DNA of 64,000 nucleotides, from positions 496,001 to 560,000 of the forward strand of contig NZ_BPUO01000001.1 of assembly GCF_022179805.1 (NCBI RefSeq), given 5' to 3'. Shown piece by piece: positions 1 to 64,000 of the stretch. This stretch comes from Cupriavidus pauculus. GTDB lineage: Bacteria; Pseudomonadota; Gammaproteobacteria; Burkholderiales; Burkholderiaceae. The notes below the pieces were generated by a model. It made no database searches and was not told the DNA's origin. It saw only the letters and a program-made list of their open reading frames with translations. The number at the start of each line of letters is the position of its first letter. Position 1 is the first letter of the stretch. A program made the position numbers and the translations under genes.

Positions 1-35
1 GGCGCCGCCGCCGCACCACCGAGATCGCCGCCTGA
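1..35 (+). CDS. possible 3' end of an upstream gene
   Basis: Frame 3 reads RRRRTTEIAA followed by TGA at 33-35, which could be the last codons of a gene beginning left of the window. Ten residues are too few to assign a family. The other two forward frames also give GC-rich, low-information peptides, so the call rests only on the stop codon position before the 136 bp gap that precedes the glycosyltransferase. In that gap I see only the GAGGAG ribosome site just before the next gene. Confidence 0.3.
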   Translation, partial: RRRRTTEIAA

Positions 36-171
36 GCTCCACCAGGCCACTCTGCGGGCGACGCCGAACCCGCCGTCGCCCCTGACCTGCCGCATCCGTG
101 CGGCGCCAGCCACGCGCGGGCGCCGACCCGCAACACCACACCATCACGGCATTGCCGCCCGAGGAGCCACA

Positions 172-1287
172 ATGAGAGTCATGATCGTCACCGACGCCTG
201 GGAACCGCAGGTCAATGGCGTGGTTCGCACGCTGAAGTCGACACGCCGCGAGCTCGAGGCCATGGGCCATCTGGTGGATCTGCTCACACCGCTGGAATTC
301 CGCACGATCCCGTGCCCGACCTACCCCGAGATCCGCCTGTCGATCCTGCCGTCGGCCAAGGTCCGCCGCCGCATCGACGCGTTCCGCCCCGACGCCCTGC
401 ATATCGCCACCGAAGGGCCGCTTGGCCTGGCCGCCCGCGCCTACGCCATCAAGCACAAGCTCCCGTTCACCACGGCCTACCACACGCGATTTCCGGAATA
501 CGTGCAGGCGCGCTTCGGCATGCCGCTGGCCTGGACCTACCGCTTCCTGCGCTGGTTCCACGGCCCGGCACGTGCCGTGATGGCGCCGACCCCGGTGGTG
601 CTCAAGGACCTGCACGACTACGGCATCACGCATGGCGTGCTGTGGACGCGTGGCGTGGACCTGGACGTCTTCACCGCGCAGCGGCCGAACGTTTTAAACA
701 CCGCCCATCCGATCTTTCTCTACGTGGGTCGCGTGGCCGTCGAAAAGAACGTCGAAGCCTTCCTGCAGCTTGATCTGCCGGGCTCCAAGTGGGTGGTGGG
801 CGACGGCCCGGCGCTGGCCGCGCTGAAAGCGCGCTATCCGACGGCCAACTATCTTGGTGTGCTCAAACAGGCCGAACTGGCCAGGGTGTATGCTTCCGCC
901 GATGTCTTCGTGTTTCCCAGCAAGACCGACACCTTCGGGCTGGTCCTGCTGGAAGCATTGGCCAGCGGATTGCCCGTGGCGGCGTACCCGGTAACGGGTC
1001 CCATCGACGTGCTGGGCGACAGCCCCGCCGGCGTGATGCACGAAGACCTGCGGGAAGCCTGCCTGGAAGCCTTGCGCATCGACCGGGCAACGGCGCGCGC
1101 CCATGCGGAAAAATTCTCGTGGCGCGCGGCATCCGAACAATTTCTTGCGCATCTGCGTCCGCTGCCCGGCGCGGCGGGCGGATCCGACAACCCGGCATCT
1201 TCCGTCGTCCCCGAAAATGGCCAAGTCCCAACCCACGCTACCGCCCGATCCGTCGCTGCACCGGCAGACCACCACCAGGGCGGCTGA
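172..1287 (+). CDS. GT4-type glycosyltransferase (alpha-mannosyltransferase-like)
   Basis: A cytoplasmic or membrane-associated glycosyltransferase of the GT-B fold that transfers a sugar from a nucleotide donor. The N-terminal domain starts VTDAWEPQVNGVVRT, typical of the GDP-mannose-dependent MgtA/PimB-like group, and YHTRFPEYV lies near residue 105. The C-terminal GT4 donor domain has FLYVGRVAVEKN near 180 and the conserved FVFPSKTDTFGLVLLEALASG near 245, where the glutamates contact the nucleotide sugar. The ATG is preceded by GAGGAG at a good distance. The last 50 or so residues are low complexity, and the final 71 bp overlap the next gene in another frame. Acceptor and donor are unknown; a glycolipid or envelope role is plausible given the diacylglycerol kinase next door. 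Confidence 0.85.
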   Translation: MRVMIVTDAWEPQVNGVVRTLKSTRRELEAMGHLVDLLTPLEFRTIPCPTYPEIRLSILPSAKVRRRIDAFRPDALHIATEGPLGLAARAYAIKHKLPFTTAYHTRFPEYVQARFGMPLAWTYRFLRWFHGPARAVMAPTPVVLKDLHDYGITHGVLWTRGVDLDVFTAQRPNVLNTAHPIFLYVGRVAVEKNVEAFLQLDLPGSKWVVGDGPALAALKARYPTANYLGVLKQAELARVYASADVFVFPSKTDTFGLVLLEALASGLPVAAYPVTGPIDVLGDSPAGVMHEDLREACLEALRIDRATARAHAEKFSWRAASEQFLAHLRPLPGAAGGSDNPASSVVPENGQVPTHATARSVAAPADHHQGG

Positions 1288-1711
1288 AGCCGACGCCGAC
1301 TACTCGATCGAGAAGAACCCCCACAAGGGCAACCGCGGCCTGACCCGTGCCTGGCACGCGGCGATCAACTCGCTGTCTGGCCTGCGCTATGCGGTGCTGG
1401 AAGAAAGCGCGTTCCGCCAGGAGCTGACACTGGTGGTCATCCTCACGCCGTGCGCGTTCATCCTGCCGGTGTCGATCGTCGAGCGCGTGCTGCTGCTGGG
1501 CACGCTGCTGCTGGTGCTGATCGTGGAGCTGCTGAATTCCAGCGTGGAGGCCGCCATCGACCGCATTTCGCTGGAGCGCCACAGCCTGTCCAAGCGAGCC
1601 AAGGACTTTGGCAGCGCGGCGGTGATGCTGGCGCTGGTCCTGTGCGGTGGTACCTGGCTTGCGATTGGCGGCCCGCACCTGGTGGGATGGATCGGGTCAT
1701 TGCTGCACTGA
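1217..1711 (+). CDS. dgkA: diacylglycerol kinase DgkA
   Basis: A small trimeric inner-membrane kinase that phosphorylates diacylglycerol released by periplasmic glucan or lipid modification, returning it to phosphatidate. The 164-residue product has three membrane helices. It carries the family signature ELLNSSVEAAIDRISLE with the catalytic glutamates, followed by SKRAKDFGSAAV. The first 35 residues (MAKSQPTLPPDP...) are a polar extension beyond the 120-residue E. coli form and are encoded inside the upstream glycosyltransferase gene. No later ATG precedes the conserved domain, so this start is preferred. A strong terminator follows 20 bp downstream. The 71 bp overlap implies coupled expression. 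Confidence 0.93.
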   Translation: MAKSQPTLPPDPSLHRQTTTRAAEADADYSIEKNPHKGNRGLTRAWHAAINSLSGLRYAVLEESAFRQELTLVVILTPCAFILPVSIVERVLLLGTLLLVLIVELLNSSVEAAIDRISLERHSLSKRAKDFGSAAVMLALVLCGGTWLAIGGPHLVGWIGSLLH

Positions 1712-1730
1712 CTGGCATCCCAAAACAAAA

Positions 1731-1757
1731 ACGCCGCCCTTGCAGGCGGCGTTTTTT
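1731..1757. terminator. bidirectional intrinsic terminator
   Basis: Stem ACGCCGCC / GGCGGCGT with loop CTTGCA, followed on the plus strand by TTTTTCTT and preceded by an A-rich tract that gives a U-tract on the minus strand. It sits between the convergent dgkA and LOG genes and can end both. Confidence 0.9.
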
Positions 1758-1781
1758 CTTGCGGGCGTGTGGAGACGAAGC

Positions 1782-2366
1782 TCAGGTCTTGTCGCGCCCC
1801 GCCTGCCACTTGTCCACGCGCACGCGCGGCGCGGCGGCCAGCTGGCCAAGCAGTTCGTCGGGGCGGGTCGACGTGTGCAGCATGTCGGCATGCACCTGCT
1901 TCAGGAATCCTTCATCCACGGCGTGCTTCAGGAACGCCAGCATGCCGTCGTAGAAGCCCGCCACGTTGAGCAGGCCCACGGGCTTGTCGTGATAGCCAAG
2001 CTGCGCCCACGTGAACGTCTCGAACAGTTCCTCGAACGTGCCCACGCCGCCGGGCATGGCGATGAAGGCGTCGGACCGGTCGGCCATCATCTGCTTGCGC
2101 TCGTGCATGTTGCGCACCACATGCAGCTCGGTCAGGCCCCGATGCCCCACCTCTTTCTGCATCAGCGCATCGGGAATCACGCCGACGACCGCGCCGCCAT
2201 GGGCCATCACACTGTCGGCAACGATGCCCATCAAACCCACCTTGCCGCCGCCGTAGACCAGCGTCAGCCCCTGCTCGGCCATGGTACGGCCCAGCACGGT
2301 CGCCGCTTCGGCATATTCGGGCCGGAAACCGGGGCTCGAACCGCAATACACGCAAACCGATTTCAT
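1782..2366 (-). CDS. LOG family nucleoside 5'-monophosphate phosphoribohydrolase
   Basis: A Rossmann-fold enzyme of the TIGR00730/LOG family (194 aa). Family members release the free base from cytokinin riboside 5'-monophosphate or from ordinary AMP. It begins KSVCVYCGSSPG. The signature MPGGVGTFEELFE near residue 105 is the phosphate-binding and catalytic PGGxGTxxE loop, and LVYGGGKVGLMG lies near residue 36. Its start overlaps the stop of the TetR gene by 4 bp (ATGA), so the two are translationally coupled. Whether the protein makes cytokinin-like bases or just recycles nucleotides cannot be told from sequence. Confidence 0.88.
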   Translation of the reverse strand: MKSVCVYCGSSPGFRPEYAEAATVLGRTMAEQGLTLVYGGGKVGLMGIVADSVMAHGGAVVGVIPDALMQKEVGHRGLTELHVVRNMHERKQMMADRSDAFIAMPGGVGTFEELFETFTWAQLGYHDKPVGLLNVAGFYDGMLAFLKHAVDEGFLKQVHADMLHTSTRPDELLGQLAAAPRVRVDKWQAGRDKT

Positions 2367-3082
2367 TTCTTGTCCTTTTCGGCCTTGGCCGCCTTGGCCG
2401 CCTCGGCTTCGGCCTTCTGGGCGGCATATTCGCGCGCCAGCTGGTCAAACGCCTCGCGCGCCTTGCCACGCAGGTACGGCGCCAGGATCGAGAAGATGTG
2501 ATAGCTGGACCCGTGCAGGTAGCCACGGATCTGGTCGGGATCGTTGTACTGGCGCGGATGCTGCACGAACTGGAACGACAACCAGTATGTGGCGATCACG
2601 ACGATATTGGTGCACACCGCGTCCACCTGCTCGGGCGTGGCTTCCATGTCGCCGTCTTCCTGGAACTGGCGGCAGATCTCCAGCGCAAAGCGCTTCTTCT
2701 GCTCGACGATCCGCTTGAAGTTCGTCTCCAGCATGCGGTTGCGCGCCAGCAGGTCGTTGATGTCCCGGTACAGGAAGCGGTAGTTCCACAGGAACTCGGA
2801 CATGTACTGCAGGTAACCCCAGCTCTCGCCCAGCGTGGCCTTGTGGTCTTCGGGCATCTTCAGGCGACGCTCCATCTCCTGCTCGAAGCGCACGAAGATC
2901 GAGTTGATGATGTCGTCCTTGTTGCGGAAGTGGTAGTACAGGTTGCCTGGGCTGATCTCCATGGCTTCCGCAATCGTCGTGGTCGTGACGTTCGGCTCGC
3001 CCAGTTCATTGAACAGGCGTAGCGAAACGTCGAGGATGCGGTCTCGGGTACGGCGCGGACCAGCTTGCGGTTTGGCTTCCAT
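2363..3082 (-). CDS. TetR/AcrR family transcriptional regulator
   Basis: A 239-residue one-component repressor. The N-terminal helix-turn-helix spans about residues 12-58 (RDRILDVSLRLFNELGEPNV through ISPGNLYYHFRNKDDI) and is typical of TetR proteins. The ligand domain is followed by a charged alanine/lysine/glutamate-rich tail of about 30 residues that is likely helical and disordered. On its strand a perfect TATAAT lies about 37 bp upstream of the start (3119-3124). It is the first gene of a two-gene operon with the LOG enzyme. Ligand and targets are unknown; autoregulation is usual for the family but not shown here. Confidence 0.88.
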   Translation of the reverse strand: MEAKPQAGPRRTRDRILDVSLRLFNELGEPNVTTTTIAEAMEISPGNLYYHFRNKDDIINSIFVRFEQEMERRLKMPEDHKATLGESWGYLQYMSEFLWNYRFLYRDINDLLARNRMLETNFKRIVEQKKRFALEICRQFQEDGDMEATPEQVDAVCTNIVVIATYWLSFQFVQHPRQYNDPDQIRGYLHGSSYHIFSILAPYLRGKAREAFDQLAREYAAQKAEAEAAKAAKAEKDKK

Positions 3083-3290
3083 GGATATCCGGAAAAACTG
3101 TGGATCGGCAGGATTGGGATTATAAGCACAGCGGGCGAAGGCACCTCCGCACGCGGCGCCGAAGTCACTGGCGGAACTTTGCAGATTTCGTCAGTTTGCT
3201 ATTCAGTCAGTTTCCGGCGACGACCAGAATTCAGGCCATAACGCGGCTTTCCTGTAGATCGTCCGCGAGTGAACCGTCCCGGAGCCTGTC

Positions 3291-3986
3291 GTGAATTTCC
3301 GCCCCCTTACCCCCTTGCTCGCGCTTGCAGGCGCCCTGGCCGCGCTGGTGGCGCCGACGGGTCCCGGCGCCCTGGCGTCGTCGACGGCGCCGTTCCGGCT
3401 GCGAGCCGACATGCTGCCGGTGTCGTGCGACGTGTCGTTTGCGGACAACGGCACGGTCGATTTCGGCGTGATCCGTGCGCAGGACCTCAGCGAGTCCACC
3501 TACACCAACCTCGATTTCAAGCGCATCACGATGACCGTGACATGCGATGCCGCGGCCAAGGTCGCGGTGTCGGCCACGGATGGCCGCAAGGGCACCGTCG
3601 CCGCAGGCGTCGGCTATTTCCTGTACTGGAACCAGAACGACAGCTCCATGTTCGGCGTGGGGGCCGTGGACGGCCACAACGTCGGCGCGTACATCATCTA
3701 TCGCGAGGACACGCCAAGTGCCGATGGCGCCAACGTCCGGACCATCGTTTCCGACAACGGCGGAACCACCTGGGCAAATCGCAATGACCAGACGAACGCC
3801 CTGATCCCGGACACGCGCCTGCATAGCTGGGCGCCTGCCTCGGGCACCGTGCAGCCGGGCAGTTTCAAGTCGATCACCCAGGTCTACAAGATCAATCTAG
3901 GCATCAACAAGAAGTCCGACCTGCCGCCGTTGACGCGGGAGATCCCGATCGACGGCTTGGCGACCTTCACGATCCAGTATCTCTAG
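3291..3986 (+). CDS. exported DUF1120-type protein
   Basis: A 231-residue secreted protein with a GTG start and a clear signal peptide (hydrophobic residues about 8-27, cleavage after ALA or ASS). The mature part has two cysteines, in LPVSCDVSF and TVTCDAAA, spaced as in the fimbrial-subunit-like DUF1120 family, and a beta-rich pattern ending in ATFTIQYL. Families of this fold form adhesive or structural surface proteins. No chaperone or usher gene lies nearby, so the partner machinery, if any, is elsewhere. The start is taken as GTG because the signal peptide begins there. The 208 bp before it hold only the TetR promoter on the opposite strand. Confidence 0.65.
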   Translation: MNFRPLTPLLALAGALAALVAPTGPGALASSTAPFRLRADMLPVSCDVSFADNGTVDFGVIRAQDLSESTYTNLDFKRITMTVTCDAAAKVAVSATDGRKGTVAAGVGYFLYWNQNDSSMFGVGAVDGHNVGAYIIYREDTPSADGANVRTIVSDNGGTTWANRNDQTNALIPDTRLHSWAPASGTVQPGSFKSITQVYKINLGINKKSDLPPLTREIPIDGLATFTIQYL

Positions 3987-4007
3987 CCGGAGGTCAGTAC
4001 CCGGAAC

Positions 4008-4610
4008 TTAGAAGCGCGAGCCCGGCTGTTTGAGGAATGCCAGTTCGTCGGGGGTGCTTGGCCTGCCCAGCATGGCGTTGCGGTGTGGGAACCGACCGAA
4101 ACGGGCGATGACGTCGCGATGCTTGATCGCCCACTCCACCGTATCCACCTTGCCGGCCGAGTCGTCGCGCAGCGCGCTCGTTTCACGCACCGAGATGTCC
4201 TGATCAGACAGCGATTCGGCATGCTCGAACGGCAGGTAGCAGAACACGCGGTGCCACGGCGTCGGCAGCATCCGGTCGGATCCGTCGGACAGCATGCGCC
4301 GCGCCAGCGCCAATGCCTGGCCGTCGGTGGCAAAGCTGTGGGGGTCGCCCCGGAACATGTTGCGCGGGAACTGGTCCAGCAGCACGATGCGCGCGCAGGC
4401 GCCTTCGGGTGTCACCGACCAGTCGTCGGGCTCGCCGTCGTGGATGGCCTGCCAGGTGGCCAGGAACCGCTCACGAATCCGCGCATCGAACGCATCCGAT
4501 TTGGCGAACCAGTCACGGCGCTGCACGTTCCAGTCCGGCGAGCCCGGCTGGCCGAACCAGAAATCGAGTACGGCCCGCGCCGCTTCCGGCAGCGCGTTAG
4601 CGCTGGACAT
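4008..4610 (-). CDS. DUF924 family protein
   Basis: A 200-residue cytoplasmic protein of the DUF924 family, an all-helical tetratricopeptide-like fold without an established reaction. Family hallmarks are LDFWFG near residue 15, IVLLDQFPRNMFRG near 75-88, and RFGRFPHRNAMLGR near the C-terminus. The start overlaps the 3' end of the truncated haemoglobin gene by 14 bp, which ties their translation together. The pairing with a globin might point to redox or oxygen-linked physiology, but that is inference from position only. Confidence 0.88.
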   Translation of the reverse strand: MSSANALPEAARAVLDFWFGQPGSPDWNVQRRDWFAKSDAFDARIRERFLATWQAIHDGEPDDWSVTPEGACARIVLLDQFPRNMFRGDPHSFATDGQALALARRMLSDGSDRMLPTPWHRVFCYLPFEHAESLSDQDISVRETSALRDDSAGKVDTVEWAIKHRDVIARFGRFPHRNAMLGRPSTPDELAFLKQPGSRF

Positions 4611-5016
4611 TGCGCATCCAGTCGGCGGTCTGGAACAGCGCCTGCATCAGGCGCATCTGCAGGTCATCGGACAAGCCTACGTCCTGCATCGCCAGCGCCA
4701 TGCAGCGCATCCACTGGTCACGCTCGCTGGTGCCGATCTCGAACGGCATGTGGCGCGCGCGCAGGCGCGGATGGCCAAAGCGATCGATGAAATAGTTGGG
4801 ACCGCCCAGCCAGCCGCACAGAAACCAGAACAGCTTGTCGCGCGAGCCGTCCAGCGATGGCGGATGCAGCGAGCGCAGCCCCGCGAACTGGGTTTCCAGG
4901 TCCATCAAGTCGTAGAAACGGTCGACCAGCTCGCGCACGCGCGTCTCTCCGCCAATCAGTTCATAGGCGGTGATTTCCTCGCGGTTGTCTTCGGGTTCAG
5001 AAGGTTCGGTGATCAT
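4597..5016 (-). CDS. group II truncated haemoglobin
   Basis: A 2-on-2 globin of about 139 residues that binds haem and small ligands such as O2 or NO. Visible features are YELIGGETRVRELVDRFYDLM at the start (helices A-B), HPP in the E-helix region, KLFWFLCGWLGGPNYFIDRFGHPRLRARHMPF containing the proximal histidine region, and the conserved DQWMRCMALAM. This matches group II (trHbO-like). The ATG at 5016 is preferred over an in-frame TTG at 5022. Only 6 bp separate it from the stop of the FtsX gene, and it overlaps DUF924 by 14 bp, so the genes are co-transcribed. Confidence 0.9.
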   Translation of the reverse strand: MITEPSEPEDNREEITAYELIGGETRVRELVDRFYDLMDLETQFAGLRSLHPPSLDGSRDKLFWFLCGWLGGPNYFIDRFGHPRLRARHMPFEIGTSERDQWMRCMALAMQDVGLSDDLQMRLMQALFQTADWMRNVQR

Positions 5017-5022
5017 TGCCAA

Positions 5023-7578
5023 TCAGTTCACATCGCGCAGCGTGGCCAGCGCCGGTTGCCGCAACACCTCGCGCAAACCGAGCCAGCCGCCGGCAAAAGC
5101 GCACAGCATGCCAGAAACCACGCCGACCGGCACGATCCAGCCATTGAAGCGGTACGGGAAGTCGAACACGAACTGCGACAGCCCCCAGCCCACGGCAATC
5201 GCGCCCAGGCTGGCCAGGAAGCCGGCCAGCCCGCCCACCACCAGGAATTCCGCGTACTGCGTCTGCCGCACCAGCGCAGCCGGCGCACCCAGCGCCTTGA
5301 GCAGGCCCGCGTCGCGCTTGCGTTCGTCACGCGCGCCGGACAGTGCCGCATACAGCACAGTCACCCCGGCCAGCAGCGTGAACACGAACAGGAATTCCAC
5401 GGCCGCGATCACCTGGTCGAGCACGTTCTGGATCTGCCGCAGGATCAGGTCCGTGTTCACCACGGTGATGTTCGGGAATGCCGAGGTGAGCTGATTGCCC
5501 AGCGCCGCCTTGGGCGGCGGCAGGTGGAACGACGTGATGTAGGTCTCGGGCAGGCCCTGCATCTTGGCGACGGGCAGGATCACGAAGAAATTCACGCGCA
5601 TCGAGCCCCATTCCAGCTTGCGCAGCGACGTGACCGGCGCCTCGACGATCTGGCCCGCCACATCGAAGCGCAGCGTATCGCCCAACTGGATGTGGAGCGT
5701 CTTGGCGATGCCCTCCTCCACCGACGCGCCGCCTTCCCACCGGCCGGCCACCACTTCGTTGCCATCGGGCACGTGGTCCATGTAGGACAGGTTGAACTCG
5801 CGCTCCACCAGGTTGCGCGCACGGCCGTCGGGATAGCTGCTGGCCTGTACCGGCCGGTCGCCAATCTGGATCAACCTGCCGCGCACCATCGGATACAGCA
5901 GGTCGTCGACCCCGCTCCTGGCCAGCATGGCGCGCAGCGGTTCGCGCTGGTCGGGCTGGATGTTGATGATGAAGCGGTTCGGCGCATCGGCCGGCGTGGC
6001 ATTGCGCCAGGAATCGACCAGGTCGTTGCGGGTCATGCCCAGCAGCAGCAGCGCCATCAGGCCCACGGCCAGCGCCACGGTCTGCAGCACCGTCACGCCA
6101 CGGCGGCGCTCCAGCACGGCCAGCGCGAAGCGCCAGCCCACGCTGCCCCGGGCGCGACCGCGCATGGTGCGCGACAGCGCCATCAGCAGCCCCAGCGCCA
6201 GCAACGCGAACACCACACCGGCGCCGACGAATCCGCCCGCCGTGGTGAGGCCGAGCTTGAGATCGCGCGCGGCCACCATCAGCAGCGCGACAAAGGCGCC
6301 CAGGCCCAGCGCGTAGGCCGTCCACGCCGACACGGGCGGCAGGCCGATGTCACGGCGCAGCACGCGCAGCGGCGCGATCCGGGTCAGCGCCAGCAGCGGC
6401 GGCAGCGCAAAGCCGGTCAGCAGCACCAGCCCCGCCGCCACGCCCACCAGCGCGGGCACCACGGTCGGATGCGGCAGCGACACCTGGAGGATGCCACCCA
6501 GCGACGCCAGCAGGCCGTAGTGCGCCGCATAGCCCAGCGCCACGCCCACCAGCGCGCCGCCCAGGCCCAGCAGCGTGAATTCAATGCCGAACGCGGCCAG
6601 GATCTGCCCGCGCGACAGGCCCATGCACTTGTAGACGGCCGTGGCGTCGGTATGGCGCTGCATGAAGCGCCGCGCCGACATGGCGATGGCCACCGCCGCG
6701 ATCATCGACGACAGCACCGCCACCAGCGACAGGAACCGCTCGGCGCGGTCCAGCGTGGCGCGCATCTGCGGCTGGCCCGATTCCAGCGATTCCACACGCG
6801 TATTGCGAAGATGGCGCCGCTCGATCTCGGCGGTCGCCCATTGGCGATAGACGTCCCCGGCCGCATCCGGCCCCGCCACCAGCAGGCGGTAGGTCACGCG
6901 GCTGCCCCAGCCGATCAGCTTGGTGCTGGCCAGGTCCGACATCGGCAGCAGCACGCGCGGCGCGAAGTTCATGAAGCCCGCGCCACGGTCCAGTTCCTGC
7001 GTGATGATGCGGTCGATGCGGAACGTCTTGCCGCCAAGCTGCAGGCCATCGCCCACACGCAGGCCCAGCGAGATCAGCAGCGCCTCGTCCACCCACACGG
7101 TGCCGGGCGCGGGAACGCCCTCCGCGCTGGTTTCGGCGCCGCCGGGCGCCGGTATCACCTTGAGCCGGCCGCGCAGCGGATAGCCGTCGGTGACCGCCTT
7201 CAGCGCCGCCAACTGGCTGGGCGCCTCGCCCTGGGCGGGCGCGCCGCTGGCCCGCGCCGTGGCCATGCTCGGGAACGTCACGGTCTGCGCCACCTGCAGG
7301 CCGTCGCGCGCGGCGCGCTCGGCAAAGGCGGGATCGAACGGCTGGTCGGCGATCAGCAGCACATCGGCCGCGATCATCTGCCGGGCGTCGCGCTCCAGCC
7401 CCAGCCGCATGCGGTCCGCCAGGAAGCCCACGCTGGTCAGCGCCGCCACGGCCAGCACCAGCGCAAACAGCAGCAGCGTCAACTCGCCGGCCAGCCAGTC
7501 GCGGCGGGCCATGCGCAGCGCCTGGCGCCACGGGGAAAACTTCACTTCACGATCATCGGGATGGAATGCAGTCGACAT
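5023..7578 (-). CDS. FtsX-like ABC transporter permease (YbbP type)
   Basis: An 851-residue inner-membrane permease of the MacB/FtsX superfamily, YbbP-like. It has an N-terminal helix (about residues 33-55), a large periplasmic domain, then a group of membrane helices, a second periplasmic segment and a final three-helix FtsX domain ending in a VLRQPALATLRDVN tail. The length fits the duplicated FtsX architecture of lipoprotein- or lipid-handling permeases. No ATP-binding subunit is encoded next to it or anywhere in this window, which is unusual because these permeases need a YbbA/LolD-like ATPase. Its substrate is unknown. Confidence 0.88.
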   Translation of the reverse strand: MSTAFHPDDREVKFSPWRQALRMARRDWLAGELTLLLFALVLAVAALTSVGFLADRMRLGLERDARQMIAADVLLIADQPFDPAFAERAARDGLQVAQTVTFPSMATARASGAPAQGEAPSQLAALKAVTDGYPLRGRLKVIPAPGGAETSAEGVPAPGTVWVDEALLISLGLRVGDGLQLGGKTFRIDRIITQELDRGAGFMNFAPRVLLPMSDLASTKLIGWGSRVTYRLLVAGPDAAGDVYRQWATAEIERRHLRNTRVESLESGQPQMRATLDRAERFLSLVAVLSSMIAAVAIAMSARRFMQRHTDATAVYKCMGLSRGQILAAFGIEFTLLGLGGALVGVALGYAAHYGLLASLGGILQVSLPHPTVVPALVGVAAGLVLLTGFALPPLLALTRIAPLRVLRRDIGLPPVSAWTAYALGLGAFVALLMVAARDLKLGLTTAGGFVGAGVVFALLALGLLMALSRTMRGRARGSVGWRFALAVLERRRGVTVLQTVALAVGLMALLLLGMTRNDLVDSWRNATPADAPNRFIINIQPDQREPLRAMLARSGVDDLLYPMVRGRLIQIGDRPVQASSYPDGRARNLVEREFNLSYMDHVPDGNEVVAGRWEGGASVEEGIAKTLHIQLGDTLRFDVAGQIVEAPVTSLRKLEWGSMRVNFFVILPVAKMQGLPETYITSFHLPPPKAALGNQLTSAFPNITVVNTDLILRQIQNVLDQVIAAVEFLFVFTLLAGVTVLYAALSGARDERKRDAGLLKALGAPAALVRQTQYAEFLVVGGLAGFLASLGAIAVGWGLSQFVFDFPYRFNGWIVPVGVVSGMLCAFAGGWLGLREVLRQPALATLRDVN

Positions 7579-7601
7579 GTTCGGCTGACGGATTCAAGGA
7601 C

Positions 7602-7625
7602 TCGGAAATTCGGAAATTCGGAAAT
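7602..7625. repeat. 8-bp tandem repeat, three copies
   Basis: Three perfect copies of TCGGAAAT lie head to tail in the 47 bp gap between the DUF4126 stop and the FtsX permease start, ending right at the DUF4126 stop codon. Such repeats can change copy number by slippage and would then alter the spacing ahead of the permease gene. Confidence 0.9.
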
Positions 7626-8228
7626 TCAGGGACGATGCGGCGGGTTGTCGGCCTTGCCGCGCAGGCTGGCATGCAGCCGGCGCACGCCGCGCCACAGCCG
7701 GGGTATCAGCCAGGCCGCGATGATCAGGAACAGGACCAGCAGGACCAGGAACACCACGGGCAGGAAGAACGCCAGCAGCAGCCCGCCCACCGTGCCCACG
7801 TCCTCGGTGAATGAGGCCACCCAGTTCGAGAAAGGTTCGGGCGATACGTTGATCAGCGCCCGGGTGCCGGCCTTGGTCGCATGCGCGGTACCGGCCAGCG
7901 TGCCACCGATCAGCCCGGCGGCCACCGTCCATTGCGGGTCCATGTGGCCAAACGCGGCGGCGGCCAGGATGGCGCCGGCCGGAATGCGTATAAAGGTCTG
8001 CACGCCGTCCCAGGCCGTATCGAAGCCGGGCACCTTGTCGGCCACGAACTCGGCCACGGTCAGCGCCGCCGCCACGCCGATCACCCACCACGACGACAGC
8101 ACCTGCAGGCCGGATGGCAGGTCGAGCCAGCCCAGGCGGGCCAGCACGCCCGCCGTCAGCACGGCCAGGTACAGTCGCAGGCCGCTGGCCCAGGACATGC
8201 CCGCGGCCAGCGCGGCGGTTTCCAGCAT
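7626..8228 (-). CDS. DUF4126 integral membrane protein
   Basis: A 200-residue membrane protein with about four to five hydrophobic segments. The N-terminus (AAGMSWASGLRLYLAVLTAGVLARLGWLDLP) and the GTLAGTAHATKAGTRALINVSPEPFSNW block match the DUF4126 family, whose biochemical role is not established. The C-terminal helix (about residues 148-172) is followed by a basic tail. It is the first gene of a leftward run that continues into the FtsX permease with a 47 bp gap. Confidence 0.83.
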   Translation of the reverse strand: MLETAALAAGMSWASGLRLYLAVLTAGVLARLGWLDLPSGLQVLSSWWVIGVAAALTVAEFVADKVPGFDTAWDGVQTFIRIPAGAILAAAAFGHMDPQWTVAAGLIGGTLAGTAHATKAGTRALINVSPEPFSNWVASFTEDVGTVGGLLLAFFLPVVFLVLLVLFLIIAAWLIPRLWRGVRRLHASLRGKADNPPHRP

Positions 8229-8315
8229 GAATGCTCCTTCGCGGCAGGCAGATCAACCTGACGAGAAGTGTAACTGGAATCGCGGACTGGGTTTTCGGCC
8301 AGCCCGGTGCCCGGC

Positions 8316-9266
8316 TCAGCTTGCCGGGGCAGGCTCCAGGCGCGGCAGTTGCGGAAGATCGGACGCCACCTCGGCAATCATGCGGCGCAGCCACATGACG
8401 TCGGGCGCGGCGTGGCAGCGCTCGTGCCAGAGCTGGTAGAAGCGCATGCGCGGGAACGTCACCGGCGACGGGACCATGCGGATCGGCAGGTACTGCGCGT
8501 AGTGCGCGGCAAACTGGCGGCCCGTGGTGAACACCATGTCGGTCTTCATCAGCACGTACGGCACCAGCCCGAAGTACGGCAGCGTGACCTGGATATTGCG
8601 CTTGTAGCCCTGCTCGGCCAACGCCTGGTCGATCATGCTGCGCTGCATCGACGCATACGGGGCGGGCGCCAGGTGCGGCATTTCCAGGTAGTGGCGCAGC
8701 GTCAGCCCGTGGCGCGCCAGCGGATGCTGCGCGCCCAGCATGCACACCACCTCGTCGTCGAACAGGGGCGAGATGTGCAGGTGCTCGGGCGGCGACAGCC
8801 AGTTGCCCACCACGATATCGAGATGGCCCTGCTCCAGCGCGTCCAGGAAGTCCGTGGACTGCGTCATCGGATGCACGAACAGCTTGGCGCCCGGCGCCAG
8901 CCGGCGCACGCGCTCGACGATATTGGGCAGGAAGAACGCGTCCAGGTAGTCGGGCGCGCCCAGGTGGAACGTGCGGGTGGTGGTGGCGGGGTCGAACTGC
9001 TGGGGCGGACGGGCGATGCGGTCCATGGCCGCCAGGCTCTGTTCGGCCAGCGCCAGCAGCTCGCGGCCGCGCTCGGTTGGCACCATGCCGCTCTTTCCGC
9101 GCACCAGAATGGCGTCGCCGGTGATTTCGCGCAGCCGCTTGAGCGTATTGCTGATGGCTGGCTGCGACTGGCCCAGGCGCACGGCGGTACGGGTCACGCT
9201 CTGCTCGGTCAGCAGGGTGTGAAGAACCCGCAGCAAATAAGTATCGAGATGGTCGCGTCCGTGCAT
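8316..9266 (-). CDS. LysR family regulator, divergent to xdhAB
   Basis: A 316-residue LysR-type regulator. The winged helix-turn-helix covers about residues 5-63, with VTRTAVRLGQSQPAISNTLKRLRE as the recognition region, and the effector domain follows from about residue 90. The ATG giving MHGRDHLD is chosen because it begins the HTH at the usual distance; a much longer in-frame reading upstream is antisense to xdhA. It is transcribed away from xdhA across a 279 bp gap, the classic layout for a LysR activator of the neighbouring operon. A purine effector is likely but not visible in sequence. Confidence 0.9.
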   Translation of the reverse strand: MHGRDHLDTYLLRVLHTLLTEQSVTRTAVRLGQSQPAISNTLKRLREITGDAILVRGKSGMVPTERGRELLALAEQSLAAMDRIARPPQQFDPATTTRTFHLGAPDYLDAFFLPNIVERVRRLAPGAKLFVHPMTQSTDFLDALEQGHLDIVVGNWLSPPEHLHISPLFDDEVVCMLGAQHPLARHGLTLRHYLEMPHLAPAPYASMQRSMIDQALAEQGYKRNIQVTLPYFGLVPYVLMKTDMVFTTGRQFAAHYAQYLPIRMVPSPVTFPRMRFYQLWHERCHAAPDVMWLRRMIAEVASDLPQLPRLEPAPAS

Positions 9267-9545
9267 GGCAGGAGCCGCCCGGCTCTTTTGACTGGCCTGG
9301 GTGGCATGGGGGAAGGGAACGGCGCATAGTGTAAGACAGCCACCCCTGATACGGTCAAATTCGGCGGTTCGTCCGGATGTACTACGGGAAGACCCGGAGT
9401 ACCCCCGCCAGACCATGCAGGGCAAGGGAAAGACGCCCGCCCGGCCAGCACCGGCGCGCGCCTTGATGGGGCATATCACCTGGGCCAAATATTGCAGGAA
9501 AAGCGCCGGTGCTATGTTTCCGCCATCCCCGAAAGAGAGAAGACC
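9267..9545. promoter_or_regulatory. divergent LysR / xdhA control region with inverted repeat
   Basis: The gap between the LysR gene and xdhA contains an imperfect inverted repeat at 9379-9402: GTACTACGGG, spacer AAGA, CCCGGAGTAC, with 9 of 10 arm positions pairing. It is a good candidate LysR operator. No strong sigma-70 promoter is obvious for xdhA; TTGATG at 9463-9468 is the best -35-like hexamer and would fit an activator-dependent promoter. Confidence 0.5.
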
Positions 9546-11042
<1,497 letters not shown>

Positions 11043-11055
11043 GGAAAGCAACGCC

Positions 11056-13437
11056 ATGAACAAGCAAACCGAACCCTTCCTGCTCGACGCCAGCGTGGCC
11101 GCCGAATCGTCGCCCCAGGTGGGCATCTCGCGTCCGCACGAGTCGGCCCACCTGCACGTGGCCGGCACCGCCACCTATACTGACGACATCCCCGAGCTGG
11201 CCGGCACGCTGCACGCCGCGCTGGGCATGAGCACCAAGGCACACGCCCGGCTGAAGTCGATCAACCTGGACCGCGTGCGCAAGGCGCCCGGCGTGGTGAC
11301 CGTGCTGACCGTGGACGACATTCCCGGCGTCAACGACTGTGGCCCGATCATCCATGACGATCCGATCCTGGTCCGCGATGTGGTCCAGTTCATCGGCCAG
11401 CCGATCTTCGTGGTGGTGGCGTCGTCGCATGACGCCGCGCGCCGCGCCGCGCGCCTGGCTGACATCGACTACGAAGACCTGCCGCCCATGCTGACGCCAG
11501 AGGCCGCGCACGCCGCGGGCAGCTATGTGCTGCCGCCGATGCACCTGACGCGCGGCGAGCCAACCCAGCACCTGGACGCCGCCGCGCATCGCGACAGCGG
11601 CAAGATCCAGCTGGGCGGGCAGGAACAGTTCTACCTGGAAGGCCAGATCGCCTACGCCGCGCCGCGCGAGAACGACGGCATGCACGTCTGGTGCTCGACG
11701 CAGCACCCCACCGAAATGCAGCACGCCGTGGCCCACATGCTGGGCTGGCAAGTGCACCAGGTGCTGGTGGAATGCCGCCGCATGGGTGGCGGCTTTGGCG
11801 GCAAGGAATCGCAATCGGCCATGTTCGCGTGCTGCGCGGCACTGGCCGCCTGGAAGCTGCTGTGCCCGGTCAAGCTGCGTCCGGACCGCGACGACGACAT
11901 GATGATCACCGGCAAGCGCCATGACTTCACGTTCGACTTCGACGTGGGCCACGACGACGACGGCCGCCTGGAAGGCGTGCGCGTGGAAATGCTGTCGCGC
12001 GCGGGCTTCTCGGCCGACCTCTCCGGCCCGGTGATGACGCGTGCCATCTGCCACTTCGACAACGCCTACTGGCTGCCGAACGTGCAGATCGACGGCTACT
12101 GTGGCAAGACCAACACGCAGAGCAATACCGCCTTCCGCGGCTTCGGTGGCCCGCAGGGCGCGTTCGCGATCGAGTACATCCTCGACAACGTGGCGCGTAA
12201 CGTGGGCAAGGATTCGCTGGAAGTGCGCCGTGCCAACTTCTATGGCAAGGGCGAGCGCAACGTCACGCCGTACGGCCAGACCGTGGAAGACAACGTCATC
12301 CACGAGCTGATCGACGAACTGGTGGCATCGAGCGAATACCAGGCCCGCCGCGCGGCAACGCGCGAGTTCAACGCGAAGAGCCCGATCCTGAAGAAGGGCA
12401 TCGCGATCACGCCGGTGAAGTTCGGCATCTCGTTCAACGTGGCCCACTACAACCAGGCCGGCGCGCTGGTGCATGTGTACAACGACGGCTCCGTGCTGGT
12501 GAACCACGGCGGCACCGAAATGGGCCAGGGCCTGAACACCAAGGTGGCGATGGTGGTGGCGCACGAGCTGGGCATCCGCCTGGAGCGCGTGCGCGTGACC
12601 GCGACCGACACCAGCAAGGTGGCCAACACGTCGGCCACGGCCGCATCGACCGGTGCCGACCTGAACGGCAAGGCCGCGCAGGACGCCGCGCGCCAGATCC
12701 GCGAGCGCCTGACCGCGTTTGCGGCCCGCAAGGCTGGCGTGGAGCCCGACACCGTGCGCTTTGGCGACGATCTGGTCATCGCCGGCGAGCTGCGCCTGTC
12801 GTTTGGCGACCTGGCCCGCGAAGCCTACGTGGCACGCGTGCAGCTCTGGTCCGACGGCTTCTACACCACGCCCAAGCTCCACTGGGACCAGAAGGCGCTG
12901 CAGGGCCGGCCGTTCTACTACTTCGCCTACGGCGCGGCATGCTCGGAGGTGATCGTCGACACGCTGACCGGCGAATGGAAGCTGCTGCGCGCCGACGCGC
13001 TGCACGACGCGGGCAAGTCGCTGAACCCGGCCATCGACATCGGCCAAGTGGAAGGCGCGTTCATCCAGGGCATGGGCTGGCTCACCACCGAGGAACTGTG
13101 GTGGAACCAGAACGGCAAGCTGATGACGCACGCCCCGTCGACGTACAAGATCCCGACCATCAACGATTGTCCGGATGCCTTCAACGTGCGGCTGTTCCAG
13201 AACAACAATGTGGAGGACAGCATCCATCGGTCGAAGGCCGTTGGCGAGCCGCCGCTGCTGCTGCCGTTCTCGGTGTTCTTCGCGATCCGCGATGCGATTG
13301 CGGCCGTGGCTGACTACCAGGTCAACCCGCCGCTGCGCGCGCCGGCCACCAGCGAAGCCATCCTCGATGCCGTGGAAGCCGTGCAAGCCGTACAGGCCGC
13401 GCAAGCCACCGTTGGCACCGACGCAGTACCCGCCTGA
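11056..13437 (+). CDS. xdhB: xanthine dehydrogenase molybdopterin subunit XdhB
   Basis: The 793-residue catalytic subunit carries the molybdenum cofactor and oxidises hypoxanthine and xanthine to urate. Visible signatures are the cofactor loops GGGFGGKESQ (about residue 243), FRGFGGPQG (about 363) and GGTEMGQGLNTKV (about 490), and the active-site glutamate in the C-terminal AVGEPPLLL segment (about 732). The start is set at the ATG with GAGGAAAG upstream, giving MNKQTEPFLL; longer readings run back into xdhA. The tail is rich in alanine and valine. XdhC follows after 28 bp. Confidence 0.96.
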   Translation: MNKQTEPFLLDASVAAESSPQVGISRPHESAHLHVAGTATYTDDIPELAGTLHAALGMSTKAHARLKSINLDRVRKAPGVVTVLTVDDIPGVNDCGPIIHDDPILVRDVVQFIGQPIFVVVASSHDAARRAARLADIDYEDLPPMLTPEAAHAAGSYVLPPMHLTRGEPTQHLDAAAHRDSGKIQLGGQEQFYLEGQIAYAAPRENDGMHVWCSTQHPTEMQHAVAHMLGWQVHQVLVECRRMGGGFGGKESQSAMFACCAALAAWKLLCPVKLRPDRDDDMMITGKRHDFTFDFDVGHDDDGRLEGVRVEMLSRAGFSADLSGPVMTRAICHFDNAYWLPNVQIDGYCGKTNTQSNTAFRGFGGPQGAFAIEYILDNVARNVGKDSLEVRRANFYGKGERNVTPYGQTVEDNVIHELIDELVASSEYQARRAATREFNAKSPILKKGIAITPVKFGISFNVAHYNQAGALVHVYNDGSVLVNHGGTEMGQGLNTKVAMVVAHELGIRLERVRVTATDTSKVANTSATAASTGADLNGKAAQDAARQIRERLTAFAARKAGVEPDTVRFGDDLVIAGELRLSFGDLAREAYVARVQLWSDGFYTTPKLHWDQKALQGRPFYYFAYGAACSEVIVDTLTGEWKLLRADALHDAGKSLNPAIDIGQVEGAFIQGMGWLTTEELWWNQNGKLMTHAPSTYKIPTINDCPDAFNVRLFQNNNVEDSIHRSKAVGEPPLLLPFSVFFAIRDAIAAVADYQVNPPLRAPATSEAILDAVEAVQAVQAAQATVGTDAVPA

Positions 13438-13465
13438 CCGCAACAAAGCCAGCGAGAGAATCACC

Positions 13466-14470
13466 ATGCAGGACGCCCCGCTCAAACCGTTCCATTTCGC
13501 CGATGCCACCCGCTGGGTGCGCGCCGGCGTGCCCGTGGCGATGGTCACCATCGTCGACGTCAAGGGCTCCGCGCCGCGCGAGCCGGGCATCCGCATGCTG
13601 GTGACGGCGGACGACCTGGTGGGCACCATCGGCGGCGGGCATCTGGAATGGCGCGGGATGGACGTCGCCCGGGCCATGCTGGCCAACCGCCATGTGCGCG
13701 GCAATCCGCATCGCCGTATCGAGCGCATTCCGCTGGGCCCGGCGTTGGGCCAATGCTGCGGCGGCGTGGTGAAGCTGGCGTTCGAGGTGCTGGGTGAGGC
13801 CGACCTGGCCTGGCTCGACGCCGTGGAATCGGCATTCAAGGCCGGGCGCGCACTGCAGCGCACGGTGCCGCTGGCCGGCGCCATCGGCGTGGAACCGAGC
13901 CGGGCCATGCTACCGACGGCGGCGCTGCAGGCCGACGATAGCTGGACCGATACGCTGGTGCCCGACGAAATGCATGTGGTGCTGTTCGGCGCCGGGCACG
14001 TGGGCCATGCGCTGGTGAAGGTGCTGTCGACGCTGCCGTGCCGCGTGCATTGGGTGGACGAGCGCGACACGCTCTTTCCCGCCGGCCTGCCCGGCAACAT
14101 CGAGCCCGAAGCCACCGACACGCCCGAAGCGGTGGTCGACCAGGCGCCGCCCGGGGCGTACTTCATCGTCATGACGCACAGCCATGCGCTGGATCAGCAA
14201 CTTTGCGAGCAGATCCTGCGCCGTACCGATTTCGCCTATTTCGGCCTGATCGGTTCGAAGACCAAGCGCGCCAAGTTCGAGCACCGCATGGCGGAGCACG
14301 GCATCGACCCGGCGCGCTTCCCCGAAATGACTTGCCCGATGGGTGTGGCGGGCATCACCGACAAGGCACCGGCTATGATTGCGGTTGCCATCGTCGCCCA
14401 GCTTTTGCAGGTTCGCGAGCAGCGCATTGCGGCGCTGCGTGCCAACCGGCTGGAGGCGGTGCTTCCGTAA
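13466..14470 (+). CDS. xdhC: xanthine dehydrogenase accessory protein XdhC
   Basis: A 334-residue chaperone that binds molybdenum cofactor, promotes its sulfuration and inserts it into XdhB. The N-terminal XdhC/CoxI domain contains VDVKGSAPREPGIRM and GTIGGGHLEW, and GQCCGGVV holds the paired cysteines near residue 96. A Rossmann-like C-terminal domain starts VVLFGAGHVGHALVKVL and includes YFGLIGSKTKRAKFE. The start is the first ATG after xdhB with a purine-rich leader (AGCGAGAGAA). It completes the xdhABC operon, and the deaminase gene begins 43 bp later. Confidence 0.95.
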   Translation: MQDAPLKPFHFADATRWVRAGVPVAMVTIVDVKGSAPREPGIRMLVTADDLVGTIGGGHLEWRGMDVARAMLANRHVRGNPHRRIERIPLGPALGQCCGGVVKLAFEVLGEADLAWLDAVESAFKAGRALQRTVPLAGAIGVEPSRAMLPTAALQADDSWTDTLVPDEMHVVLFGAGHVGHALVKVLSTLPCRVHWVDERDTLFPAGLPGNIEPEATDTPEAVVDQAPPGAYFIVMTHSHALDQQLCEQILRRTDFAYFGLIGSKTKRAKFEHRMAEHGIDPARFPEMTCPMGVAGITDKAPAMIAVAIVAQLLQVREQRIAALRANRLEAVLP

Positions 14471-14513
14471 CAGAACAGCCGTGATCCGGCTGTCAGCATA
14501 GAAAAGAGGCCCC

Positions 14514-15578
14514 ATGACCATCGATGCCGCGCTGGCGGACAAGATCCGCCGTACCCCCAAGGCCGAATTGCACGTGCATATCGAAGGCACGCTCGAACCC
14601 GAGCTGATCTTCCGCCTGGCCCAGCGCAACAGCGTCAAGCTGGCCTACGCCGACGTGGAGGCGCTACGCGCCGCTTACGCGTTCACCGACCTGCAGTCGT
14701 TCCTGGACATCTACTACGCCGGCGCCAGCGTGCTGCTGACCGAGGAAGATTTCTTCGACATGACGATGGACTACGTTAAGCGCGCCGTCGCCGACAACGT
14801 CCGCCATGCCGAGATTTTCTTCGACCCGCAAACCCACACCGAGCGCGGCGTGCCCATCGGCACCGTGATCGACGGGATTTCCGATGCGCTGGCCCAGGCC
14901 CGCACCGAATACGATTTTTCGAGCAGCCTGATCCTCTGCTTCCTGCGCCATCTGCCCGAAGCCGATGCCTTCACCACGCTCGAAGCCGCGCTGCCCTATC
15001 GCGACCGCTTTGTCGGCGTGGGACTGGATTCGTCCGAGCGCGGCAATCCGCCCGAGAAGTTCGCGCGCGTCTTCGCCAAGGCCCGTGAACTGGGCCTGCA
15101 TCTGGTGGCCCATGCCGGCGAGGAAGGCCCCGCGCAGTACGTGATCGACGCACTGGACATCCTGAAGGTGGAGCGCATCGACCACGGCGTGCGCGCGATT
15201 GACGACGACGCGCTCGTGCAGCGTCTGGCCCGCGACCGCATCGCGCTGACCGTGTGCCCGCTGTCGAACCAGAAGCTGAAGGTGTATCCGGATCTGCGCG
15301 ACCACTCGCTGAAGAAGCTGCTCGATGCCGGCGTGGCCGTGACGCTCCACTCGGACGACCCGGCCTATTTCGGCGGCTACATGAACGCCAACTGGGAGGC
15401 AACGTTCGAAGCGCTGCCCCTGGACGCCGCGGATGCCCACAAGCTGGCCCGCAACAGTTTTGAAGCGGCCTTCCTGCCTGCCATGCAGAAGGCCGAATAC
15501 CTGGCCGAAGTCGACCATTTCTGGTCGGCCTCGCCCGAGTCCCCGCCCGCCACGGCCAACGTGAATTCCACGACCTGA
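14514..15578 (+). CDS. adenine/adenosine deaminase (adenine deaminase type likely)
   Basis: A metal-dependent purine deaminase of the adenosine deaminase superfamily (354 aa). Zinc ligands are in ELHVHIEGTLEP near residue 20 and in HAGEEG near 200, with the catalytic VERIDHGVR (about 220) and HSDDPAYFGGY (about 282). The variant VGVGLDSSERGNPP and the short ADE-like architecture resemble the fungal-type and Pseudomonas adenine aminohydrolase branch more than classical adenosine deaminases, so the product is probably hypoxanthine from adenine. It sits directly after xdhC, supplying hypoxanthine to XdhAB. A purine-rich AGAAAAGAGG site precedes the ATG. Confidence 0.88.
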   Translation: MTIDAALADKIRRTPKAELHVHIEGTLEPELIFRLAQRNSVKLAYADVEALRAAYAFTDLQSFLDIYYAGASVLLTEEDFFDMTMDYVKRAVADNVRHAEIFFDPQTHTERGVPIGTVIDGISDALAQARTEYDFSSSLILCFLRHLPEADAFTTLEAALPYRDRFVGVGLDSSERGNPPEKFARVFAKARELGLHLVAHAGEEGPAQYVIDALDILKVERIDHGVRAIDDDALVQRLARDRIALTVCPLSNQKLKVYPDLRDHSLKKLLDAGVAVTLHSDDPAYFGGYMNANWEATFEALPLDAADAHKLARNSFEAAFLPAMQKAEYLAEVDHFWSASPESPPATANVNSTT

Positions 15579-15660
15579 GCGGGCGCATACCCAGAACGCC
15601 GGATGCCACGCCCGCTGCCGCCAGGCACGGGCGGGGCACCGGCCGCCCCGAGACAAGACG

Positions 15661-17004
15661 ATGACGACGACTTCCCCAGCTTCCCGCACCAACGGTGCCG
15701 TCACCCGCGCCATCCGTGGCCGTATCCTGCATTTCCTGCGCGACCCGCAGTTCCATGAGGATGCCTATCAGTATTGGGAAGACGGCGTGCTGATCGTCAC
15801 GGCCGGACGCGTGGCCGCCGTGGGCGCGTACGACGCGCTGGCGCACGAGATTCCGGCCGGCGCCGAGGTCATCGACCATCGCGGCAAGCTGATCGTGCCG
15901 GGCTTCATCGACACGCACATCCACTACCCGCAGACGGACATCATCGCGTCGCCGTCGCCGGGCCTGCTGCACTGGCTGGATACCTACACGTTCCCCGAGG
16001 AACGCCGCTTCAGCGACGCCGCCTATGCGCGCGGCGTGGCCGAGTTCTTCACTGACGAACTGCTGCGCAACGGCACCACCACGGCGATGGTCTGGAGCAC
16101 GGTGCACGCGGCATCGGCCGACGGCCTGTTTGCCGCCAGCCAGGCTCGCAATATGCGCATGGTCACAGGCAAGGTGCTGATGGACCGCAACTGCCCCGAC
16201 TTCCTGCAGGACACCGCCGAGAGCGGCGCCCGCGAATCGGCCGACCTGATCTCGAAGTGGCACGGCAAGGACCGTCTGGCCTATGCCATCACGCCGCGCT
16301 TCGCCCCCACGTCCACCGAAGCCCAACTGGCCGCCTGTGGCGAGCTGGCACGCGCCCACGACGACGTCTTCATCCAGACGCACGTGGCCGAGAACCGCGA
16401 CGAAGTGAAATGGGTGGCCGACCTGTTCCCCGACGCGCGCAGCTACCTGGACGTCTATGACCGCTACAACCTGCTGCGCCCGGGTGCGTTCTACGGCCAT
16501 GCGATCTACCTGGACCCCGAGGATCGCCGCCGGCTGGCCGACAGCGGCGCGGCCGTGGCGCACTGCCCCACGTCGAACCTGTTCCTGGGCAGCGGTTTCT
16601 ATGACTTCCACCAGTCCGATGCCAACCGCCTGAACGTGACGCTGGCCACCGACGTGGGCGGCGGCACGTCGTTCTCGATGTTCCGCACCATGAACGCGGC
16701 CCACAAGGTGGCGCGCATGGGCGGCTACCACCTGACCGCGCTGCGCATGTTCTACCTGGCCACGCGCGCCGCCGCCGAAGCCATGGGCTGGCAGGACCGC
16801 ATTGGCAGCTTCGAGACGGGCTGCGAGGCCGACTTCGTCGTGCTGGACCCGCAAGCCACGCCGCTGATCGCGCGCCGCAGCGGCCGGTCGGAGACGCTGG
16901 AGGAACAACTGTTTGCGTTCGCGATGCTGGGCGACGATCGTGTGATCGACAGCGTGTACATCATGGGCGAGCAGACGGCGGCAGCCGAATCGCTGGCTGC
17001 CTGA
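15661..17004 (+). CDS. guaD: guanine deaminase
   Basis: A 447-residue amidohydrolase that converts guanine to xanthine, the substrate of the upstream XdhAB. Metal ligands appear in PGFIDTHIHYPQTD (about residues 80-93). GLLHWLDTYTFPEERRF, VAHCPTSNLFLGSGF and LATDVGGGTSFSMFRTM are characteristic of the guanine deaminase subfamily. The length is usual. It is the last gene of the rightward xdhABC-deaminase-guaD group, 82 bp after the deaminase, and is followed by an intrinsic terminator. Confidence 0.95.
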   Translation: MTTTSPASRTNGAVTRAIRGRILHFLRDPQFHEDAYQYWEDGVLIVTAGRVAAVGAYDALAHEIPAGAEVIDHRGKLIVPGFIDTHIHYPQTDIIASPSPGLLHWLDTYTFPEERRFSDAAYARGVAEFFTDELLRNGTTTAMVWSTVHAASADGLFAASQARNMRMVTGKVLMDRNCPDFLQDTAESGARESADLISKWHGKDRLAYAITPRFAPTSTEAQLAACGELARAHDDVFIQTHVAENRDEVKWVADLFPDARSYLDVYDRYNLLRPGAFYGHAIYLDPEDRRRLADSGAAVAHCPTSNLFLGSGFYDFHQSDANRLNVTLATDVGGGTSFSMFRTMNAAHKVARMGGYHLTALRMFYLATRAAAEAMGWQDRIGSFETGCEADFVVLDPQATPLIARRSGRSETLEEQLFAFAMLGDDRVIDSVYIMGEQTAAAESLAA

Positions 17005-17021
17005 TCACGTTTTGTCCGGAT

Positions 17022-17064
17022 AAAGGGGCTTTTTCGACGCATGCAGTCGAAAAGTCCCTTTTAG
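17022..17064 (+). terminator. intrinsic terminator after guaD
   Basis: A long stem pairs AAAGGGGCTTTTTCGAC with GTCGAAAAGTCCCTTT (one bulge and one mismatch) around a GCATGCA loop and ends in TTTT. It separates the purine operon from the desaturase gene. Confidence 0.8.
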
Positions 17065-17074
17065 GCGACATGTA

Positions 17075-17088
17075 TTGATTGGAATCAA
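17075..17088. promoter_or_regulatory. perfect FNR/Anr box
   Basis: TTGATTGGAATCAA matches the consensus TTGAT-N4-ATCAA at every defined position. The wider 17071-17092 stretch is also palindromic apart from one pair. If used as a class II site centred at -41.5, transcription would begin near 17123. That supports translation from the ATG at 17177 rather than the GTG at 17126. The site would place the oxygen-requiring desaturase under an oxygen-sensing regulator. Confidence 0.75.
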
Positions 17089-17176
17089 CACAAACGTCAT
17101 CAAACCCTTCTAGCCTGTCGCCTTCGTGCGCCCTCACAAGATGGGCGCCACCGTATTCCGACTCGCTGGACCATCG

Positions 17177-18358
17177 ATGACCGCCCGATCCGACACGCTT
17201 TCCGCTGCCGATGCCGATGCCCTCGGCACGGCACCCCCTCCCGGCCAACCTCAGCCGACCCGCCGTTCCGGCAACGTACCGCTTCCGGAACCCATCGCCT
17301 TCGAGGCTCCCTTCCCCAATCGCAAGACCATCCGCAGCTGGCTGATTCCGCTGGGCAACCGCAGCACGCCGCGCGCGCTGATGCTGTTCGCGTTCGACTA
17401 CGCGCTGTTCGCGGCCGTGCTGGCCGGCGTGGTGCTGGTGTCGGCATGGTGGGCCAAGGTGGCGCTGGGCGTACTGGCCGGCCTGATCATCGCGCGGCTG
17501 TTCATCATCGGCCACGATGCGTGCCATCAGAGCCTGACTGACCATCGCGGCCTGAACAAGTGGCTCGGGCGGCTGACCTTCTTGCCGTCGCTGACGCCCT
17601 ATAGCCTGTGGGAAGTGGGCCATAACGTCGTGCACCACGGCTACACCAACCTCAAGGGCTTCGATTTCGTCTGGGCGCCCTACTCGCTCGAAGAATTCCG
17701 CGCGCTGCCGCGCCGCCGCCGCGTGATGGAACGCATCTACCGCAACGGCTTTGGCGCGGGCCTGTACTACCTGATCGAGATCTGGTGGTTCAAGCTGTTC
17801 TTCCCCAGCAAGCGCCAGATGGCCACGCGCCGTGCAATCTTCATGTGGGACTGCGCGCTGGTGGCAGCCTTCGGCGCGCTGTGGATCGGCGCGCTGGCAG
17901 CGCTGGCCCTGGTCACGGACCAGTCGGTGCTGCTGATGGTCGGCACGGGCTTCGTGCTGCCGTTCCTGGTCTGGAATACGACGGTCGGCTTCGTCCTCTA
18001 CGTGCACCACACGCATACGAGCGTGGCCTGGTACGACACCAAGCCGACTTGGTCGCGCGCCCAGCCGTTTGTCTCGACCACCGTGCACCTGCGCTTCGGC
18101 ATGGGCATTGGCGCAGCGCTCCATCACATCATGGAACACACGGCGCACCACGTGGACATGAGCGTGCCGCTGTACCAGCTCAAACGCGCGCAGGCCCTGC
18201 TGGAACACGCGCTGCCGGGTCGCATCATCATCGAGAACTTCTCGTGGCGCTGGTATTTCCGGACCGCACGTCGCTGCAAGCTGTACGACTTCAAGGCGCT
18301 GTGCTGGACCGATTTCCGCGGCCGACAGACGAGCGAAAATAGCCCGGTGCCTGCCTGA
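17177..18358 (+). CDS. membrane fatty acid desaturase
   Basis: An integral-membrane di-iron acyl desaturase (393 aa) that introduces double bonds into lipid acyl chains using O2 and an electron donor. The three histidine boxes are HDACH (113-117), HNVVHH (149-154) and HTAHH (321-325), separated by hydrophobic helices at about 70-112 and 235-290. ATG 17177 is chosen because the FNR-type box would put the transcript start near 17123; an in-frame GTG at 17126 and ATG at 17141 are alternatives, and none has a strong ribosome site. No ferredoxin or reductase gene is adjacent. It is a single-gene unit between purine genes. Confidence 0.9.
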   Translation: MTARSDTLSAADADALGTAPPPGQPQPTRRSGNVPLPEPIAFEAPFPNRKTIRSWLIPLGNRSTPRALMLFAFDYALFAAVLAGVVLVSAWWAKVALGVLAGLIIARLFIIGHDACHQSLTDHRGLNKWLGRLTFLPSLTPYSLWEVGHNVVHHGYTNLKGFDFVWAPYSLEEFRALPRRRRVMERIYRNGFGAGLYYLIEIWWFKLFFPSKRQMATRRAIFMWDCALVAAFGALWIGALAALALVTDQSVLLMVGTGFVLPFLVWNTTVGFVLYVHHTHTSVAWYDTKPTWSRAQPFVSTTVHLRFGMGIGAALHHIMEHTAHHVDMSVPLYQLKRAQALLEHALPGRIIIENFSWRWYFRTARRCKLYDFKALCWTDFRGRQTSENSPVPA

Positions 18359-18396
18359 GAATCATTCGCAAAACCATCGTAACATCGCCAGATTGG

Positions 18397-18425
18397 TGGA
18401 CTTTATGCCGCCGTCTGGCTACAAT
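18397..18425 (+). promoter_or_regulatory. sigma-70 promoter of the Mn-riboswitch transcript
   Basis: TGGACT (4 of 6 to consensus) is followed after exactly 17 bp by TACAAT (5 of 6). The predicted start near 18432 lies just before the riboswitch aptamer. Confidence 0.65.
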
Positions 18426-18434
18426 GCCCACTTC

Positions 18435-18600
18435 CATTGGGGAGTAGCCGCCCTGATCTCACCGCGCCGCGCAATGCGGCATCCGGAAGACAGGGGCGTA
18501 CGTCAACAGACTTGACCGCGACAGCGGTTATGGCGTGCGCAGCCCAGGACCTTGTGTCCAGCGCCTGGCGAGACCGATGACCATTCCTTTCTGGCCGGGC
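18435..18600 (+). ncRNA. yybP-ykoY Mn2+ riboswitch
   Basis: Conserved aptamer pieces appear in the right order: GGGGAGTAGCC at 18439, CGTCAACA at 18501 and GGCGAGACCGATGACC from 18568. These form the L1 and L3 docking loops that hold Mn2+ in this Rfam class. The intervening GC-rich arms can form the paralogous hairpin legs. The gene downstream is a GDT1-type manganese exporter, the expected partner, so high Mn2+ should raise expression. Downstream, a CCTTTC/GAAAGG hairpin (18586-18609) competes with a perfect 8-bp long-range stem (18595-18602 with 18643-18650), a plausible expression platform. Confidence 0.9.
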
Positions 18601-18667
18601 CGGGAAAGGTATGTGTCATTGGCATCTCGCAAGATGCGTATGCGGCCCGGTTATTGCACCTATAAGA

Positions 18668-19243
18668 ATGGAATCGTTCCTCGTCTCCACAGGTATCGTC
18701 GCGCTCGCCGAAATGGGCGACAAGACGCAGTTGCTGTCGCTCGTGCTGGCTGCACGGTATCGCAAACCCGTCCCCATCATCCTTGGCATCCTGATCGCCA
18801 CCCTGGTCAACCATGGCTTTGCTGGCGCGCTAGGCGGCTGGATCACCGGCATTCTCGGCGCCAACCTGCTGCGCTGGATCCTTGGCCTGGGCTTTATCGC
18901 CATGGCCGCCTGGATGCTGATTCCCGACAAGCTCGACGACGCCGAGGAAGCCAAGCCGGTCAAGGGCGCGCTGGGCATCCTGGGCACCACGATCGTGGCG
19001 TTCTTCTTTGCCGAAATGGGCGACAAGACGCAGATCGCAACGGTGGCCCTGGCCGCGCGCTTCCACGGCGAAGTGCTGGCTGTGGTGGCCGGCACCACGT
19101 TCGGCATGATGCTGGCCAATGCACCGGCCGTGCTGCTGGGCGACCGCTTTGCCAACAAGATGCCGATTGCACTGGTGCACAAGATTGCCGCGGCGATCTT
19201 CCTGGTGCTGGGCTTGCTGGCGTTGTTCAACGTGGGGCGTTGA
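18668..19243 (+). CDS. mneA: GDT1/UPF0016 (TMEM165-like) manganese exporter
   Basis: A 191-residue inner-membrane cation exporter of the UPF0016 family, related to MneA, which pumps out excess Mn2+. It has two homologous three-helix halves, each with the signature glutamate motif: LAEMGDKTQLLSL near residue 14 and FAEMGDKTQIATV near 120. The start MESFLVSTGIVALAEMGDKT matches the family. No clear Shine-Dalgarno lies before it, consistent with translation being set by the riboswitch leader. Transcription ends near the REP-like palindromes downstream. The symbol is assigned from family membership and the Mn riboswitch. Confidence 0.88.
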   Translation: MESFLVSTGIVALAEMGDKTQLLSLVLAARYRKPVPIILGILIATLVNHGFAGALGGWITGILGANLLRWILGLGFIAMAAWMLIPDKLDDAEEAKPVKGALGILGTTIVAFFFAEMGDKTQIATVALAARFHGEVLAVVAGTTFGMMLANAPAVLLGDRFANKMPIALVHKIAAAIFLVLGLLALFNVGR

Positions 19244-19267
19244 TACGTCTTACTCCCCTGCTGCCTT

Positions 19268-19391
19268 GCTCCCCTCTCCCGCAACGTGGGAGAGGGGTTG
19301 GGGGAGAGGGTGCGAGGTTCTGCTTGCCGACATGTGGCAATTTGAACCGCCGGCCCTCTCCCCCGCCCCTCTCCCGCATGCGGGAGAGGGG
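19268..19391. repeat. REP-like composite palindromic element (copy a)
   Basis: The left hairpin CCCCTCTCCC-N7-GGGAGAGGGG is followed by TTGGGGGAGAGGG. A conserved core (TTCTGCTTGCCGA ... GGCAATTTGAACCGCC) follows, then CCCTCTCCCC and a perfect right palindrome (19366-19391). It lies between the convergent mneA and puuD genes. Five related copies occur elsewhere in the window. Confidence 0.85.
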
Positions 19392-19423
19392 AGAAAACCA
19401 AGGAGAGAGAGAATCCAAAGCCC

Positions 19424-19451
19424 AAATAAAAAAACGGGGCCGAAGCCCCGT
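19424..19451 (-). terminator. intrinsic terminator of puuD
   Basis: Stem ACGGGGC / GCCCCGT with a CGAA loop. Read on the minus strand it is followed by TTTTTTTATTT. It ends the uraH-puuD transcript. Confidence 0.85.
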
Positions 19452-19529
19452 ACAAACCCTCGCCGGTCCGGTACAGCCGGCTGCTGACTGCGCAGCCTCC
19501 GGACCGTCGATCACCGATGCCCGGTCTAA

Positions 19530-20741
19530 TCAGTTGGTCGTCTTGGCGCCGCCCTCGAACCATTGGCCCAGCAGCGCGCGCTCGTCGTCCGTGATCTGCG
19601 TGACGTTGCCCAGCGGCATGGCCTTCTGCTGCACGGCCTGCTGGTAAATAAGCTGTGCGTGCGACTTGATGCCGTCCACGCTATCGAGCTTGATGCCCTT
19701 GGCGGCCGTTGGCATCATCTTCGGCTGCTCGGCGTGGCACTGCACGCAGCGCGTGTTCATGATCTCCTGCACCTTCACGAAGCTCACTGCATTGGCAGCC
19801 GCATCGCCGCCGGCATTGCTGGCCACTTGCGGACGCGGTTGCGGAGCAATCATGAACGCCACGGCACCGAGGCATGCCACACCAGCGGCCGGCCAGGCGA
19901 TGTTGATCTTGCCCTTGTGCTTCAGGATGAAGAACTGGCGAATGAACACACCAGCAAGCATGACCGCGATCAGCACTGCCCAGTTGTTCTTGGCTGCGTA
20001 CGTCATGCTGTAGTGGTTCGACAGCATCGCGAACAGCACCGGCAGCGTGAAGTAGGTGTTATGTACGCTGCGCTGCTTGGCGTGCTTGCCGTGAATCGGA
20101 TTCACCGGCTCGCCAGCCCGCAGAGCAGCCACCACCTTGCGCTGGCCCGGGATGATCCAGAACAGCACGTTGGCGCTCATGATCGTGGCGATCATCGCGC
20201 CGGTCAGCAGGAATGCCGCGCGGCCCGAGAAGATGTGGCAGGCCACATACGCAGCCACAGCCACATACACCGCCACCAGAATCCCCACGGTCTTGTCGCT
20301 CTTGCCGAAGATGCGGCAGATCGCGTCATAAGCGACCCAGCCCACGATCAGGTACGTCACGGCAAAGCCCACGGCGGCGCCGGGCGACATGTCGAAGACG
20401 TTCTTGTCGATCAGGAACGTGCTGGCATTGAACAGGTACAGCACAACCAGCAGCGCGAAGCCGCTCATCCAGGTGGAATACGACTCCCAGTAGAACCAGT
20501 GCAGGTTCTCGGGCAGCGCCTTGGGTGCGGTCAGGTACTTCTGCGGGTTGTAGAACCCGCCACCGTGCACGGCCCAGAGTTCGCCGCCGACACCCTTCTC
20601 CTTCAGGTCCTCGGCTTCGGGGCGCGTCAGGCTGTTGTCCAGCCAGACGAAGTAGAACGACGAACCGATCCAGGCGATCGCCGTGATGACGTGCAGCCAG
20701 CGCAAAAGCAGATTGGCCCAGTCGAGAATGTAGCCTTCCAT
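19530..20741 (-). CDS. puuD: integral-membrane cytochrome c urate oxidase PuuD
   Basis: A 403-residue urate hydroxylase of the PuuD family. It converts urate to 5-hydroxyisourate in the inner membrane and sends the electrons to its own cytochrome instead of producing H2O2 as soluble uricase does. The N-terminal part has about eight helices, including LLLRWLHVITAIAWIGSSFYFV and HGGGFYNPQKYL near residue 60. A C-terminal c-type haem domain carries CVQCH (C332, C335, H336) and an MPLGNVT methionine ligand region near 375. The start MEGYIL has AAGGAGAC upstream; longer readings do not fit the family. UraH lies 31 bp upstream and handles the unstable product. Confidence 0.93.
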   Translation of the reverse strand: MEGYILDWANLLLRWLHVITAIAWIGSSFYFVWLDNSLTRPEAEDLKEKGVGGELWAVHGGGFYNPQKYLTAPKALPENLHWFYWESYSTWMSGFALLVVLYLFNASTFLIDKNVFDMSPGAAVGFAVTYLIVGWVAYDAICRIFGKSDKTVGILVAVYVAVAAYVACHIFSGRAAFLLTGAMIATIMSANVLFWIIPGQRKVVAALRAGEPVNPIHGKHAKQRSVHNTYFTLPVLFAMLSNHYSMTYAAKNNWAVLIAVMLAGVFIRQFFILKHKGKINIAWPAAGVACLGAVAFMIAPQPRPQVASNAGGDAAANAVSFVKVQEIMNTRCVQCHAEQPKMMPTAAKGIKLDSVDGIKSHAQLIYQQAVQQKAMPLGNVTQITDDERALLGQWFEGGAKTTN

Positions 20742-20772
20742 GACTTGTCTCCTTGTTCCCGTCCGCCTGTAC

Positions 20773-21126
20773 TCAACTGCCGCGGTAGGTCGAGTACGAC
20801 CACGGCGACACCAGCAACGGCACGTGGTAGTGCGCGGCCGTGTCGGCAATGCCGAAGCGCAGCGTCACCACGTCAAGGAATGCCGGCTCGGGCAACTTGA
20901 GGCCCTGGGCACGGAAGTAGGCACCGGCGCCGAAGTCGAGTTCGTAGACGCCCGGCTGCAGGCTGTCGCCTTCCAGCAGCGGCTGGTCGGCACGGCCATC
21001 GTGGTTGGTCTGGATCGACTTCAGGGTCTCGCGACGATTGTCGACAATTTTATGCAGGGTAACCGACATGCCGGCACCGGGAGTACCCGCGGCAGTGTCG
21101 AGAACGTGAGTGGTCAAGCGTCCCAT
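20773..21126 (-). CDS. uraH: 5-hydroxyisourate hydrolase (transthyretin-like)
   Basis: A 117-residue tetrameric hydrolase that opens 5-hydroxyisourate to OHCU, the second step from urate to allantoin. It has the N-terminal LTTHVLDT with the catalytic histidine, the central LYELDFG-like stretch and the terminal YRGS tetrapeptide that marks the enzyme rather than transthyretin. The ATG has an AAAGGAAG site. It is the first gene of the uraH-puuD operon, diverging from the GntR gene. A 12-bp palindrome that may bind the regulator lies inside its coding sequence. Confidence 0.95.
   Translation of the reverse strand: MGRLTTHVLDTAAGTPGAGMSVTLHKIVDNRRETLKSIQTNHDGRADQPLLEGDSLQPGVYELDFGAGAYFRAQGLKLPEPAFLDVVTLRFGIADTAAHYHVPLLVSPWSYSTYRGS
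21037..21048. promoter_or_regulatory. palindrome ATTGTCGACAAT within uraH
   Basis: A perfect 12-bp palindrome of the TTGT-NN-ACAA type, about 80 bp into uraH. It shares its arms with the two sites at the gntR promoter (21320-21363), so it may be an auxiliary intragenic operator for the GntR-family regulator. Confidence 0.45.
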
Positions 21127-21472
21127 CCTGTTCTTCCTTTGGAATGTGGGTTGTGAGGGGCGCCGCTGCCTTCACTAGCACCATTTGTGGGTAATGGTGC
21201 CCGCTCGGTACGTGTTTCAACGCATCCCGGCGCTGGGTTGGTGCGTGGCGACAATGCGCCTGCACCAACCCGATGACAACTCGGTAAATACCCGTAGTTG
21301 TCGAAAACCTGGGTCGGTTTTGTTGACAATGGTGCTTGCATATCCAAATAATTGTCAACAATTTTTAGATCCACGAACCCGAATGATCGATATCAAGACC
21401 CTTGATGTTGGTTTGTGAAGGGGTCGTTACGATCGCTGACCATCGCCTCTCCCTGCTTCCACGAGTGCCCAG
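21127..21472. promoter_or_regulatory. uraH-gntR divergent control region with two operators
   Basis: A plus-strand promoter reads TTGACA (21323-21328), 18 bp spacer, AATAAT (21347-21352). A TTGTTGACAA palindrome (21320-21329) covers the -35 and an ATTGTCAACAAT palindrome (21351-21362, extendable to 14 bp) touches the -10. Both fit GntR-family half-sites TTGT/ACAA, so autorepression is likely. Further ACAA-like half-sites lie at 21251 and 21276. The minus strand also has a TTGACA hexamer inside the second palindrome, but no good -10 follows. The rest of this 346 bp gap shows nothing clear. Confidence 0.6.
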
Positions 21473-22216
21473 ATGTCCAAGAATCTCAAGCTGATTGCCG
21501 CCGCCGATGCGCTGCCCGCGCTCACAGACAACAAGCCCGCCCGCAAGGGGTCGGTGGAAGAGCGCATGTATCACGAGATCTACGACGCCATCATGGAGCA
21601 CCGGCTTCCGCCGCGTACCAAGCTGACCGAGCATTCGCTTTGCGAGATCTATGCCACCGCGCGTCACACCGTGCGCAAGGTGCTGTCCCGCCTGGCCGCC
21701 GACGGCATGGTCGACCTGGAACCGAATCGTGGCGCGTTCATCGCCAGCCCGTCGACCGACGAGGCCCACGACATGTTCGAGCTGCGCCAGATGCTGGAAC
21801 ACGCGGTACTGGAAAAGCTGGCCAACATGCCAGACGTGCGCGCCGTGATCGCCCCGCTGCGCAAGATGGTGGCCGATGAACGCCAGGCGTTCCTGACGCA
21901 CGAGCGTCCCACCTGGATCCGCCTGTCGGCCGAATTCCACACCGCGCTGGCCGATCTGTCCGGCAACGAGCTGCTGGTGACGATGATGCGCCGGCTGGTG
22001 TCGCGCACCACGCTGATGATTGCCAGCGTGGAAGCCCCGGGCCACAACGCATGCTCGTTCGACGAGCACGACGACATTCTCGACGCACTAGAACAGGGCG
22101 ATGCCGCACTGGCCCAGTCGCGCATGGCGCACCACCTTGGCGCCTGCGCGGACCGCGTACAGCCGGATGAACCCGGCAACTTCGATCTTCGCAGTGTGCT
22201 GGGCCGCTCCACCTAG
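21473..22216 (+). CDS. GntR family (FadR/FCD subfamily) regulator
   Basis: A 247-residue one-component regulator. The winged HTH lies at about residues 25-90 (RMYHEIYDAIMEHRLPPRTKLTE, with HTVRKVLSRLAADGMV as recognition helix). An FCD all-helical effector domain follows (ELRQMLEHAVLEKLA; FHTALADLSGNELL; FDEHDDILDALEQGD), containing the histidines and aspartate that usually bind a metal. It sits in the middle of the urate genes, divergent from uraH-puuD and upstream of the permease and puuE, so purine or urate-derived effectors are likely. Operator-like palindromes at its own promoter suggest autoregulation. Confidence 0.88.
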   Translation: MSKNLKLIAAADALPALTDNKPARKGSVEERMYHEIYDAIMEHRLPPRTKLTEHSLCEIYATARHTVRKVLSRLAADGMVDLEPNRGAFIASPSTDEAHDMFELRQMLEHAVLEKLANMPDVRAVIAPLRKMVADERQAFLTHERPTWIRLSAEFHTALADLSGNELLVTMMRRLVSRTTLMIASVEAPGHNACSFDEHDDILDALEQGDAALAQSRMAHHLGACADRVQPDEPGNFDLRSVLGRST

Positions 22217-22318
22217 CACTTTGTTCCCGCCGCCGGGCAACAGTCATCCCCTGTTGCCGATGCAGGCCCACCGGTTTCCGACGCATATCAGACCCGCCAG
22301 AGGCGCGGCGGAAAACCG

Positions 22319-22362
22319 GACAAGAACCGCCAACAAACGCCCACGACAAGAGGCGCCAACAA
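22319..22362. repeat. 26-bp direct repeat before the purine permease
   Basis: Two direct copies, GACAAGAACCGCCAACAAA and GACAAGAGGCGCCAACAAA, begin 26 bp apart. This places four ACAA tetramers at 22320, 22333, 22346 and 22359, exactly 13 bp apart. They lie 65-107 bp upstream of the permease start. The half-site equals one arm of the TTGT-NN-ACAA palindromes nearby, so these may be direct-repeat regulator sites. Confidence 0.55.
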
Positions 22363-22426
22363 AAAGCGGTCATGGGTAAAACCCGGCGCGCGTTCCCATC
22401 GAAACCAAAGGAGAGGAGACACACCC

Positions 22427-23833
22427 ATGAATTCCGCAAGCACCACGGTCCCCACGGATCTGACAAACGAGCGGTTGCCCTCCGGGCGATTGCTGGCGCT
22501 GGGCCTGCAGCACGTGCTGGTGATGTACGCCGGCACCGTTGCGGTTCCGCTGATCGTTGGGGGCGCGCTCAAGCTCCCCAAGGATCAGCTGGCCTTCCTC
22601 ATCAATGCCGACCTCTTCGCGGCCGGCCTGGCCACGATCATCCAGGCCATTGGTTTCTGGAAATTCGGCATCCGCATGCCCGTGATGATGGGCGTCACGT
22701 TCGCGTCGGTGGCGCCGATGATCGCCATCGGCAATGACCCCAACGTCGGGCTGCTCGGCATCTATGGCGCGGTGATCGCGTCCGGGGTGTTCGGGATACT
22801 GATTGCGCCGATGATGGGCCGCATGCTCGGGCTCTTTCCACCGGTGGTGACCGGCACGGTGATTACGCTGATTGGCGTGTCACTGATGCGGGTAGGCATC
22901 AACTGGGCGGGCGGTGGCCAGCCCACCACGCGCGCCGTGATCGACGGCGTGGTCAAGGAAGTACCGAACCTCGCCTACGGTGACCTGGGCAACCTGGCCA
23001 TCGCGGGACTGACGCTGCTGGTGATCCTGCTGCTCACCCGGTACGGACGCGGCCTGGTGGCCAACTGCGCGGTGCTGCTGGGCATCATCGTCGGCACGTT
23101 CGTCGCCATGGCCTTCGGCAAGGTGTCGTTCGACGGCCTGCATGATGCCAGCTTCGTCGCGGTCATCACGCCGCTGCACTTCGGCATGCCGACGTTCCAG
23201 CTCACGGCCGTGCTGTCGATGTGCATCGTCATGCTGATCACGCTGGTGGAATCCACGGGCATGTTCCTGGCGCTGTCCGATATCACCGGCCGCAAGCTGA
23301 GCACCAAGGAACTGACCGCCGGCCTGCGCGCCGATGGTCTGGGCACGGTGATCGGCGGCGTGTTCAACACGTTCCCGTACACGTCGTTCTCGCAGAACGT
23401 GGGCCTGGTCACGGTGACCGGCGTGCGCTCGCGCTACGTGGCGGCAGCCGGTGGCCTGATCCTGATCGCATTCGGCCTGTTCCCGAAGATGGCGCACGTG
23501 GTGGCATCGGTGCCGCAGTTCGTGCTAGGCGGCGCGGGCATCGTGATGTTCGGCATGGTGGCTGCCACCGGCATCCGCATCCTTGGCGCGTGCGATTTCA
23601 ACCGCAACCGCCACAACCTGTTCATCGTGGCGATCGCGATTGGCTTCGGCATGATCCCGACGCTGTCGCCCACGCTGTTCCAGTACCTGCCCAAGTGGAC
23701 TGACCCGTTCACGCACAGCGGCATCGTTCTGGGCACGATTGTGGCCGTGGTGTTGAACCTGTTCTTCAACGGTATCCAGTCGGCCGAAGAGGCCATGCGC
23801 AACGCTGCCGCAAATACGCACGGCACCGAGTAA
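22427..23833 (+). CDS. NCS2 family purine (urate/xanthine) permease
   Basis: A 468-residue inner-membrane nucleobase:cation symporter with about 14 helices. The nucleobase-ascorbate transporter signature appears as QNVGLVTVTG near residue 325, preceded by LVESTGMFLALSDITGR near 275 that carries a conserved substrate-binding glutamate. The QN form of the motif is typical of urate/xanthine permeases such as PucJ and PucK rather than of uracil permeases. A good GGAGAGGAG ribosome site precedes the ATG. It lies between the regulator gene and puuE, fitting urate or xanthine uptake for this pathway. Confidence 0.9.
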   Translation: MNSASTTVPTDLTNERLPSGRLLALGLQHVLVMYAGTVAVPLIVGGALKLPKDQLAFLINADLFAAGLATIIQAIGFWKFGIRMPVMMGVTFASVAPMIAIGNDPNVGLLGIYGAVIASGVFGILIAPMMGRMLGLFPPVVTGTVITLIGVSLMRVGINWAGGGQPTTRAVIDGVVKEVPNLAYGDLGNLAIAGLTLLVILLLTRYGRGLVANCAVLLGIIVGTFVAMAFGKVSFDGLHDASFVAVITPLHFGMPTFQLTAVLSMCIVMLITLVESTGMFLALSDITGRKLSTKELTAGLRADGLGTVIGGVFNTFPYTSFSQNVGLVTVTGVRSRYVAAAGGLILIAFGLFPKMAHVVASVPQFVLGGAGIVMFGMVAATGIRILGACDFNRNRHNLFIVAIAIGFGMIPTLSPTLFQYLPKWTDPFTHSGIVLGTIVAVVLNLFFNGIQSAEEAMRNAAANTHGTE

Positions 23834-23853
23834 AGCCACGCGACAAAGCAGCA

Positions 23854-23907
23854 ACAATTGATGCTCAACAATCGGACTCGACAATTGCAGGCGGACAATC
23901 GGTGCCG
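23854..23907. repeat. 27-bp tandem repeat of ACAAT half-sites before puuE
   Basis: Two adjacent 27-bp units each hold ACAATTG then ACAATCGG, giving ACAAT at 23854, 23868, 23881 and 23895 (spacing 14, 13, 14). The design mirrors the array before the permease gene. One more ACAA lies at 23843. The remaining 141 bp before puuE show no clear feature apart from a weak purine-rich ribosome site. Confidence 0.55.
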
Positions 23908-24048
23908 CTTCGCTTACTGTTGCCAGGTCCGCCGGCGGAACTCTGGCACGCGCTTTGCGTAAGCGAGTGCGCTCCAGGTTCCGGCGACAGCCCTCACCAT
24001 GATTGGGGGCAGTAGGTTGGATTTCTCTCCTGAAGCAGACACAACGAG

Positions 24049-24993
24049 ATGACACACGATAACTATCCACGCGATCTCATCGGCTACGGCGCACAGCCTC
24101 CGCACGCCCGTTGGCCGGGCGGCGCACGCATCGCGCTGCAGTTCGTGCTCAATTACGAGGAAGGCGGCGAGAACTGCGTGCTGCACGGCGATGCCGCCTC
24201 CGAGCAGTTCCTGTCCGAGATCGTCGGTGCCGCGGCCTACCCCGCGCGGCACATGAGCATGGAAGGCATTTACGAATACGGTTCGCGCGCCGGCGTCTGG
24301 CGCATCCTGCGCGAGTTCGAGCAGCGCAAGCTCCCGCTGACGGTGTTCGGCGTATCGATGGCGCTGCAGCGCCATCCGGAGCTGACGCGTGCGTTCGTCG
24401 AACTCGGCCACGAAATCGCCTGCCACGGTTGGCGCTGGATTCACTACCAGGGAATGGACGAAGCGACCGAGCGCGAGCATATGCGCATCGGCATGCAGAT
24501 CATCAAGGACCTGACCGGCAACATGCCGCTGGGCTGGTACACGGGCCGCGACAGCCCCAACACGCGCAAGCTCGTGGTGGAACACGGCGGCCTGCTGTAC
24601 GACGCCGACTACTACGGCGACGACCTGCCCTTCTGGACCGAAGTGGAAGTCACGGGCGGCGAGAAGAAGCCGCACCTGGTGGTGCCGTACACGCTCGACA
24701 CCAACGACATGCGTTTTGCCACGCCGCAAGGCTTCAACACCGGCGAGCAGTTCTACCAGTACCTGAAGGACGCCTTCGACGTGCTGTACGCCGAAGGAGA
24801 CCCGAGCGGGCTGGACAAGCCGAAGATGCTGTCGGTGGGCATGCACTGCCGCCTGCTGGGTCGCCCGGGGCGCATGCGCGCGCTGCAGCGGTTCCTGGAC
24901 TACGTGCAATCGCACGACAAGGTATGGATCTGCCGACGCGTCGATGTGGCGCGCCACTGGATCGAAACCCACCCGTACCGGAGCCAGGCATGA
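24049..24993 (+). CDS. puuE: allantoinase PuuE (polysaccharide deacetylase fold)
   Basis: A 314-residue allantoinase of the NodB/carbohydrate-esterase-4 fold that hydrolyses allantoin to allantoate without the metal site of classical allantoinases. Recognisable segments are PRDLIGYGAQPPHARWPGGARIALQFVLNYEEGGE at the start, EIACHGWRWIHYQ near residue 124 and GWYTGRDSPNTRKL near 163. The stop overlaps the uraD start (ATGA), so the pair is translationally coupled. UraD makes S-allantoin and PuuE consumes it, so the two enzymes act in sequence. Confidence 0.94.
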   Translation: MTHDNYPRDLIGYGAQPPHARWPGGARIALQFVLNYEEGGENCVLHGDAASEQFLSEIVGAAAYPARHMSMEGIYEYGSRAGVWRILREFEQRKLPLTVFGVSMALQRHPELTRAFVELGHEIACHGWRWIHYQGMDEATEREHMRIGMQIIKDLTGNMPLGWYTGRDSPNTRKLVVEHGGLLYDADYYGDDLPFWTEVEVTGGEKKPHLVVPYTLDTNDMRFATPQGFNTGEQFYQYLKDAFDVLYAEGDPSGLDKPKMLSVGMHCRLLGRPGRMRALQRFLDYVQSHDKVWICRRVDVARHWIETHPYRSQA

Positions 24994-25511
24994 GCCAGAA
25001 CACCTTTGCGATCGCGCAACTGAACGCGATGCCCGAGGCCGAATTTGTCAAGGTACTTGGCGGCATCTATGAGCATTCGCCGTGGTTTGCCGAAACGGCC
25101 GCGCAGCAGCGCCCGTTCGCCAACGCCGCCGAGCTGGCCGCCGCGCTGCGCGCCGCGGTGGATGCGGCCGGCGTAGAAGCCCAGGTCAAGCTCGTGCGGG
25201 CCCACCCGGAGCTGGCGGGCAAGGCAGCCGTGCGTGGCGAACTGACCGCGGAATCCACGCGCGAGCAGGCCGGCGCCGGGCTGGACCAATGCACGCCGGC
25301 GGAATTCCAGCGCCTGCAGGACATGAACGCGGCCTACAACCGCAAGTTCGGGTTCCCTTTCATCCTGGCCGTACGCGGCTATGACCGCCACGGAATCATC
25401 GACGCGTTCGCGAGACGCCTCGAAAACGAGCCGTCGGTGGAGTTGCAAACTTGCATCAATCAGATCCACCGCATTGCGCAGTTCCGCCTGAACGACTTAG
25501 TATCCGCCTGA
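24990..25511 (+). CDS. uraD: OHCU decarboxylase
   Basis: A 173-residue all-helical enzyme that decarboxylates 2-oxo-4-hydroxy-4-carboxy-5-ureidoimidazoline to S-allantoin, the third step after PuuD and UraH. The family core is visible as FVKVLGGIYEHSPWFAE, the catalytic-histidine segment VRAHPELAGKA near residue 70, and NAAYNRKFGFPFILAVRG near 112-130. The start is set by the ATGA overlap with puuE and by the GGAGCCAGGC upstream. No allantoicase gene follows; a porin gene does, after a 205 bp gap. Confidence 0.95.
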   Translation: MSQNTFAIAQLNAMPEAEFVKVLGGIYEHSPWFAETAAQQRPFANAAELAAALRAAVDAAGVEAQVKLVRAHPELAGKAAVRGELTAESTREQAGAGLDQCTPAEFQRLQDMNAAYNRKFGFPFILAVRGYDRHGIIDAFARRLENEPSVELQTCINQIHRIAQFRLNDLVSA

Positions 25512-25651
25512 AAAAATAATCCACGGCAGTAAAGAGAGAGAGAAATTCAGGAACGTTCAGCGAAGCAACATCGCTGTCAAGAAAGTCCCCGGCCGCGCCG
25601 GTCCCCACTGCACCGTCAGACTTCCGTGCGCGGCCGAGGGACAAAGCAGGA

Positions 25652-25667
25652 GAACCCGCCAGGGTTC
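25652..25667. promoter_or_regulatory. small inverted repeat in the porin leader
   Basis: GAACCC and GGGTTC flank GCCA, 50 bp before the porin start. It could be a short leader hairpin or an operator. Nothing else is evident in the 205 bp between uraD and the porin apart from a CGGAGG ribosome site just before the ATG. Confidence 0.3.
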
Positions 25668-25716
25668 CAGCACACAAGAAACGTTCTGAGCAGCTTCACA
25701 ACCACGGAGGTCTTAC

Positions 25717-26823
25717 ATGACGAAGCAGTACAACAAGCCGGCTCTCAAGCTGGCGGCAATCGCGGCCACTCTTTTTTCCGGCGCGGCCATGGCCCAGTCC
25801 AGCGTCACGCTGTACGGCCAGGCCGATATGTTCGTCGGCGGCATCAAGAACATTGGCAGCGGCGACCGCGCCTACGTTGCCAATTCGGGTGGCATGCAAA
25901 CCTCGTACTGGGGTATCAAGGGTACCGAGGACCTGGGCCTGGGCACCAAGGCCATCTTCGACCTGAACGGCTTCTTCCGCACCGATAGCGGCAGCATGGG
26001 CCGCTTCAATGGCGACTCCATGTTCAGCCGCAATGCGTACGTGGGCCTGGAGAACAACCGCTATGGTGCGGTCAAGCTGGGTCGCAACACCACGCCGTAC
26101 TTCGTGTCGACGATTCTGTTCAACCCACTGATCGACTCGTACGTCTTCAGCCCGATGATTTTCCACACGTACTTCGGCGCCAACAACGGCCGCGTGTACG
26201 ACCCGGGCATCATCGGCGATTCGGGCTGGAACAACTCGGTCGTCTACTCGACGCCGAACTTCGGTGGCCTGACCGCCAACTTCATTTACAGCTTCGGCGA
26301 ATCGGCCGGCAACACGGGCAAGAACAAGTGGGGCGGCAACGTGACCTACTTCTCGGGCCCCCTGGCCGCCACGCTGGCCTTCCAGCAGGTCAAGTTCGAC
26401 AACACGCCGTTCGACCTGACCAACCCGCCGACCACGCCGAACGCCAACACGCCGTACATCGTCGGTTTCGACAAGCAGACGGCCGTGCAGGCCGGCGCCT
26501 CGTACGACTTCAAGCTGCTCAAGGTCTTCCTGCAAGGCCAGTACATCAAGACCAACGTGAACGCCAACGTCAATGGCGACATCAAGCACATCGACGGCCA
26601 GGGCGGCGTCTCGGTGCCGGTGGGTGCCGGCAACGTGCTGGCGTCGTACACGTACGGCCGCGTGCTGAACGAGGTGAACAGCTTCAAGCGCAACACGTTC
26701 GCCCTGGCCTACGACTACAACCTGTCGAAGCGTACCGACGTGTACGCCGCGTACTACTACGACAAGGTCACGGGCATCGAGCACGGCGACAGCTTCGGCG
26801 TGGGTGTCCGCCACAAGTTCTGA
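25717..26823 (+). CDS. trimeric general porin (Burkholderiales OmpC/Omp32-like)
   Basis: A 368-residue outer-membrane porin with a typical signal peptide (about residues 1-27, cleaved after AMA), then QSSVTLYGQADMFVGG, the canonical first beta strand. Loops include FNGDSMFSRNAYVGLENN followed by GAVKLGRNTTPYF. It ends in VGVRHKF with the terminal phenylalanine needed for assembly by the BAM complex. The length fits 16-stranded porins. It follows the uraD gene in the same direction and may serve uptake of purines or their breakdown products; that specificity is inference. A strong terminator follows. Confidence 0.93.
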   Translation: MTKQYNKPALKLAAIAATLFSGAAMAQSSVTLYGQADMFVGGIKNIGSGDRAYVANSGGMQTSYWGIKGTEDLGLGTKAIFDLNGFFRTDSGSMGRFNGDSMFSRNAYVGLENNRYGAVKLGRNTTPYFVSTILFNPLIDSYVFSPMIFHTYFGANNGRVYDPGIIGDSGWNNSVVYSTPNFGGLTANFIYSFGESAGNTGKNKWGGNVTYFSGPLAATLAFQQVKFDNTPFDLTNPPTTPNANTPYIVGFDKQTAVQAGASYDFKLLKVFLQGQYIKTNVNANVNGDIKHIDGQGGVSVPVGAGNVLASYTYGRVLNEVNSFKRNTFALAYDYNLSKRTDVYAAYYYDKVTGIEHGDSFGVGVRHKF

Positions 26824-26851
26824 GCGTCTCGATCCGCTCACCGCAGTACTG

Positions 26852-26880
26852 AAGCCTGCCCTTGTGGCAGGCTTTTTCTT
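26852..26880 (+). terminator. intrinsic terminator of the porin gene
   Basis: Stem AAGCCTGCC / GGCAGGCTT with loop CTTGT, continuing into TTTCTT. Confidence 0.9.
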
Positions 26881-27061
26881 GCGCGCAACAGTCTCTGATG
26901 CGCCACAATGCTGCGTCGCAACGCGCATTCTTGCAGTTGCAGCAGGATCGGAAGCCAACGCTTCATAGGCCGATTCAATTGGCGGCGCCCCCCTCTTCTA
27001 CCTAGATTGGTTTTCCGGACTGTGTGCCGGACCACGTAAAACAGGACGAGTGAGGTGACGC

Positions 27062-27307
27062 ATGCGGCGCTATGTGAAGTCCCGACCGGAACTGATGGCT
27101 ATCCTGAGCCAGTGCCTGGACAACAATCCTGAATGCGGCGAGGTGGAATTGCATGCGATGCGCGTGCATCAACCGGACCACACGGGTTGCAACTGGAGCG
27201 CTGAGGTCGACTTTCGTCAGGACACCTTCAACGATCTGGCACAGCAGATGGCCGCGGCCCGTTCGATCATCGTGGTGATGCGGGAGCAGTACAACGTGCT
27301 GCAATAG
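27062..27307 (+). CDS. small hypothetical protein
   Basis: An 81-residue acidic soluble protein with no family I recognise. It has two cysteines (SQCLDNNPEC), a central MRVHQPDHTGCNWSAEVDF and a C-terminal helix AARSIIVVMREQYNVLQ. It has a plausible GAGTGAGGTG ribosome site and GC-rich codon use like its neighbours, and is followed by a bidirectional terminator, which together favour a real gene. The 238 bp before it, after the porin terminator, contain no other clear feature. Confidence 0.6.
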   Translation: MRRYVKSRPELMAILSQCLDNNPECGEVELHAMRVHQPDHTGCNWSAEVDFRQDTFNDLAQQMAAARSIIVVMREQYNVLQ

Positions 27308-27412
27308 CTGGAAGACTGGAAGCAACAGGCAACCGGCTGGAGGCACGAACCCGTGCGTACTGACCCGCCGACGCGCTGACACCCCGGCAGACGTGCCAGC
27401 GCACCGACAAAA

Positions 27413-27452
27413 AAACCGGGCCGCGAATCAGATTCGCGGCCCGGTTTCTTTT
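27413..27452. terminator. strong bidirectional terminator
   Basis: A 17-bp perfect stem (AAACCGGGCCGCGAATC with its complement) with A-rich flanks on the left and TTTCTTTTT on the right. It separates the small hypothetical gene from the convergent maeB. Confidence 0.92.
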
Positions 27453-27496
27453 TGGGACGATCAGATCTGCAAAACTCGCAGATCGCCGTGCAGTGA

Positions 27497-29818
27497 CTAG
27501 CGGATCGCGCCGGCTTCCGCCACGGCCACGGCCGTCATGTTGACGATGCGGCGGGTGGTGGCCTGCGGGTTTAGGATGTGAACCGGCTTGGCCGCGCCTA
27601 GCAGGATCGGGCCCACGGTCACGCCCTGGCCGCCCGTCATCTTGAGCAGGTTGAACGCGATGTTGGCGGCGTCCAGCGTCGGCATCACCAGCAGGTTGGC
27701 GCTGCCAGCCAGCTTGGTGTTCGGCAGGAAGTGGCGGCGCACGTCCTCGTCCAGCGCGGCGTCGCCCTGCATTTCGCCTTCCACTTCCAGTTCCGGCGCC
27801 ACGCGCGCCAGAATGGCGGCCGCTTCACGCATCTTGCGTGCCGACGGACGCGTGGACGAGCCGAACATCGAGTGCGACATCATGGCCACCTTCGGATGCA
27901 GGCCGAAGCGTGCGATTTCCTTGGCCGCCAGTTGCGTGATCGCAGCCAGTTCCTCCGCGCTCGGGTCGTCGTTCACGAACGTGTCGGTGATGAACAGCGT
28001 GTGCTTTTCCAGCATCAGCGCATTCATGGCGGCGAACACCTTGGCATCCGGGGCCAGGCCGATCACATCGCGCACGTGTTCCAGGTGAGCCTCGAAGCGG
28101 CCGACCGTACCGCACAGCAGCGCATCGGCATCGCCCATGTGCATCAGCATCGTGCCGATCAGCGTGTTGGAACGGCGCAGAGCCACCTTGGCCATGTCCG
28201 GCGTCACGCCATCGCGGCCACGCAGCGCATGATATGCCTCGTGATAGGCGCGGTAGCGCGGATCGTCTTCCGGATTGATCAGTTCGAAGTCCACGCCCGG
28301 ACGCAGGCGCAGGCCAGCCTTCTCGATGCGCATCTGGATCACGTGCGGACGGCCGATCAGGATCGGACGTGCCAGACCTTCATCCACCACGCCCTGAACC
28401 GCGCGCAGCACGCGCTCTTCTTCACCCTCGGCGTAGGCCACGCGCTTCGGCGCAGCCTTGGCGGCCGAGAACACCGGCTTCATGATCAGGCCGGTATGGT
28501 AGACGTAGCTCGTCAGTTGCTGACGATAGGCTTCCAGGTCCTTGATCGGACGCGTCGCCACGCCCGATTCTTCGGCAGCCTTGGCCACGGCCGGCGCGAT
28601 CTTCTCGATCAGGCGCTGGTCGAACGGCGTCGGGATGATGTAGTCGGGGCCGAACTTCAATTCGCGGCCACCGTAGGCTGCGGCCACGGCATCGTTCAGC
28701 TCGGCCTCGGCCAGCTCGGCGATGGCCTTCACGCAGGCCAGCTTCATTTCTTCCGTGATCTTCGTGGCGCCGCAATCGAGCGCGCCGCGAAAGATATACG
28801 GGAAGCACAGCACGTTGTTCACCTGGTTCGGATAGTCCGAACGGCCGGTGGCGATGATGCAGTCCGGACGCGCGGCCTTGGCCACTTCCGGGCGGATTTC
28901 CGGTTCCGGGTTGGCCAATGCCAGAATGATCGGCTTGTCGGCCATGGTCTTGACCATGTCGCCGGTCAGCACGCCTGCCGTGGAGCAGCCCAGGAAGACG
29001 TCGGCATCCTTGACGATGTCGGCCAGCGTGCGGGCCGACGTGTCTTGCGCGTAGCGAGCCTTGTTGGCTTCCATGTTCGCGTCGCGGCCCTGGAAGATCA
29101 CGCCCTTCGAGTCGACCACGAACACGTTTTCACGGTTGACGCCCAGGCTCACCATCGTGTCCAGGCAGGCAATCGCGGCAGCGCCAGCGCCCGACACGGC
29201 CAGCTTGACCTTGCCGATTTCCTTGCCCACGACCTTCAGGCCGTTCAGCAATGCCGCGGCCGAGATGATGGCCGTGCCGTGCTGATCGTCGTGGAAGACG
29301 GGGATGTTCATGCGCTCGCGCAGTTGCTTCTCGATGTAGAAGCACTCGGGCGCCTTGATGTCTTCCAGGTTCACGCCGCCCAGCGTGGGTTCCAGCGCGG
29401 CGACGATTTCCACGATCTTGTCCGGATCGCGCGCATCGAGTTCGATGTCGAACACGTCGATGCCGGCAAACTTCTTGAACAGGCAGCCCTTGCCTTCCAT
29501 CACCGGCTTGCCCGCCAGCGGACCGATGTCGCCCAGGCCCAGCACGGCCGTGCCGTTGGTGATCACCGCCACCAGGTTGGCGCGCGAGGTGTACTCGGCG
29601 GCCATGGACGGATCCTTGTGGATCTCCTCGCAGGCGTACGCCACGCCCGGCGAATAGGCCAGCGACAGATCGCGCTGGTTCGACAGCGCCTTGGTGGCCG
29701 TTACCTGGATCTTGCCCTTGGTCGGGCTGCGGTGATACTCAAGTGCGGCCAGACGCAGTTGCGCTTCAGGGCTGTTCGGGGCGTGTTGCGGTGCATCACC
29801 GCTGGTCTTGCTGCTCAT
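27497..29818 (-). CDS. maeB: NADP-dependent malic enzyme with C-terminal phosphotransacetylase-like domain
   Basis: A 773-residue fusion protein that decarboxylates malate to pyruvate with formation of NADPH. The malic domain (about 1-430) shows [29 protein letters not shown] and [10 protein letters not shown], and the NADP Rossmann motif [13 protein letters not shown] near 205. The C-terminal half (about 440-765) is a PTA/PTB domain that in MaeB proteins mainly mediates acetyl-CoA regulation, not catalysis. A TAGAAT at 29861-29866 on its strand could be the -10 box. It is a stand-alone gene. Confidence 0.95.
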
Positions 29819-30037
29819 TCTGCTTGTCCGGAAAGAGAAGGCGAAAAAAATCGAGCAGCCATTCTAGCCCAGCCACCTCGCGCTGGCGGTCCTTTGCAAC
29901 GGTGGAAACAGTGTTTTTGGGGGGTGGTGTTCAAAAACTTCGGCTACCGCCGGGTACGCAGTGCGCCTGTCTCACCGATGAACAGAACCGGTGGACGAAT
30001 GTCGACGAATGCATGCGGAAAAGCGCCCTGCTTTCGC

Positions 30038-30160
30038 TCCCCTCTTCCGCAGTGCGGGAGAGGGGTTGGGGGTGAGGGAAAGGCGTATCTGCTTGCCGAT
30101 CCGGCTGCAATTTGAACCGCCCTACCCTCTCCCCCGGCCCCTCTCCCGGTGGGAGAGGGG
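30038..30160. repeat. REP-like composite palindromic element (copy b)
   Basis: The left hairpin CTCCCCTCTTCCGC...GCGGGAGAGGGG is followed by TTGGGGGTGAGGG. The core TCTGCTTGCCGA...GCAATTTGAACCGCC follows, then CCCTCTCCCCC and a right palindrome CCCCTCTCCC-GGT-GGGAGAGGGG. It sits just beyond the 3' end of the lipoprotein gene. The rest of the 362 bp maeB-lipoprotein gap (29819-30037) holds only the probable maeB promoter. Confidence 0.85.
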
Positions 30161-30180
30161 AGCAAAACGTCAGGAGCAAC

Positions 30181-30846
30181 TTAGGGCTTCGTATCCTTCT
30201 CCACCTCCAGCGTCACGCGCCGGGGTCGGCCGCTTTCTCCGGGGAATCCCGTGAAGGCGCTGCGGATCATGTACGGCATCACGGCGGTCAGGTTGCCGTT
30301 CTCGGTGGTATTGCGCGCGGTCACCTGATAGACCCGCTTGCCGCTGGCCGCGTCCTTGAAGAACACGCGCAGGTTCGAGAACGTCACCGGCACGTCGCGC
30401 ACCACGGTCTGCGGCGGCCAGTATCCCGGGCCCCAGCCATACGGACCCCACGGACGGTAATAGCCGTACGGCCCCCAGTAAGGACCCCACGGGCCGTACC
30501 ACGGATCGGGATAGACGGTCTCGGCCACGCGCACGAAGCCCGGCGCTGCGTCGTAGTCCATCGTCACCAGGTATCGCGCCTGCTTGGCCGGCACCTGTTC
30601 AAAGCCGACGCCGCCCAGCGTCTGCGCCAGCCAGCCCTCGTAGGTCTGGCGGTCGAGCTGCGTCTCCTGCTGCGGCGTGTGCTCGAAGGCATAGGTGTGC
30701 GGCGGGTCGTTGTTCCAGCCGGCGTCGCGGAACGCCGTCACCTCGGTGGTGACGGTGCTGGCACAGCCCGACAGCCACAACGCGCCCAGCGCCACGAGCC
30801 CCCACAGCCCGCCCCGTCTTCCCATCTTCACCACGCCTTGCCACAT
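30181..30846 (-). CDS. DUF4136-like lipoprotein with W/Y/P/G-rich segment
   Basis: A 221-residue predicted outer-membrane or periplasmic lipoprotein. The signal peptide ends in the lipobox LSGC (cysteine near residue 28). The fold resembles DUF4136 proteins (YAFEHTPQQETQLD near 54; YLVTMDYDA near 95; NTTENGNLTAVMPYMI near 180). Inserted at about residues 115-145 is a striking run of PWYGPWGPYWGPYGYY type repeats. The ATG at 30846 has GAGGTGT upstream and is preferred over an earlier start 10 codons before. The function of the family is unknown. It diverges from pepN. Confidence 0.75.
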   Translation of the reverse strand: MWQGVVKMGRRGGLWGLVALGALWLSGCASTVTTEVTAFRDAGWNNDPPHTYAFEHTPQQETQLDRQTYEGWLAQTLGGVGFEQVPAKQARYLVTMDYDAAPGFVRVAETVYPDPWYGPWGPYWGPYGYYRPWGPYGWGPGYWPPQTVVRDVPVTFSNLRVFFKDAASGKRVYQVTARNTTENGNLTAVMPYMIRSAFTGFPGESGRPRRVTLEVEKDTKP

Positions 30847-30951
30847 CGCAACACCTCTTGTTATTGGTTCGGTCACGTTTCCTCAGACAGGATCGGACGC
30901 GGCAAATTCCCAAGCCGACCCTGACACGGCGCAAGCCGGAACCCCCTTGGC

Positions 30952-30957
30952 TACAAT
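30952..30957 (+). promoter_or_regulatory. -10 box of pepN
   Basis: TACAAT, 61 bp before the pepN start in the 172 bp divergent gap. No good -35 lies at 16-18 bp; CTGACA at 30921 is too far away, so the call is tentative. Confidence 0.4.
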
Positions 30958-31018
30958 GGGGGCTTCAGGGCCGTTTCGCGGCCCGCCGCCCCCGGTCACC
31001 CGAAGACAGGATCTCCCC

Positions 31019-33712
31019 ATGCCGCGTACCGACACGCCCGTTACCGTCTATCGCAAGGACTATACTCCGCCCGCGTTTGCCATCGACCACGTCGACCTCG
31101 TGCTCGACCTCGACCCGCAGCGCACCATCGTCACCAGCACCCTGAAGCTGCAGCGTACCGGCCCCGCCGACGCCCCGCTGGTGCTCGTTGGCGAGGCGCT
31201 GGAACTGGTCGGCATCAAGCTCGACGGCAAGCCGTTCACCACCTATGGCGCCGACGAAGACACGCTCACGCTGAACGGCCTGCCCGCGCAGGGCACGCTG
31301 GAAATCACCGTAGCCTGCAATCCCGCGGCCAACACCACGCTGTCGGGCCTCTACGTCTCCAACGGCAACTTCTTCACGCAGTGCGAGGCCGAGGGCTTCC
31401 GCCGCATCACGTACTTCCTGGATCGCCCCGATGTGATGACCACCTACCAGGTCACGCTGCGGGCCGAGCGCGCCGCGTATCCGGTGCTGCTGTCCAACGG
31501 CAACCTGCTCTCGCAGCGCGAGCTGCCGGACGGCCGTCATGAAGCCGTCTGGGAAGACCCGTTCCGCAAGCCGTCGTACCTGTTCGCGCTGGTGGCAGGC
31601 AAGCTCGAATGCATCGAGGAAAAGATCGTCTCGGCCTCGGGCAAGGAAAAGCTGCTGCAGGTGTGGGTGGAGCCGCAGGATCTGGACAAGACCCGCCATG
31701 CGATGGATTCGCTGATCCACTCGATCCGCTGGGACGAAAGGCGCTTTGGCCTGGAGCTGGACCTCGATCGCTTCATGATCGTCGCCGTGGGCGACTTCAA
31801 CATGGGCGCGATGGAAAACAAGGGCCTGAACATCTTCAACACGAAGTACGTGCTTGCCAATGCGCAGACCGCCACCGACGTGGACTTCGCCAACATCGAA
31901 TCGGTGGTGGCGCACGAGTACTTCCACAACTGGACCGGCAACCGCGTGACCTGCCGCGACTGGTTCCAGCTGTCGCTCAAGGAAGGGTTGACGGTATTCC
32001 GCGACCAGGAGTTCTCGGCCGACATGATGGGCTCGGAGTCGGGCCGCGCGGTCAAGCGCATCGAGGACGTGCGCGTGCTGCGCCAGGTGCAGTTTCCGGA
32101 AGATGCCGGCCCGATGGCCCATCCGGTGCGCCCCGACAGCTACGAAGAGATCAACAACTTCTACACGGTCACGGTCTACGAGAAAGGCGCCGAGGTCGTG
32201 CGCATGTACCAGACCCTGCTGGGCCGCGACGGCTTCCGCAAGGGGATGGACCTGTACTTCAAGCGTCATGACGGCCAGGCCGTGACCTGCGACGATTTCC
32301 GCGCCGCGATGGCCGATGCCAACGGCCGCGACCTGAAGCAGTTCGGACTCTGGTACAGCCAGGCCGGCACGCCGGTGGTCACCGCCCGCACGCAATGGGA
32401 CGGCAACGCCGGCGCGCTCACACTGACGCTGGCGCAGCGCTGCCCCAAGGTGGGCATCGAGACGCGTGCCGGCTCGCCGGAAAAGCAACCGTTCCATATC
32501 CCGTTCGCGCTGGGCCTGATCGATGCCCAGGGCAACGACCTGCCGCTGCAGCTCGACGGCGAGGCACAGCCGCAGGGCACCACGCGCGTGCTCGATTTCA
32601 CGCAGGCCGAGCAGGTGTTCCGCTTCGTCGGGCTGCCGCGTGGCGATCAGGCGCCGCTGCCATCGCTGCTGCGCAATTTCTCGGCGCCGGTCATCGTCGA
32701 CTACGAATACACCGACGCGGCACTGACGTTCCTGCTGGCCCACGACAGCGACGCGTTCAACCGCTGGGAAGCTGGCCAGCGGCTGGCCACGCGCGCGCTG
32801 CTGCAACTGGTTGGCGACGTGCAGGCGCAGCGCGAGTTGAAGCTCGACCCGGCGCTGGTCTCGGCCTTCCGTACCGTGCTGACCGATGGCTCGCTGAACC
32901 CGGCGTTCCGCGAGCAGGCGCTGATGCTGCCGGCCGAAGCCTACCTGGCCGAACGCATGGGCGTGGCCGACCCGGCCGCGATCCACCGCGCCCGCCTGTT
33001 CCTGCGCGAAGGGCTGGCCCAGGCGCTCAAGGCCGAATGGCTGGCCGCCTACCAGTCCAACGCCACGCCGGGCGACTACAGCCCCGATGCGGACTCGATG
33101 GCCAAGCGCGCGCTGCGCAACCTGGCGCTCGGCTACCTGGCCGACACCGGCGACGCCGACATGCAGGCACTGGCCGACCAGCACTACGGCCAGAGCGACA
33201 ACATGACCGACCGCTTTGCCGCGCTGTCGGCGCTGGTCAACAGCTTCGCGCCGGGCCGCGAGCATGCGCTGACCGACTTCTACGAGCGCTTCGAGAACGA
33301 CGCGCTGGTGATCGACAAGTGGTTCTCGCTGCAGGGCATGCAGCGTGGCGAGGTGGGGCCGCACGCCGGCAAGCGCACGATCGACACGGTGCGCGCGCTG
33401 ATGGAGCACCCCGCCTTCACTCTGCGCAACCCGAACCGCGCCCGCTCGCTGATCTTCAGCTTCTGCTCGGGCAACCCGGCCCAGTTCCATGCCGAGGACG
33501 GTTCCGGCTACGAATTCTGGGCCGACCAGGTGCTGGCTCTGGACGCGATCAACCCGCAGGTGGCGGCGCGGCTGGCGCGCGTCATGGACCGCTGGCAGAA
33601 GTACGAAATCCCGCTGCGCGACCGCATGCGCGCGGCGCTGCAGCGCGTGGCGGCGGCGTCGACGCTGTCGCGCGACGTGCGCGAGATCGTCAGCAAGGCG
33701 CTGGCAAGCTGA
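31019..33712 (+). CDS. pepN: aminopeptidase N
   Basis: An 897-residue M1-family zinc aminopeptidase of the E. coli PepN type, a cytoplasmic enzyme that trims peptides from the N-terminus. The exopeptidase motif GAMEN lies near residue 262. Zinc motif HEYFHNW with downstream glutamate (NRVTCRDWFQLSLKEGLTVF) lies near 299-325, and the catalytic tyrosine region YEKGAEVVRMYQT near 388. The ATG giving MPRTDTPVTVYRKDY is the family-like start; longer in-frame readings extend into the intergenic region. fbp follows after 89 bp. Confidence 0.96.
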   Translation: MPRTDTPVTVYRKDYTPPAFAIDHVDLVLDLDPQRTIVTSTLKLQRTGPADAPLVLVGEALELVGIKLDGKPFTTYGADEDTLTLNGLPAQGTLEITVACNPAANTTLSGLYVSNGNFFTQCEAEGFRRITYFLDRPDVMTTYQVTLRAERAAYPVLLSNGNLLSQRELPDGRHEAVWEDPFRKPSYLFALVAGKLECIEEKIVSASGKEKLLQVWVEPQDLDKTRHAMDSLIHSIRWDERRFGLELDLDRFMIVAVGDFNMGAMENKGLNIFNTKYVLANAQTATDVDFANIESVVAHEYFHNWTGNRVTCRDWFQLSLKEGLTVFRDQEFSADMMGSESGRAVKRIEDVRVLRQVQFPEDAGPMAHPVRPDSYEEINNFYTVTVYEKGAEVVRMYQTLLGRDGFRKGMDLYFKRHDGQAVTCDDFRAAMADANGRDLKQFGLWYSQAGTPVVTARTQWDGNAGALTLTLAQRCPKVGIETRAGSPEKQPFHIPFALGLIDAQGNDLPLQLDGEAQPQGTTRVLDFTQAEQVFRFVGLPRGDQAPLPSLLRNFSAPVIVDYEYTDAALTFLLAHDSDAFNRWEAGQRLATRALLQLVGDVQAQRELKLDPALVSAFRTVLTDGSLNPAFREQALMLPAEAYLAERMGVADPAAIHRARLFLREGLAQALKAEWLAAYQSNATPGDYSPDADSMAKRALRNLALGYLADTGDADMQALADQHYGQSDNMTDRFAALSALVNSFAPGREHALTDFYERFENDALVIDKWFSLQGMQRGEVGPHAGKRTIDTVRALMEHPAFTLRNPNRARSLIFSFCSGNPAQFHAEDGSGYEFWADQVLALDAINPQVAARLARVMDRWQKYEIPLRDRMRAALQRVAAASTLSRDVREIVSKALAS

Positions 33713-33801
33713 CGGCGGCGCTGGCGGCGCGAGGACCCGAAAATGGGCTGTCCATAGCGGCAGCCCTGTAGAATGGCGGCCATCCAAGGAGAACCCCCAC
33801 C

Positions 33802-34818
<1,017 letters not shown>

Positions 34819-34857
34819 TCGATCTGATCGACGATCAGTTCTGCGGAACGTGATACG

Positions 34858-34890
34858 GAACAGGGCGCCTCGGCGCCCTGTTCTGCTTTT
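34858..34890. terminator. intrinsic terminator after fbp
   Basis: A 12-bp perfect stem GAACAGGGCGCC / GGCGCCCTGTTC around TC, followed by TGCTTTTC. It sits between the convergent fbp and aldose epimerase genes. Confidence 0.85.
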
Positions 34891-34896
34891 CAGACT

Positions 34897-35808
34897 TCAG
34901 ACGGTGATCTGCCACTGCATGCGCCATGTCACCGCATCGCCGGGCTGCAGCGTACGCAGGCCGGTGCCTTCCCAGCCGCGCGCGGCCAGGTTCACCGCAT
35001 CGGCCACGTGGGATACCGGCTCCAGGCAAACGAAATCGCAGCCAGCCGGCGCGTACAGCACCAGATGATCGAGCCCTTCGCTCGCGCGTATCGTCAGCAT
35101 GGCGCCATCGGGGTGCTTCAGCGTGGCCGAGCGCTTCCAGCCGCTGTAGTAGACGCTGAAATCGGCTTCGGGCAGGTTGCGCTCGCGCAGGAAGCGCTCG
35201 CGGTTGCCGACCACGGTGCGGGCCGTCGCCACGCCGCCTGCATCTGCCGGCCACATGTGGGCCGCGTCGAACTGGATACGCATGCCAGGGACACGCGCAA
35301 AGAATGGATGGAAGCCACCGCCCACCGGCATCGGCGTGTCGCCATCGTTGCGCAGCATCAGCTCGGCTTCGAGGCCGTTGTCGGTCAGGCGGAACGTCTG
35401 CAGCGCGGATATGGGCCACGGCCAGTCGCCGCCTTCGGGCATGTGCGAAAGCGTGAGCACGAGGTGATCGTCGGCTTCGGTTGCAGTCCACGGCCGCACA
35501 TGGCCGAAGCCGTGCATTGCATGGGCTTGCCCCGGATGCGCGGGCAGCTCGACGGTACGGCCCTGCCAGCGGAAGCGCCCTTCGCGAATACGGTTGGAAA
35601 ACGGCAGCAACGGATAGCTGCCAGTCTTGGGCCATTGATAGGCATCGAAACCGTGGTCGGCGCTCAGCGGAGCCAGCCAGTCGATGCAAGTGGCATCGGC
35701 GCGTTGGGTGCGCAGCGAGGCCATGCGGCCGCCCAGCGACGGGGCGACGGTCAAGGTGTGCGGTCCAGCCTGAAGCGTATGCAATGGGCCGGACGAAAGC
35801 CACGACAT
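34897..35808 (-). CDS. aldose 1-epimerase family protein
   Basis: A 303-residue galactose-mutarotase-fold protein. Motifs include FSNRIREGRFRWQG near residue 72, the catalytic-type histidine pair in HAMHGFGHVRPW near 97, and a second conserved histidine in GGGFHPFF near 165. The C-terminal FVCLEPVSHVADAVNL contains the glutamate typical of the general base. These positions support mutarotase chemistry, though the sugar is not known and D-hexose-6-phosphate epimerases share the fold. The ATG at 35808 is chosen because the domain begins there; a longer frame runs into REP-like repeats. Confidence 0.85.
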   Translation of the reverse strand: MSWLSSGPLHTLQAGPHTLTVAPSLGGRMASLRTQRADATCIDWLAPLSADHGFDAYQWPKTGSYPLLPFSNRIREGRFRWQGRTVELPAHPGQAHAMHGFGHVRPWTATEADDHLVLTLSHMPEGGDWPWPISALQTFRLTDNGLEAELMLRNDGDTPMPVGGGFHPFFARVPGMRIQFDAAHMWPADAGGVATARTVVGNRERFLRERNLPEADFSVYYSGWKRSATLKHPDGAMLTIRASEGLDHLVLYAPAGCDFVCLEPVSHVADAVNLAARGWEGTGLRTLQPGDAVTWRMQWQITV

Positions 35809-35838
35809 GGGAATTCTGGTCTCCTGCAATGAACAGCT

Positions 35839-36018
35839 CCCCTCTCCCACGACGTGGGAGAGGGGTTGGGGGTGAGGGCTAGAGGCTCTGCTTGCCGACA
35901 GTTCGCAATTTGAACCGCCGGGGGGGGGGGGTGGGGCCAACGAGGTTCTGCTTGCCGATTGCGGCAATTTGCACCGCCGGCCCTCTCCCCCAACCCCTCT
36001 CCCATTCATGGGAGAGGG
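35839..36018. repeat. REP-like composite element with duplicated core and G12 tract (copy c)
   Basis: The left hairpin CCCCTCTCCC...GGGAGAGGGG plus TTGGGGGTGAGGG leads into a first core (CTGCTTGCCGA...GCAATTTGAACCGCC), then twelve consecutive G (35920-35931). A second core follows (TTCTGCTTGCCGATTGCGGCAATTTGCACCGCC in two parts), then CCCTCTCCCCCAA and a right hairpin. It fills the 243 bp gap between the GNAT 3' end and the epimerase start. Confidence 0.85.
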
Positions 36019-36051
36019 GAGCAACGCCCCGAGCAGCAACAACTCTCCCTC

Positions 36052-36543
36052 TCAAGCCCCCAGCGCTTTCAATGCATCGCCGGTCACGCGGCAGATGCGC
36101 CAGTCGGGCATCACGTCCGCACCCATCGCCCGGTAGAAATCGATCGACGGCTGGTTCCAGTCGAGTACCGACCATTCAAAGCGGCCGCAGTCGCGTTCGA
36201 TGGCCAGTGCCGCCAGATGGCGCAGCAGCGCCTTGCCCAGTCCGTGGCCGCGCCAGGCCGGTTCCACGAACAGGTCTTCCAGGTACAGCCCCGGCTTGGC
36301 CAGGAAGGTCGAGAAATTGTGGAAGAACAGCGCAAAGCCCACGGCGCGTTTGGTGCCGTCCTGGTCGACTTCGACGATCACGGCCTCGGCATGCGGCTTG
36401 GCGCCGAACAGCGCGTCACCAATCTTCTGCGGCGTGGCTTCCACCAGGTGCGTGAGCTTTTCGTACTCGGCCAGATTCGAAATCAGGCGGAACAGCGTGT
36501 CGCTGTCGGCGGGTGTGGCGGGGCGGATCGAGAAGGCAGTCAT
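36052..36543 (-). CDS. GNAT N-acetyltransferase (diamine/SSAT-like)
   Basis: A 163-residue cytoplasmic acetyltransferase using acetyl-CoA. The core reads FHNFSTFLAKPGLYLEDLFVEPAWRGHGLGKALL (about residues 73-106), containing the RGxGxG/A loop that binds the CoA pyrophosphate, then FEWSVLDWNQPSIDFYRAMGA. The NFSTF...GLYLEDLFV and EWxVLDWN pattern resembles spermidine/spermine-type acetyltransferases, so a polyamine or amino compound may be the substrate. It follows miaA on the same strand after a 52 bp gap containing a hairpin. Confidence 0.85.
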   Translation of the reverse strand: MTAFSIRPATPADSDTLFRLISNLAEYEKLTHLVEATPQKIGDALFGAKPHAEAVIVEVDQDGTKRAVGFALFFHNFSTFLAKPGLYLEDLFVEPAWRGHGLGKALLRHLAALAIERDCGRFEWSVLDWNQPSIDFYRAMGADVMPDWRICRVTGDALKALGA

Positions 36544-36562
36544 CGCAAATCGTTTAGATAAA

Positions 36563-36584
36563 GTGAACGACGATTATCGTTCAC
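36563..36584. promoter_or_regulatory. hairpin between miaA and the GNAT gene
   Basis: A perfect 8-bp inverted repeat GTGAACGA / TCGTTCAC around CGATTA. On the minus strand it is followed by TTTATCT, so it may be a weak terminator of miaA or an operator for the GNAT gene. Confidence 0.45.
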
Positions 36585-36595
36585 GCCGCAAGCGA

Positions 36596-37549
36596 TCACC
36601 ACCCCGCAGCGTTGGCCACCTGCATGACGTAGTCGGATGCCAGGCAATCGACGCTGACGCGCTCCGGCGTGCTGCGCAGCCAGGTCAGTTGCCGCTTGCA
36701 GAGCTGCCGCGTGGCGGCGATGCCGCGCTCGCGCATGGTGGCGGTGTCGCAGTCGCCGTCCAGGTATTCCCACATCTGCCGATACCCCACGCAGCGCATC
36801 GACGGCAGCCCCAGGTGCAGGTCGCCGCGCGCGCGCAGGCGCTTGACCTCGTCGATGAAGCCGCCCGCGAGCATGACGTCGAAGCGATGTGCGATGCGGG
36901 CATGCAGCGCCGCGCGGTCCGAGGGCTCCAGCGCGATCACCCGAAAGCGCGCGTCGGCCGCGCCGGTGAACGTGCGGGCGTCGGCCTGGCGCGTCAGCAG
37001 CGCCGACATCGGTTCGCCGCTCAGGCGATGGATTTCCAGTGCACGCTGGATGCGTTGCGCATCGTTGGGCGCCAGGCGCGCGGCCGTTACCGGATCCACC
37101 TCGGCCAACATCGCGTGCAGCGCCGGCCAGCCGCGTTCGGCGGCCAGCGCATCGAGCTCGGCGCGCACCTCCGGATCGGCTTGCGGCAGATCGTTCAGGC
37201 CCTGCGTCAGCGCCTTGTAGTAGAGCATCGTGCCGCCCACGATCAGTGGCGTGTGCCCGCGTGCGCGGATCTCGCCGATCAGGCGCTCGGCGTCGGTCAC
37301 GAATTGCGCGGCCGAATAGCTGTCGAGCGGATCGATGATGTCGATCAGGTGATGCGGCACGCTGGCCAGTTCCGCCGGGGTGGGCTTGGCCGTGCCGATA
37401 TCCATGTCGCGATAGACCAGCGCGGAGTCCAGGCTGATGATTTCCACCGCGCGGCGCTTGGCCAGTTCCAGCGCGGCCGCGGTCTTGCCCGAGGCGGTAG
37501 GGCCAAGCAGGCAGACGACGGGATCGGAGGGCGGTGCGGACATCGACAT
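36596..37549 (-). CDS. miaA: tRNA dimethylallyltransferase
   Basis: A 317-residue enzyme that adds an isopentenyl group to A37 of tRNAs reading UNN codons. The P-loop [18 protein letters not shown] is near residues 14-31, [16 protein letters not shown] near 41, and [17 protein letters not shown] near 100. The C-terminal part has [14 protein letters not shown] near 256 and KRQLTWLR near 290. Two ATG codons in a row (MSMS) leave a two-residue uncertainty in the start. mutL lies 19 bp upstream, so both are probably co-transcribed, as in many proteobacteria. Confidence 0.96.
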
Positions 37550-37568
37550 CGTGAAGGGAAGAGCGGGC

Positions 37569-39578
37569 TTACTGGCCGCGCAGGAACAGGCGGTCGAGTT
37601 CGGTCACGGTGAGCTGCACCCATGTGGGGCGGCCGTGATTGCACTGGTCGGCGCGCTCGGTCTGCTCCATCTGGCGCAGCAGCGCGTTCATCTCTTCGAC
37701 GGTCAGCTTGCGGTTGGCGCGCACGGCGCTGTGGCAGGCCAGCGTGGCCAGCAGTTCGTTCTGCCGCTCGGCCAGCACGCGCGACCCGCCGTAGGACTGG
37801 AGATCGCGCAGCACGTCGCGCGCCAATGCCTCGGCATCGGCTTGCCTGAGCAGCGCGGGAATCGCGCGCACGGCCAGCGTGGTGGGCGACACCGGTGCGA
37901 TGTCGAATCCCAGCAGTTGCAGCGTTTCCCGGTGTTCCTCGGCCGCGCCGATTTCCACCGGATTGGCCGGCAGCGTGACCGGAATCAGAAGCGGCTGTAC
38001 GGCCAGCTCGCGGGCATCGAGACCGGTCTTGATCTGCTCGTACAGGATGCGCTCGTGGGCGGCGTGCATGTCCACCAGCACCAGGCCGCGTGCGTTCTGC
38101 GCCAGCACGTAGATGCCGTGCAACTGGGCAATCGCGTAGCCGAGCGGATGTTCGGCATCGGCATCGCCCGAGTCCGCGGCCGGGAATGCCGAGGTGCCTG
38201 CCGGCAGGCGGTCGAGCAGGCTGGGCGGTTCGTCGGCACGGGCGGCCTGGGCGTCGGCCAGCCATGCCGGCGGTTGTCCCGACAGTTGTCCCGACGGCTG
38301 CCATGGCCGCGCGGGATTGGACGCGTCGCCCGACGTGGCCTCGCGCACCATGCCCAAGTAAGCCTGGCGCGGCTGGGCGATGCCGAGTTCGGTCTGGCGC
38401 GCGGCCGAATAGTTGATCCATTGCGGCGCGGCACCCGGTACGCCCGGACCGGGCGTACCCGGACGGGCCGACGGCATCGGCACCAGGCCGGCACCATCGC
38501 CAGTATCGGAATGCAGGCTGTCGCCCTGTTCGCCGGCCTGGCGCGCCAGGCATCGCTGCACTGCGTGATAGACGAACTGGTGCACCGCGCGCGATTCGCG
38601 GAATCGCACCTCGATCTTCGACGGGTGCACGTTCACATCGACCAGTTCGGGCGGCAGGTCCAGGCAGATCACGTACGACGGGAAGCGGTCGCCATGCAGC
38701 ACGTCCTGATAGGCGCTGCGCACGGCGTGGTTCAGCAGCTTGTCGCGCACAAAGCGGCCGTTGACGAAGAAATACTGCTGGTCGGGCCGTCCGCGCGAGG
38801 CGGTGGGCAGGCCGGCAAAGCCGTACAGGTGCAGCGCGTCGGCGTCCTCGTCCAGCGGCAGCCGCGCACGCGCAAAGTCGCCGCCCAGCACCTGCGCCGT
38901 GCGCGTGGACACATCGCCGGCATTCCAGTGTTCCAGCGGCTTGCCGTTATGGTGGACCGAGATCGTGACGTCGGGCCGCGCCAGTGCGGCGCGCCGGATC
39001 ATCTCCAGGCAGTGCCCCAGCTCGGTTTGTTCCGATTTGAGGAACTTTCGGCGCGCTGGCGTGTTGAAGTACAGGTGCTGCACATCGATCATCGTGCCGA
39101 CGCCGCCCGAGGCAGGCTGCAACTGGCCGCTGTCGGCGCTGATCTGCGTGGCATGCTGGGCGTTGGCGGTGCGGCTGGTCAGCACCAGGTGGGACACCGA
39201 GGCGATCGAGGCCAGTGCCTCGCCACGGAAGCCGAGCGTCAGCACCGATTCGAGTTCGTCGAGAGAGGCGATCTTGCTGGTGGCGTGGCGCATCAGCGCA
39301 ACGGGCAGTTCGTCGGCGGGAATGCCGCAGCCGTTGTCCGTGATGACGATGCGCCGCACGCCGCCTTCCTCAAGCCGGATGCCAAGCTGGGTGGCGCCGG
39401 CATCCAGGGCGTTTTCAAGCAGTTCCTTGACCACCGACGCGGGCCGTTCCACCACCTCGCCGGCGGCGATCTGGCTGATCAGTTGATCGGGCAACGGACG
39501 GATGGGACGGCCAGGCTGGGTGGTGCGAAGACTGGCCGCAGTGGATGCGGTATCGGGCTGGATGGCGTCGGCGGGCAT
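37569..39578 (-). CDS. mutL: DNA mismatch repair protein MutL, endonuclease type
   Basis: A 669-residue mismatch repair ATPase. The N-terminal GHKL domain has [26 protein letters not shown] near residue 33, [12 protein letters not shown] near 80 and [14 protein letters not shown] near 113. The C-terminal dimerisation domain carries the metal-binding endonuclease motif [12 protein letters not shown] (503-514) and a CNHGRP motif (646-651), both absent in E. coli MutL. The middle linker is proline/alanine rich. The ATG at 39578 is preferred to an upstream GTG because it leaves a normal N-terminal leader. Confidence 0.95.
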
Positions 39579-39691
39579 GCGGGCGATTATACGTGCGGGT
39601 GGACACCTTTCAGGCACAAGTCCGGCCCGTGAGTGACGGATTGGCGCAATGGCTCTTGTATGATGTGGGCCTTCATTGAGAGAGGACTAAC

Positions 39692-40357
39692 TTGGATACC
39701 GTATTGCATCTGATCGACATGGTGCTCCACGTCGACAAATTCCTGGGGCAGTTCGTCCTCGACTATGGCGTCTGGGTCTACGGCATCCTGTTTGCCATCG
39801 TGTTCGCCGAAACCGGGCTGGTGGTGCTGCCGTTCCTGCCCGGCGATTCGCTGCTGTTCATTGCCGGCGCCATGTGCGCGGCTGGCGCAATGAACGAATG
39901 GATGCTGTCGGGCCTGCTGTTCGTGGCGGCCGTGGTGGGCAATACCGTGAACTACTTTGTCGGCAGCTGGGTCGGGCCCAAGGTGTTCGACCATCACTGG
40001 CGCTTCCTGGACCAGCAGGCGCTGCGCAAGACGCATGATTTCTACGAGCGCCACGGCGGCAAGACGCTGGTGATGGCTCGTTTCATCCCGATCGTGCGCA
40101 CGTTCGCGCCGTTTGTGGCGGGTGTGTCGCAGATGACGTTTGCGCGCTTCCAGCTGTTCAATGTGATCGGTGCCGCCACGTGGGTGTTCGGCCTGGTGTT
40201 CGCCGGCTACTTCTTCGGCAACCTGCCGTTCATCAAGCAGTACCTGAACCTGATCGTGCTGGCTGGCATTGGCGCGGCCGTGGTGCCGCTGGTGCTGGGC
40301 GGGCTGTGGAAGCTGGTGCGCGGCACGCGCAACCGTCCGGCTGACCGCAAGCCCTGA
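39692..40357 (+). CDS. DedA family membrane protein
   Basis: A 221-residue inner-membrane protein of the DedA/VTT family, linked in other bacteria to undecaprenyl-phosphate or phospholipid translocation and membrane potential. It has the re-entrant loop LPFLPGDSLLFIAGAM near residue 46 and the arginine/proline motif MARFIPIVRTFAPFVAGVSQM near 129-149, plus about four helices. Translation is assigned to TTG at 39692 because AGAGAGGA lies 6 bp before it; the next ATG, 27 bp later, lacks a site. A TATGAT at 39659 is a possible -10 box. Confidence 0.92.
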   Translation: MDTVLHLIDMVLHVDKFLGQFVLDYGVWVYGILFAIVFAETGLVVLPFLPGDSLLFIAGAMCAAGAMNEWMLSGLLFVAAVVGNTVNYFVGSWVGPKVFDHHWRFLDQQALRKTHDFYERHGGKTLVMARFIPIVRTFAPFVAGVSQMTFARFQLFNVIGAATWVFGLVFAGYFFGNLPFIKQYLNLIVLAGIGAAVVPLVLGGLWKLVRGTRNRPADRKP

Positions 40358-40382
40358 GGCGCGACGCGCCCCAGGCGAGCCG

Positions 40383-41231
40383 TTAGCTGAGGCTGCGGCT
40401 CATCATCCTCAACGCCGGCATGCGATCTCGGATCTGCGTGGTGTCGGCGGCATCGGGGCGGGCCTGGACATAGGCTTCCAGGTCTTCCAGTGCCGGCCGG
40501 AAGCATTCCAGGTTGGCATAGGCCAGGCCCCGGTCGCGCACTTCCTCGATGGAATCGGGCAGCAGGATCACCAGGCGGTTCTGTACCGCCAGCAGCCGCT
40601 GCCAGCGCGATTCCTGCAGATAGATCGCCTTCAGGTTGCGCAGCATGCGCGCGACGATCTCGCGATGGCCGGCCACCTGCAGGAACAGCCCTAGCGGCAC
40701 CTCGTTCGAATCCGTGATGCCCTCGTGCTCCAGCCAGGGGTCGAGCATTTCCTGAAGTTGTTCCCGCGACAGCGTCTCGCCGGTCAGGGGGTCGAGCACG
40801 ACCTCGCCGGCAGGTATCGTCATGCGCACCAGAAAGTGGTTCGGAAACGATACGCCCTTCAGCGGCAACCCGATCTGCTGGCCAAGTTCCATGTAGAGCA
40901 CGGCCAGCGAAATGGGAATGCCGCGGCGCTGCTTGAGCACCACGTTCAGGTACGAGTTTTCGGGGTCGTAGTAGTCGTTCGCGTTGGGCCCGAAGCCCAG
41001 GTCGCGAAAGAAGAAATGGTTCAGCAGGCGCAGCCGCTGGATGGCCGGCGTGCCTTCGGCGATCCGCCGCTTGAGGCGCACCGCCAGCACATCGAGCGCG
41101 GCCAGTTCCGCCTGCAGGTCCAGGTCCGGATAGGCGTCCTGGGCGATTGCGAGTGCGGTCTCGGTCAGCGGGATCGCATCGTCGTCGGCCACGAGACTGG
41201 CGAAGTAATCCAGGACTTTCGTGGAGGTCAT
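40383..41231 (-). CDS. SirB1 family protein (transglutaminase-like, TPR)
   Basis: A 282-residue cytoplasmic protein of the SirB1/YchA family. The transglutaminase-like core shows NDYYDPENSYLNVVLKQRRGIPISLAVLYMELGQQIGLPLKGVSFPNHFLVR (about residues 88-140), and a TPR-like C-terminal segment ends LAYANLECFRPALEDLEAYVQ. The family has no proven reaction. The ATG at 41231 is preferred; an upstream in-frame extension runs back over the end of murJ. The stop of murJ is 16 bp upstream, so the two are likely co-transcribed. Confidence 0.88.
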   Translation of the reverse strand: MTSTKVLDYFASLVADDDAIPLTETALAIAQDAYPDLDLQAELAALDVLAVRLKRRIAEGTPAIQRLRLLNHFFFRDLGFGPNANDYYDPENSYLNVVLKQRRGIPISLAVLYMELGQQIGLPLKGVSFPNHFLVRMTIPAGEVVLDPLTGETLSREQLQEMLDPWLEHEGITDSNEVPLGLFLQVAGHREIVARMLRNLKAIYLQESRWQRLLAVQNRLVILLPDSIEEVRDRGLAYANLECFRPALEDLEAYVQARPDAADTTQIRDRMPALRMMSRSLS

Positions 41232-41247
41232 GGGGCGGTATTCCTGA

Positions 41248-42798
41248 CTAGCCGGCGCGGCGCCGGAAGGCCGCGTAGCGCAGGCCCATGAGCCACAGTG
41301 TACCGAAGTAGACCGTTGCCGCAAGTACCATGCAGGCGGCCATCAGCGCGATGCGCAGCCACGGCGTGGCACCCATCCCCACCCAGTCGAAATTCCGCGC
41401 AAACCACAGCAGCATGCCCGACAGGATCAGCATGGCGGCCACCAGCCGCAGCAGGAACATGCCCCAGCCCGGCGCCGGATGATAGAAGCCACGCCGGCGC
41501 AGGCCAAAGAACAGCAGCAGCGCGTTGACAGTGGCGCCGAAACTGATCGACAGCGGCAGGCCCGCATGGCCGAGCATCGGCACGAACACCAGGTTCGAGA
41601 GTTGCGTGATGATCAGCACCAGGATCGCGATCTTCACCGGCGTGCGGATGTCCTGGCGCGCGTAGAAGCCCGGCGTCAGGATCTTGATCAGGCAGAGCGC
41701 CAGCAGGCCCAGGCCATAGGTGGCCAGCGCCTGGCGGGTCATTTCCACGGCATGCGCGTCAAAGCGCCCGTAGTTGAACAGGACCGAAGTGAGCGGGGTG
41801 CCGAACAGCATCAGGCCGGCCGCGCAGGGCAGGGCCAGCAGGAAGGTCAGGCGCAGGCCCCAGTCGAGCAGGCCCGAGTATTCTTCGCGGTTGTCGTTGG
41901 CATTGGCGCGCGACAGGCTTGGCAGCAGGATGGTGCTCAGCGCCACGGCCAGCAGCGCCGTCGGGAATTCCATCAGCCGGTCGGCATAGGTGATGTACGA
42001 CACCGCGCCCGCGCCCAGCCGCGAGGCGATATTGGTATTGATGATCAGGCTGATCTGCGCCACGGAAACGGCCAGCAGGGCCGGTGCCATCTGCTTGACC
42101 ACGCGGCGCACGCCCTGGTTGGCCCAGGCCGCGCGCAGGTTCAGCGACACGCGCGGCAGCACGCCCAGCTTGCGCATCGCAGGTATCTGGATCGCCAGTT
42201 GCAGCACGCCGCCCACCAGCACCCCCCACGCCTGCGCGTAGATTGGCTGCTGCATGTGCGGGCCCACCCAGAGCGCGGCCACGATCAGGCAGACGTTGAG
42301 CAGCACGGGCGTGAACGCCGGCACCGCGAAGTTGCGCCACGTGTTCAGGATGCCCGACGCCAGCGCCACCATCGAGATCAGGCCGATGTACGGAAACATC
42401 ACGCGCGTCATGAAGACCGCCGAGTCGTAGGTCTCGGCATCGCCGCGGAAGCCCGTGGCCACCACCGTCATGACGATCGGCGCTGCAATCACGCCCAGCA
42501 GCGACACCGCCGCCAGCACCCAGGCCATGACCGTGGCCACGGCGTCGATCAGACGGTGGGTTTCCTCGTCGCCGCGCTTGCCGTGGTATTCGTTCAGGAT
42601 CGGCACGAAAGCCTGCGAGAACGCGCCTTCGCCAAAGATGCGGCGCAGCAGGTTGGGGATGCGGAACGCCACGTTGAAGGCGTCGGTCATGTCCGAGGCG
42701 CCAAACGCCCGGGCAATCAGGATTTCGCGCACCAGGCCGGTGATGCGCGAAAGCATCGTCAGGCTGCTGATGGTGGCAAGCGCTTTGAGCAGGTTCAA
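41248..42798 (-). CDS. murJ: lipid II flippase MurJ
   Basis: A 516-residue, roughly 14-helix inner-membrane flippase of the MOP exporter family that moves lipid II outward for cell wall synthesis. It starts NLLKALATISSLTMLSRITGLVREILIARAFG, with the conserved arginines of helix 1, then DAFNVAFRIPNLLRRIFGEGAFSQAFVPI and, in the middle, SYITYADRLMEFP. The first conserved codon is a TTG at 42798; a GTG at 42897 would add 33 unrelated residues. A TATAAT box on its strand (42933-42938) gives a leader long enough for either start. It diverges from rpsT. Confidence 0.93.
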   Translation of the reverse strand: MNLLKALATISSLTMLSRITGLVREILIARAFGASDMTDAFNVAFRIPNLLRRIFGEGAFSQAFVPILNEYHGKRGDEETHRLIDAVATVMAWVLAAVSLLGVIAAPIVMTVVATGFRGDAETYDSAVFMTRVMFPYIGLISMVALASGILNTWRNFAVPAFTPVLLNVCLIVAALWVGPHMQQPIYAQAWGVLVGGVLQLAIQIPAMRKLGVLPRVSLNLRAAWANQGVRRVVKQMAPALLAVSVAQISLIINTNIASRLGAGAVSYITYADRLMEFPTALLAVALSTILLPSLSRANANDNREEYSGLLDWGLRLTFLLALPCAAGLMLFGTPLTSVLFNYGRFDAHAVEMTRQALATYGLGLLALCLIKILTPGFYARQDIRTPVKIAILVLIITQLSNLVFVPMLGHAGLPLSISFGATVNALLLFFGLRRRGFYHPAPGWGMFLLRLVAAMLILSGMLLWFARNFDWVGMGATPWLRIALMAACMVLAATVYFGTLWLMGLRYAAFRRRAG

Positions 42799-42928
42799 GG
42801 TGGTATTCGGGGAAAGCTTTGGGCCGGCTGGCTGTGCAGCCAGGGCGGATACGGCGTTCAGACGTCCGTTTGGCCCCAAAAGTTGCCGCGGCGCCACGAT
42901 GGTTCGGCTAGGCGGCGCCGGATGTGGC

Positions 42929-43020
42929 GCTTATTATACGGATCGGCCGTCGCAGGGCGACCGTTGTCAGGGGTATACGAAACGCCCTTGCCTGCGCCGC
43001 CGGCATGTGTGTATAATCGC
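42929..43020. promoter_or_regulatory. divergent murJ / rpsT promoters
   Basis: On the plus strand TTGCCT (42988-42993) and TATAAT (43012-43017) with an 18 bp spacer form the rpsT promoter, leaving a leader of about 125 nt. On the minus strand TATAAT (42933-42938) serves murJ, without a clear -35. Confidence 0.65.
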
Positions 43021-43150
43021 CGATTCGCAAGGACAGTCGCGTCCAGGATTCGTTTGTCGAAACATCCCGGGTCGCAAGATGTGACTTAATTGTTGCGTCC
43101 CAATTTATTGCGTCGCCCCGGGCGCGCATTCTGAATTCAGGAAGAGATAC

Positions 43151-43417
43151 ATGGCAAATTCCGCACAAGCTCGCAAGCGCGCGCGCCAAGCCGTCGCCGC
43201 GAACGCCCACAACTCCAGCCTGCGCTCGCGTCTGCGCACCGCCGTCAAGGCAGTTCGCAAGGCCATCGACGCTGGTGACAAGGCCGCCGCTGCCGAGATT
43301 TTCAAGCAGTCGCAAACGATCATCGACAGCATCGCTGACAAGAAGATCGTGCACAAGAACAAGGCTGCACGTCACAAGTCGCGCCTGTCGGCTGCCATCA
43401 AGTCGATGGCTGTCTGA
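43151..43417 (+). CDS. rpsT: 30S ribosomal protein S20
   Basis: An 88-residue basic, helical protein that binds 16S rRNA early in small-subunit assembly. It starts [30 protein letters not shown], the typical S20 N-terminus, and contains the central [23 protein letters not shown] and the C-terminal [24 protein letters not shown] precedes the ATG. It has its own promoter with a long leader, which in other bacteria allows S20 autocontrol, and its own terminator. Confidence 0.98.
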
Positions 43418-43453
43418 TAACTGCCCGGCCACCTCGGTGGCCAGCAGGACAAG

Positions 43454-43481
43454 AAGCTCGTCTCCGGACGGGCTTTTTTGT
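43454..43481 (+). terminator. intrinsic terminator of rpsT
   Basis: Stem AAGCTCGTC / GACGGGCTT (one G-U pair) with TCCG loop, then TTTTT. Confidence 0.85.
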
Positions 43482-43520
43482 TTTCTGCGTCCCGGTTAGC
43501 CTGGCTGGCAATCCGGGCAA

Positions 43521-43547
43521 CAAAAAACCCGGCTCAGGCCGGGTTTG
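43521..43547 (-). terminator. intrinsic terminator of the DUF3579 gene
   Basis: Stem AAACCCGGC / GCCGGGTTT around TCAG; on the minus strand it ends in a U-rich tract (TTTTTTG). Confidence 0.85.
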
Positions 43548-43567
43548 TCTTGGGTGCGCAGGTGGCT

Positions 43568-43873
43568 TCAGCGGTCGAACGAGCAGGCCTCGACGACCTG
43601 GAGGTTGTTGTCGCGCGCGAAGTTCAGCACGAAATCCAGCGCCTTCGGTTCGATGTCGCGCAGCCGCGTGTCCACCACCACGTTCTTCACACCCGCCACG
43701 ATCACCGGCCGCACGTACGGCGAGTAGGTCAGGCGAGGATCCCCGGTATCGCCCTCGGGGCGAAATTGCGCCATCACGCCACACAGCCGTTCGGCCCAGT
43801 CGCTGGGGCGGAAGGTCTTGCCTTCCTTCGTAACGCCTTGGATGAAATATTCGCGAACTTGGGGGGTGGTCAT
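43568..43873 (-). CDS. DUF3579 protein
   Basis: A 101-residue cytoplasmic protein of the DUF3579 family, found mainly in beta-proteobacteria and without known function. It reads REYFIQGVTKEGKTFRPSDWAERLCGVMAQF near the start, then a central YSPYVRPVIVAGVKNVVVD and a helical C-terminus. The ATG at 43873 is chosen because the conserved region begins at once; longer readings cover low-complexity intergenic DNA. The position between rpsT and argF is conserved in relatives, as far as I recall. Confidence 0.82.
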   Translation of the reverse strand: MTTPQVREYFIQGVTKEGKTFRPSDWAERLCGVMAQFRPEGDTGDPRLTYSPYVRPVIVAGVKNVVVDTRLRDIEPKALDFVLNFARDNNLQVVEACSFDR

Positions 43874-44074
43874 GGGACTGCGGGGATCTGCTTTGTGACT
43901 CGACGGTAAACCCGTTTCAACGGGGCGCCCGTTTGACGCATCCGGCAGGCGATTGGTTCGCACATATCCGGGATGGGGCCAGCGGGGCGGTGGTGTCGAC
44001 GGGGGCACTTTTGATGCCGGCGGCGGGCAGTGGCATGGGTATGCCGGGCCCCGCGTGAATCAGCGAGTATTATA

Positions 44075-44086
44075 TCTTATATAAGA
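44075..44086. promoter_or_regulatory. palindrome TCTTATATAAGA upstream of argF
   Basis: A perfect 12-bp AT-rich palindrome in otherwise GC-rich DNA. ATAAGAC occurs at 44081 and again 13 bp later at 44094. It looks like a regulator site; the protein is unknown. Confidence 0.5.
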
Positions 44087-44175
44087 CTTGCGCATAAGAC
44101 GAAATCCTGTCGGGAACCTGTCAACGGCGGCCCTGTACGGCGTCTGACCGCCATCAGGAGGTTAACGGCGCGGGC

Positions 44176-44221
44176 TCGCCAAAGCTGGAATAATCCCTTA
44201 TGATCTTTGCAATTACATTGC
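44176..44221 (+). promoter_or_regulatory. argF promoter with start-site inverted repeat
   Basis: TCGCCA (44176-44181), a 17 bp spacer and TATGAT (44199-44204) predict transcription from about 44211. A perfect inverted repeat GCAAT-TAC-ATTGC (44209-44221) covers that start, a natural place for an arginine-type repressor. The leader to argF is about 115 nt. Apart from this and the palindrome at 44075, the 451 bp DUF3579-argF gap shows nothing further. Confidence 0.5.
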
Positions 44222-44324
44222 GTAAGCGACGCGAAAGGCGGCTCCGCGACACGCTCCGACCCTGACGGATTGCCATCCCGCGCAATCGGGTCGCGTGTCC
44301 AAAGCGAGTCGCCTTCTTTGTTTT

Positions 44325-45248
44325 ATGAGCCCAACCCCGATCAAGCATTACCTCCAGTTCAGCGACCTAGGTGCCGACGAATATGCGTACCTGCTGGACC
44401 GCGCGAGGATCCTGAAGGCGAAGTTCAAGAACTACGAGACATGGCACCCGCTGCACGACCGCACGCTGGCCATGATCTTCGAAAAGAATTCCACGCGTAC
44501 GCGCCTGTCGTTCGAGGCTGGTGTGCATCAGTTGGGCGGCCACGCCGTGTTCCTGAACACGCGCGATTCGCAGCTCGGCCGCGGTGAGCCGATCGAGGAC
44601 GCCGCGCAGGTGATCTCGCGCATGGTGGACATCATCATGATCCGCACCTACGGGCAGGAGATCATCGAGCGATTCGCCGCCCATTCGCGCGTGCCGGTGA
44701 TCAACGGGCTGACCAACGAATACCATCCCTGCCAGGTGCTGGCCGACATCTTCACGTACATCGAGCAGCGCGGCAGCATCGCCGGCAAGACCGTGGCGTG
44801 GATTGGCGATGCCAACAACATGGCGTACACCTGGATCCAGGCCGCCGAGCGCCTCGACTTCACGTTCACGTTCTCGGCGCCCCCGGGCTACCAGCTCGAT
44901 CCGGCCATGGTGCCGGCCTCGGCGGTCTCGCGCGTAAAGGTCTTCGAGAATCCGCTGGACGCCTGCCAGGGCGCGCACCTGGTCACCACTGACGTCTGGA
45001 CCAGCATGGGCTTCGAGGCCGAGAACGAAGCGCGCAAGCGTGCGTTCAAGGACTGGATGGTGACCACGGCCATGATGGACCGTGCCGCCGACGATGCGTT
45101 GTTCATGCACTGCCTGCCCGCGCACCGTGGCGAGGAAGTGGAGGCCGCCGTGATCGACGGTCCGCGCAGCGTGGTCTGGGAAGAAGCCGAGAACCGCCTG
45201 CACGTGCAGAAAGCGCTGATGGAATACCTGCTCTGCGGCCGCTACTAG
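44325..45248 (+). CDS. argF: ornithine carbamoyltransferase
   Basis: A 307-residue enzyme joining ornithine and carbamoyl phosphate to give citrulline in arginine synthesis. The carbamoyl phosphate site is FEKNSTRTRLSFEAG near residues 51-65, with RTYGQEIIERFA near 107 and HPCQVLADIFT near 134. The ornithine motif is MHCLPAHRGEEV near 265. The ATG giving MSPTPIKHYL is the usual start; an upstream in-frame GTG would add ten residues. The gene is single, with an inverted repeat at the promoter and a terminator after it. Confidence 0.96.
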   Translation: MSPTPIKHYLQFSDLGADEYAYLLDRARILKAKFKNYETWHPLHDRTLAMIFEKNSTRTRLSFEAGVHQLGGHAVFLNTRDSQLGRGEPIEDAAQVISRMVDIIMIRTYGQEIIERFAAHSRVPVINGLTNEYHPCQVLADIFTYIEQRGSIAGKTVAWIGDANNMAYTWIQAAERLDFTFTFSAPPGYQLDPAMVPASAVSRVKVFENPLDACQGAHLVTTDVWTSMGFEAENEARKRAFKDWMVTTAMMDRAADDALFMHCLPAHRGEEVEAAVIDGPRSVVWEEAENRLHVQKALMEYLLCGRY

Positions 45249-45266
45249 GCAGCCGTCGGAGTCAAC

Positions 45267-45296
45267 AAAAGGGGGCCGCGAGGGCTCCCTTTTTTA
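45267..45296 (+). terminator. intrinsic terminator of argF
   Basis: AAAAGGGGGCC pairs with GGGCTCCCTTTT over a GCGA loop with a small imperfection, followed by TTTT. Confidence 0.75.
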
Positions 45297-45332
45297 CGTC
45301 TTTGAGAAACCGAAAGATCCGAGGAGAGTGAG

Positions 45333-45644
45333 ATGAGCCAGTTCGACAACGTATCCGTCGTCAAGAAGGCCAACCTGTATTTCGATGGCAAGTGCGTGAG
45401 CCACACGGTGGTGTTTGCCGACGGCACGCGCAAGACGCTGGGCGTGATCTTCCCGGCTGCGCTGACGTTCAACACCGGCGCCCCGGAAATCATGGAAGTC
45501 AACGCAGGTAGCTGCCGCGTGCGCCTGGCTGGCTCGGAAGAGTGGAAGACCTACGGTGCGGGCCAGCAGTTCGACGTGCCGGGCAACAGCAGCTTCGATA
45601 TCGAAGTGACCGAAACGCTCGATTACGTTTGCCACTTCGGTTGA
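45333..45644 (+). CDS. ppnP: pyrimidine/purine nucleoside phosphorylase PpnP
   Basis: A 103-residue single-domain cupin of the PpnP (formerly DUF1255/YaiE) family, which phosphorolyses nucleosides to base and ribose 1-phosphate. Typical stretches are [26 protein letters not shown] near residue 18, [17 protein letters not shown] near 52 and a C-terminal [28 protein letters not shown] strong GAGGAGAGTGAG site precedes the ATG. It could add to purine salvage next to the catabolic genes elsewhere in the window, though it is not linked to them. Confidence 0.93.
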
Positions 45645-45666
45645 GCTTGCCGCAGTGATTGTTTTT

Positions 45667-45692
45667 CCCCTCTCCCGCATGCGGGAGAGGGG
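45667..45692. repeat. REP-like palindrome (copy d)
   Basis: A perfect 26-bp palindrome, CCCCTCTCCC-GCATGC-GGGAGAGGGG, between the 3' ends of the convergent ppnP and murB genes. It is the single-hairpin form of the family and may also help stop transcription. Confidence 0.9.
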
Positions 45693-45724
45693 AGCAAGAC
45701 TTGCAGGAGGGGAGAAAACCTCTC

Positions 45725-46735
45725 CTATAGAATCACCGGCTCCGGCTCGATCCTGACCCCGAAGCGTGATTCCACCGTATCCGCTATGCGGTCAGCCAGC
45801 TTCAGCAGCGCGGCGCCAGTGCCGCCGCCGTGGTGCACCAGCACCAGCGCCTGCTTGCCGTACACCCCCACCGCGCCGTCATCCATGCCCTTGAAGCCGC
45901 ACTGGTCGATCAGCCAGCCGGCGGCCAGTTTGTAGCGGCCATCGGGCTGCGGATAGCTGACCAGCGCCGGATTCTGCGCCAGTAGCGCGTCGCGTTGCGC
46001 GGCTTCGACCACCGGATTCTTGAAGAACGACCCCGCATTGCCGATCTGGGCCGGGTCGGGCAGCTTGCGCGAGCGGATGGCAATCACCGCCTCGCGGACC
46101 TGCGCGGCCGTGGGCGACGCCACACCGTCCAGCTCTCGCGCCAGCTCGCCATAGTTCAGCACCGGCTGCCAGGTCTTGGGCAAGCGCAGGGTCACGGCCG
46201 TGATGATGTAGCGATCGTGGCCTGCGTGCTTGAACAGGCTGTCGCGGTAGCCGAATGCGCAGGCGTCGAGATCCAGCGTGACGAATTCGCGCGCCTGGCG
46301 GTCGTAGGCACGCAGCCGCGCAAAGCGTTCGCGCAGTTCCACGCCGTATGCGCCGATGTTCTGGATCGGCGCGGCGCCCGCGGTACCCGGGATCAGCGCC
46401 AGGTTTTCCAGGCCGGGCATGCCCTCGGCCACGGTACGGCTGACCACGCCATGCCAGTTTTCACCGGCGCCGGCGGTGACGAGCCAGTTTTCATCGTCCT
46501 CGGCAATGTCATGGCCCGGAATCTCCATCAGCAGCACGCAGGCGTCGAGATCGCCCGTCAGCACGACGTTGCTGCCACCCCCGAGTACCACGACCGGCAA
46601 GTCCGCCGTGCGCGGGTCGGACAGGGCTGAAACCAGGTCCGATTCGCTGCGAATATGCATAGCCAGACGCGCGCGTGCATCGAACCCGAATGTATTGTGG
46701 GTGCGCAGGGGATAAAATTCGTGGAAATCTGCCAT
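45725..46735 (-). CDS. murB: UDP-N-acetylenolpyruvoylglucosamine reductase
   Basis: A 336-residue FAD enzyme that reduces enolpyruvyl-UDP-GlcNAc to UDP-MurNAc in peptidoglycan synthesis. FAD-binding motifs are [15 protein letters not shown] near residue 47 and [24 protein letters not shown] near 108-131. The catalytic serine lies in [12 protein letters not shown] near 231 and the C-terminal EPEPVIL carries the conserved glutamate. This is the long, type I MurB. The ATG at 46735 opens [16 protein letters not shown]; upstream extension is not family-like. It diverges from yajQ with a 104 bp gap. Confidence 0.95.
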
Positions 46736-46839
46736 GAAGGACGGGGAAAGCACCCCGGACCGGGGCAGCCAAGGATTATACGTAACCGCAAGCACCGGCC
46801 GCCGCCAGCGGCGCGCCGCGCAAGACCAGGAGAATCGAT

Positions 46840-47325
46840 ATGCCGTCGTTTGACGTAGTGTGTGAAGCCAATATGGTGGAAGTGAAGAACGCCGTGGAGC
46901 AGGCCAACAAGGAAATCTCCACGCGCTTCGACTTCAAGGGGTCCGACTCGCGCGTCGAGCAGAAGGAAGGCGAACTGACCCTGTTTGCCGATGACAACTT
47001 CAAGCTCGACCAGGTCAAGGACGTACTGATCAACAAGATGGCCAAGCGCAACGTGGACACGCGCTTCCTGGACCATGGCAAGGTCGACAAGATCGGCGGC
47101 GACAAGGTCAAGCAGGTCATCACGATCAAGAAGGGCGTGACCGGCGACCTGTCCAAGAAGATCGTGCGTATGATCAAGGACAGCAAGATCAAGGTGCAGG
47201 CCAGCATCCAGGGCGATGCCGTGCGCGTTTCGGGCACCAAGCGCGACGACCTGCAGTCGGTGATCGCGCTGCTGCGCAAGGACGTCGACGAGGCGCCCCT
47301 GGACTTCAACAACTTCCGCGACTAA
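46840..47325 (+). CDS. yajQ: YajQ family nucleotide-binding protein
   Basis: A 161-residue protein of the YajQ/UPF0234 family. Members bind nucleotides, and in Xanthomonas cyclic di-GMP, to affect transcription. It starts [36 protein letters not shown] and ends [14 protein letters not shown], the complete two-domain ferredoxin-like architecture. GACCAGGAGAA precedes the ATG. Whether it responds to cyclic di-GMP here is unknown. Confidence 0.95.
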
Positions 47326-47349
47326 GGGAAATCCGACTTTCCCAGGAAG

Positions 47350-47799
47350 TTACTGCGCCTGCCGCGGCTGCGGCAGGCCGCCAATCTTCGCGCCGGGCTT
47401 GATGCCCTTCTGCGCAAACCATCCCTTGTTCATCTCCAGCGCATAGCGCACGGCCGCGCGCGGGCAGTGGTTGTCCTCGGTCTGGGGCTTCATGTCCTCG
47501 ATGTTCACGATGCTGCCGTCGTCGGCCAGGAAGGCAATCGACAGCGGCAGGTCGGTATTGCGCATCCAGAAGCAGTGCCCGGCCTTTTCGTCGAACACGA
47601 ACAGCATGCCGGCGTTGGCGGGCATCGACTTGCGGAACATCAGGCCACGCTCGCGCGCCTCGGGCGACGCGGCCACCTCGGCCTGGATGGCATACATGCC
47701 GGCGGTCAACGGGACCACGGGCAGCGCCGATTGCGCCTGGGCCAGGGTCGTCAGCGCGGTGGCGCCCACTGCAATCAGATACTTGAACACGGGGTGCAT
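47350..47799 (-). CDS. exported DUF192 protein
   Basis: A 149-residue protein with a signal peptide (about residues 1-22, cleavage after AQA). DUF192 hallmarks follow: SPEARERGLMFRKSMPANAGMLFVFDEKAGHCFWMRNTDLPLSIAFLADDGSIVNIEDM near residues 44-103. The family is small and beta-rich, with unproven function, and is generally periplasmic in proteobacteria. Its stop lies 24 bp from the yajQ stop in convergent orientation. Confidence 0.88.
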   Translation of the reverse strand: MHPVFKYLIAVGATALTTLAQAQSALPVVPLTAGMYAIQAEVAASPEARERGLMFRKSMPANAGMLFVFDEKAGHCFWMRNTDLPLSIAFLADDGSIVNIEDMKPQTEDNHCPRAAVRYALEMNKGWFAQKGIKPGAKIGGLPQPRQAQ

Positions 47800-47887
47800 G
47801 GCGATTCTTGTCGTTGGAGGTCAACTGCAGGCGAGAGCATAGCGCAGCCATGGCGGCCATGCCGGCTGCGAGGACGCGCCGAACATG

Positions 47888-47919
47888 AAAAAAGGCAGGA
47901 CACCCGGGGGTGCCTGCCT
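47888..47919 (-). terminator. intrinsic terminator of the small secreted protein gene
   Basis: Stem AGGCAGG / CCTGCCT with an inner ACCC/GGGT pairing; on the minus strand it runs into TTTTTT. Confidence 0.85.
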
Positions 47920-47965
47920 CTCAAACACACGCGCGGACGTTGGGGTCCGCGCATGCACTGCCCTA

Positions 47966-48151
47966 TTAGGCAGCCGGTGCCGAAACAGCAGCCTTCTTGG
48001 TGTGCTTCTTCGAGTGTTTCTTGGAGCTGGTCTTCGCGGGCTTCGCGGCTTCCTTGGCGGCCGGTGCGGCGTCCATGGCGGGAGCCGAAGCCTGCGCGAA
48101 AGCGCCGGTAGCGAACAGGCCAACAACCAGGGCAGCGATCAGTTTTTTCAT
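47966..48151 (-). CDS. small secreted lysine/alanine-rich protein
   Basis: A 61-residue product with a clean signal peptide (MKKLIAALVVGLFATGAFA, cleaved before QAS). The mature 42 residues are almost entirely alanine, lysine, serine, proline and histidine, with the basic SSKKHSKKHTKKA patch. Such low-complexity cationic periplasmic peptides resemble acid-shock (Asr-like) proteins, but similarity by composition is weak evidence. GAGGTA precedes the ATG and a good terminator follows, which supports a real gene. Longer in-frame readings upstream are not needed. Confidence 0.7.
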   Translation of the reverse strand: MKKLIAALVVGLFATGAFAQASAPAMDAAPAAKEAAKPAKTSSKKHSKKHTKKAAVSAPAA

Positions 48152-48275
48152 TGCGAGTACCTCAGAAAGTATCCGGTATTTGAGAGATTCGACGCGTGTC
48201 AGACGTGTCACTCGCAAAAACGGCACGCCATCTTCTGGCGTTGACGTACCCCTTCGCAGTATTTGTAACCACGTT

Positions 48276-48887
48276 TTACTGCCGATTGCGCACATGTATT
48301 GCGCTTCGGACATCTGAAGTCTTCTGTGAAAGTCCGAGCATCCGGACATCCACCTCGCCCCATTGGCCCGGCAGCAGCCCCAGTTCCGGCAGCGATATCC
48401 CACCGATGGCCACCCGGATCAGGCGTAGCGTCGGATACCCGACGGCCGCTGTCATGCGTCGCACCTGACGGTTCTTGCCTTCGCGAATCTGCAACTCGAC
48501 CCATGTGGTGGGAATGGCTGCGCGATACCGGATCGGCGGGTCGCGGTGCCACAGCCAGGCGGGTTCCCCGACCAGCCGGACAGCGGCCGGCAGCGTCTTG
48601 AAATCGCCCAGATCGACGCCTGCACGCAACTGTCCCAGGGCCGCTTCGTCGGGCACGCCTTCCACTTGCGCCAGATAGGTCTTGGCGAGCTTGTGCTTCG
48701 GATCGGCGATGCGTGTCTGCAAGGCGCCGTCGTCGGTCAGCAGCAGCAGGCCCTCGCTGTCGGCGTCGAGTCGGCCGGCCGGGTACACGCCGGGCACGTC
48801 GACGCAATCGGCCAGCGTCGCCCGCGACGGGTGCGCGGAGAACTGGCTCATCATCTGGAAGGGCTTGTTGAGGGCGATCAGGGTCAT
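48276..48887 (-). CDS. rluE: 23S rRNA pseudouridine synthase RluE-like
   Basis: A 203-residue RsuA-family pseudouridine synthase without an S4 domain, the size and start (LIALNKPFQMMSQFS) typical of RluE, which modifies 23S rRNA U2457. The catalytic motif GRLDADSEGLLLLTDDG lies near residues 38-54, with KTYLAQVEG near 69, and IREGKNRQVRRMTAAVGYPTLRLIRV near 134. It diverges from icd by about 120 bp. Confidence 0.9.
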   Translation of the reverse strand: MTLIALNKPFQMMSQFSAHPSRATLADCVDVPGVYPAGRLDADSEGLLLLTDDGALQTRIADPKHKLAKTYLAQVEGVPDEAALGQLRAGVDLGDFKTLPAAVRLVGEPAWLWHRDPPIRYRAAIPTTWVELQIREGKNRQVRRMTAAVGYPTLRLIRVAIGGISLPELGLLPGQWGEVDVRMLGLSQKTSDVRSAIHVRNRQ

Positions 48888-49006
48888 GGCCGCGCATTAT
48901 CCACCAGTGTCGCGGCGCCCGTTACAATGCCTCGCACAACACAATCGCGCCGCCAGGCCCCCAGGCCTGGCCAAGGCATCACCCCCATCCGTAGTTGGAG
49001 ACGAAC

Positions 49007-50257
49007 ATGTATCAGCACATCAAGGTGCCGGCAGGCGAGAAGATCACGGTCAATGCCGATTTCTCGCTGAACGTGCCGGACCACCCCATCATTCCGTATA
49101 TCGAAGGCGACGGCACGGGTGTCGATATCACGCCGGTGATGCTGAAGGTGGTGGATGCCGCCGTGGCCAAGGCCTACGACGGCCGTCGCAAGATTGCCTG
49201 GATGGAAGTGTTCGCAGGCGAGAAGTCGACGCGCATCTACGGCCCGGACGTCTGGCTGCCCGAAGAGACGCTCGAGGTGGTCAAGGATTACGTGGTGTCG
49301 ATCAAGGGCCCGCTGACCACGCCCGTGGGCGGCGGCATCCGTTCGCTGAACGTGGCGCTGCGCCAGCAGCTCGATCTCTACGTGTGCCTGCGCCCGGTGC
49401 GCTATTTCAAGGGCGTGCCGTCCCCGGTGCGCGAGCCCGAGAAGACCAACATGGTGATCTTCCGCGAGAACTCGGAAGACATCTACGCCGGTATCGAGTG
49501 GGAAGCCGGCAGCGAAGGTGCCCGCAAGCTGATCGCGTTCCTGCAGGACGAGATGGGCGTGAAGAAGATCCGTTTCCCGGATACGTCGGCGGTCGGTGTG
49601 AAGCCGGTGTCGAAACAGGGCACGCAACGCCTGGTGCGCAAGGCGATCCAGTATGCGATCGACAACGACAAGCCGTCGGTGACGCTGGTGCACAAGGGCA
49701 ACATCATGAAGTTCACCGAGGGTGGCTTCCGTGACTGGGGCTACGAGCTGGCGCTGGAGGAATTCGGCGCGCAACTGGTCGACGGTGGCCCGTGGTGCAA
49801 GCTCAAGAACCCGAAGACCGGCCGCGACATCGTCGTCAAGGATGTCATTGCCGATGCGTTCCTGCAGCAGGTGCTGCTGCGGCCGGCCGAGTACTCGGTC
49901 ATCGCCACGTTGAACCTGAACGGCGACTACATCTCCGATGCGTTGGCTGCGCAGGTCGGCGGCATTGGCATTGCCCCTGGTGCGAACATGTCGGACTCGG
50001 TTGCCATGTTCGAAGCCACGCACGGCACCGCGCCCAAGTACGCCGGCAAGGACTACGTGAATCCGGGCTCGGAAATCCTGTCCGCCGAAATGATGCTGCG
50101 GCACATGGGCTGGACCGAGGCCGCCGACCTGATCATCGAATCGATGGAAAAGTCGATCCTGTCGAAGAAGGTCACCTATGACTTCGCCCGCCTGCTGGAA
50201 GGCGCCACGCAGGTGTCGTGCTCGGGCTTCGGCCAGGTGATGATCGACAACATGTGA
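49007..50257 (+). CDS. icd: NADP-dependent isocitrate dehydrogenase
   Basis: A 416-residue homodimeric TCA-cycle enzyme oxidising isocitrate to 2-oxoglutarate. The substrate serine loop is [15 protein letters not shown] near residues 150-164, preceded by [28 protein letters not shown]. Metal-binding aspartates follow near [10 protein letters not shown] (about 282), and [16 protein letters not shown] near 340 is the NADP site. The ATG at 49007 has TTGGAG upstream. A TACAAT (48923-48928) is a possible -10 box. The GC hairpin after the stop (50261-50280) lacks a U-tract. Confidence 0.97.
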
Positions 50258-50284
50258 GGCAAGGCCCGGTCCGGGGCCTTGGGC

Positions 50285-51052
50285 TCAATCCCCTGAGCGT
50301 ACCTCGCGCCCGTCCATTGGCTGCACTGGGCGGGCGTTCATCGGATAGCGGGTGCGGAACGCCGCCAACTGCTGTCCCGACACCGTCAGCGGCCGTTTCA
50401 TGACGTACCACTGCACACCCTCCGTGCACGGCGGCGTCGTCAGGCTGCCCGAGAACGTGTAGCACTCCAGCGACTTCGGCAGCAATCCCCCGATATTGAC
50501 CTTTCCCGGCATCGGTACCGGCTGGCCGCCGTCGCGGGGCATGGTGCGGAACAGGGTGGCCAGCTGCGGGTTGGGTTTGCCCAGCCGGTACATCACCGCG
50601 ACGACGGCGGCCACGCGCCCCCGGTGGTCCTCGTGGACGAAATGCGCTGCCAGCGGATAGGCCTTGCCCGCGAACCGGGTCTCGCTTGGGGTATGGAAAT
50701 GGATCTGCGCCAGGCGATAGGTGCCGGTTGGCGTGGTCAGGGTGTGGTCGCCAAGCGGCCGTAGCTCGATGGTGTGCCCGGTATTCACGATCTTGGCGCG
50801 GGCAGGGCGGTAGTGGAAGGCCAGCGCCGGCAGGTTGCCCGGCGTGGCGCCCTGGACGTCGATCGGCGATTGCATCGCGCCCGTGGCGCAAGGAGTGAAT
50901 TCGGGCGAGAGCTCGCCCCAGTGCGACGGGTCCGTGGCCCCTTCATAGGACCATGGCGACTCGTCAGGTGCCGGCGTGGCGGCGTGAATGGGACCGGCCG
51001 ATGCAAGGGCCAGCATGCCAGCGATTGTTGCCACCGATAGGGGATGCTTCAT
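50285..51052 (-). CDS. periplasmic alpha-type carbonic anhydrase
   Basis: A 255-residue zinc enzyme that interconverts CO2 and bicarbonate in the periplasm. After a signal peptide (about 1-24, HAA) come WSYEGATDPSHWGEL, QSPIDVQ, the zinc histidines in QIHFHTPSE and AAHFVHE (near residues 122-145), and FSGSLTTPPCTEGVQW near 205, where the cysteine pairs with the earlier ECYT or PCAT cysteine. The ATG at 51052 starts the signal peptide; longer frames are not family-like. It ends 27 bp from icd in convergent orientation. Confidence 0.93.
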   Translation of the reverse strand: MKHPLSVATIAGMLALASAGPIHAATPAPDESPWSYEGATDPSHWGELSPEFTPCATGAMQSPIDVQGATPGNLPALAFHYRPARAKIVNTGHTIELRPLGDHTLTTPTGTYRLAQIHFHTPSETRFAGKAYPLAAHFVHEDHRGRVAAVVAVMYRLGKPNPQLATLFRTMPRDGGQPVPMPGKVNIGGLLPKSLECYTFSGSLTTPPCTEGVQWYVMKRPLTVSGQQLAAFRTRYPMNARPVQPMDGREVRSGD

Positions 51053-51252
51053 GGGAAGGTTCCGATGGGTCGACACGATTGCGCCGCAGGTAACGGCGAA
51101 GGCGTGCGCGAGTCTACGGAACACATATCGGGACAGAAATCGTGGTCCCACGAATTCGGGGGCGCCTGGACTGATTTCTTGACGTGGGCGACAACTCCGG
51201 CGCCCCGCGGTTGGCCCGCAATCGGAAGCCGGATCGGAAATCAAAAACAGAA

Positions 51253-51285
51253 ACGCCCGGCACATGGTTCACATGGGCCGGGCGT
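51253..51285 (-). terminator. terminator downstream of the cold-shock gene
   Basis: A perfect 9-bp stem ACGCCCGGC / GCCGGGCGT; on the minus strand it is followed by TTCTGTTTTTGA. It lies about 150 bp after the csp stop and 200 bp before the carbonic anhydrase start. I see nothing else distinct in the 381 bp gap (51053-51433). Confidence 0.7.
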
Positions 51286-51433
51286 CTTGCCGGATGCTTG
51301 GCGTACGCGCTAGGCGCGTGCCCCGGGCAGGCATTGCCAGCCGTGGCACAGGATCCCGTTCCGAAGGGGAGTCGATCCCCTTCACATCCGCATTGGCCGA
51401 CACGCTCTGTGGCGCGTTCGGCCGCGGCGCACT

Positions 51434-51643
51434 TTACTGGGCGGCGTCCTGAATGTTCGTGGCTTGCTTGCCCTTCGGGCCTTGCACGACCTCGAACGAA
51501 ACGCGCTGGCCTTCCTTCAGGGTCTTGAAGCCTGCCATCTGGATTGCCGAAAAGTGCGCAAACAGTTCTTCCTCGCCATCGTCCGGCTTGATAAAGCCGA
51601 AACCCTTGGCGTCATTGAACCATTTGACGATACCGCTTGCCAT
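51434..51643 (-). CDS. CspA-family cold-shock protein
   Basis: A 69-residue single cold-shock domain that binds single-stranded RNA/DNA. RNP1 is KGFGFI and RNP2 reads LFAHFS (VFVHFS in most homologues), after [15 protein letters not shown]. The C-terminus [16 protein letters not shown] is typical of beta-proteobacterial copies. GGGGGAG lies just before the ATG. It is expressed from an apparent distant promoter that gives a leader of about 260 nt and is a monocistronic gene divergent from clpS. Confidence 0.95.
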
Positions 51644-51938
51644 AAACTCCCCCAACGAAAAAACAGATATCAAGCGGGGAAACCAATGGCCAGCTGAAAA
51701 CCACCTTGGGCGCGCCCGGGCATGCCGGTCCTGACGGATCGGATACCAAGGCATGGCACAAATGAAATTCGCGCGGCCAGCCGCCTGCGCCCGTTCGGAA
51801 AACGGGCCACAATAGGCCGGCCAACGCTGGTCGTGGGCCTCCCTGCTCACGGAAACATCTCGACTGGACCTTATGCTTGGCTCGCTGACCAGGCCGCGAT
51901 GTGCAAACGATTTTTCTGTCAAACCCACATGCTGTCAA
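51644..51938 (-). promoter_or_regulatory. csp promoter and long 5' leader
   Basis: On the minus strand TTGACA (51933-51938) is followed after 17 bp by AAAAAT (51910-51915), predicting a start near 51903 and a leader of about 260 nt. A second TTGACA (51917-51922) lies 16 bp further on. Long leaders of this kind act as cold-responsive RNA switches in other csp genes. The remaining part of the csp-clpS gap (51939-52214) holds the clpS promoter and no convincing gene. Confidence 0.55.
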
Positions 51939-52201
51939 GCTGGCAGATTCCCCACTCGGCGTGGGGTGTGGCAGGATTGAAACGGCTGCGGATGGTACCT
52001 TTATCACCGTGGTGCACCGGATTTTCGAAACGCCCCCCGATGAGGGCGGCGGCACCCCGGCGGGAGCCTTCGGGCGCGTACCATGCACCTTTAACGTGCG
52101 CGGAGCGCCCTTCGGTGCGGTAGCCAACGCTGGGAATTTTCCTGGGAGCGGGCCTTGAATACCTGGCCACTTCCCCAAATTGCAGACTTGTGAGTAAGGG
52201 T

Positions 52202-52207
52202 TAGAAT
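52202..52207 (+). promoter_or_regulatory. -10 box close to the clpS start
   Basis: TAGAAT (5 of 6), with TTGCAG 16 bp upstream (52180-52185). It predicts a transcript start at about 52213-52214, directly before the ATG at 52215. Confidence 0.45.
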
Positions 52208-52214
52208 AAAAGCC

Positions 52215-52541
52215 ATGGCTACACGGCTGGCGAACACCCCCCAACGCGAAGCAGGCACAGTCATCGAGCGGAAAGAGCAGCAGCTCAAGCCGCCGGCGAT
52301 GTACAAGGTGCTCCTGCTCAATGACGACTACACTCCGATGGAGTTTGTCGTGATGATCCTGCAGCAGTATTTCAGCAGGGACCGGGAAACGGCGACGCAG
52401 ATCATGCTCACCGTCCACCGGGAAGGTAAAGGCGTTTGTGGTATCTATACGCGGGATATTGCGGCGACCAAGGTCGAGCTTGTATCAACCCATGCGCGGC
52501 AGGCGGGCCACCCCCTGCAGTGCGTGATGGAGGAAGCATGA
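52215..52541 (+). CDS. clpS: ClpS adaptor of the ClpAP protease
   Basis: A 108-residue adaptor that delivers N-degron substrates to ClpA. The flexible N-terminus (about 1-27) is followed by the folded domain [24 protein letters not shown] with the NDDYTPM binding segment near residue 37, [20 protein letters not shown] near 68, and [10 protein letters not shown] at the end. No Shine-Dalgarno is visible within 12 bp of the ATG and the predicted transcript start abuts it, so it may be leaderless. The stop overlaps clpA by the ATGA arrangement. Confidence 0.96.
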
Positions 52542-54835
52542 TTGCGCAAGAATTGGAAGTAAGTCTGCACATGGCCTTTGTCGAGGCTCGCCAGGCACGC
52601 CACGAGTTCATAACCGTGGAACACCTGTTGCAAGCGCTACTGGACAACCCCACGGCAGCTGAAGTGCTGCGCGCCTGCGCGGCAAATATCGAGGACTTGC
52701 GCACGAGTCTGAAGAATTTCATCGCAGACAACACGCCCGTGGTGCCTGGTACCGACGAAGTGGACACGCAGCCCACCCTGGGCTTCCAGCGTGTGATCCA
52801 GCGCGCCATCATGCACGTGCAGTCGACGTCGAATGGCAAGAAGGAGGTCACCGGCGCGAACGTGCTGGTCGCCATCTTCGGCGAGAAGGATTCCCACGCG
52901 GTGTACTACCTGCAACAGCAGGGCGTGACGCGCCTGGACGTGGTCAATTTCATCAGCCACGGCATCCGCAAGGACCAGGCCGAGCCGGCCAAGCACGGCG
53001 AAGGCAACCCCGAGGGCGAGGGCGGTGACGGCAAGGAAAGCCCGCTCGAACAGTACACGCAGAACCTGAACGCGCTGGCCAAGGCCGGCAAGATCGATCC
53101 GCTGATCGGGCGCGACAGCGAAGTCGAGCGCGTGGTGCAGGTGCTGTGCCGTCGGCGCAAGAACAACCCGTTGCTGGTGGGCGAGGCGGGCGTGGGCAAG
53201 ACCGCGATTGCGGAAGGCCTGGCCTGGCGCATCACCAAGAACGAAGTGCCCGATATCCTGGAAAAGGCCACTGTGTACTCGCTCGACATGGGCGCGCTGC
53301 TGGCCGGTACCAAGTATCGCGGTGACTTCGAGCAACGCCTGAAGGGTGTGCTGAAGTCCCTCAAGGACAATCCGCACGCCATTCTGTTCATCGACGAAAT
53401 CCACACGCTGATCGGCGCGGGCGCCGCTTCGGGCGGCACGCTGGACGCCAGCAACCTGCTCAAGCCGGCACTGTCGTCGGGCCAGCTCAAGTGCGTGGGT
53501 GCCACCACGTTCACCGAATATCGGGGCATTTTCGAAAAGGATGCCGCGCTTTCGCGTCGTTTCCAGAAAATCGACGTGGTCGAGCCGACCGTGGACCAGA
53601 CCGTGCAGATCCTGCGCGGATTGAAGTCGCGCTTCGAGGAGCACCATGGCGTGAAGTACGCGGCGTCCGCGTTGACGGCGGCAGCCGAGCTGTCGGCCCG
53701 CTTCATCACGGACCGGCACCTGCCGGACAAGGCCATCGATGTGATCGATGAGGCTGGTGCGGCACAACGTATCCTGCCGAAGTCGAAGCAGAAGAAGACG
53801 ATCGGCAAGGGCGAGATCGAGGACATCGTCTCGCGCATTGCCCGCATCCCGCCGCAGAGCGTGAACCAGGACGACCGCAGCAAGCTGCAGACCCTGGAGC
53901 GCGACCTGAAGTCCGTGGTGTTCGGCCAGGACCCGGCCATCGACGCGCTGGCATCGGCCATCAAGATGTCGCGTGCCGGCCTGGGCAAGACCGACAAGCC
54001 GATCGGCTCGTTCCTGTTCTCGGGTCCCACGGGTGTGGGCAAGACCGAAGTGGCCAAGCAGCTCGCCTTCATCATGGGCATCGAGTTGCTGCGCTTCGAC
54101 ATGTCCGAATACATGGAGCGCCATGCGGTGAGCCGCCTGATCGGCGCGCCGCCGGGATACGTCGGGTTTGACCAGGGCGGCCTGCTGACCGAGGCCGTGA
54201 CCAAGAAGCCGCACTGCGTGCTGCTGCTCGATGAGATCGAAAAGGCGCATCCGGATATCTTCAATATCCTGCTGCAGGTGATGGACCACGGTTCGCTGAC
54301 CGATAACAACGGTCGCCGTGCCGACTTCCGCAACGTGATCATCATCATGACCACCAATGCGGGCGCCGAGACGATGAACCGTAACACCATCGGCTTTACC
54401 ACGGCGCGCGAGCAGGGCGACGAGATGGCCGACATCAAGCGGATGTTCACGCCGGAGTTCCGTAACCGGCTGGACGCCACCATCAGCTTCCGTGCGCTGG
54501 ACGAGGAAATCATCCTGCGCGTGGTGGACAAGTTCCTGATGCAGCTGGAAGAGCAGTTGCACGAGAAGAAGGTGGAAGCCAGCTTCTCGGAAAAGCTGCG
54601 CAAGTACCTGGCGCACAAGGGCTTCGATCCGCTGATGGGCGCACGCCCGATGCAGCGCCTGATCCAGGACATGATCCGCAAGGCGCTGGCCGACGAGCTG
54701 CTGTTCGGCAAGCTCGTGACGGGCGGCAAGGTGGCGGTGGACCTGGACGACGAGAACCAGATCAAGCTGACGTTCTCGGAAGCCGATCCGGAGCCGCCAG
54801 AGGCGCCGGAGAGCGAACAGCGCGCCGAAGTCTGA
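52538..54835 (+). CDS. clpA: ClpA, ATPase subunit of ClpAP
   Basis: A 765-residue AAA+ unfoldase. The N-domain (about 1-140) binds ClpS. The first AAA module has [10 protein letters not shown] near residue 218, the second has [16 protein letters not shown] near 495 with [15 protein letters not shown] as Walker B. The ClpP-binding loop region contains VTKKPHC and a following IGF-like segment ([13 protein letters not shown] near 617). The start overlaps clpS by 4 bp. A strong terminator follows about 28 bp after the stop. Confidence 0.97.
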
Positions 54836-54862
54836 GCGTCGTTCGCGCTTCGCGACAAGAAT

Positions 54863-54889
54863 GGCCGGGCCTGTCCCGGCCGTTTTTTT
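54863..54889 (+). terminator. intrinsic terminator of clpSA
   Basis: Stem GGCCGGG / CCCGGCC with loop CCTGT, then GTTTTTTT. Confidence 0.93.
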
Positions 54890-55013
54890 GGGCAATTGGG
54901 CCGCGATTGTTCCACTTATGGGCGATCAGCGGAGGTCAACCCCTGCAAGTTGGGCGATCATCGGGCAAAATACGCACCGGCGGCATGCCGCCTTTTCCTG
55001 ATTCCGCGGCCGC

Positions 55014-56051
55014 ATGGCCGCCCAGCCCGAGTCTCTGATGTCCTCTCCCGACCGCATGCGGCTACGCCGCCTGCTGCTCAAATCCCTGCCGATGAGTGCC
55101 ATGCCCGTGGCATCGCTGGCCGGTCTTGCCCAGATTGCCCACGCCGCCGAGCCTGCATCGAGCAGCCGGCCGATTTCGATGGTGTTGCCGTTTCCGCCGG
55201 GCGGGAGCGTCGATATCGTGGCCAGGCAACTGCAGCCGGGATTGAAGACGAGCCTCGGCCAGACCGTGGTGGTGGACAACAAGCCCGGCGCCGGTGGCCT
55301 GATTGCCAGCAGCACCGTGGCGCGCGCCAAGCCCGATGGCAATACGTTGTTGATGGCCTTCGATACACACGCCATCAACCCGTTCGCCTACAAGAACCTG
55401 CCCTACGACACGTTCAAGGACTTCACGCCAATCACGCAGCTGGTGCGCTTCCCGCTGGTTATTGCCGCCAACCCGGCGCTATCAGCATCAAACGTGCGGG
55501 AATTGATCGAGCTGGCCAAGTCGAATCCCAATGCGGTGCGCTTTGCATCGTCGGGGATCGGCAGCCTGAACCAGCTGGCCGCCGAATCGCTGGCCACTGA
55601 AGCGGGCGTGCATTTCCTGCACGTGCCATACAAGGGCGGCGGCCCGGCCGTGCAGGCCGTACTGGCGGGCGAGGTCGACCTGTTCTTCAGCAGCTACGCA
55701 GCCGTCCAGGCGCACGTCGCGGCCAAGACGATCAAGGTGCTGGGCGTGACCGGCACCAATCGCATCAAGCAGATGCCCCAGGTGCCGACCGTGGCGGAAC
55801 AGGGGTTCAAGGGTTTCGAGGCGTATTCGTGGATTGGCGTTTTCGGTCCCGCGCATATGCAGCCCGACGCAGTGATGCGCCTGCATGACGCACTGGCGGT
55901 AGCGATCAAGCAACCCAAGGTGGTGGAAGCATTGACGGCACAGGGTTTCGAGATCGCGGTGGGAACGCCGGCCGACCTCGGCAACCTGGTGCGTCACGAG
56001 CACGACAAGTGGCAGGCCGTGGCCCGCAAGGCCAATATCCAGTTCGACTGA
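55014..56051 (+). CDS. Bug/TctC family solute-binding protein
   Basis: A periplasmic binding protein (345 aa) of the tripartite tricarboxylate transporter Bug family, abundant in Burkholderiales. The leader has an arginine-rich RMRLRR stretch and a hydrophobic core ending AHAA, so it is exported, possibly by Tat. The mature domain shows MVLPFPPGGSVDIVARQL, VVVDNKPGAGGLIASSTVARAKPDG and HVPYKGGGPAVQAVLAGEVDLFF, as in the family. An in-frame ATG 24 bp later is an equally possible start. No TctA/TctB genes are nearby, as is usual for orphan Bug genes. The ligand is unknown. Confidence 0.88.
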   Translation: MAAQPESLMSSPDRMRLRRLLLKSLPMSAMPVASLAGLAQIAHAAEPASSSRPISMVLPFPPGGSVDIVARQLQPGLKTSLGQTVVVDNKPGAGGLIASSTVARAKPDGNTLLMAFDTHAINPFAYKNLPYDTFKDFTPITQLVRFPLVIAANPALSASNVRELIELAKSNPNAVRFASSGIGSLNQLAAESLATEAGVHFLHVPYKGGGPAVQAVLAGEVDLFFSSYAAVQAHVAAKTIKVLGVTGTNRIKQMPQVPTVAEQGFKGFEAYSWIGVFGPAHMQPDAVMRLHDALAVAIKQPKVVEALTAQGFEIAVGTPADLGNLVRHEHDKWQAVARKANIQFD

Positions 56052-56055
56052 GCCG

Positions 56056-56895
56056 ATGCAGCCTGAACCCTTTGATCATGCGGTCATCGTCTGCGGTGAC
56101 CTGGACGCTGCCGCCAACCAGTGGCGCGCACTCGGCTTCACGCTGACACCGCGCGGCTATCACACGCTGGGGTCGCAGAACCATTGCATCATGCTGGCGC
56201 ACGACTACCTGGAATTGCTGCACGTGACGGCGCCCAGCCCGAGCCGCCAGTATTACTGGGACGCCCAGCAGCGCGGCGGCGGGTTTGCCGCCATGTCGTG
56301 CAAGAGCCGCGACGCGTTTGCCACGGCCGACCGTCTGCGTGCGGCTGGTTTCCAGCCCTCTGATCCGATCGAGTTCTCGCGCCCGGTGCGGCTCGACGAT
56401 GGCAGCGAGCATCCGGCCACGTTCCGCGTGACCGCGCTCGACCACGCGCCCGGCGCCCGCTACTTCGTGTGCGAGCACCGTACCCCGGACCTGCTCTGGC
56501 GGCCGGAATGGCTGGCGCATGCAAATGGCGCCCAGGCGATTGCCGCGACGTACCTGGTGGTGGATGCCGCCGAGGTGGCGGCGACGGCCGAAGCCTATGC
56601 CACGCTGACCGATGCCCCGATCACGCAGGCGACCGGTGAGATGGCTGTTCTGGATGTGGCTGGCGCGTCGTTCGTCGTGACGGCGCCGCAGGCATTGGCG
56701 GATGCCGCCGATGTGCCGCAGCTCCGGCACGCATCGACCGGCTATGCCGCGATTCGCATCGCCACCGATGATCTGGAAGGCGCACGCGCTCACTGGCGCG
56801 CGCATGGCGTGCAGGCGGTGGATCTGTCGCCGCTGGTGTCGCTGATTCCGGCCGAACAGGCCAATGGCGTGGCGCTGGTGTTCGAGCAGCGCTAG
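56056..56895 (+). CDS. VOC/glyoxalase-like protein
   Basis: A 279-residue protein of the vicinal-oxygen-chelate superfamily (glyoxalase-like 3 type). Its N-terminal module starts FDHAVIVCGDLDAAANQWRALGFTLTPRGYHTLGSQNHCIMLAHDYLELL, with metal-ligand-like His/Glu positions, and a second module is seen at about 155-279. It begins 4 bp after the Bug protein gene, implying a shared transcript. The reaction is unknown; dioxygenases, isomerases and resistance proteins use the fold. Confidence 0.82.
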   Translation: MQPEPFDHAVIVCGDLDAAANQWRALGFTLTPRGYHTLGSQNHCIMLAHDYLELLHVTAPSPSRQYYWDAQQRGGGFAAMSCKSRDAFATADRLRAAGFQPSDPIEFSRPVRLDDGSEHPATFRVTALDHAPGARYFVCEHRTPDLLWRPEWLAHANGAQAIAATYLVVDAAEVAATAEAYATLTDAPITQATGEMAVLDVAGASFVVTAPQALADAADVPQLRHASTGYAAIRIATDDLEGARAHWRAHGVQAVDLSPLVSLIPAEQANGVALVFEQR

Positions 56896-56922
56896 GGTTT
56901 TTGCTTTTGCTTTTGATTTTCT

Positions 56923-56949
56923 CCCCTCTCCCGCAAGGCGGGAGAGGGG
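56923..56949. repeat. REP-like palindrome (copy e)
   Basis: CCCCTCTCCCGC / GCGGGAGAGGGG around AAG, between the convergent VOC and dut genes. Just before it a T-rich stretch with three near-repeats of TTTTGC begins at 56899. Confidence 0.88.
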
Positions 56950-56964
56950 AGAAAACACCCCCCC

Positions 56965-57462
56965 TCAGCCCGCCTTCACGTGGGCCACACCGGTCGACCC
57001 AAAACCCCCCGCGCCGCGTGCCGAATCTTCCGAGAACTCGTCCACGGTCGTGAACACCGGGCGCAGCACCGGCACGAACATCATCTGGGCGATGCGCTCG
57101 CCGGGCTGGATCACGATCGGCTCGGTGCCGGGCGCGTTGCGGTTCCAGACGCTGACCATGATCTGGCCCTGGTAGTCGGCATCGATCACGCCGATGGAAT
57201 TGCCCAGCACCAGGCCCTTCTTGTGACCCAGGCCCGAGCGCGGCACGATCGTCGCGCACATGTACGGGTTGCCCATATGCACCGCGATGCCGGCCGGCAC
57301 CAGTTGCGCCGGCGTACCGGGGGCAATGCTCACCGGACCGTCCACGCAGGCGTGCAGGTCGATGGCGGCGGCCATGTCGCTCTGGTAGGCGGGCAGGCCC
57401 CAGTCGTTCAGGCGGGCGTCGAGCACCTTGATCTCGACGGTCGGGTTGGCGGCTACGGTCAT
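56965..57462 (-). CDS. dut: dUTP diphosphatase
   Basis: A 165-residue trimeric dUTPase that removes dUTP and supplies dUMP. Conserved motifs are AAIDLHA near residue 33, PRSGLGHKKG near 74, NSIGVIDADYQG near 88, GERIAQMMFVP near 122, and the flexible C-terminal RGAGGFGSTG. The length is as usual, with a short N-terminal leader. Its place near coaBC is common in proteobacteria. Confidence 0.96.
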   Translation of the reverse strand: MTVAANPTVEIKVLDARLNDWGLPAYQSDMAAAIDLHACVDGPVSIAPGTPAQLVPAGIAVHMGNPYMCATIVPRSGLGHKKGLVLGNSIGVIDADYQGQIMVSVWNRNAPGTEPIVIQPGERIAQMMFVPVLRPVFTTVDEFSEDSARGAGGFGSTGVAHVKAG

Positions 57463-57547
57463 GGATCCGGATTCCTAGAATGACAAAGGCGGCATGATAC
57501 CGCGCCGCCCGTGCCGATCCTCCACTTCCATGCAACCGCGGGCCGCT

Positions 57548-58567
57548 TCAACCCTGCAGGTCGAACACCTCGGCCAGCAGCTCGTAGGTGCGCATGCGCG
57601 CCCGGTACGAGGCCGTCACGCTCAGCACCACCAGCTCATCGGCCGCGAAGCGATCCTTCAGGGCCAGCATGCGCTCGGCCACCTGCGCGGGCGTGCCGCA
57701 GATCGTGCGGGGACGTTCCCGCTCGATGATCAGGCGGTCGCGCTCGGTCGGCGTGAAATCGGCCGCCTGCGCCAGCGACGGGATCGGCGCGTTGACGCCA
57801 TAGGCCATCTGCAGCCGGCGGATATCGACCGCGCTCTCCAGCGTCGCCGCCTCGGCCTCGGTATCGGCGCAAATCACGAACACGGCCGCCGCGCTGTACG
57901 GCTTGTCGCCATACCCGGCTTCGAAATCCTCGCGATACTGCTGCGCGACCCGGTCGCCGCCGTGCGCGCTGATGAAGTGGGCGAATGCGAATCGCAGGCC
58001 CAGCCGCGCTGCCAGGGCGCCGCCAAAATCGCTCGATCCCAGCACCCAAAGCTCGGGCAGGGTATCGATGGCGGGCTGCAGCAGCACGCCTTCGGCGAGG
58101 TGGTCGGGCGGTACTTCGCCGCGCAGCAGGAACGACAGGTCCTGTACCTGCTGCGGGAACTGGTCGCCACGGTTGTACTGGCCCATGGCCACGGCCTGCG
58201 CGGTACGCATGTCGCCGCCCGGGGCACGCCCGACGCCCAGGTCGATCCGGTTCGGGAACAGTGCCTCAAGCATCCGGAACTGCTCGGCCACCTTGAACGG
58301 GCTGTAGTAGGGCAGCATCACGCCGCCCGAACCCAGGCGGATACGGCTCGTCACGCTGCCCAGCCGCGCCAGCATGACTTCGGGCGCGGGATTGCACACG
58401 CCGTGCAGGCCGTGGTGCTCGGCGCACCAGTAGCGGGTGTAGCCGAGGGCATCGGCCATCTGGGCCAGGTCCACCGTGGCAGCCAGGGCGTCGCGGGCCG
58501 TGTGGCCGTGGATGACCGGGCTCTGGTCCAGTACCGACAGGCGCAGCTTGGGGCGAGGGGTGTTCAT
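57548..58567 (-). CDS. LLM class flavin-dependent oxidoreductase
   Basis: A 339-residue luciferase-like monooxygenase-fold protein using reduced flavin. Family segments are VLDQSPV near residue 11, YTRYWCAEHHGLHGVCNPAPEVMLARLGSVTSRIRLGSGGVMLPYYSPFKVAEQFRMLEALFPNRIDLGVGRAPGG (about residues 43-118), and QLPEL-like LPELWVLGSS in the middle (about 170). This matches the MsnO8-type subgroup. Substrate unknown. It is transcribed with coaBC, 18 bp upstream. Confidence 0.86.
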   Translation of the reverse strand: MNTPRPKLRLSVLDQSPVIHGHTARDALAATVDLAQMADALGYTRYWCAEHHGLHGVCNPAPEVMLARLGSVTSRIRLGSGGVMLPYYSPFKVAEQFRMLEALFPNRIDLGVGRAPGGDMRTAQAVAMGQYNRGDQFPQQVQDLSFLLRGEVPPDHLAEGVLLQPAIDTLPELWVLGSSDFGGALAARLGLRFAFAHFISAHGGDRVAQQYREDFEAGYGDKPYSAAAVFVICADTEAEAATLESAVDIRRLQMAYGVNAPIPSLAQAADFTPTERDRLIIERERPRTICGTPAQVAERMLALKDRFAADELVVLSVTASYRARMRTYELLAEVFDLQG

Positions 58568-58585
58568 GATTCGGGGCGAAAGGCG

Positions 58586-59785
58586 TTACACGGATTTGCG
58601 CGGCAGGCGCTGGCCGATGGCGCCAACCAGCTCGCGCGCCAGCGACAGCTTGTCGGCGCGGGGCAGGCGCGTCATGCCATTGGCATCGAACAGCACGATC
58701 TCGTTGTCGTCGAGGCCGAAGGTATGGTGGCCGATATTGCCCACCAGCAGCGGCACACCCTTGCGCTGGCGCTTCTGCTCGCCGTATTGCTCCAGGTTCT
58801 CGCTTTCCGCCGCGAAGCCGACGCAGTAGGGGGCATCGGCGCGCGCCGCCACGGCCGCCAGGATGTCTGGGTTCTGCACGAACTGCAGCGTCGGCGTATC
58901 GGTATCGTTGGCCTTCTTGAGCTTCTGCTGGGCGACTTCGGCGGGGCGCCAGTCGGCCACGGCGGCCACGGCGATGAAGACGTCGACATCGCGTAGCTGC
59001 GCCATCACCGCATCGTGCATCTGCTGCGCACTGCGCACGTCGGTACGCGCCACGCCGCGCGGCGTGGGCAGCGCGGTGGGACCGGCCACCAGCAGCACGT
59101 CGGCGCCGGCCTCGCGGGCGGCACGGGCAATCGAAAAGCCCATCTTGCCTGACGACAGGTTGGTGATGCCGCGCACCGGGTCGATGGCCTCGAAGGTCGG
59201 CCCGGCGGTGATCAGCAGGCGCTTGCCCTGCAGCGGCTTGGGCTGGAAGAAAGCGATCAGGTCTTCCACCAGCTCCTCGGGCTCCAGCATCCGGCCATCG
59301 CCGATCTCGCCGCACGCCTGGTCACCGGTGCCCGGACCCAGGATCGTCACGCCGTCGGCGCGAAGCTGCGCGGCATTGCGTTGCGTGGGCGCGGCGGCCC
59401 ACATCTGGCGATTCATGGCCGGTGCCACCAGCAGCGGGCATTCGCGCGCGATGCACAGCGTGGTCAGCAGGTCGTCACAGAGGCCGTTGGCCACCTTGGC
59501 CAGGAAATCTGTGGAAGCGGGAGCGATCAGGATGGCATCGGCCTCGCGCGAGAGGTCGATATGGGCCATGTTGTTGTCGACGCGGGCATCCCACTGCGAC
59601 AGGAACACGGGGCGCCCGGACAGCGCCTGCATCGTGACCGGTGTGATGAAGTGGGTGGCTGCCTCGGTCATGGCCACCTGGACGGTGGCGCCGGCCTTGG
59701 TCAGCAGCCGGACCAGCTCGGCCGACTTGTAGCAGGCAATGCCGCCGGTCAGGCCAAGGACGATGTGCTTGCCGCGCAAATCCAT
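58586..59785 (-). CDS. coaBC: bifunctional CoaBC (PPC decarboxylase / PPC synthetase)
   Basis: A 399-residue coenzyme A biosynthesis enzyme. The N-terminal flavodoxin-like CoaC domain has LGLTGGIACYKSAELVRLL near residue 8, the catalytic histidine region DNNMAHIDLSREADAILIAPAS, and APAMNRQMW near 119. The CoaB domain starts LLITAGPTFEAIDPVRGITNLSSGKMG near 193 and has the lysine cluster NDTDTPTLQFVQNPDIL near 295. The start is the ATG at 59785 (MDLRGKHIVLG); a longer reading crosses a REP-like palindrome. Confidence 0.96.
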   Translation of the reverse strand: MDLRGKHIVLGLTGGIACYKSAELVRLLTKAGATVQVAMTEAATHFITPVTMQALSGRPVFLSQWDARVDNNMAHIDLSREADAILIAPASTDFLAKVANGLCDDLLTTLCIARECPLLVAPAMNRQMWAAAPTQRNAAQLRADGVTILGPGTGDQACGEIGDGRMLEPEELVEDLIAFFQPKPLQGKRLLITAGPTFEAIDPVRGITNLSSGKMGFSIARAAREAGADVLLVAGPTALPTPRGVARTDVRSAQQMHDAVMAQLRDVDVFIAVAAVADWRPAEVAQQKLKKANDTDTPTLQFVQNPDILAAVAARADAPYCVGFAAESENLEQYGEQKRQRKGVPLLVGNIGHHTFGLDDNEIVLFDANGMTRLPRADKLSLARELVGAIGQRLPRKSV

Positions 59786-59864
59786 GGGGAAGCTCTTGGG
59801 AATGAACTGGAGTTCCGCATGATACCGCCGGGAGGCAGGATGCGCTGACTGGTTGGTGGGTGCT

Positions 59865-59890
59865 CCCCTCTCCCGCACGCGGGAGAGGGG
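59865..59890. repeat. REP-like palindrome (copy f)
   Basis: CCCCTCTCCCGC-AC-GCGGGAGAGGGG in the 124 bp gap between the lspA 3' end and the coaBC start, both on the minus strand. Confidence 0.88.
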
Positions 59891-59909
59891 AGAATGCAAC
59901 GGCAATGCC

Positions 59910-60443
59910 TCAGTGACGCCGCACGCGCCTCAGCTCATCCACGATCAGCAGCACCGCGCCAACCGTGATGGCGCAGTCCGCCACGTTAAAGGCCGGGAAG
60001 TGCGTGTTGCGCCAGTGAAAGTCCAGGAAGTCGATCACGTGGCCGTAGAGGACGCGGTCCACCACGTTGCCCACGGCGCCGCCCAGGATCAGCGACACGG
60101 CCAGGCAGAACAGCTTCTGGCCGGTATGGCGATACAGCAGCCAGACGATGAAGCCGCCCACCACCACGCCCAGCAGCGTGAAGAACCAGCGCTGCCAGCC
60201 GCCCGCATCAGCCAGGAAGCTGAACGCCGCGCCCTTGTTGTACACCAGCACCAGGTTGAAGAAGCTGGTGACCGGGCGCGATTCCCCATACGTGAACGCA
60301 CGCGAGATCACGATCTTGAAGAACTGGTCGATCATGACCACCAGCAGCGCAAAGGCCATCCACAGCCACGGCGTGACGTTGGCGCTGGCCTTGCTCTTGC
60401 CGCGCGCCGCCGGGCGCGAGGAACGGGTCGAGGACGATGCCAT
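59910..60443 (-). CDS. lspA: lipoprotein signal peptidase II
   Basis: A 177-residue inner-membrane aspartyl protease that cleaves prolipoproteins at the lipobox. Four helices flank the catalytic aspartates: [20 protein letters not shown] near residue 122 and [18 protein letters not shown] near 148. The N-terminal 20 residues are basic and low complexity. The start overlaps the ileS stop by one base (TGATG), so translation is coupled in the ribF-ileS-lspA operon. Confidence 0.96.
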
Positions 60444-63322
60444 CAGGCGTGGCTCCTGTGCTCACCGGCGCCGAACAGGTTGCTGTCGCAGCGGCCGCAA
60501 ATGGTCGGATGGGCCGGGTTGTGGCCCACGTCGGCGCGGTAGTGCCAGCAGCGCTCGCACTTGGCATGCTGCGACGGCGTGACCGTCACCAGCAGGTCGC
60601 CGCCCTCGGGAGCCGGCGTGACCTTGGCCGCCGATGTCAGCAGCACGAAGCGCAGGTCGTCATGCAGGCTTTGCAGCGCCGCCAGAACCGGGCCGCCGGC
60701 CGCGATCGTGACCTCGGCCTGCAGCGACGAACCGATATCGCCTTCCACGCGCACGGCTTCAAGCTGGCGCGTGACTTCGGCGCGCACGGCGCGGATCTCG
60801 TGCCACTTCTGCAGCAGGTCGTCGGCATCGTCCACGGCCGGTACATCGTAGTACGTGCTCGTGAAGATCGTGTCCGTGTGGTCGGTGCCATGGGCAAAGA
60901 TCTGCCACGCTTCCTCGGCCGTGAACGACAGGAACGGCGCCATCCAGTGCAGCATCGCCTGGGTGATGTGATACAGCGCGTTCTGCGCACCGCGGCGTGC
61001 CTTCGAGTCGGCAGCGGTGGTGTACAGGCGGTCCTTCAGCACGTCCAGGTAGAAGCCGCCCAGGTCTTCCGAGCAGAACGTCTGCAGCTTGGCCACCACC
61101 GGGTGGAACTCGTACGCCTGGTAGTGCGACAGCACTTCCTTCTGCAGGCGGTCGGTCAGTGCCACGGCGTAGCGGTCGATCTCCAGCCATTCCGATGCCG
61201 GCAGCGCGTGCTTGGCGTGGTCGTAGTCGGTCAGGTTGGCCAGCAGGAAGCGCAGCGTGTTGCGGATGCGGCGATAGCCTTCCACCACGCGCTTGAGGAT
61301 CTCTTCGGAGATCGACAGTTCGCCCGAGTAGTCGGTCGACGCCACCCACAGGCGGATGATTTCCGCGCCCATCTTGTTCGAGATGTCCTGCGGCGCCACC
61401 GTGTTGCCCACCGACTTCGACATCTTGCGGCCTTCGCCGTCCACCGTGAAGCCGTGCGTCAGCAGCGCCTTGTAAGGCGGCTTGCCGTACAGCATCGACG
61501 CCGTCAACAGCGACGAGTGGAACCAGCCGCGATGCTGGTCGGAGCCTTCCAGGTACAGGTCCGCCAGGCGGCCTTCGGGCGTGTCGGCGGATGCGTCGTA
61601 CAGTTCGTCACGATGCGAGCTGCGGATGACGGTCCAGTGCGTGGTGCCGGAATCGAACCACACGTCGAGCGTGTCGCGGTTCTTCTCGTACAGCGCGGCT
61701 TCGTCGCCCAGCAGCTCGACCGGGTCCAGCGACTGCCAGGCCTCGATGCCCTGCTTTTCCACGCGGCGTGCCACTTCCTCCAGTAGTTCCGGCGTGCGCG
61801 GATGCAGCGCGCCGGTTTCCTTGTGCACGAAGAAGGCCATCGGCACGCCCCACTGGCGCTGGCGCGACAGCGTCCAGTCAGGACGGTTGGCGATCATGTT
61901 GTGCAGGCGCTGCTTGCCCCAGGCCGGGTAAAACTCGGTCGCCTCGATGCCGGCCAGCGCGGTTTCGCGCAGCGTCGGGCCGTTGTCGACCGGGTCCACA
62001 TCCATGCCTGCGAACCACTGCGAGGTGGCGCGGTAGATGATCGGCGTCTTGTGACGCCAGCAGTGCATGTAGCTGTGCTCGTACTTGTGCGAGTTGAACA
62101 GGTTGCCCGATTCGCGCAGCACTTCCACGATCTTGGGGTTGGCATCCCAGATCGACAGGCCACCGAACAGCGGCAGCGTGCTGGCGTAGACGCCATCGCC
62201 CATCACGGGGCTGATGATGTCGGCGTCGGGCATGCCGTGCGCCTTGCACGACTGGAAGTCTTCCACGCCATAGGCCGGCGCCGAGTGGACGATGCCGGTG
62301 CCGGTGTCGGTGGTGACGTAGTCGCCCAGGTACACCGGCGACGTACGCGCATAGCCCGCGTCCATCTTGGCCAGCGGATGGTGGAAGCGCACCTCGGTCA
62401 GCGCATCGCCGCGCGCGGTGGCCACGATCTGGCCTTCCAGCGCGTAGGTCTTCAATTGTTCCTCGACGCGGTCGCGCGCCAGGATCAGGAAGCCGCGCGG
62501 CGTGTCGACCAGCGCGTATTCCACTTCCGGGTGCATGTTCAGCGCCTGGTTCGACGGGATGGTCCACGGCGTGGTGGTCCAGATCACGATCCAGCCCGGC
62601 TTGCCTTCCAGTTGCGCCACGGGCACGTGGAACGCGTGGGCAATCTTGTCCGTCTCGGCAAACGGGAAACCGACGTCGATCGACAGGTCAACCTTGTCCT
62701 TGTACTCGACTTCCGCCTCGGCCAGTGCCGAGCCGCAGTCGAAGCACCAGTTCACCGGCTTCAGGCCCCGGAACACGTAGCCGCGCTCCATGATCTTGCC
62801 CAGCGCGCGCAGCTCATCGGCTTCGTTGCTGAAGTTCATGGTCAGGTACGGATTGTCCCAGTCGCCCAGCACGCCCAGGCGCTCGAAATCCTTCTTCTGG
62901 CGGGCGATCTGCTCGGTGGCGTAGGCGCGTGCCTTGGCCTGGACTTCCTGCACGGGCAGGCCCTTGCCAAACTGCTTTTCGATCTGGATCTCGATCGGCA
63001 TGCCATGGCAGTCCCAGCCCGGCACGTAGACGGCGTCAAGCCCGGTCAGGCCGCGCGCCTTGATGATCATGTCCTTCAGGACCTTGTTCACCGCGTGGCC
63101 GATGTGGATGTCGCCGTTGGCATACGGGGGGCCGTCATGCAGCACGAACTTCTTCGCGCCCTTGCGCGCGGCGCGGATCTTCTTGTAGAGCTGCTTGTCC
63201 TGCCACTGCTTCACCCATTGCGGCTCGCGCTTGGGTAGGTCGCCACGCATCGGGAACGGGGTGTCCAGCAGGTTGACCGGATACTTGCTTTTTTCGGGCT
63301 TGGCGCGTTTGTCGTCGGACAT
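60443..63322 (-). CDS. ileS: isoleucyl-tRNA synthetase
   Basis: A 959-residue class I synthetase. The HIGH region is [22 protein letters not shown] near residue 65, the editing domain is in the middle ([18 protein letters not shown] near 205-225), and KMSKS is in [15 protein letters not shown] near 630. The C-terminal zinc ribbon has [12 protein letters not shown] and [10 protein letters not shown] near 920-950, as in the bacterial (type 1) form. The ATG giving [18 protein letters not shown] is the usual start. It is transcribed between ribF and lspA. Confidence 0.97.
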
Positions 63323-63444
63323 GGTTGATTCTCGGGGCAATTCGTTTGGGCGCGGACCGGTGGATGACCGCCGCGCGCGGGTCATATCGGGGCAAGGCAG
63401 GGCGGGTCCCGGCGGCGCGCCTCTCATGGGCGCGCTGCCGGCCG

Positions 63445-64000
63445 CTAGCTAATTCGATCGGTGGCGGAGGTGGCGAAGTCGCGGCGGTCGCCCGCCCCGA
63501 CGGTGTCGCTGCCGGCCGGGCCCAGTCCGAAGAACGCGCGGGCGTCCTCGGCATCCTTGGCAATGGCCGCGGTCAGCGCATTGAGGTTGTGGAAGCGCTC
63601 CTCGTCGCGCAGCTTCTTCATGAATTCCACACGCACCAGCTTGCCGTACAGGTTCGCGTTGACGTCGAACAGATGCACTTCCAGCAGCACGCGGCCGGCG
63701 TCTTCCACGGTCGGGCGCACGCCGATGCTGGCCACGCCCGGCAGCGGGTGGTCGGCAATGCCATGCACCTGCACCACGAAAATGCCGTTCACGGCCGGAC
63801 GCTTGTGCGTGATCCGCAGGTTCAGCGTGGGAAAGCCGAGGTTGCGGCCCAGCTTGCGGCCGTGGATCACGTGCCCGCTGATCGCGTAGCCGTGGCCCAG
63901 CAGGCGGCGCGCGTGTTCCAGGTCGCCGCCGGCCAGAGCCTGCCGCACCGCTGAACTGGAAATGCGGATGCCGCCTTCGGAAACGGAGCCCATCTGCTCC
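63445..64000 (-). CDS. ribF: RibF, riboflavin kinase / FAD synthetase (3' part)
   Basis: The C-terminal 180 or so residues of the bifunctional enzyme making FMN and FAD; the start lies beyond the window. It opens with [24 protein letters not shown], the end of the FAD-synthetase nucleotidyltransferase domain. The riboflavin kinase domain begins [24 protein letters not shown] and contains [12 protein letters not shown] and the C-terminal [15 protein letters not shown]. It is the first known gene of the ribF-ileS-lspA operon. Confidence 0.93.

Follow-up and report, generated by a model that had tools for sequence, protein, structure and literature searches.

Spaced rows of an ACAAT half-site as putative operators of a purine and urate catabolism regulon in Cupriavidus

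The closest described counterpart of the sites reported here is the operator of Escherichia coli NanR, a GntR/FCD regulator of which three dimers bind the direct repeats (GGTATA)3, each dimer contacting the consensus through one of its DNA-binding domains and non-consensus DNA through the other; according to the available part of that report, the operator lies downstream of the polymerase site and is bound more weakly when the spacers are six nucleotides longer (PMC8012715). In the available sections of Suvorova et al., NanR is listed among the FadR-subfamily regulators, and FarR and NagQ among the HutC-subfamily regulators, that bind direct repeats, and extra half-sites beside palindromes are described for 13 FadR-subfamily groups (PMC4494728). 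The remark in an earlier note on the present DNA that direct repeats are unusual for GntR/FCD proteins was thus only partly right, as NanR binds them and they are not foreign to such regulators. Our search of the literature on GntR regulators of purine degradation found no description of the regulator considered here.

As far as the NanR operator is described in the available text, the sites in Cupriavidus resemble it in being short direct repeats in several copies and a defined arrangement, for which we propose a GntR/FCD reader. As with NanR, they would serve three operons of one catabolic regulon, and at dctA they lie downstream of the polymerase site. Unlike those of NanR, the repeats read ACAAT every 13-14 bp rather than GGTATA, their half-site also builds classical palindromes, and their binding is predicted from sequence. 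Both regulators discussed below, GntR1 and GntR2, possess GntR winged-helix and FCD domains, and at least two direct repeats in fixed spacing were found at several operons of one pathway. The repeat, CRACAATY, is not GGTATA, and with 68.9 and 68.2 bits against the NanR family model NF003011 (cut-off 260) neither gntR1 nor gntR2 encodes a NanR by that cut-off.

The window, i.e., the whole 64,000-nucleotide stretch of Cupriavidus pauculus DNA that was analyzed, contains in this order the genes for urate oxidase (19530..20741, minus strand; Pfam Urate_ox_N, 453.7 bits) and hydroxyisourate hydrolase (hiuH, 20773..21126, minus strand; TIGR02962, 132.9 bits), followed on the plus strand by gntR1 (21473..22216; 247 aa, Pfam GntR at 30-90 and FCD at 100-223), an NCS2 xanthine permease gene (22427..23833; TIGR03173 pbuX, 545.8 bits), puuE for allantoinase (24049..24993; TIGR03212, 527.9 bits) and uraD for OHCU decarboxylase (24990..25511; TIGR03164, 204.4 bits), and then by a porin gene, all TIGR matches being above cut-off. 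On the far side of the urate oxidase gene, a Mn riboswitch (RF00080, 60.6 bits; 18427-18637, plus strand) precedes an open frame (18611-19243) that encodes domains of GDT1 cation/proton antiporters (PF01169).

Two arrays lie within this cluster, both on the plus strand and both as the earlier note had placed them. Ahead of the permease gene, ACAA starts at 22320, 22333, 22346 and 22359 (array 22320..22362; steps of 13-13-13 bp), and ahead of puuE, ACAAT starts at 23854, 23868, 23881 and 23895 (array 23854..23899; steps of 14-13-14 bp). The 26-bp and 27-bp repeats that had been described here are repeats of spaced elements, but not the products of fresh duplication, since the units are identical to one another at just 18/26 and 18/27 positions. 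The looping once suggested at these arrays found no support. The pattern ACAA-N9/10-ACAA-N9/10-ACAA has four matches in the window, all of them in the two arrays, as opposed to a mean of 0.02 and a maximum of 1 in 100 dinucleotide-preserving shuffles, none of which reached four. The permease and puuE arrays of the window are far beyond chance. That the arrays arose by chance or by recent tandem duplication is barely credible in the face of these figures and of the low self-identity of the repeats.

To follow the arrays through the genus, we compared orthologous regions. All but one of 60 Cupriavidus genomes yielded a gntR1 gene, the exception (G047) being 54% complete, and 58 loci were cut out, which together with the window gave 59 regions; the ncs2-puuE region is present in 58 of these, the contig of the remaining one (L084) stopping early. 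As relatives are not independent, all conservation counts are of genomes and not of events. The puuE array occurs in 13 of the 58 regions, window included, while the other 45 do not have even two ACAA in register. Its 13-14 bp phasing is retained as 14-13-14 in 12 of the 13 carriers, with ACAAT at all four positions in eight and one altered letter in four (L101, L102, L103 and L106). The thirteenth (L105) has two intact elements followed by ACATT and ACAGT, at steps of 14-13-13. Among the 13 arrays, identity is 93.3% in the elements and 49.1% in the spacers (91.2% vs 45.2% in a thinned set of nine), and the stretch between the preceding stop codon and the array varies from 8 to 23 bp. The spacing and the ACAA core, whose loss in close relatives the earlier note held to speak against its reading, were not lost in this close clade. 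Since the spacing is retained while the letters between the elements change, it is very probable that each row serves as a docking site on which a single regulator binds in several copies. The same retention of register across diverged spacers counts against chance or duplication.

The permease array was found in 9 of 59 gntR-ncs2 regions, as four ACAA at 13-13-13 in seven and three at 13-13 in two; not even two ACAA stand in register in the other 50. Four genomes with a puuE array have no permease array (L100, L102, L105 and L106). Identity in the permease array is 97.6% in the elements and 84.9% in the spacers, so that its surroundings are conserved too and this array, taken alone, could have been inherited rather than selected. 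Its conservation is compatible with function but is the weakest evidence of the set. Beyond the genus, no array at 13 of 15 letters was present in the 18 puuE loci scanned, 14 of which were from the Ralstonia group. The puuE and permease arrays are restricted to one Cupriavidus clade, and the regulon therefore does not need them.

The puuE element can be written as CRACAATY, with C at position -2 in 38 of 52 elements, R at -1 in 52 of 52 and Y after ACAAT in 51 of 52. The possibility that the elements are degenerate palindromes was rejected, as TTGT positions were not enriched (T at -6 in 4/52). True palindromes are present elsewhere at this locus. The two of the form TTGT-NN-ACAA that the earlier note had reported at the gntR promoter were recovered in the divergent hiuH/gntR promoter region as P1 (TTTGTTGACAAT, 21319..21330) and P2 (ATTGTCAACAAT, 21351..21362), and a third, P0 (ATTGTCGACAAT, 21037..21048), sits within the hiuH coding sequence at codons 27-30. 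As had been proposed, the array tetramer is an arm of these palindromes, the array element being half of [AT]TTGT-YR-ACAAT. P1 and P2 are 32 bp apart in 59/59 Cupriavidus regions, and both also occur in the eight Ralstonia-group loci compared, where P2 reads TTGTCAACAG. All three palindromes contain the GT-N2/3-AC form of palindromic FadR/FCD operators, which the arrays, having no TTGT half, do not. The GT-N2-AC core of P0-P2 is a likeness to the FadR-type operators with extra half-sites; in the available account of those operators, however, the extra boxes lie 7-12 nt from a palindrome centre, whereas the arrays here are palindrome-free (PMC4494728).

P0 is retained as TTGT-N2-ACAA in 58/59 Cupriavidus, 11/11 Ralstonia-group and 1/1 Oxalobacteraceae loci, and of the 58 Cupriavidus loci that have it, 54 place it 280-283 bp from P1 and the other four 302-322 bp. 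Codon usage at this site was compared with that of 12 reading frames of the window. AAA precedes P0 in 55/59 Cupriavidus regions (5 of 172 Lys codons in the window frames), ATT is used in 59/59 (34 of 233 Ile codons) and AAT in 58/59 (29 of 179 Asn codons). Elsewhere within hiuH genes, ATT makes up 105 of 126 Ile codons and AAT 13 of 98 Asn codons; ATT is thus frequent there and on its own no argument for selection on P0, whereas AAT is infrequent. Where Asp has changed to Asn the palindrome stays (6/59), and where it has changed to Glu the palindrome is lost (1/59, L087), and the conservation of P0 may come in part from protein constraint. The lac O2 operator is intragenic, and P0 is like it in its location inside hiuH, at the distance from P1 just given, with two more copies at the promoter.

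The half-site also appears outside the two array-bearing genera. In an Oxalobacteraceae locus (L335), a gntR1 of 68% identity stands beside hiuH, puuE, uraD and amidohydrolase-like genes, and the 7.66 kb around it contain five TTGTYRACAA but no array, with gntR1 as the sole hit of a gntR2 search. The half-site thus accompanies gntR1, and it is this half-site that forms the array element.

The hiuH leader itself contains an RNA-like element (21154-21237, minus strand), consisting of GCGCCGGGATGCGT, ACGTACCGAGCGGGC, a variable hairpin and AGGCAGCGGCGC, which is conserved in 67/67 Cupriavidus and Ralstonia-group loci. No Rfam 15 family fits it: nothing reached the gathering score, and a search that allowed E values up to 10 gave just three sub-threshold matches, all of them unrelated. 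Of 21 predicted pairs two were changed on both sides, which is thin covariation support. In an order-wide sample of 399 genomes, which has no Ralstonia-group member, a model of the element matched three, each a Cupriavidus. The element looks unlike the two-stem NMT1 xanthine riboswitch as the available text of PMC7373994 describes NMT1, and may be regarded as a candidate riboswitch of the urate operon.

In the 6.8-Mb genome to which the window belongs, the pattern of three ACAA with N9/10 spacers had seven matches, i.e., the four of the window and one each at C18:30440, C17:55396 and C33:1756. The last two are loose matches and were taken as chance; the reversed control of this genome gave one match. 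The match at C18:30440 is a third array. It is flanked by two divergently oriented genes, one for allantoate amidohydrolase (547 bits, cut-off 479) and one for DctA (742 bits, cut-off 570). A second regulator gene with GntR and FCD domains, gntR2, follows dctA, and further along are genes for glyoxylate carboligase (1171 bits against a cut-off of 791) and for hydroxypyruvate isomerase (375 against 353). By this gene set, the third array belongs to the next part of the same pathway.

This array is far more widespread than the other two. Two or three ACAA at 14 (or 13) bp are present in 46 of 48 Cupriavidus loci, as three at 14-14 in 23, three at 14-13 in three and a pair at 14 in 20, and all 30 of the first-fetched loci have two ACAAT 14 bp apart. 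All 12 Cupriavidus genomes outside the 48 loci matched the three-element pattern described below at the amidohydrolase gene. The array is absent from two of the 48 loci (L209 and L211, of G013 and G048). In both, gntR2 stands near the amidohydrolase gene at the place that dctA occupies in the genome of the window, and dctA seems to have been lost. The third array begins 15 bp after the TATATT of a sigma-70-type promoter, TTGCAT-N17-TATATT. In the Ralstonia group a similar promoter (TATGAT) stands ahead of an array made up of ACAAT, a second ACAAT at +13, ACA at +40 and ACAAT at +54. This 13-27-14 register was found in 13/13 parsed loci of 14 fetched, the unparsed one (L274) being similar by eye. 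One position is skipped there and the register is retained. The dctA promoter block TTGCATACAAAAATGATATGCA is very conserved (L135:4397-4418 and relatives) and holds a TGCATA/TATGCA inverted repeat, possibly another operator.

The specificity of the arrays was assessed with the pattern ACAATYN{6,7}RACAATYN{6,7}RACA, which by demanding Y after ACAAT and R before it misses some real arrays (e.g., L097). The 60 Cupriavidus genomes gave 64 matches in 44 genomes, and the reversed control none. Placed by eye, 20 matches were at puuE and one was at neither locus (G016:C2:381606), the other 43 falling no more than 300 bp upstream of the amidohydrolase gene. In an order-wide sample of 399 genomes from 158 genera, which lists no Ralstonia-group genome and is hence silent on Ralstonia, three genomes had the pattern, two of them Cupriavidus and one distant (G332), and a further Cupriavidus genome (G057) had none. 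The distant match (G332:C18:129276, L171) comprises three ACAAT at 14-14 bp near a LysR-like reading frame, as judged by eye, and was taken as chance because the reversed control matched six genomes of the same sample. With 63 of 64 genus-wide matches at two loci of one pathway, the counts, within their reach, refute chance or recent duplication at puuE and dctA; for the permease array such an origin is possible.

The puuE array has a second signal downstream. TGGCAY-N5-YTGC marks a sigma-54 promoter, and such a box (TGGCACGCGCTTTGC, 23944..23958, plus strand) precedes puuE in the window. The box is present in 36 of the 58 ncs2-puuE regions, including all 13 with the array, and the last puuE element lies 48-51 bp upstream of it in 12 of the 13 arrays (74 bp in L105). 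This geometry, together with 15 strong Sigma54_activat matches in the genome, would suit sites of another regulator, such as a sigma-54 enhancer-binding protein that activates puuE from upstream sites. We consider this improbable, however. An enhancer should go with its sigma-54 promoter, and box (36/58) and array (13/58) do not coincide: 23 box-bearing regions are without the array, and the box is therefore independent of it. The dctA array stands behind a sigma-70-type promoter, and none of the 15 strong activator matches falls within the window, where a single weak one was found (C1:550008, 26.1 bits).

CA-rich motifs are known ligands of Hfq/Crc-like proteins, and the dctA array lies within the presumed 5' leader, so that the element might instead act in RNA, where Hfq, Crc or another RNA-binding protein would recognise the spaced ACAAU motifs. 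The location of the puuE array upstream of the sigma-54-type box, and hence outside that transcript, makes this very improbable, and the match of the element to half of a DNA operator, with R at -1 in every case, would be left unexplained.

We favor, with a probability of roughly 55%, the reading that the arrays are operators of a purine and urate catabolism regulon and that GntR1 reads palindromes and arrays through the same half-site. One GntR1 dimer would occupy each [AT]TTGT-YR-ACAAT palindrome, in hiuH as well as at the gntR1 promoter. On the arrays of the permease, puuE and dctA/amidohydrolase promoters, where a YR-ACAAT half-site recurs every 13-14 bp, several dimers would sit head to tail. 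Of the two DNA-binding domains of a dimer, one would contact the half-site and the other the adjoining non-consensus DNA, and NanR-like contacts between dimers would hold the row together. It is by analogy with NanR that we infer one dimer per array element; alternatively, one dimer may span two adjacent elements. The direction of control would be negative. At dctA, protein bound just downstream of the sigma-70-type promoter would block transcription, at puuE protein bound 48-51 bp upstream of the sigma-54-type box could block activation, and a purine-pathway metabolite would act as effector and release it. Repression from upstream of a sigma-54 promoter would be unusual, which counts against this reading, as do the Oxalobacteraceae locus with palindromes but, by the scan, no array, the loss of P0 in one of 59 regions, the restriction of the puuE and permease arrays to one clade, the gntR1 score far under the NanR cut-off and the difference of the repeat from the NanR hexamer.

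A further point against GntR1 is that gntR2, 33% identical to gntR1, adjoins the most widespread array (46/48 Cupriavidus and 13/13 parsed Ralstonia-group loci). This makes GntR2, itself a GntR/FCD protein, the main and a serious rival: the arrays would be operators through which GntR2 represses dctA-gntR2 and the amidohydrolase gene, with puuE and the permease gene recruited in one clade and GntR1 acting on palindromes alone. Relatives of gntR2 at E <= 1e-70 occur in two of 25 genera sampled, Cupriavidus and the Ralstonia group, where the arrays are found. In the same 25 genera, however, gntR1 relatives of at least 72% identity are likewise confined to these two, and the distribution does not separate the regulators. 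The array element is half of the gntR1 palindrome, which in the Oxalobacteraceae locus is seen without a gntR2 hit, no gntR2 palindrome is known for comparison, and gntR2 stands next to the amidohydrolase gene in both loci that lack the array (L209 and L211). On this evidence we regard control by GntR2 as unlikely, and GntR1 as the preferred reader of the arrays.

If GntR1 is that reader, one GntR/FCD protein may use one half-site in two grammars, namely palindromes for its own promoter and the urate genes, one of them inside the hiuH reading frame, and half-site arrays for the permease, allantoin and dicarboxylate-transport genes, in which even a gap of one position (27 bp in Ralstonia) would be tolerated; we hold this tentatively, at somewhat less than even odds. 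Were it true, the sequence in which the genes of the pathway are released would depend on the length and register of their arrays. In the arrays, nature provides a test of half-site recognition by GntR/FCD dimers where no palindrome is present, for which NanR is the published case that we found, with spacing variants supplied by evolution (13-13-13, 14-13-14, 14-14, 14-13 and 13-27-14). For Cupriavidus, these sequences predict a urate and allantoin regulon that would extend over two loci, with one of its operators embedded in the coding region of hiuH.
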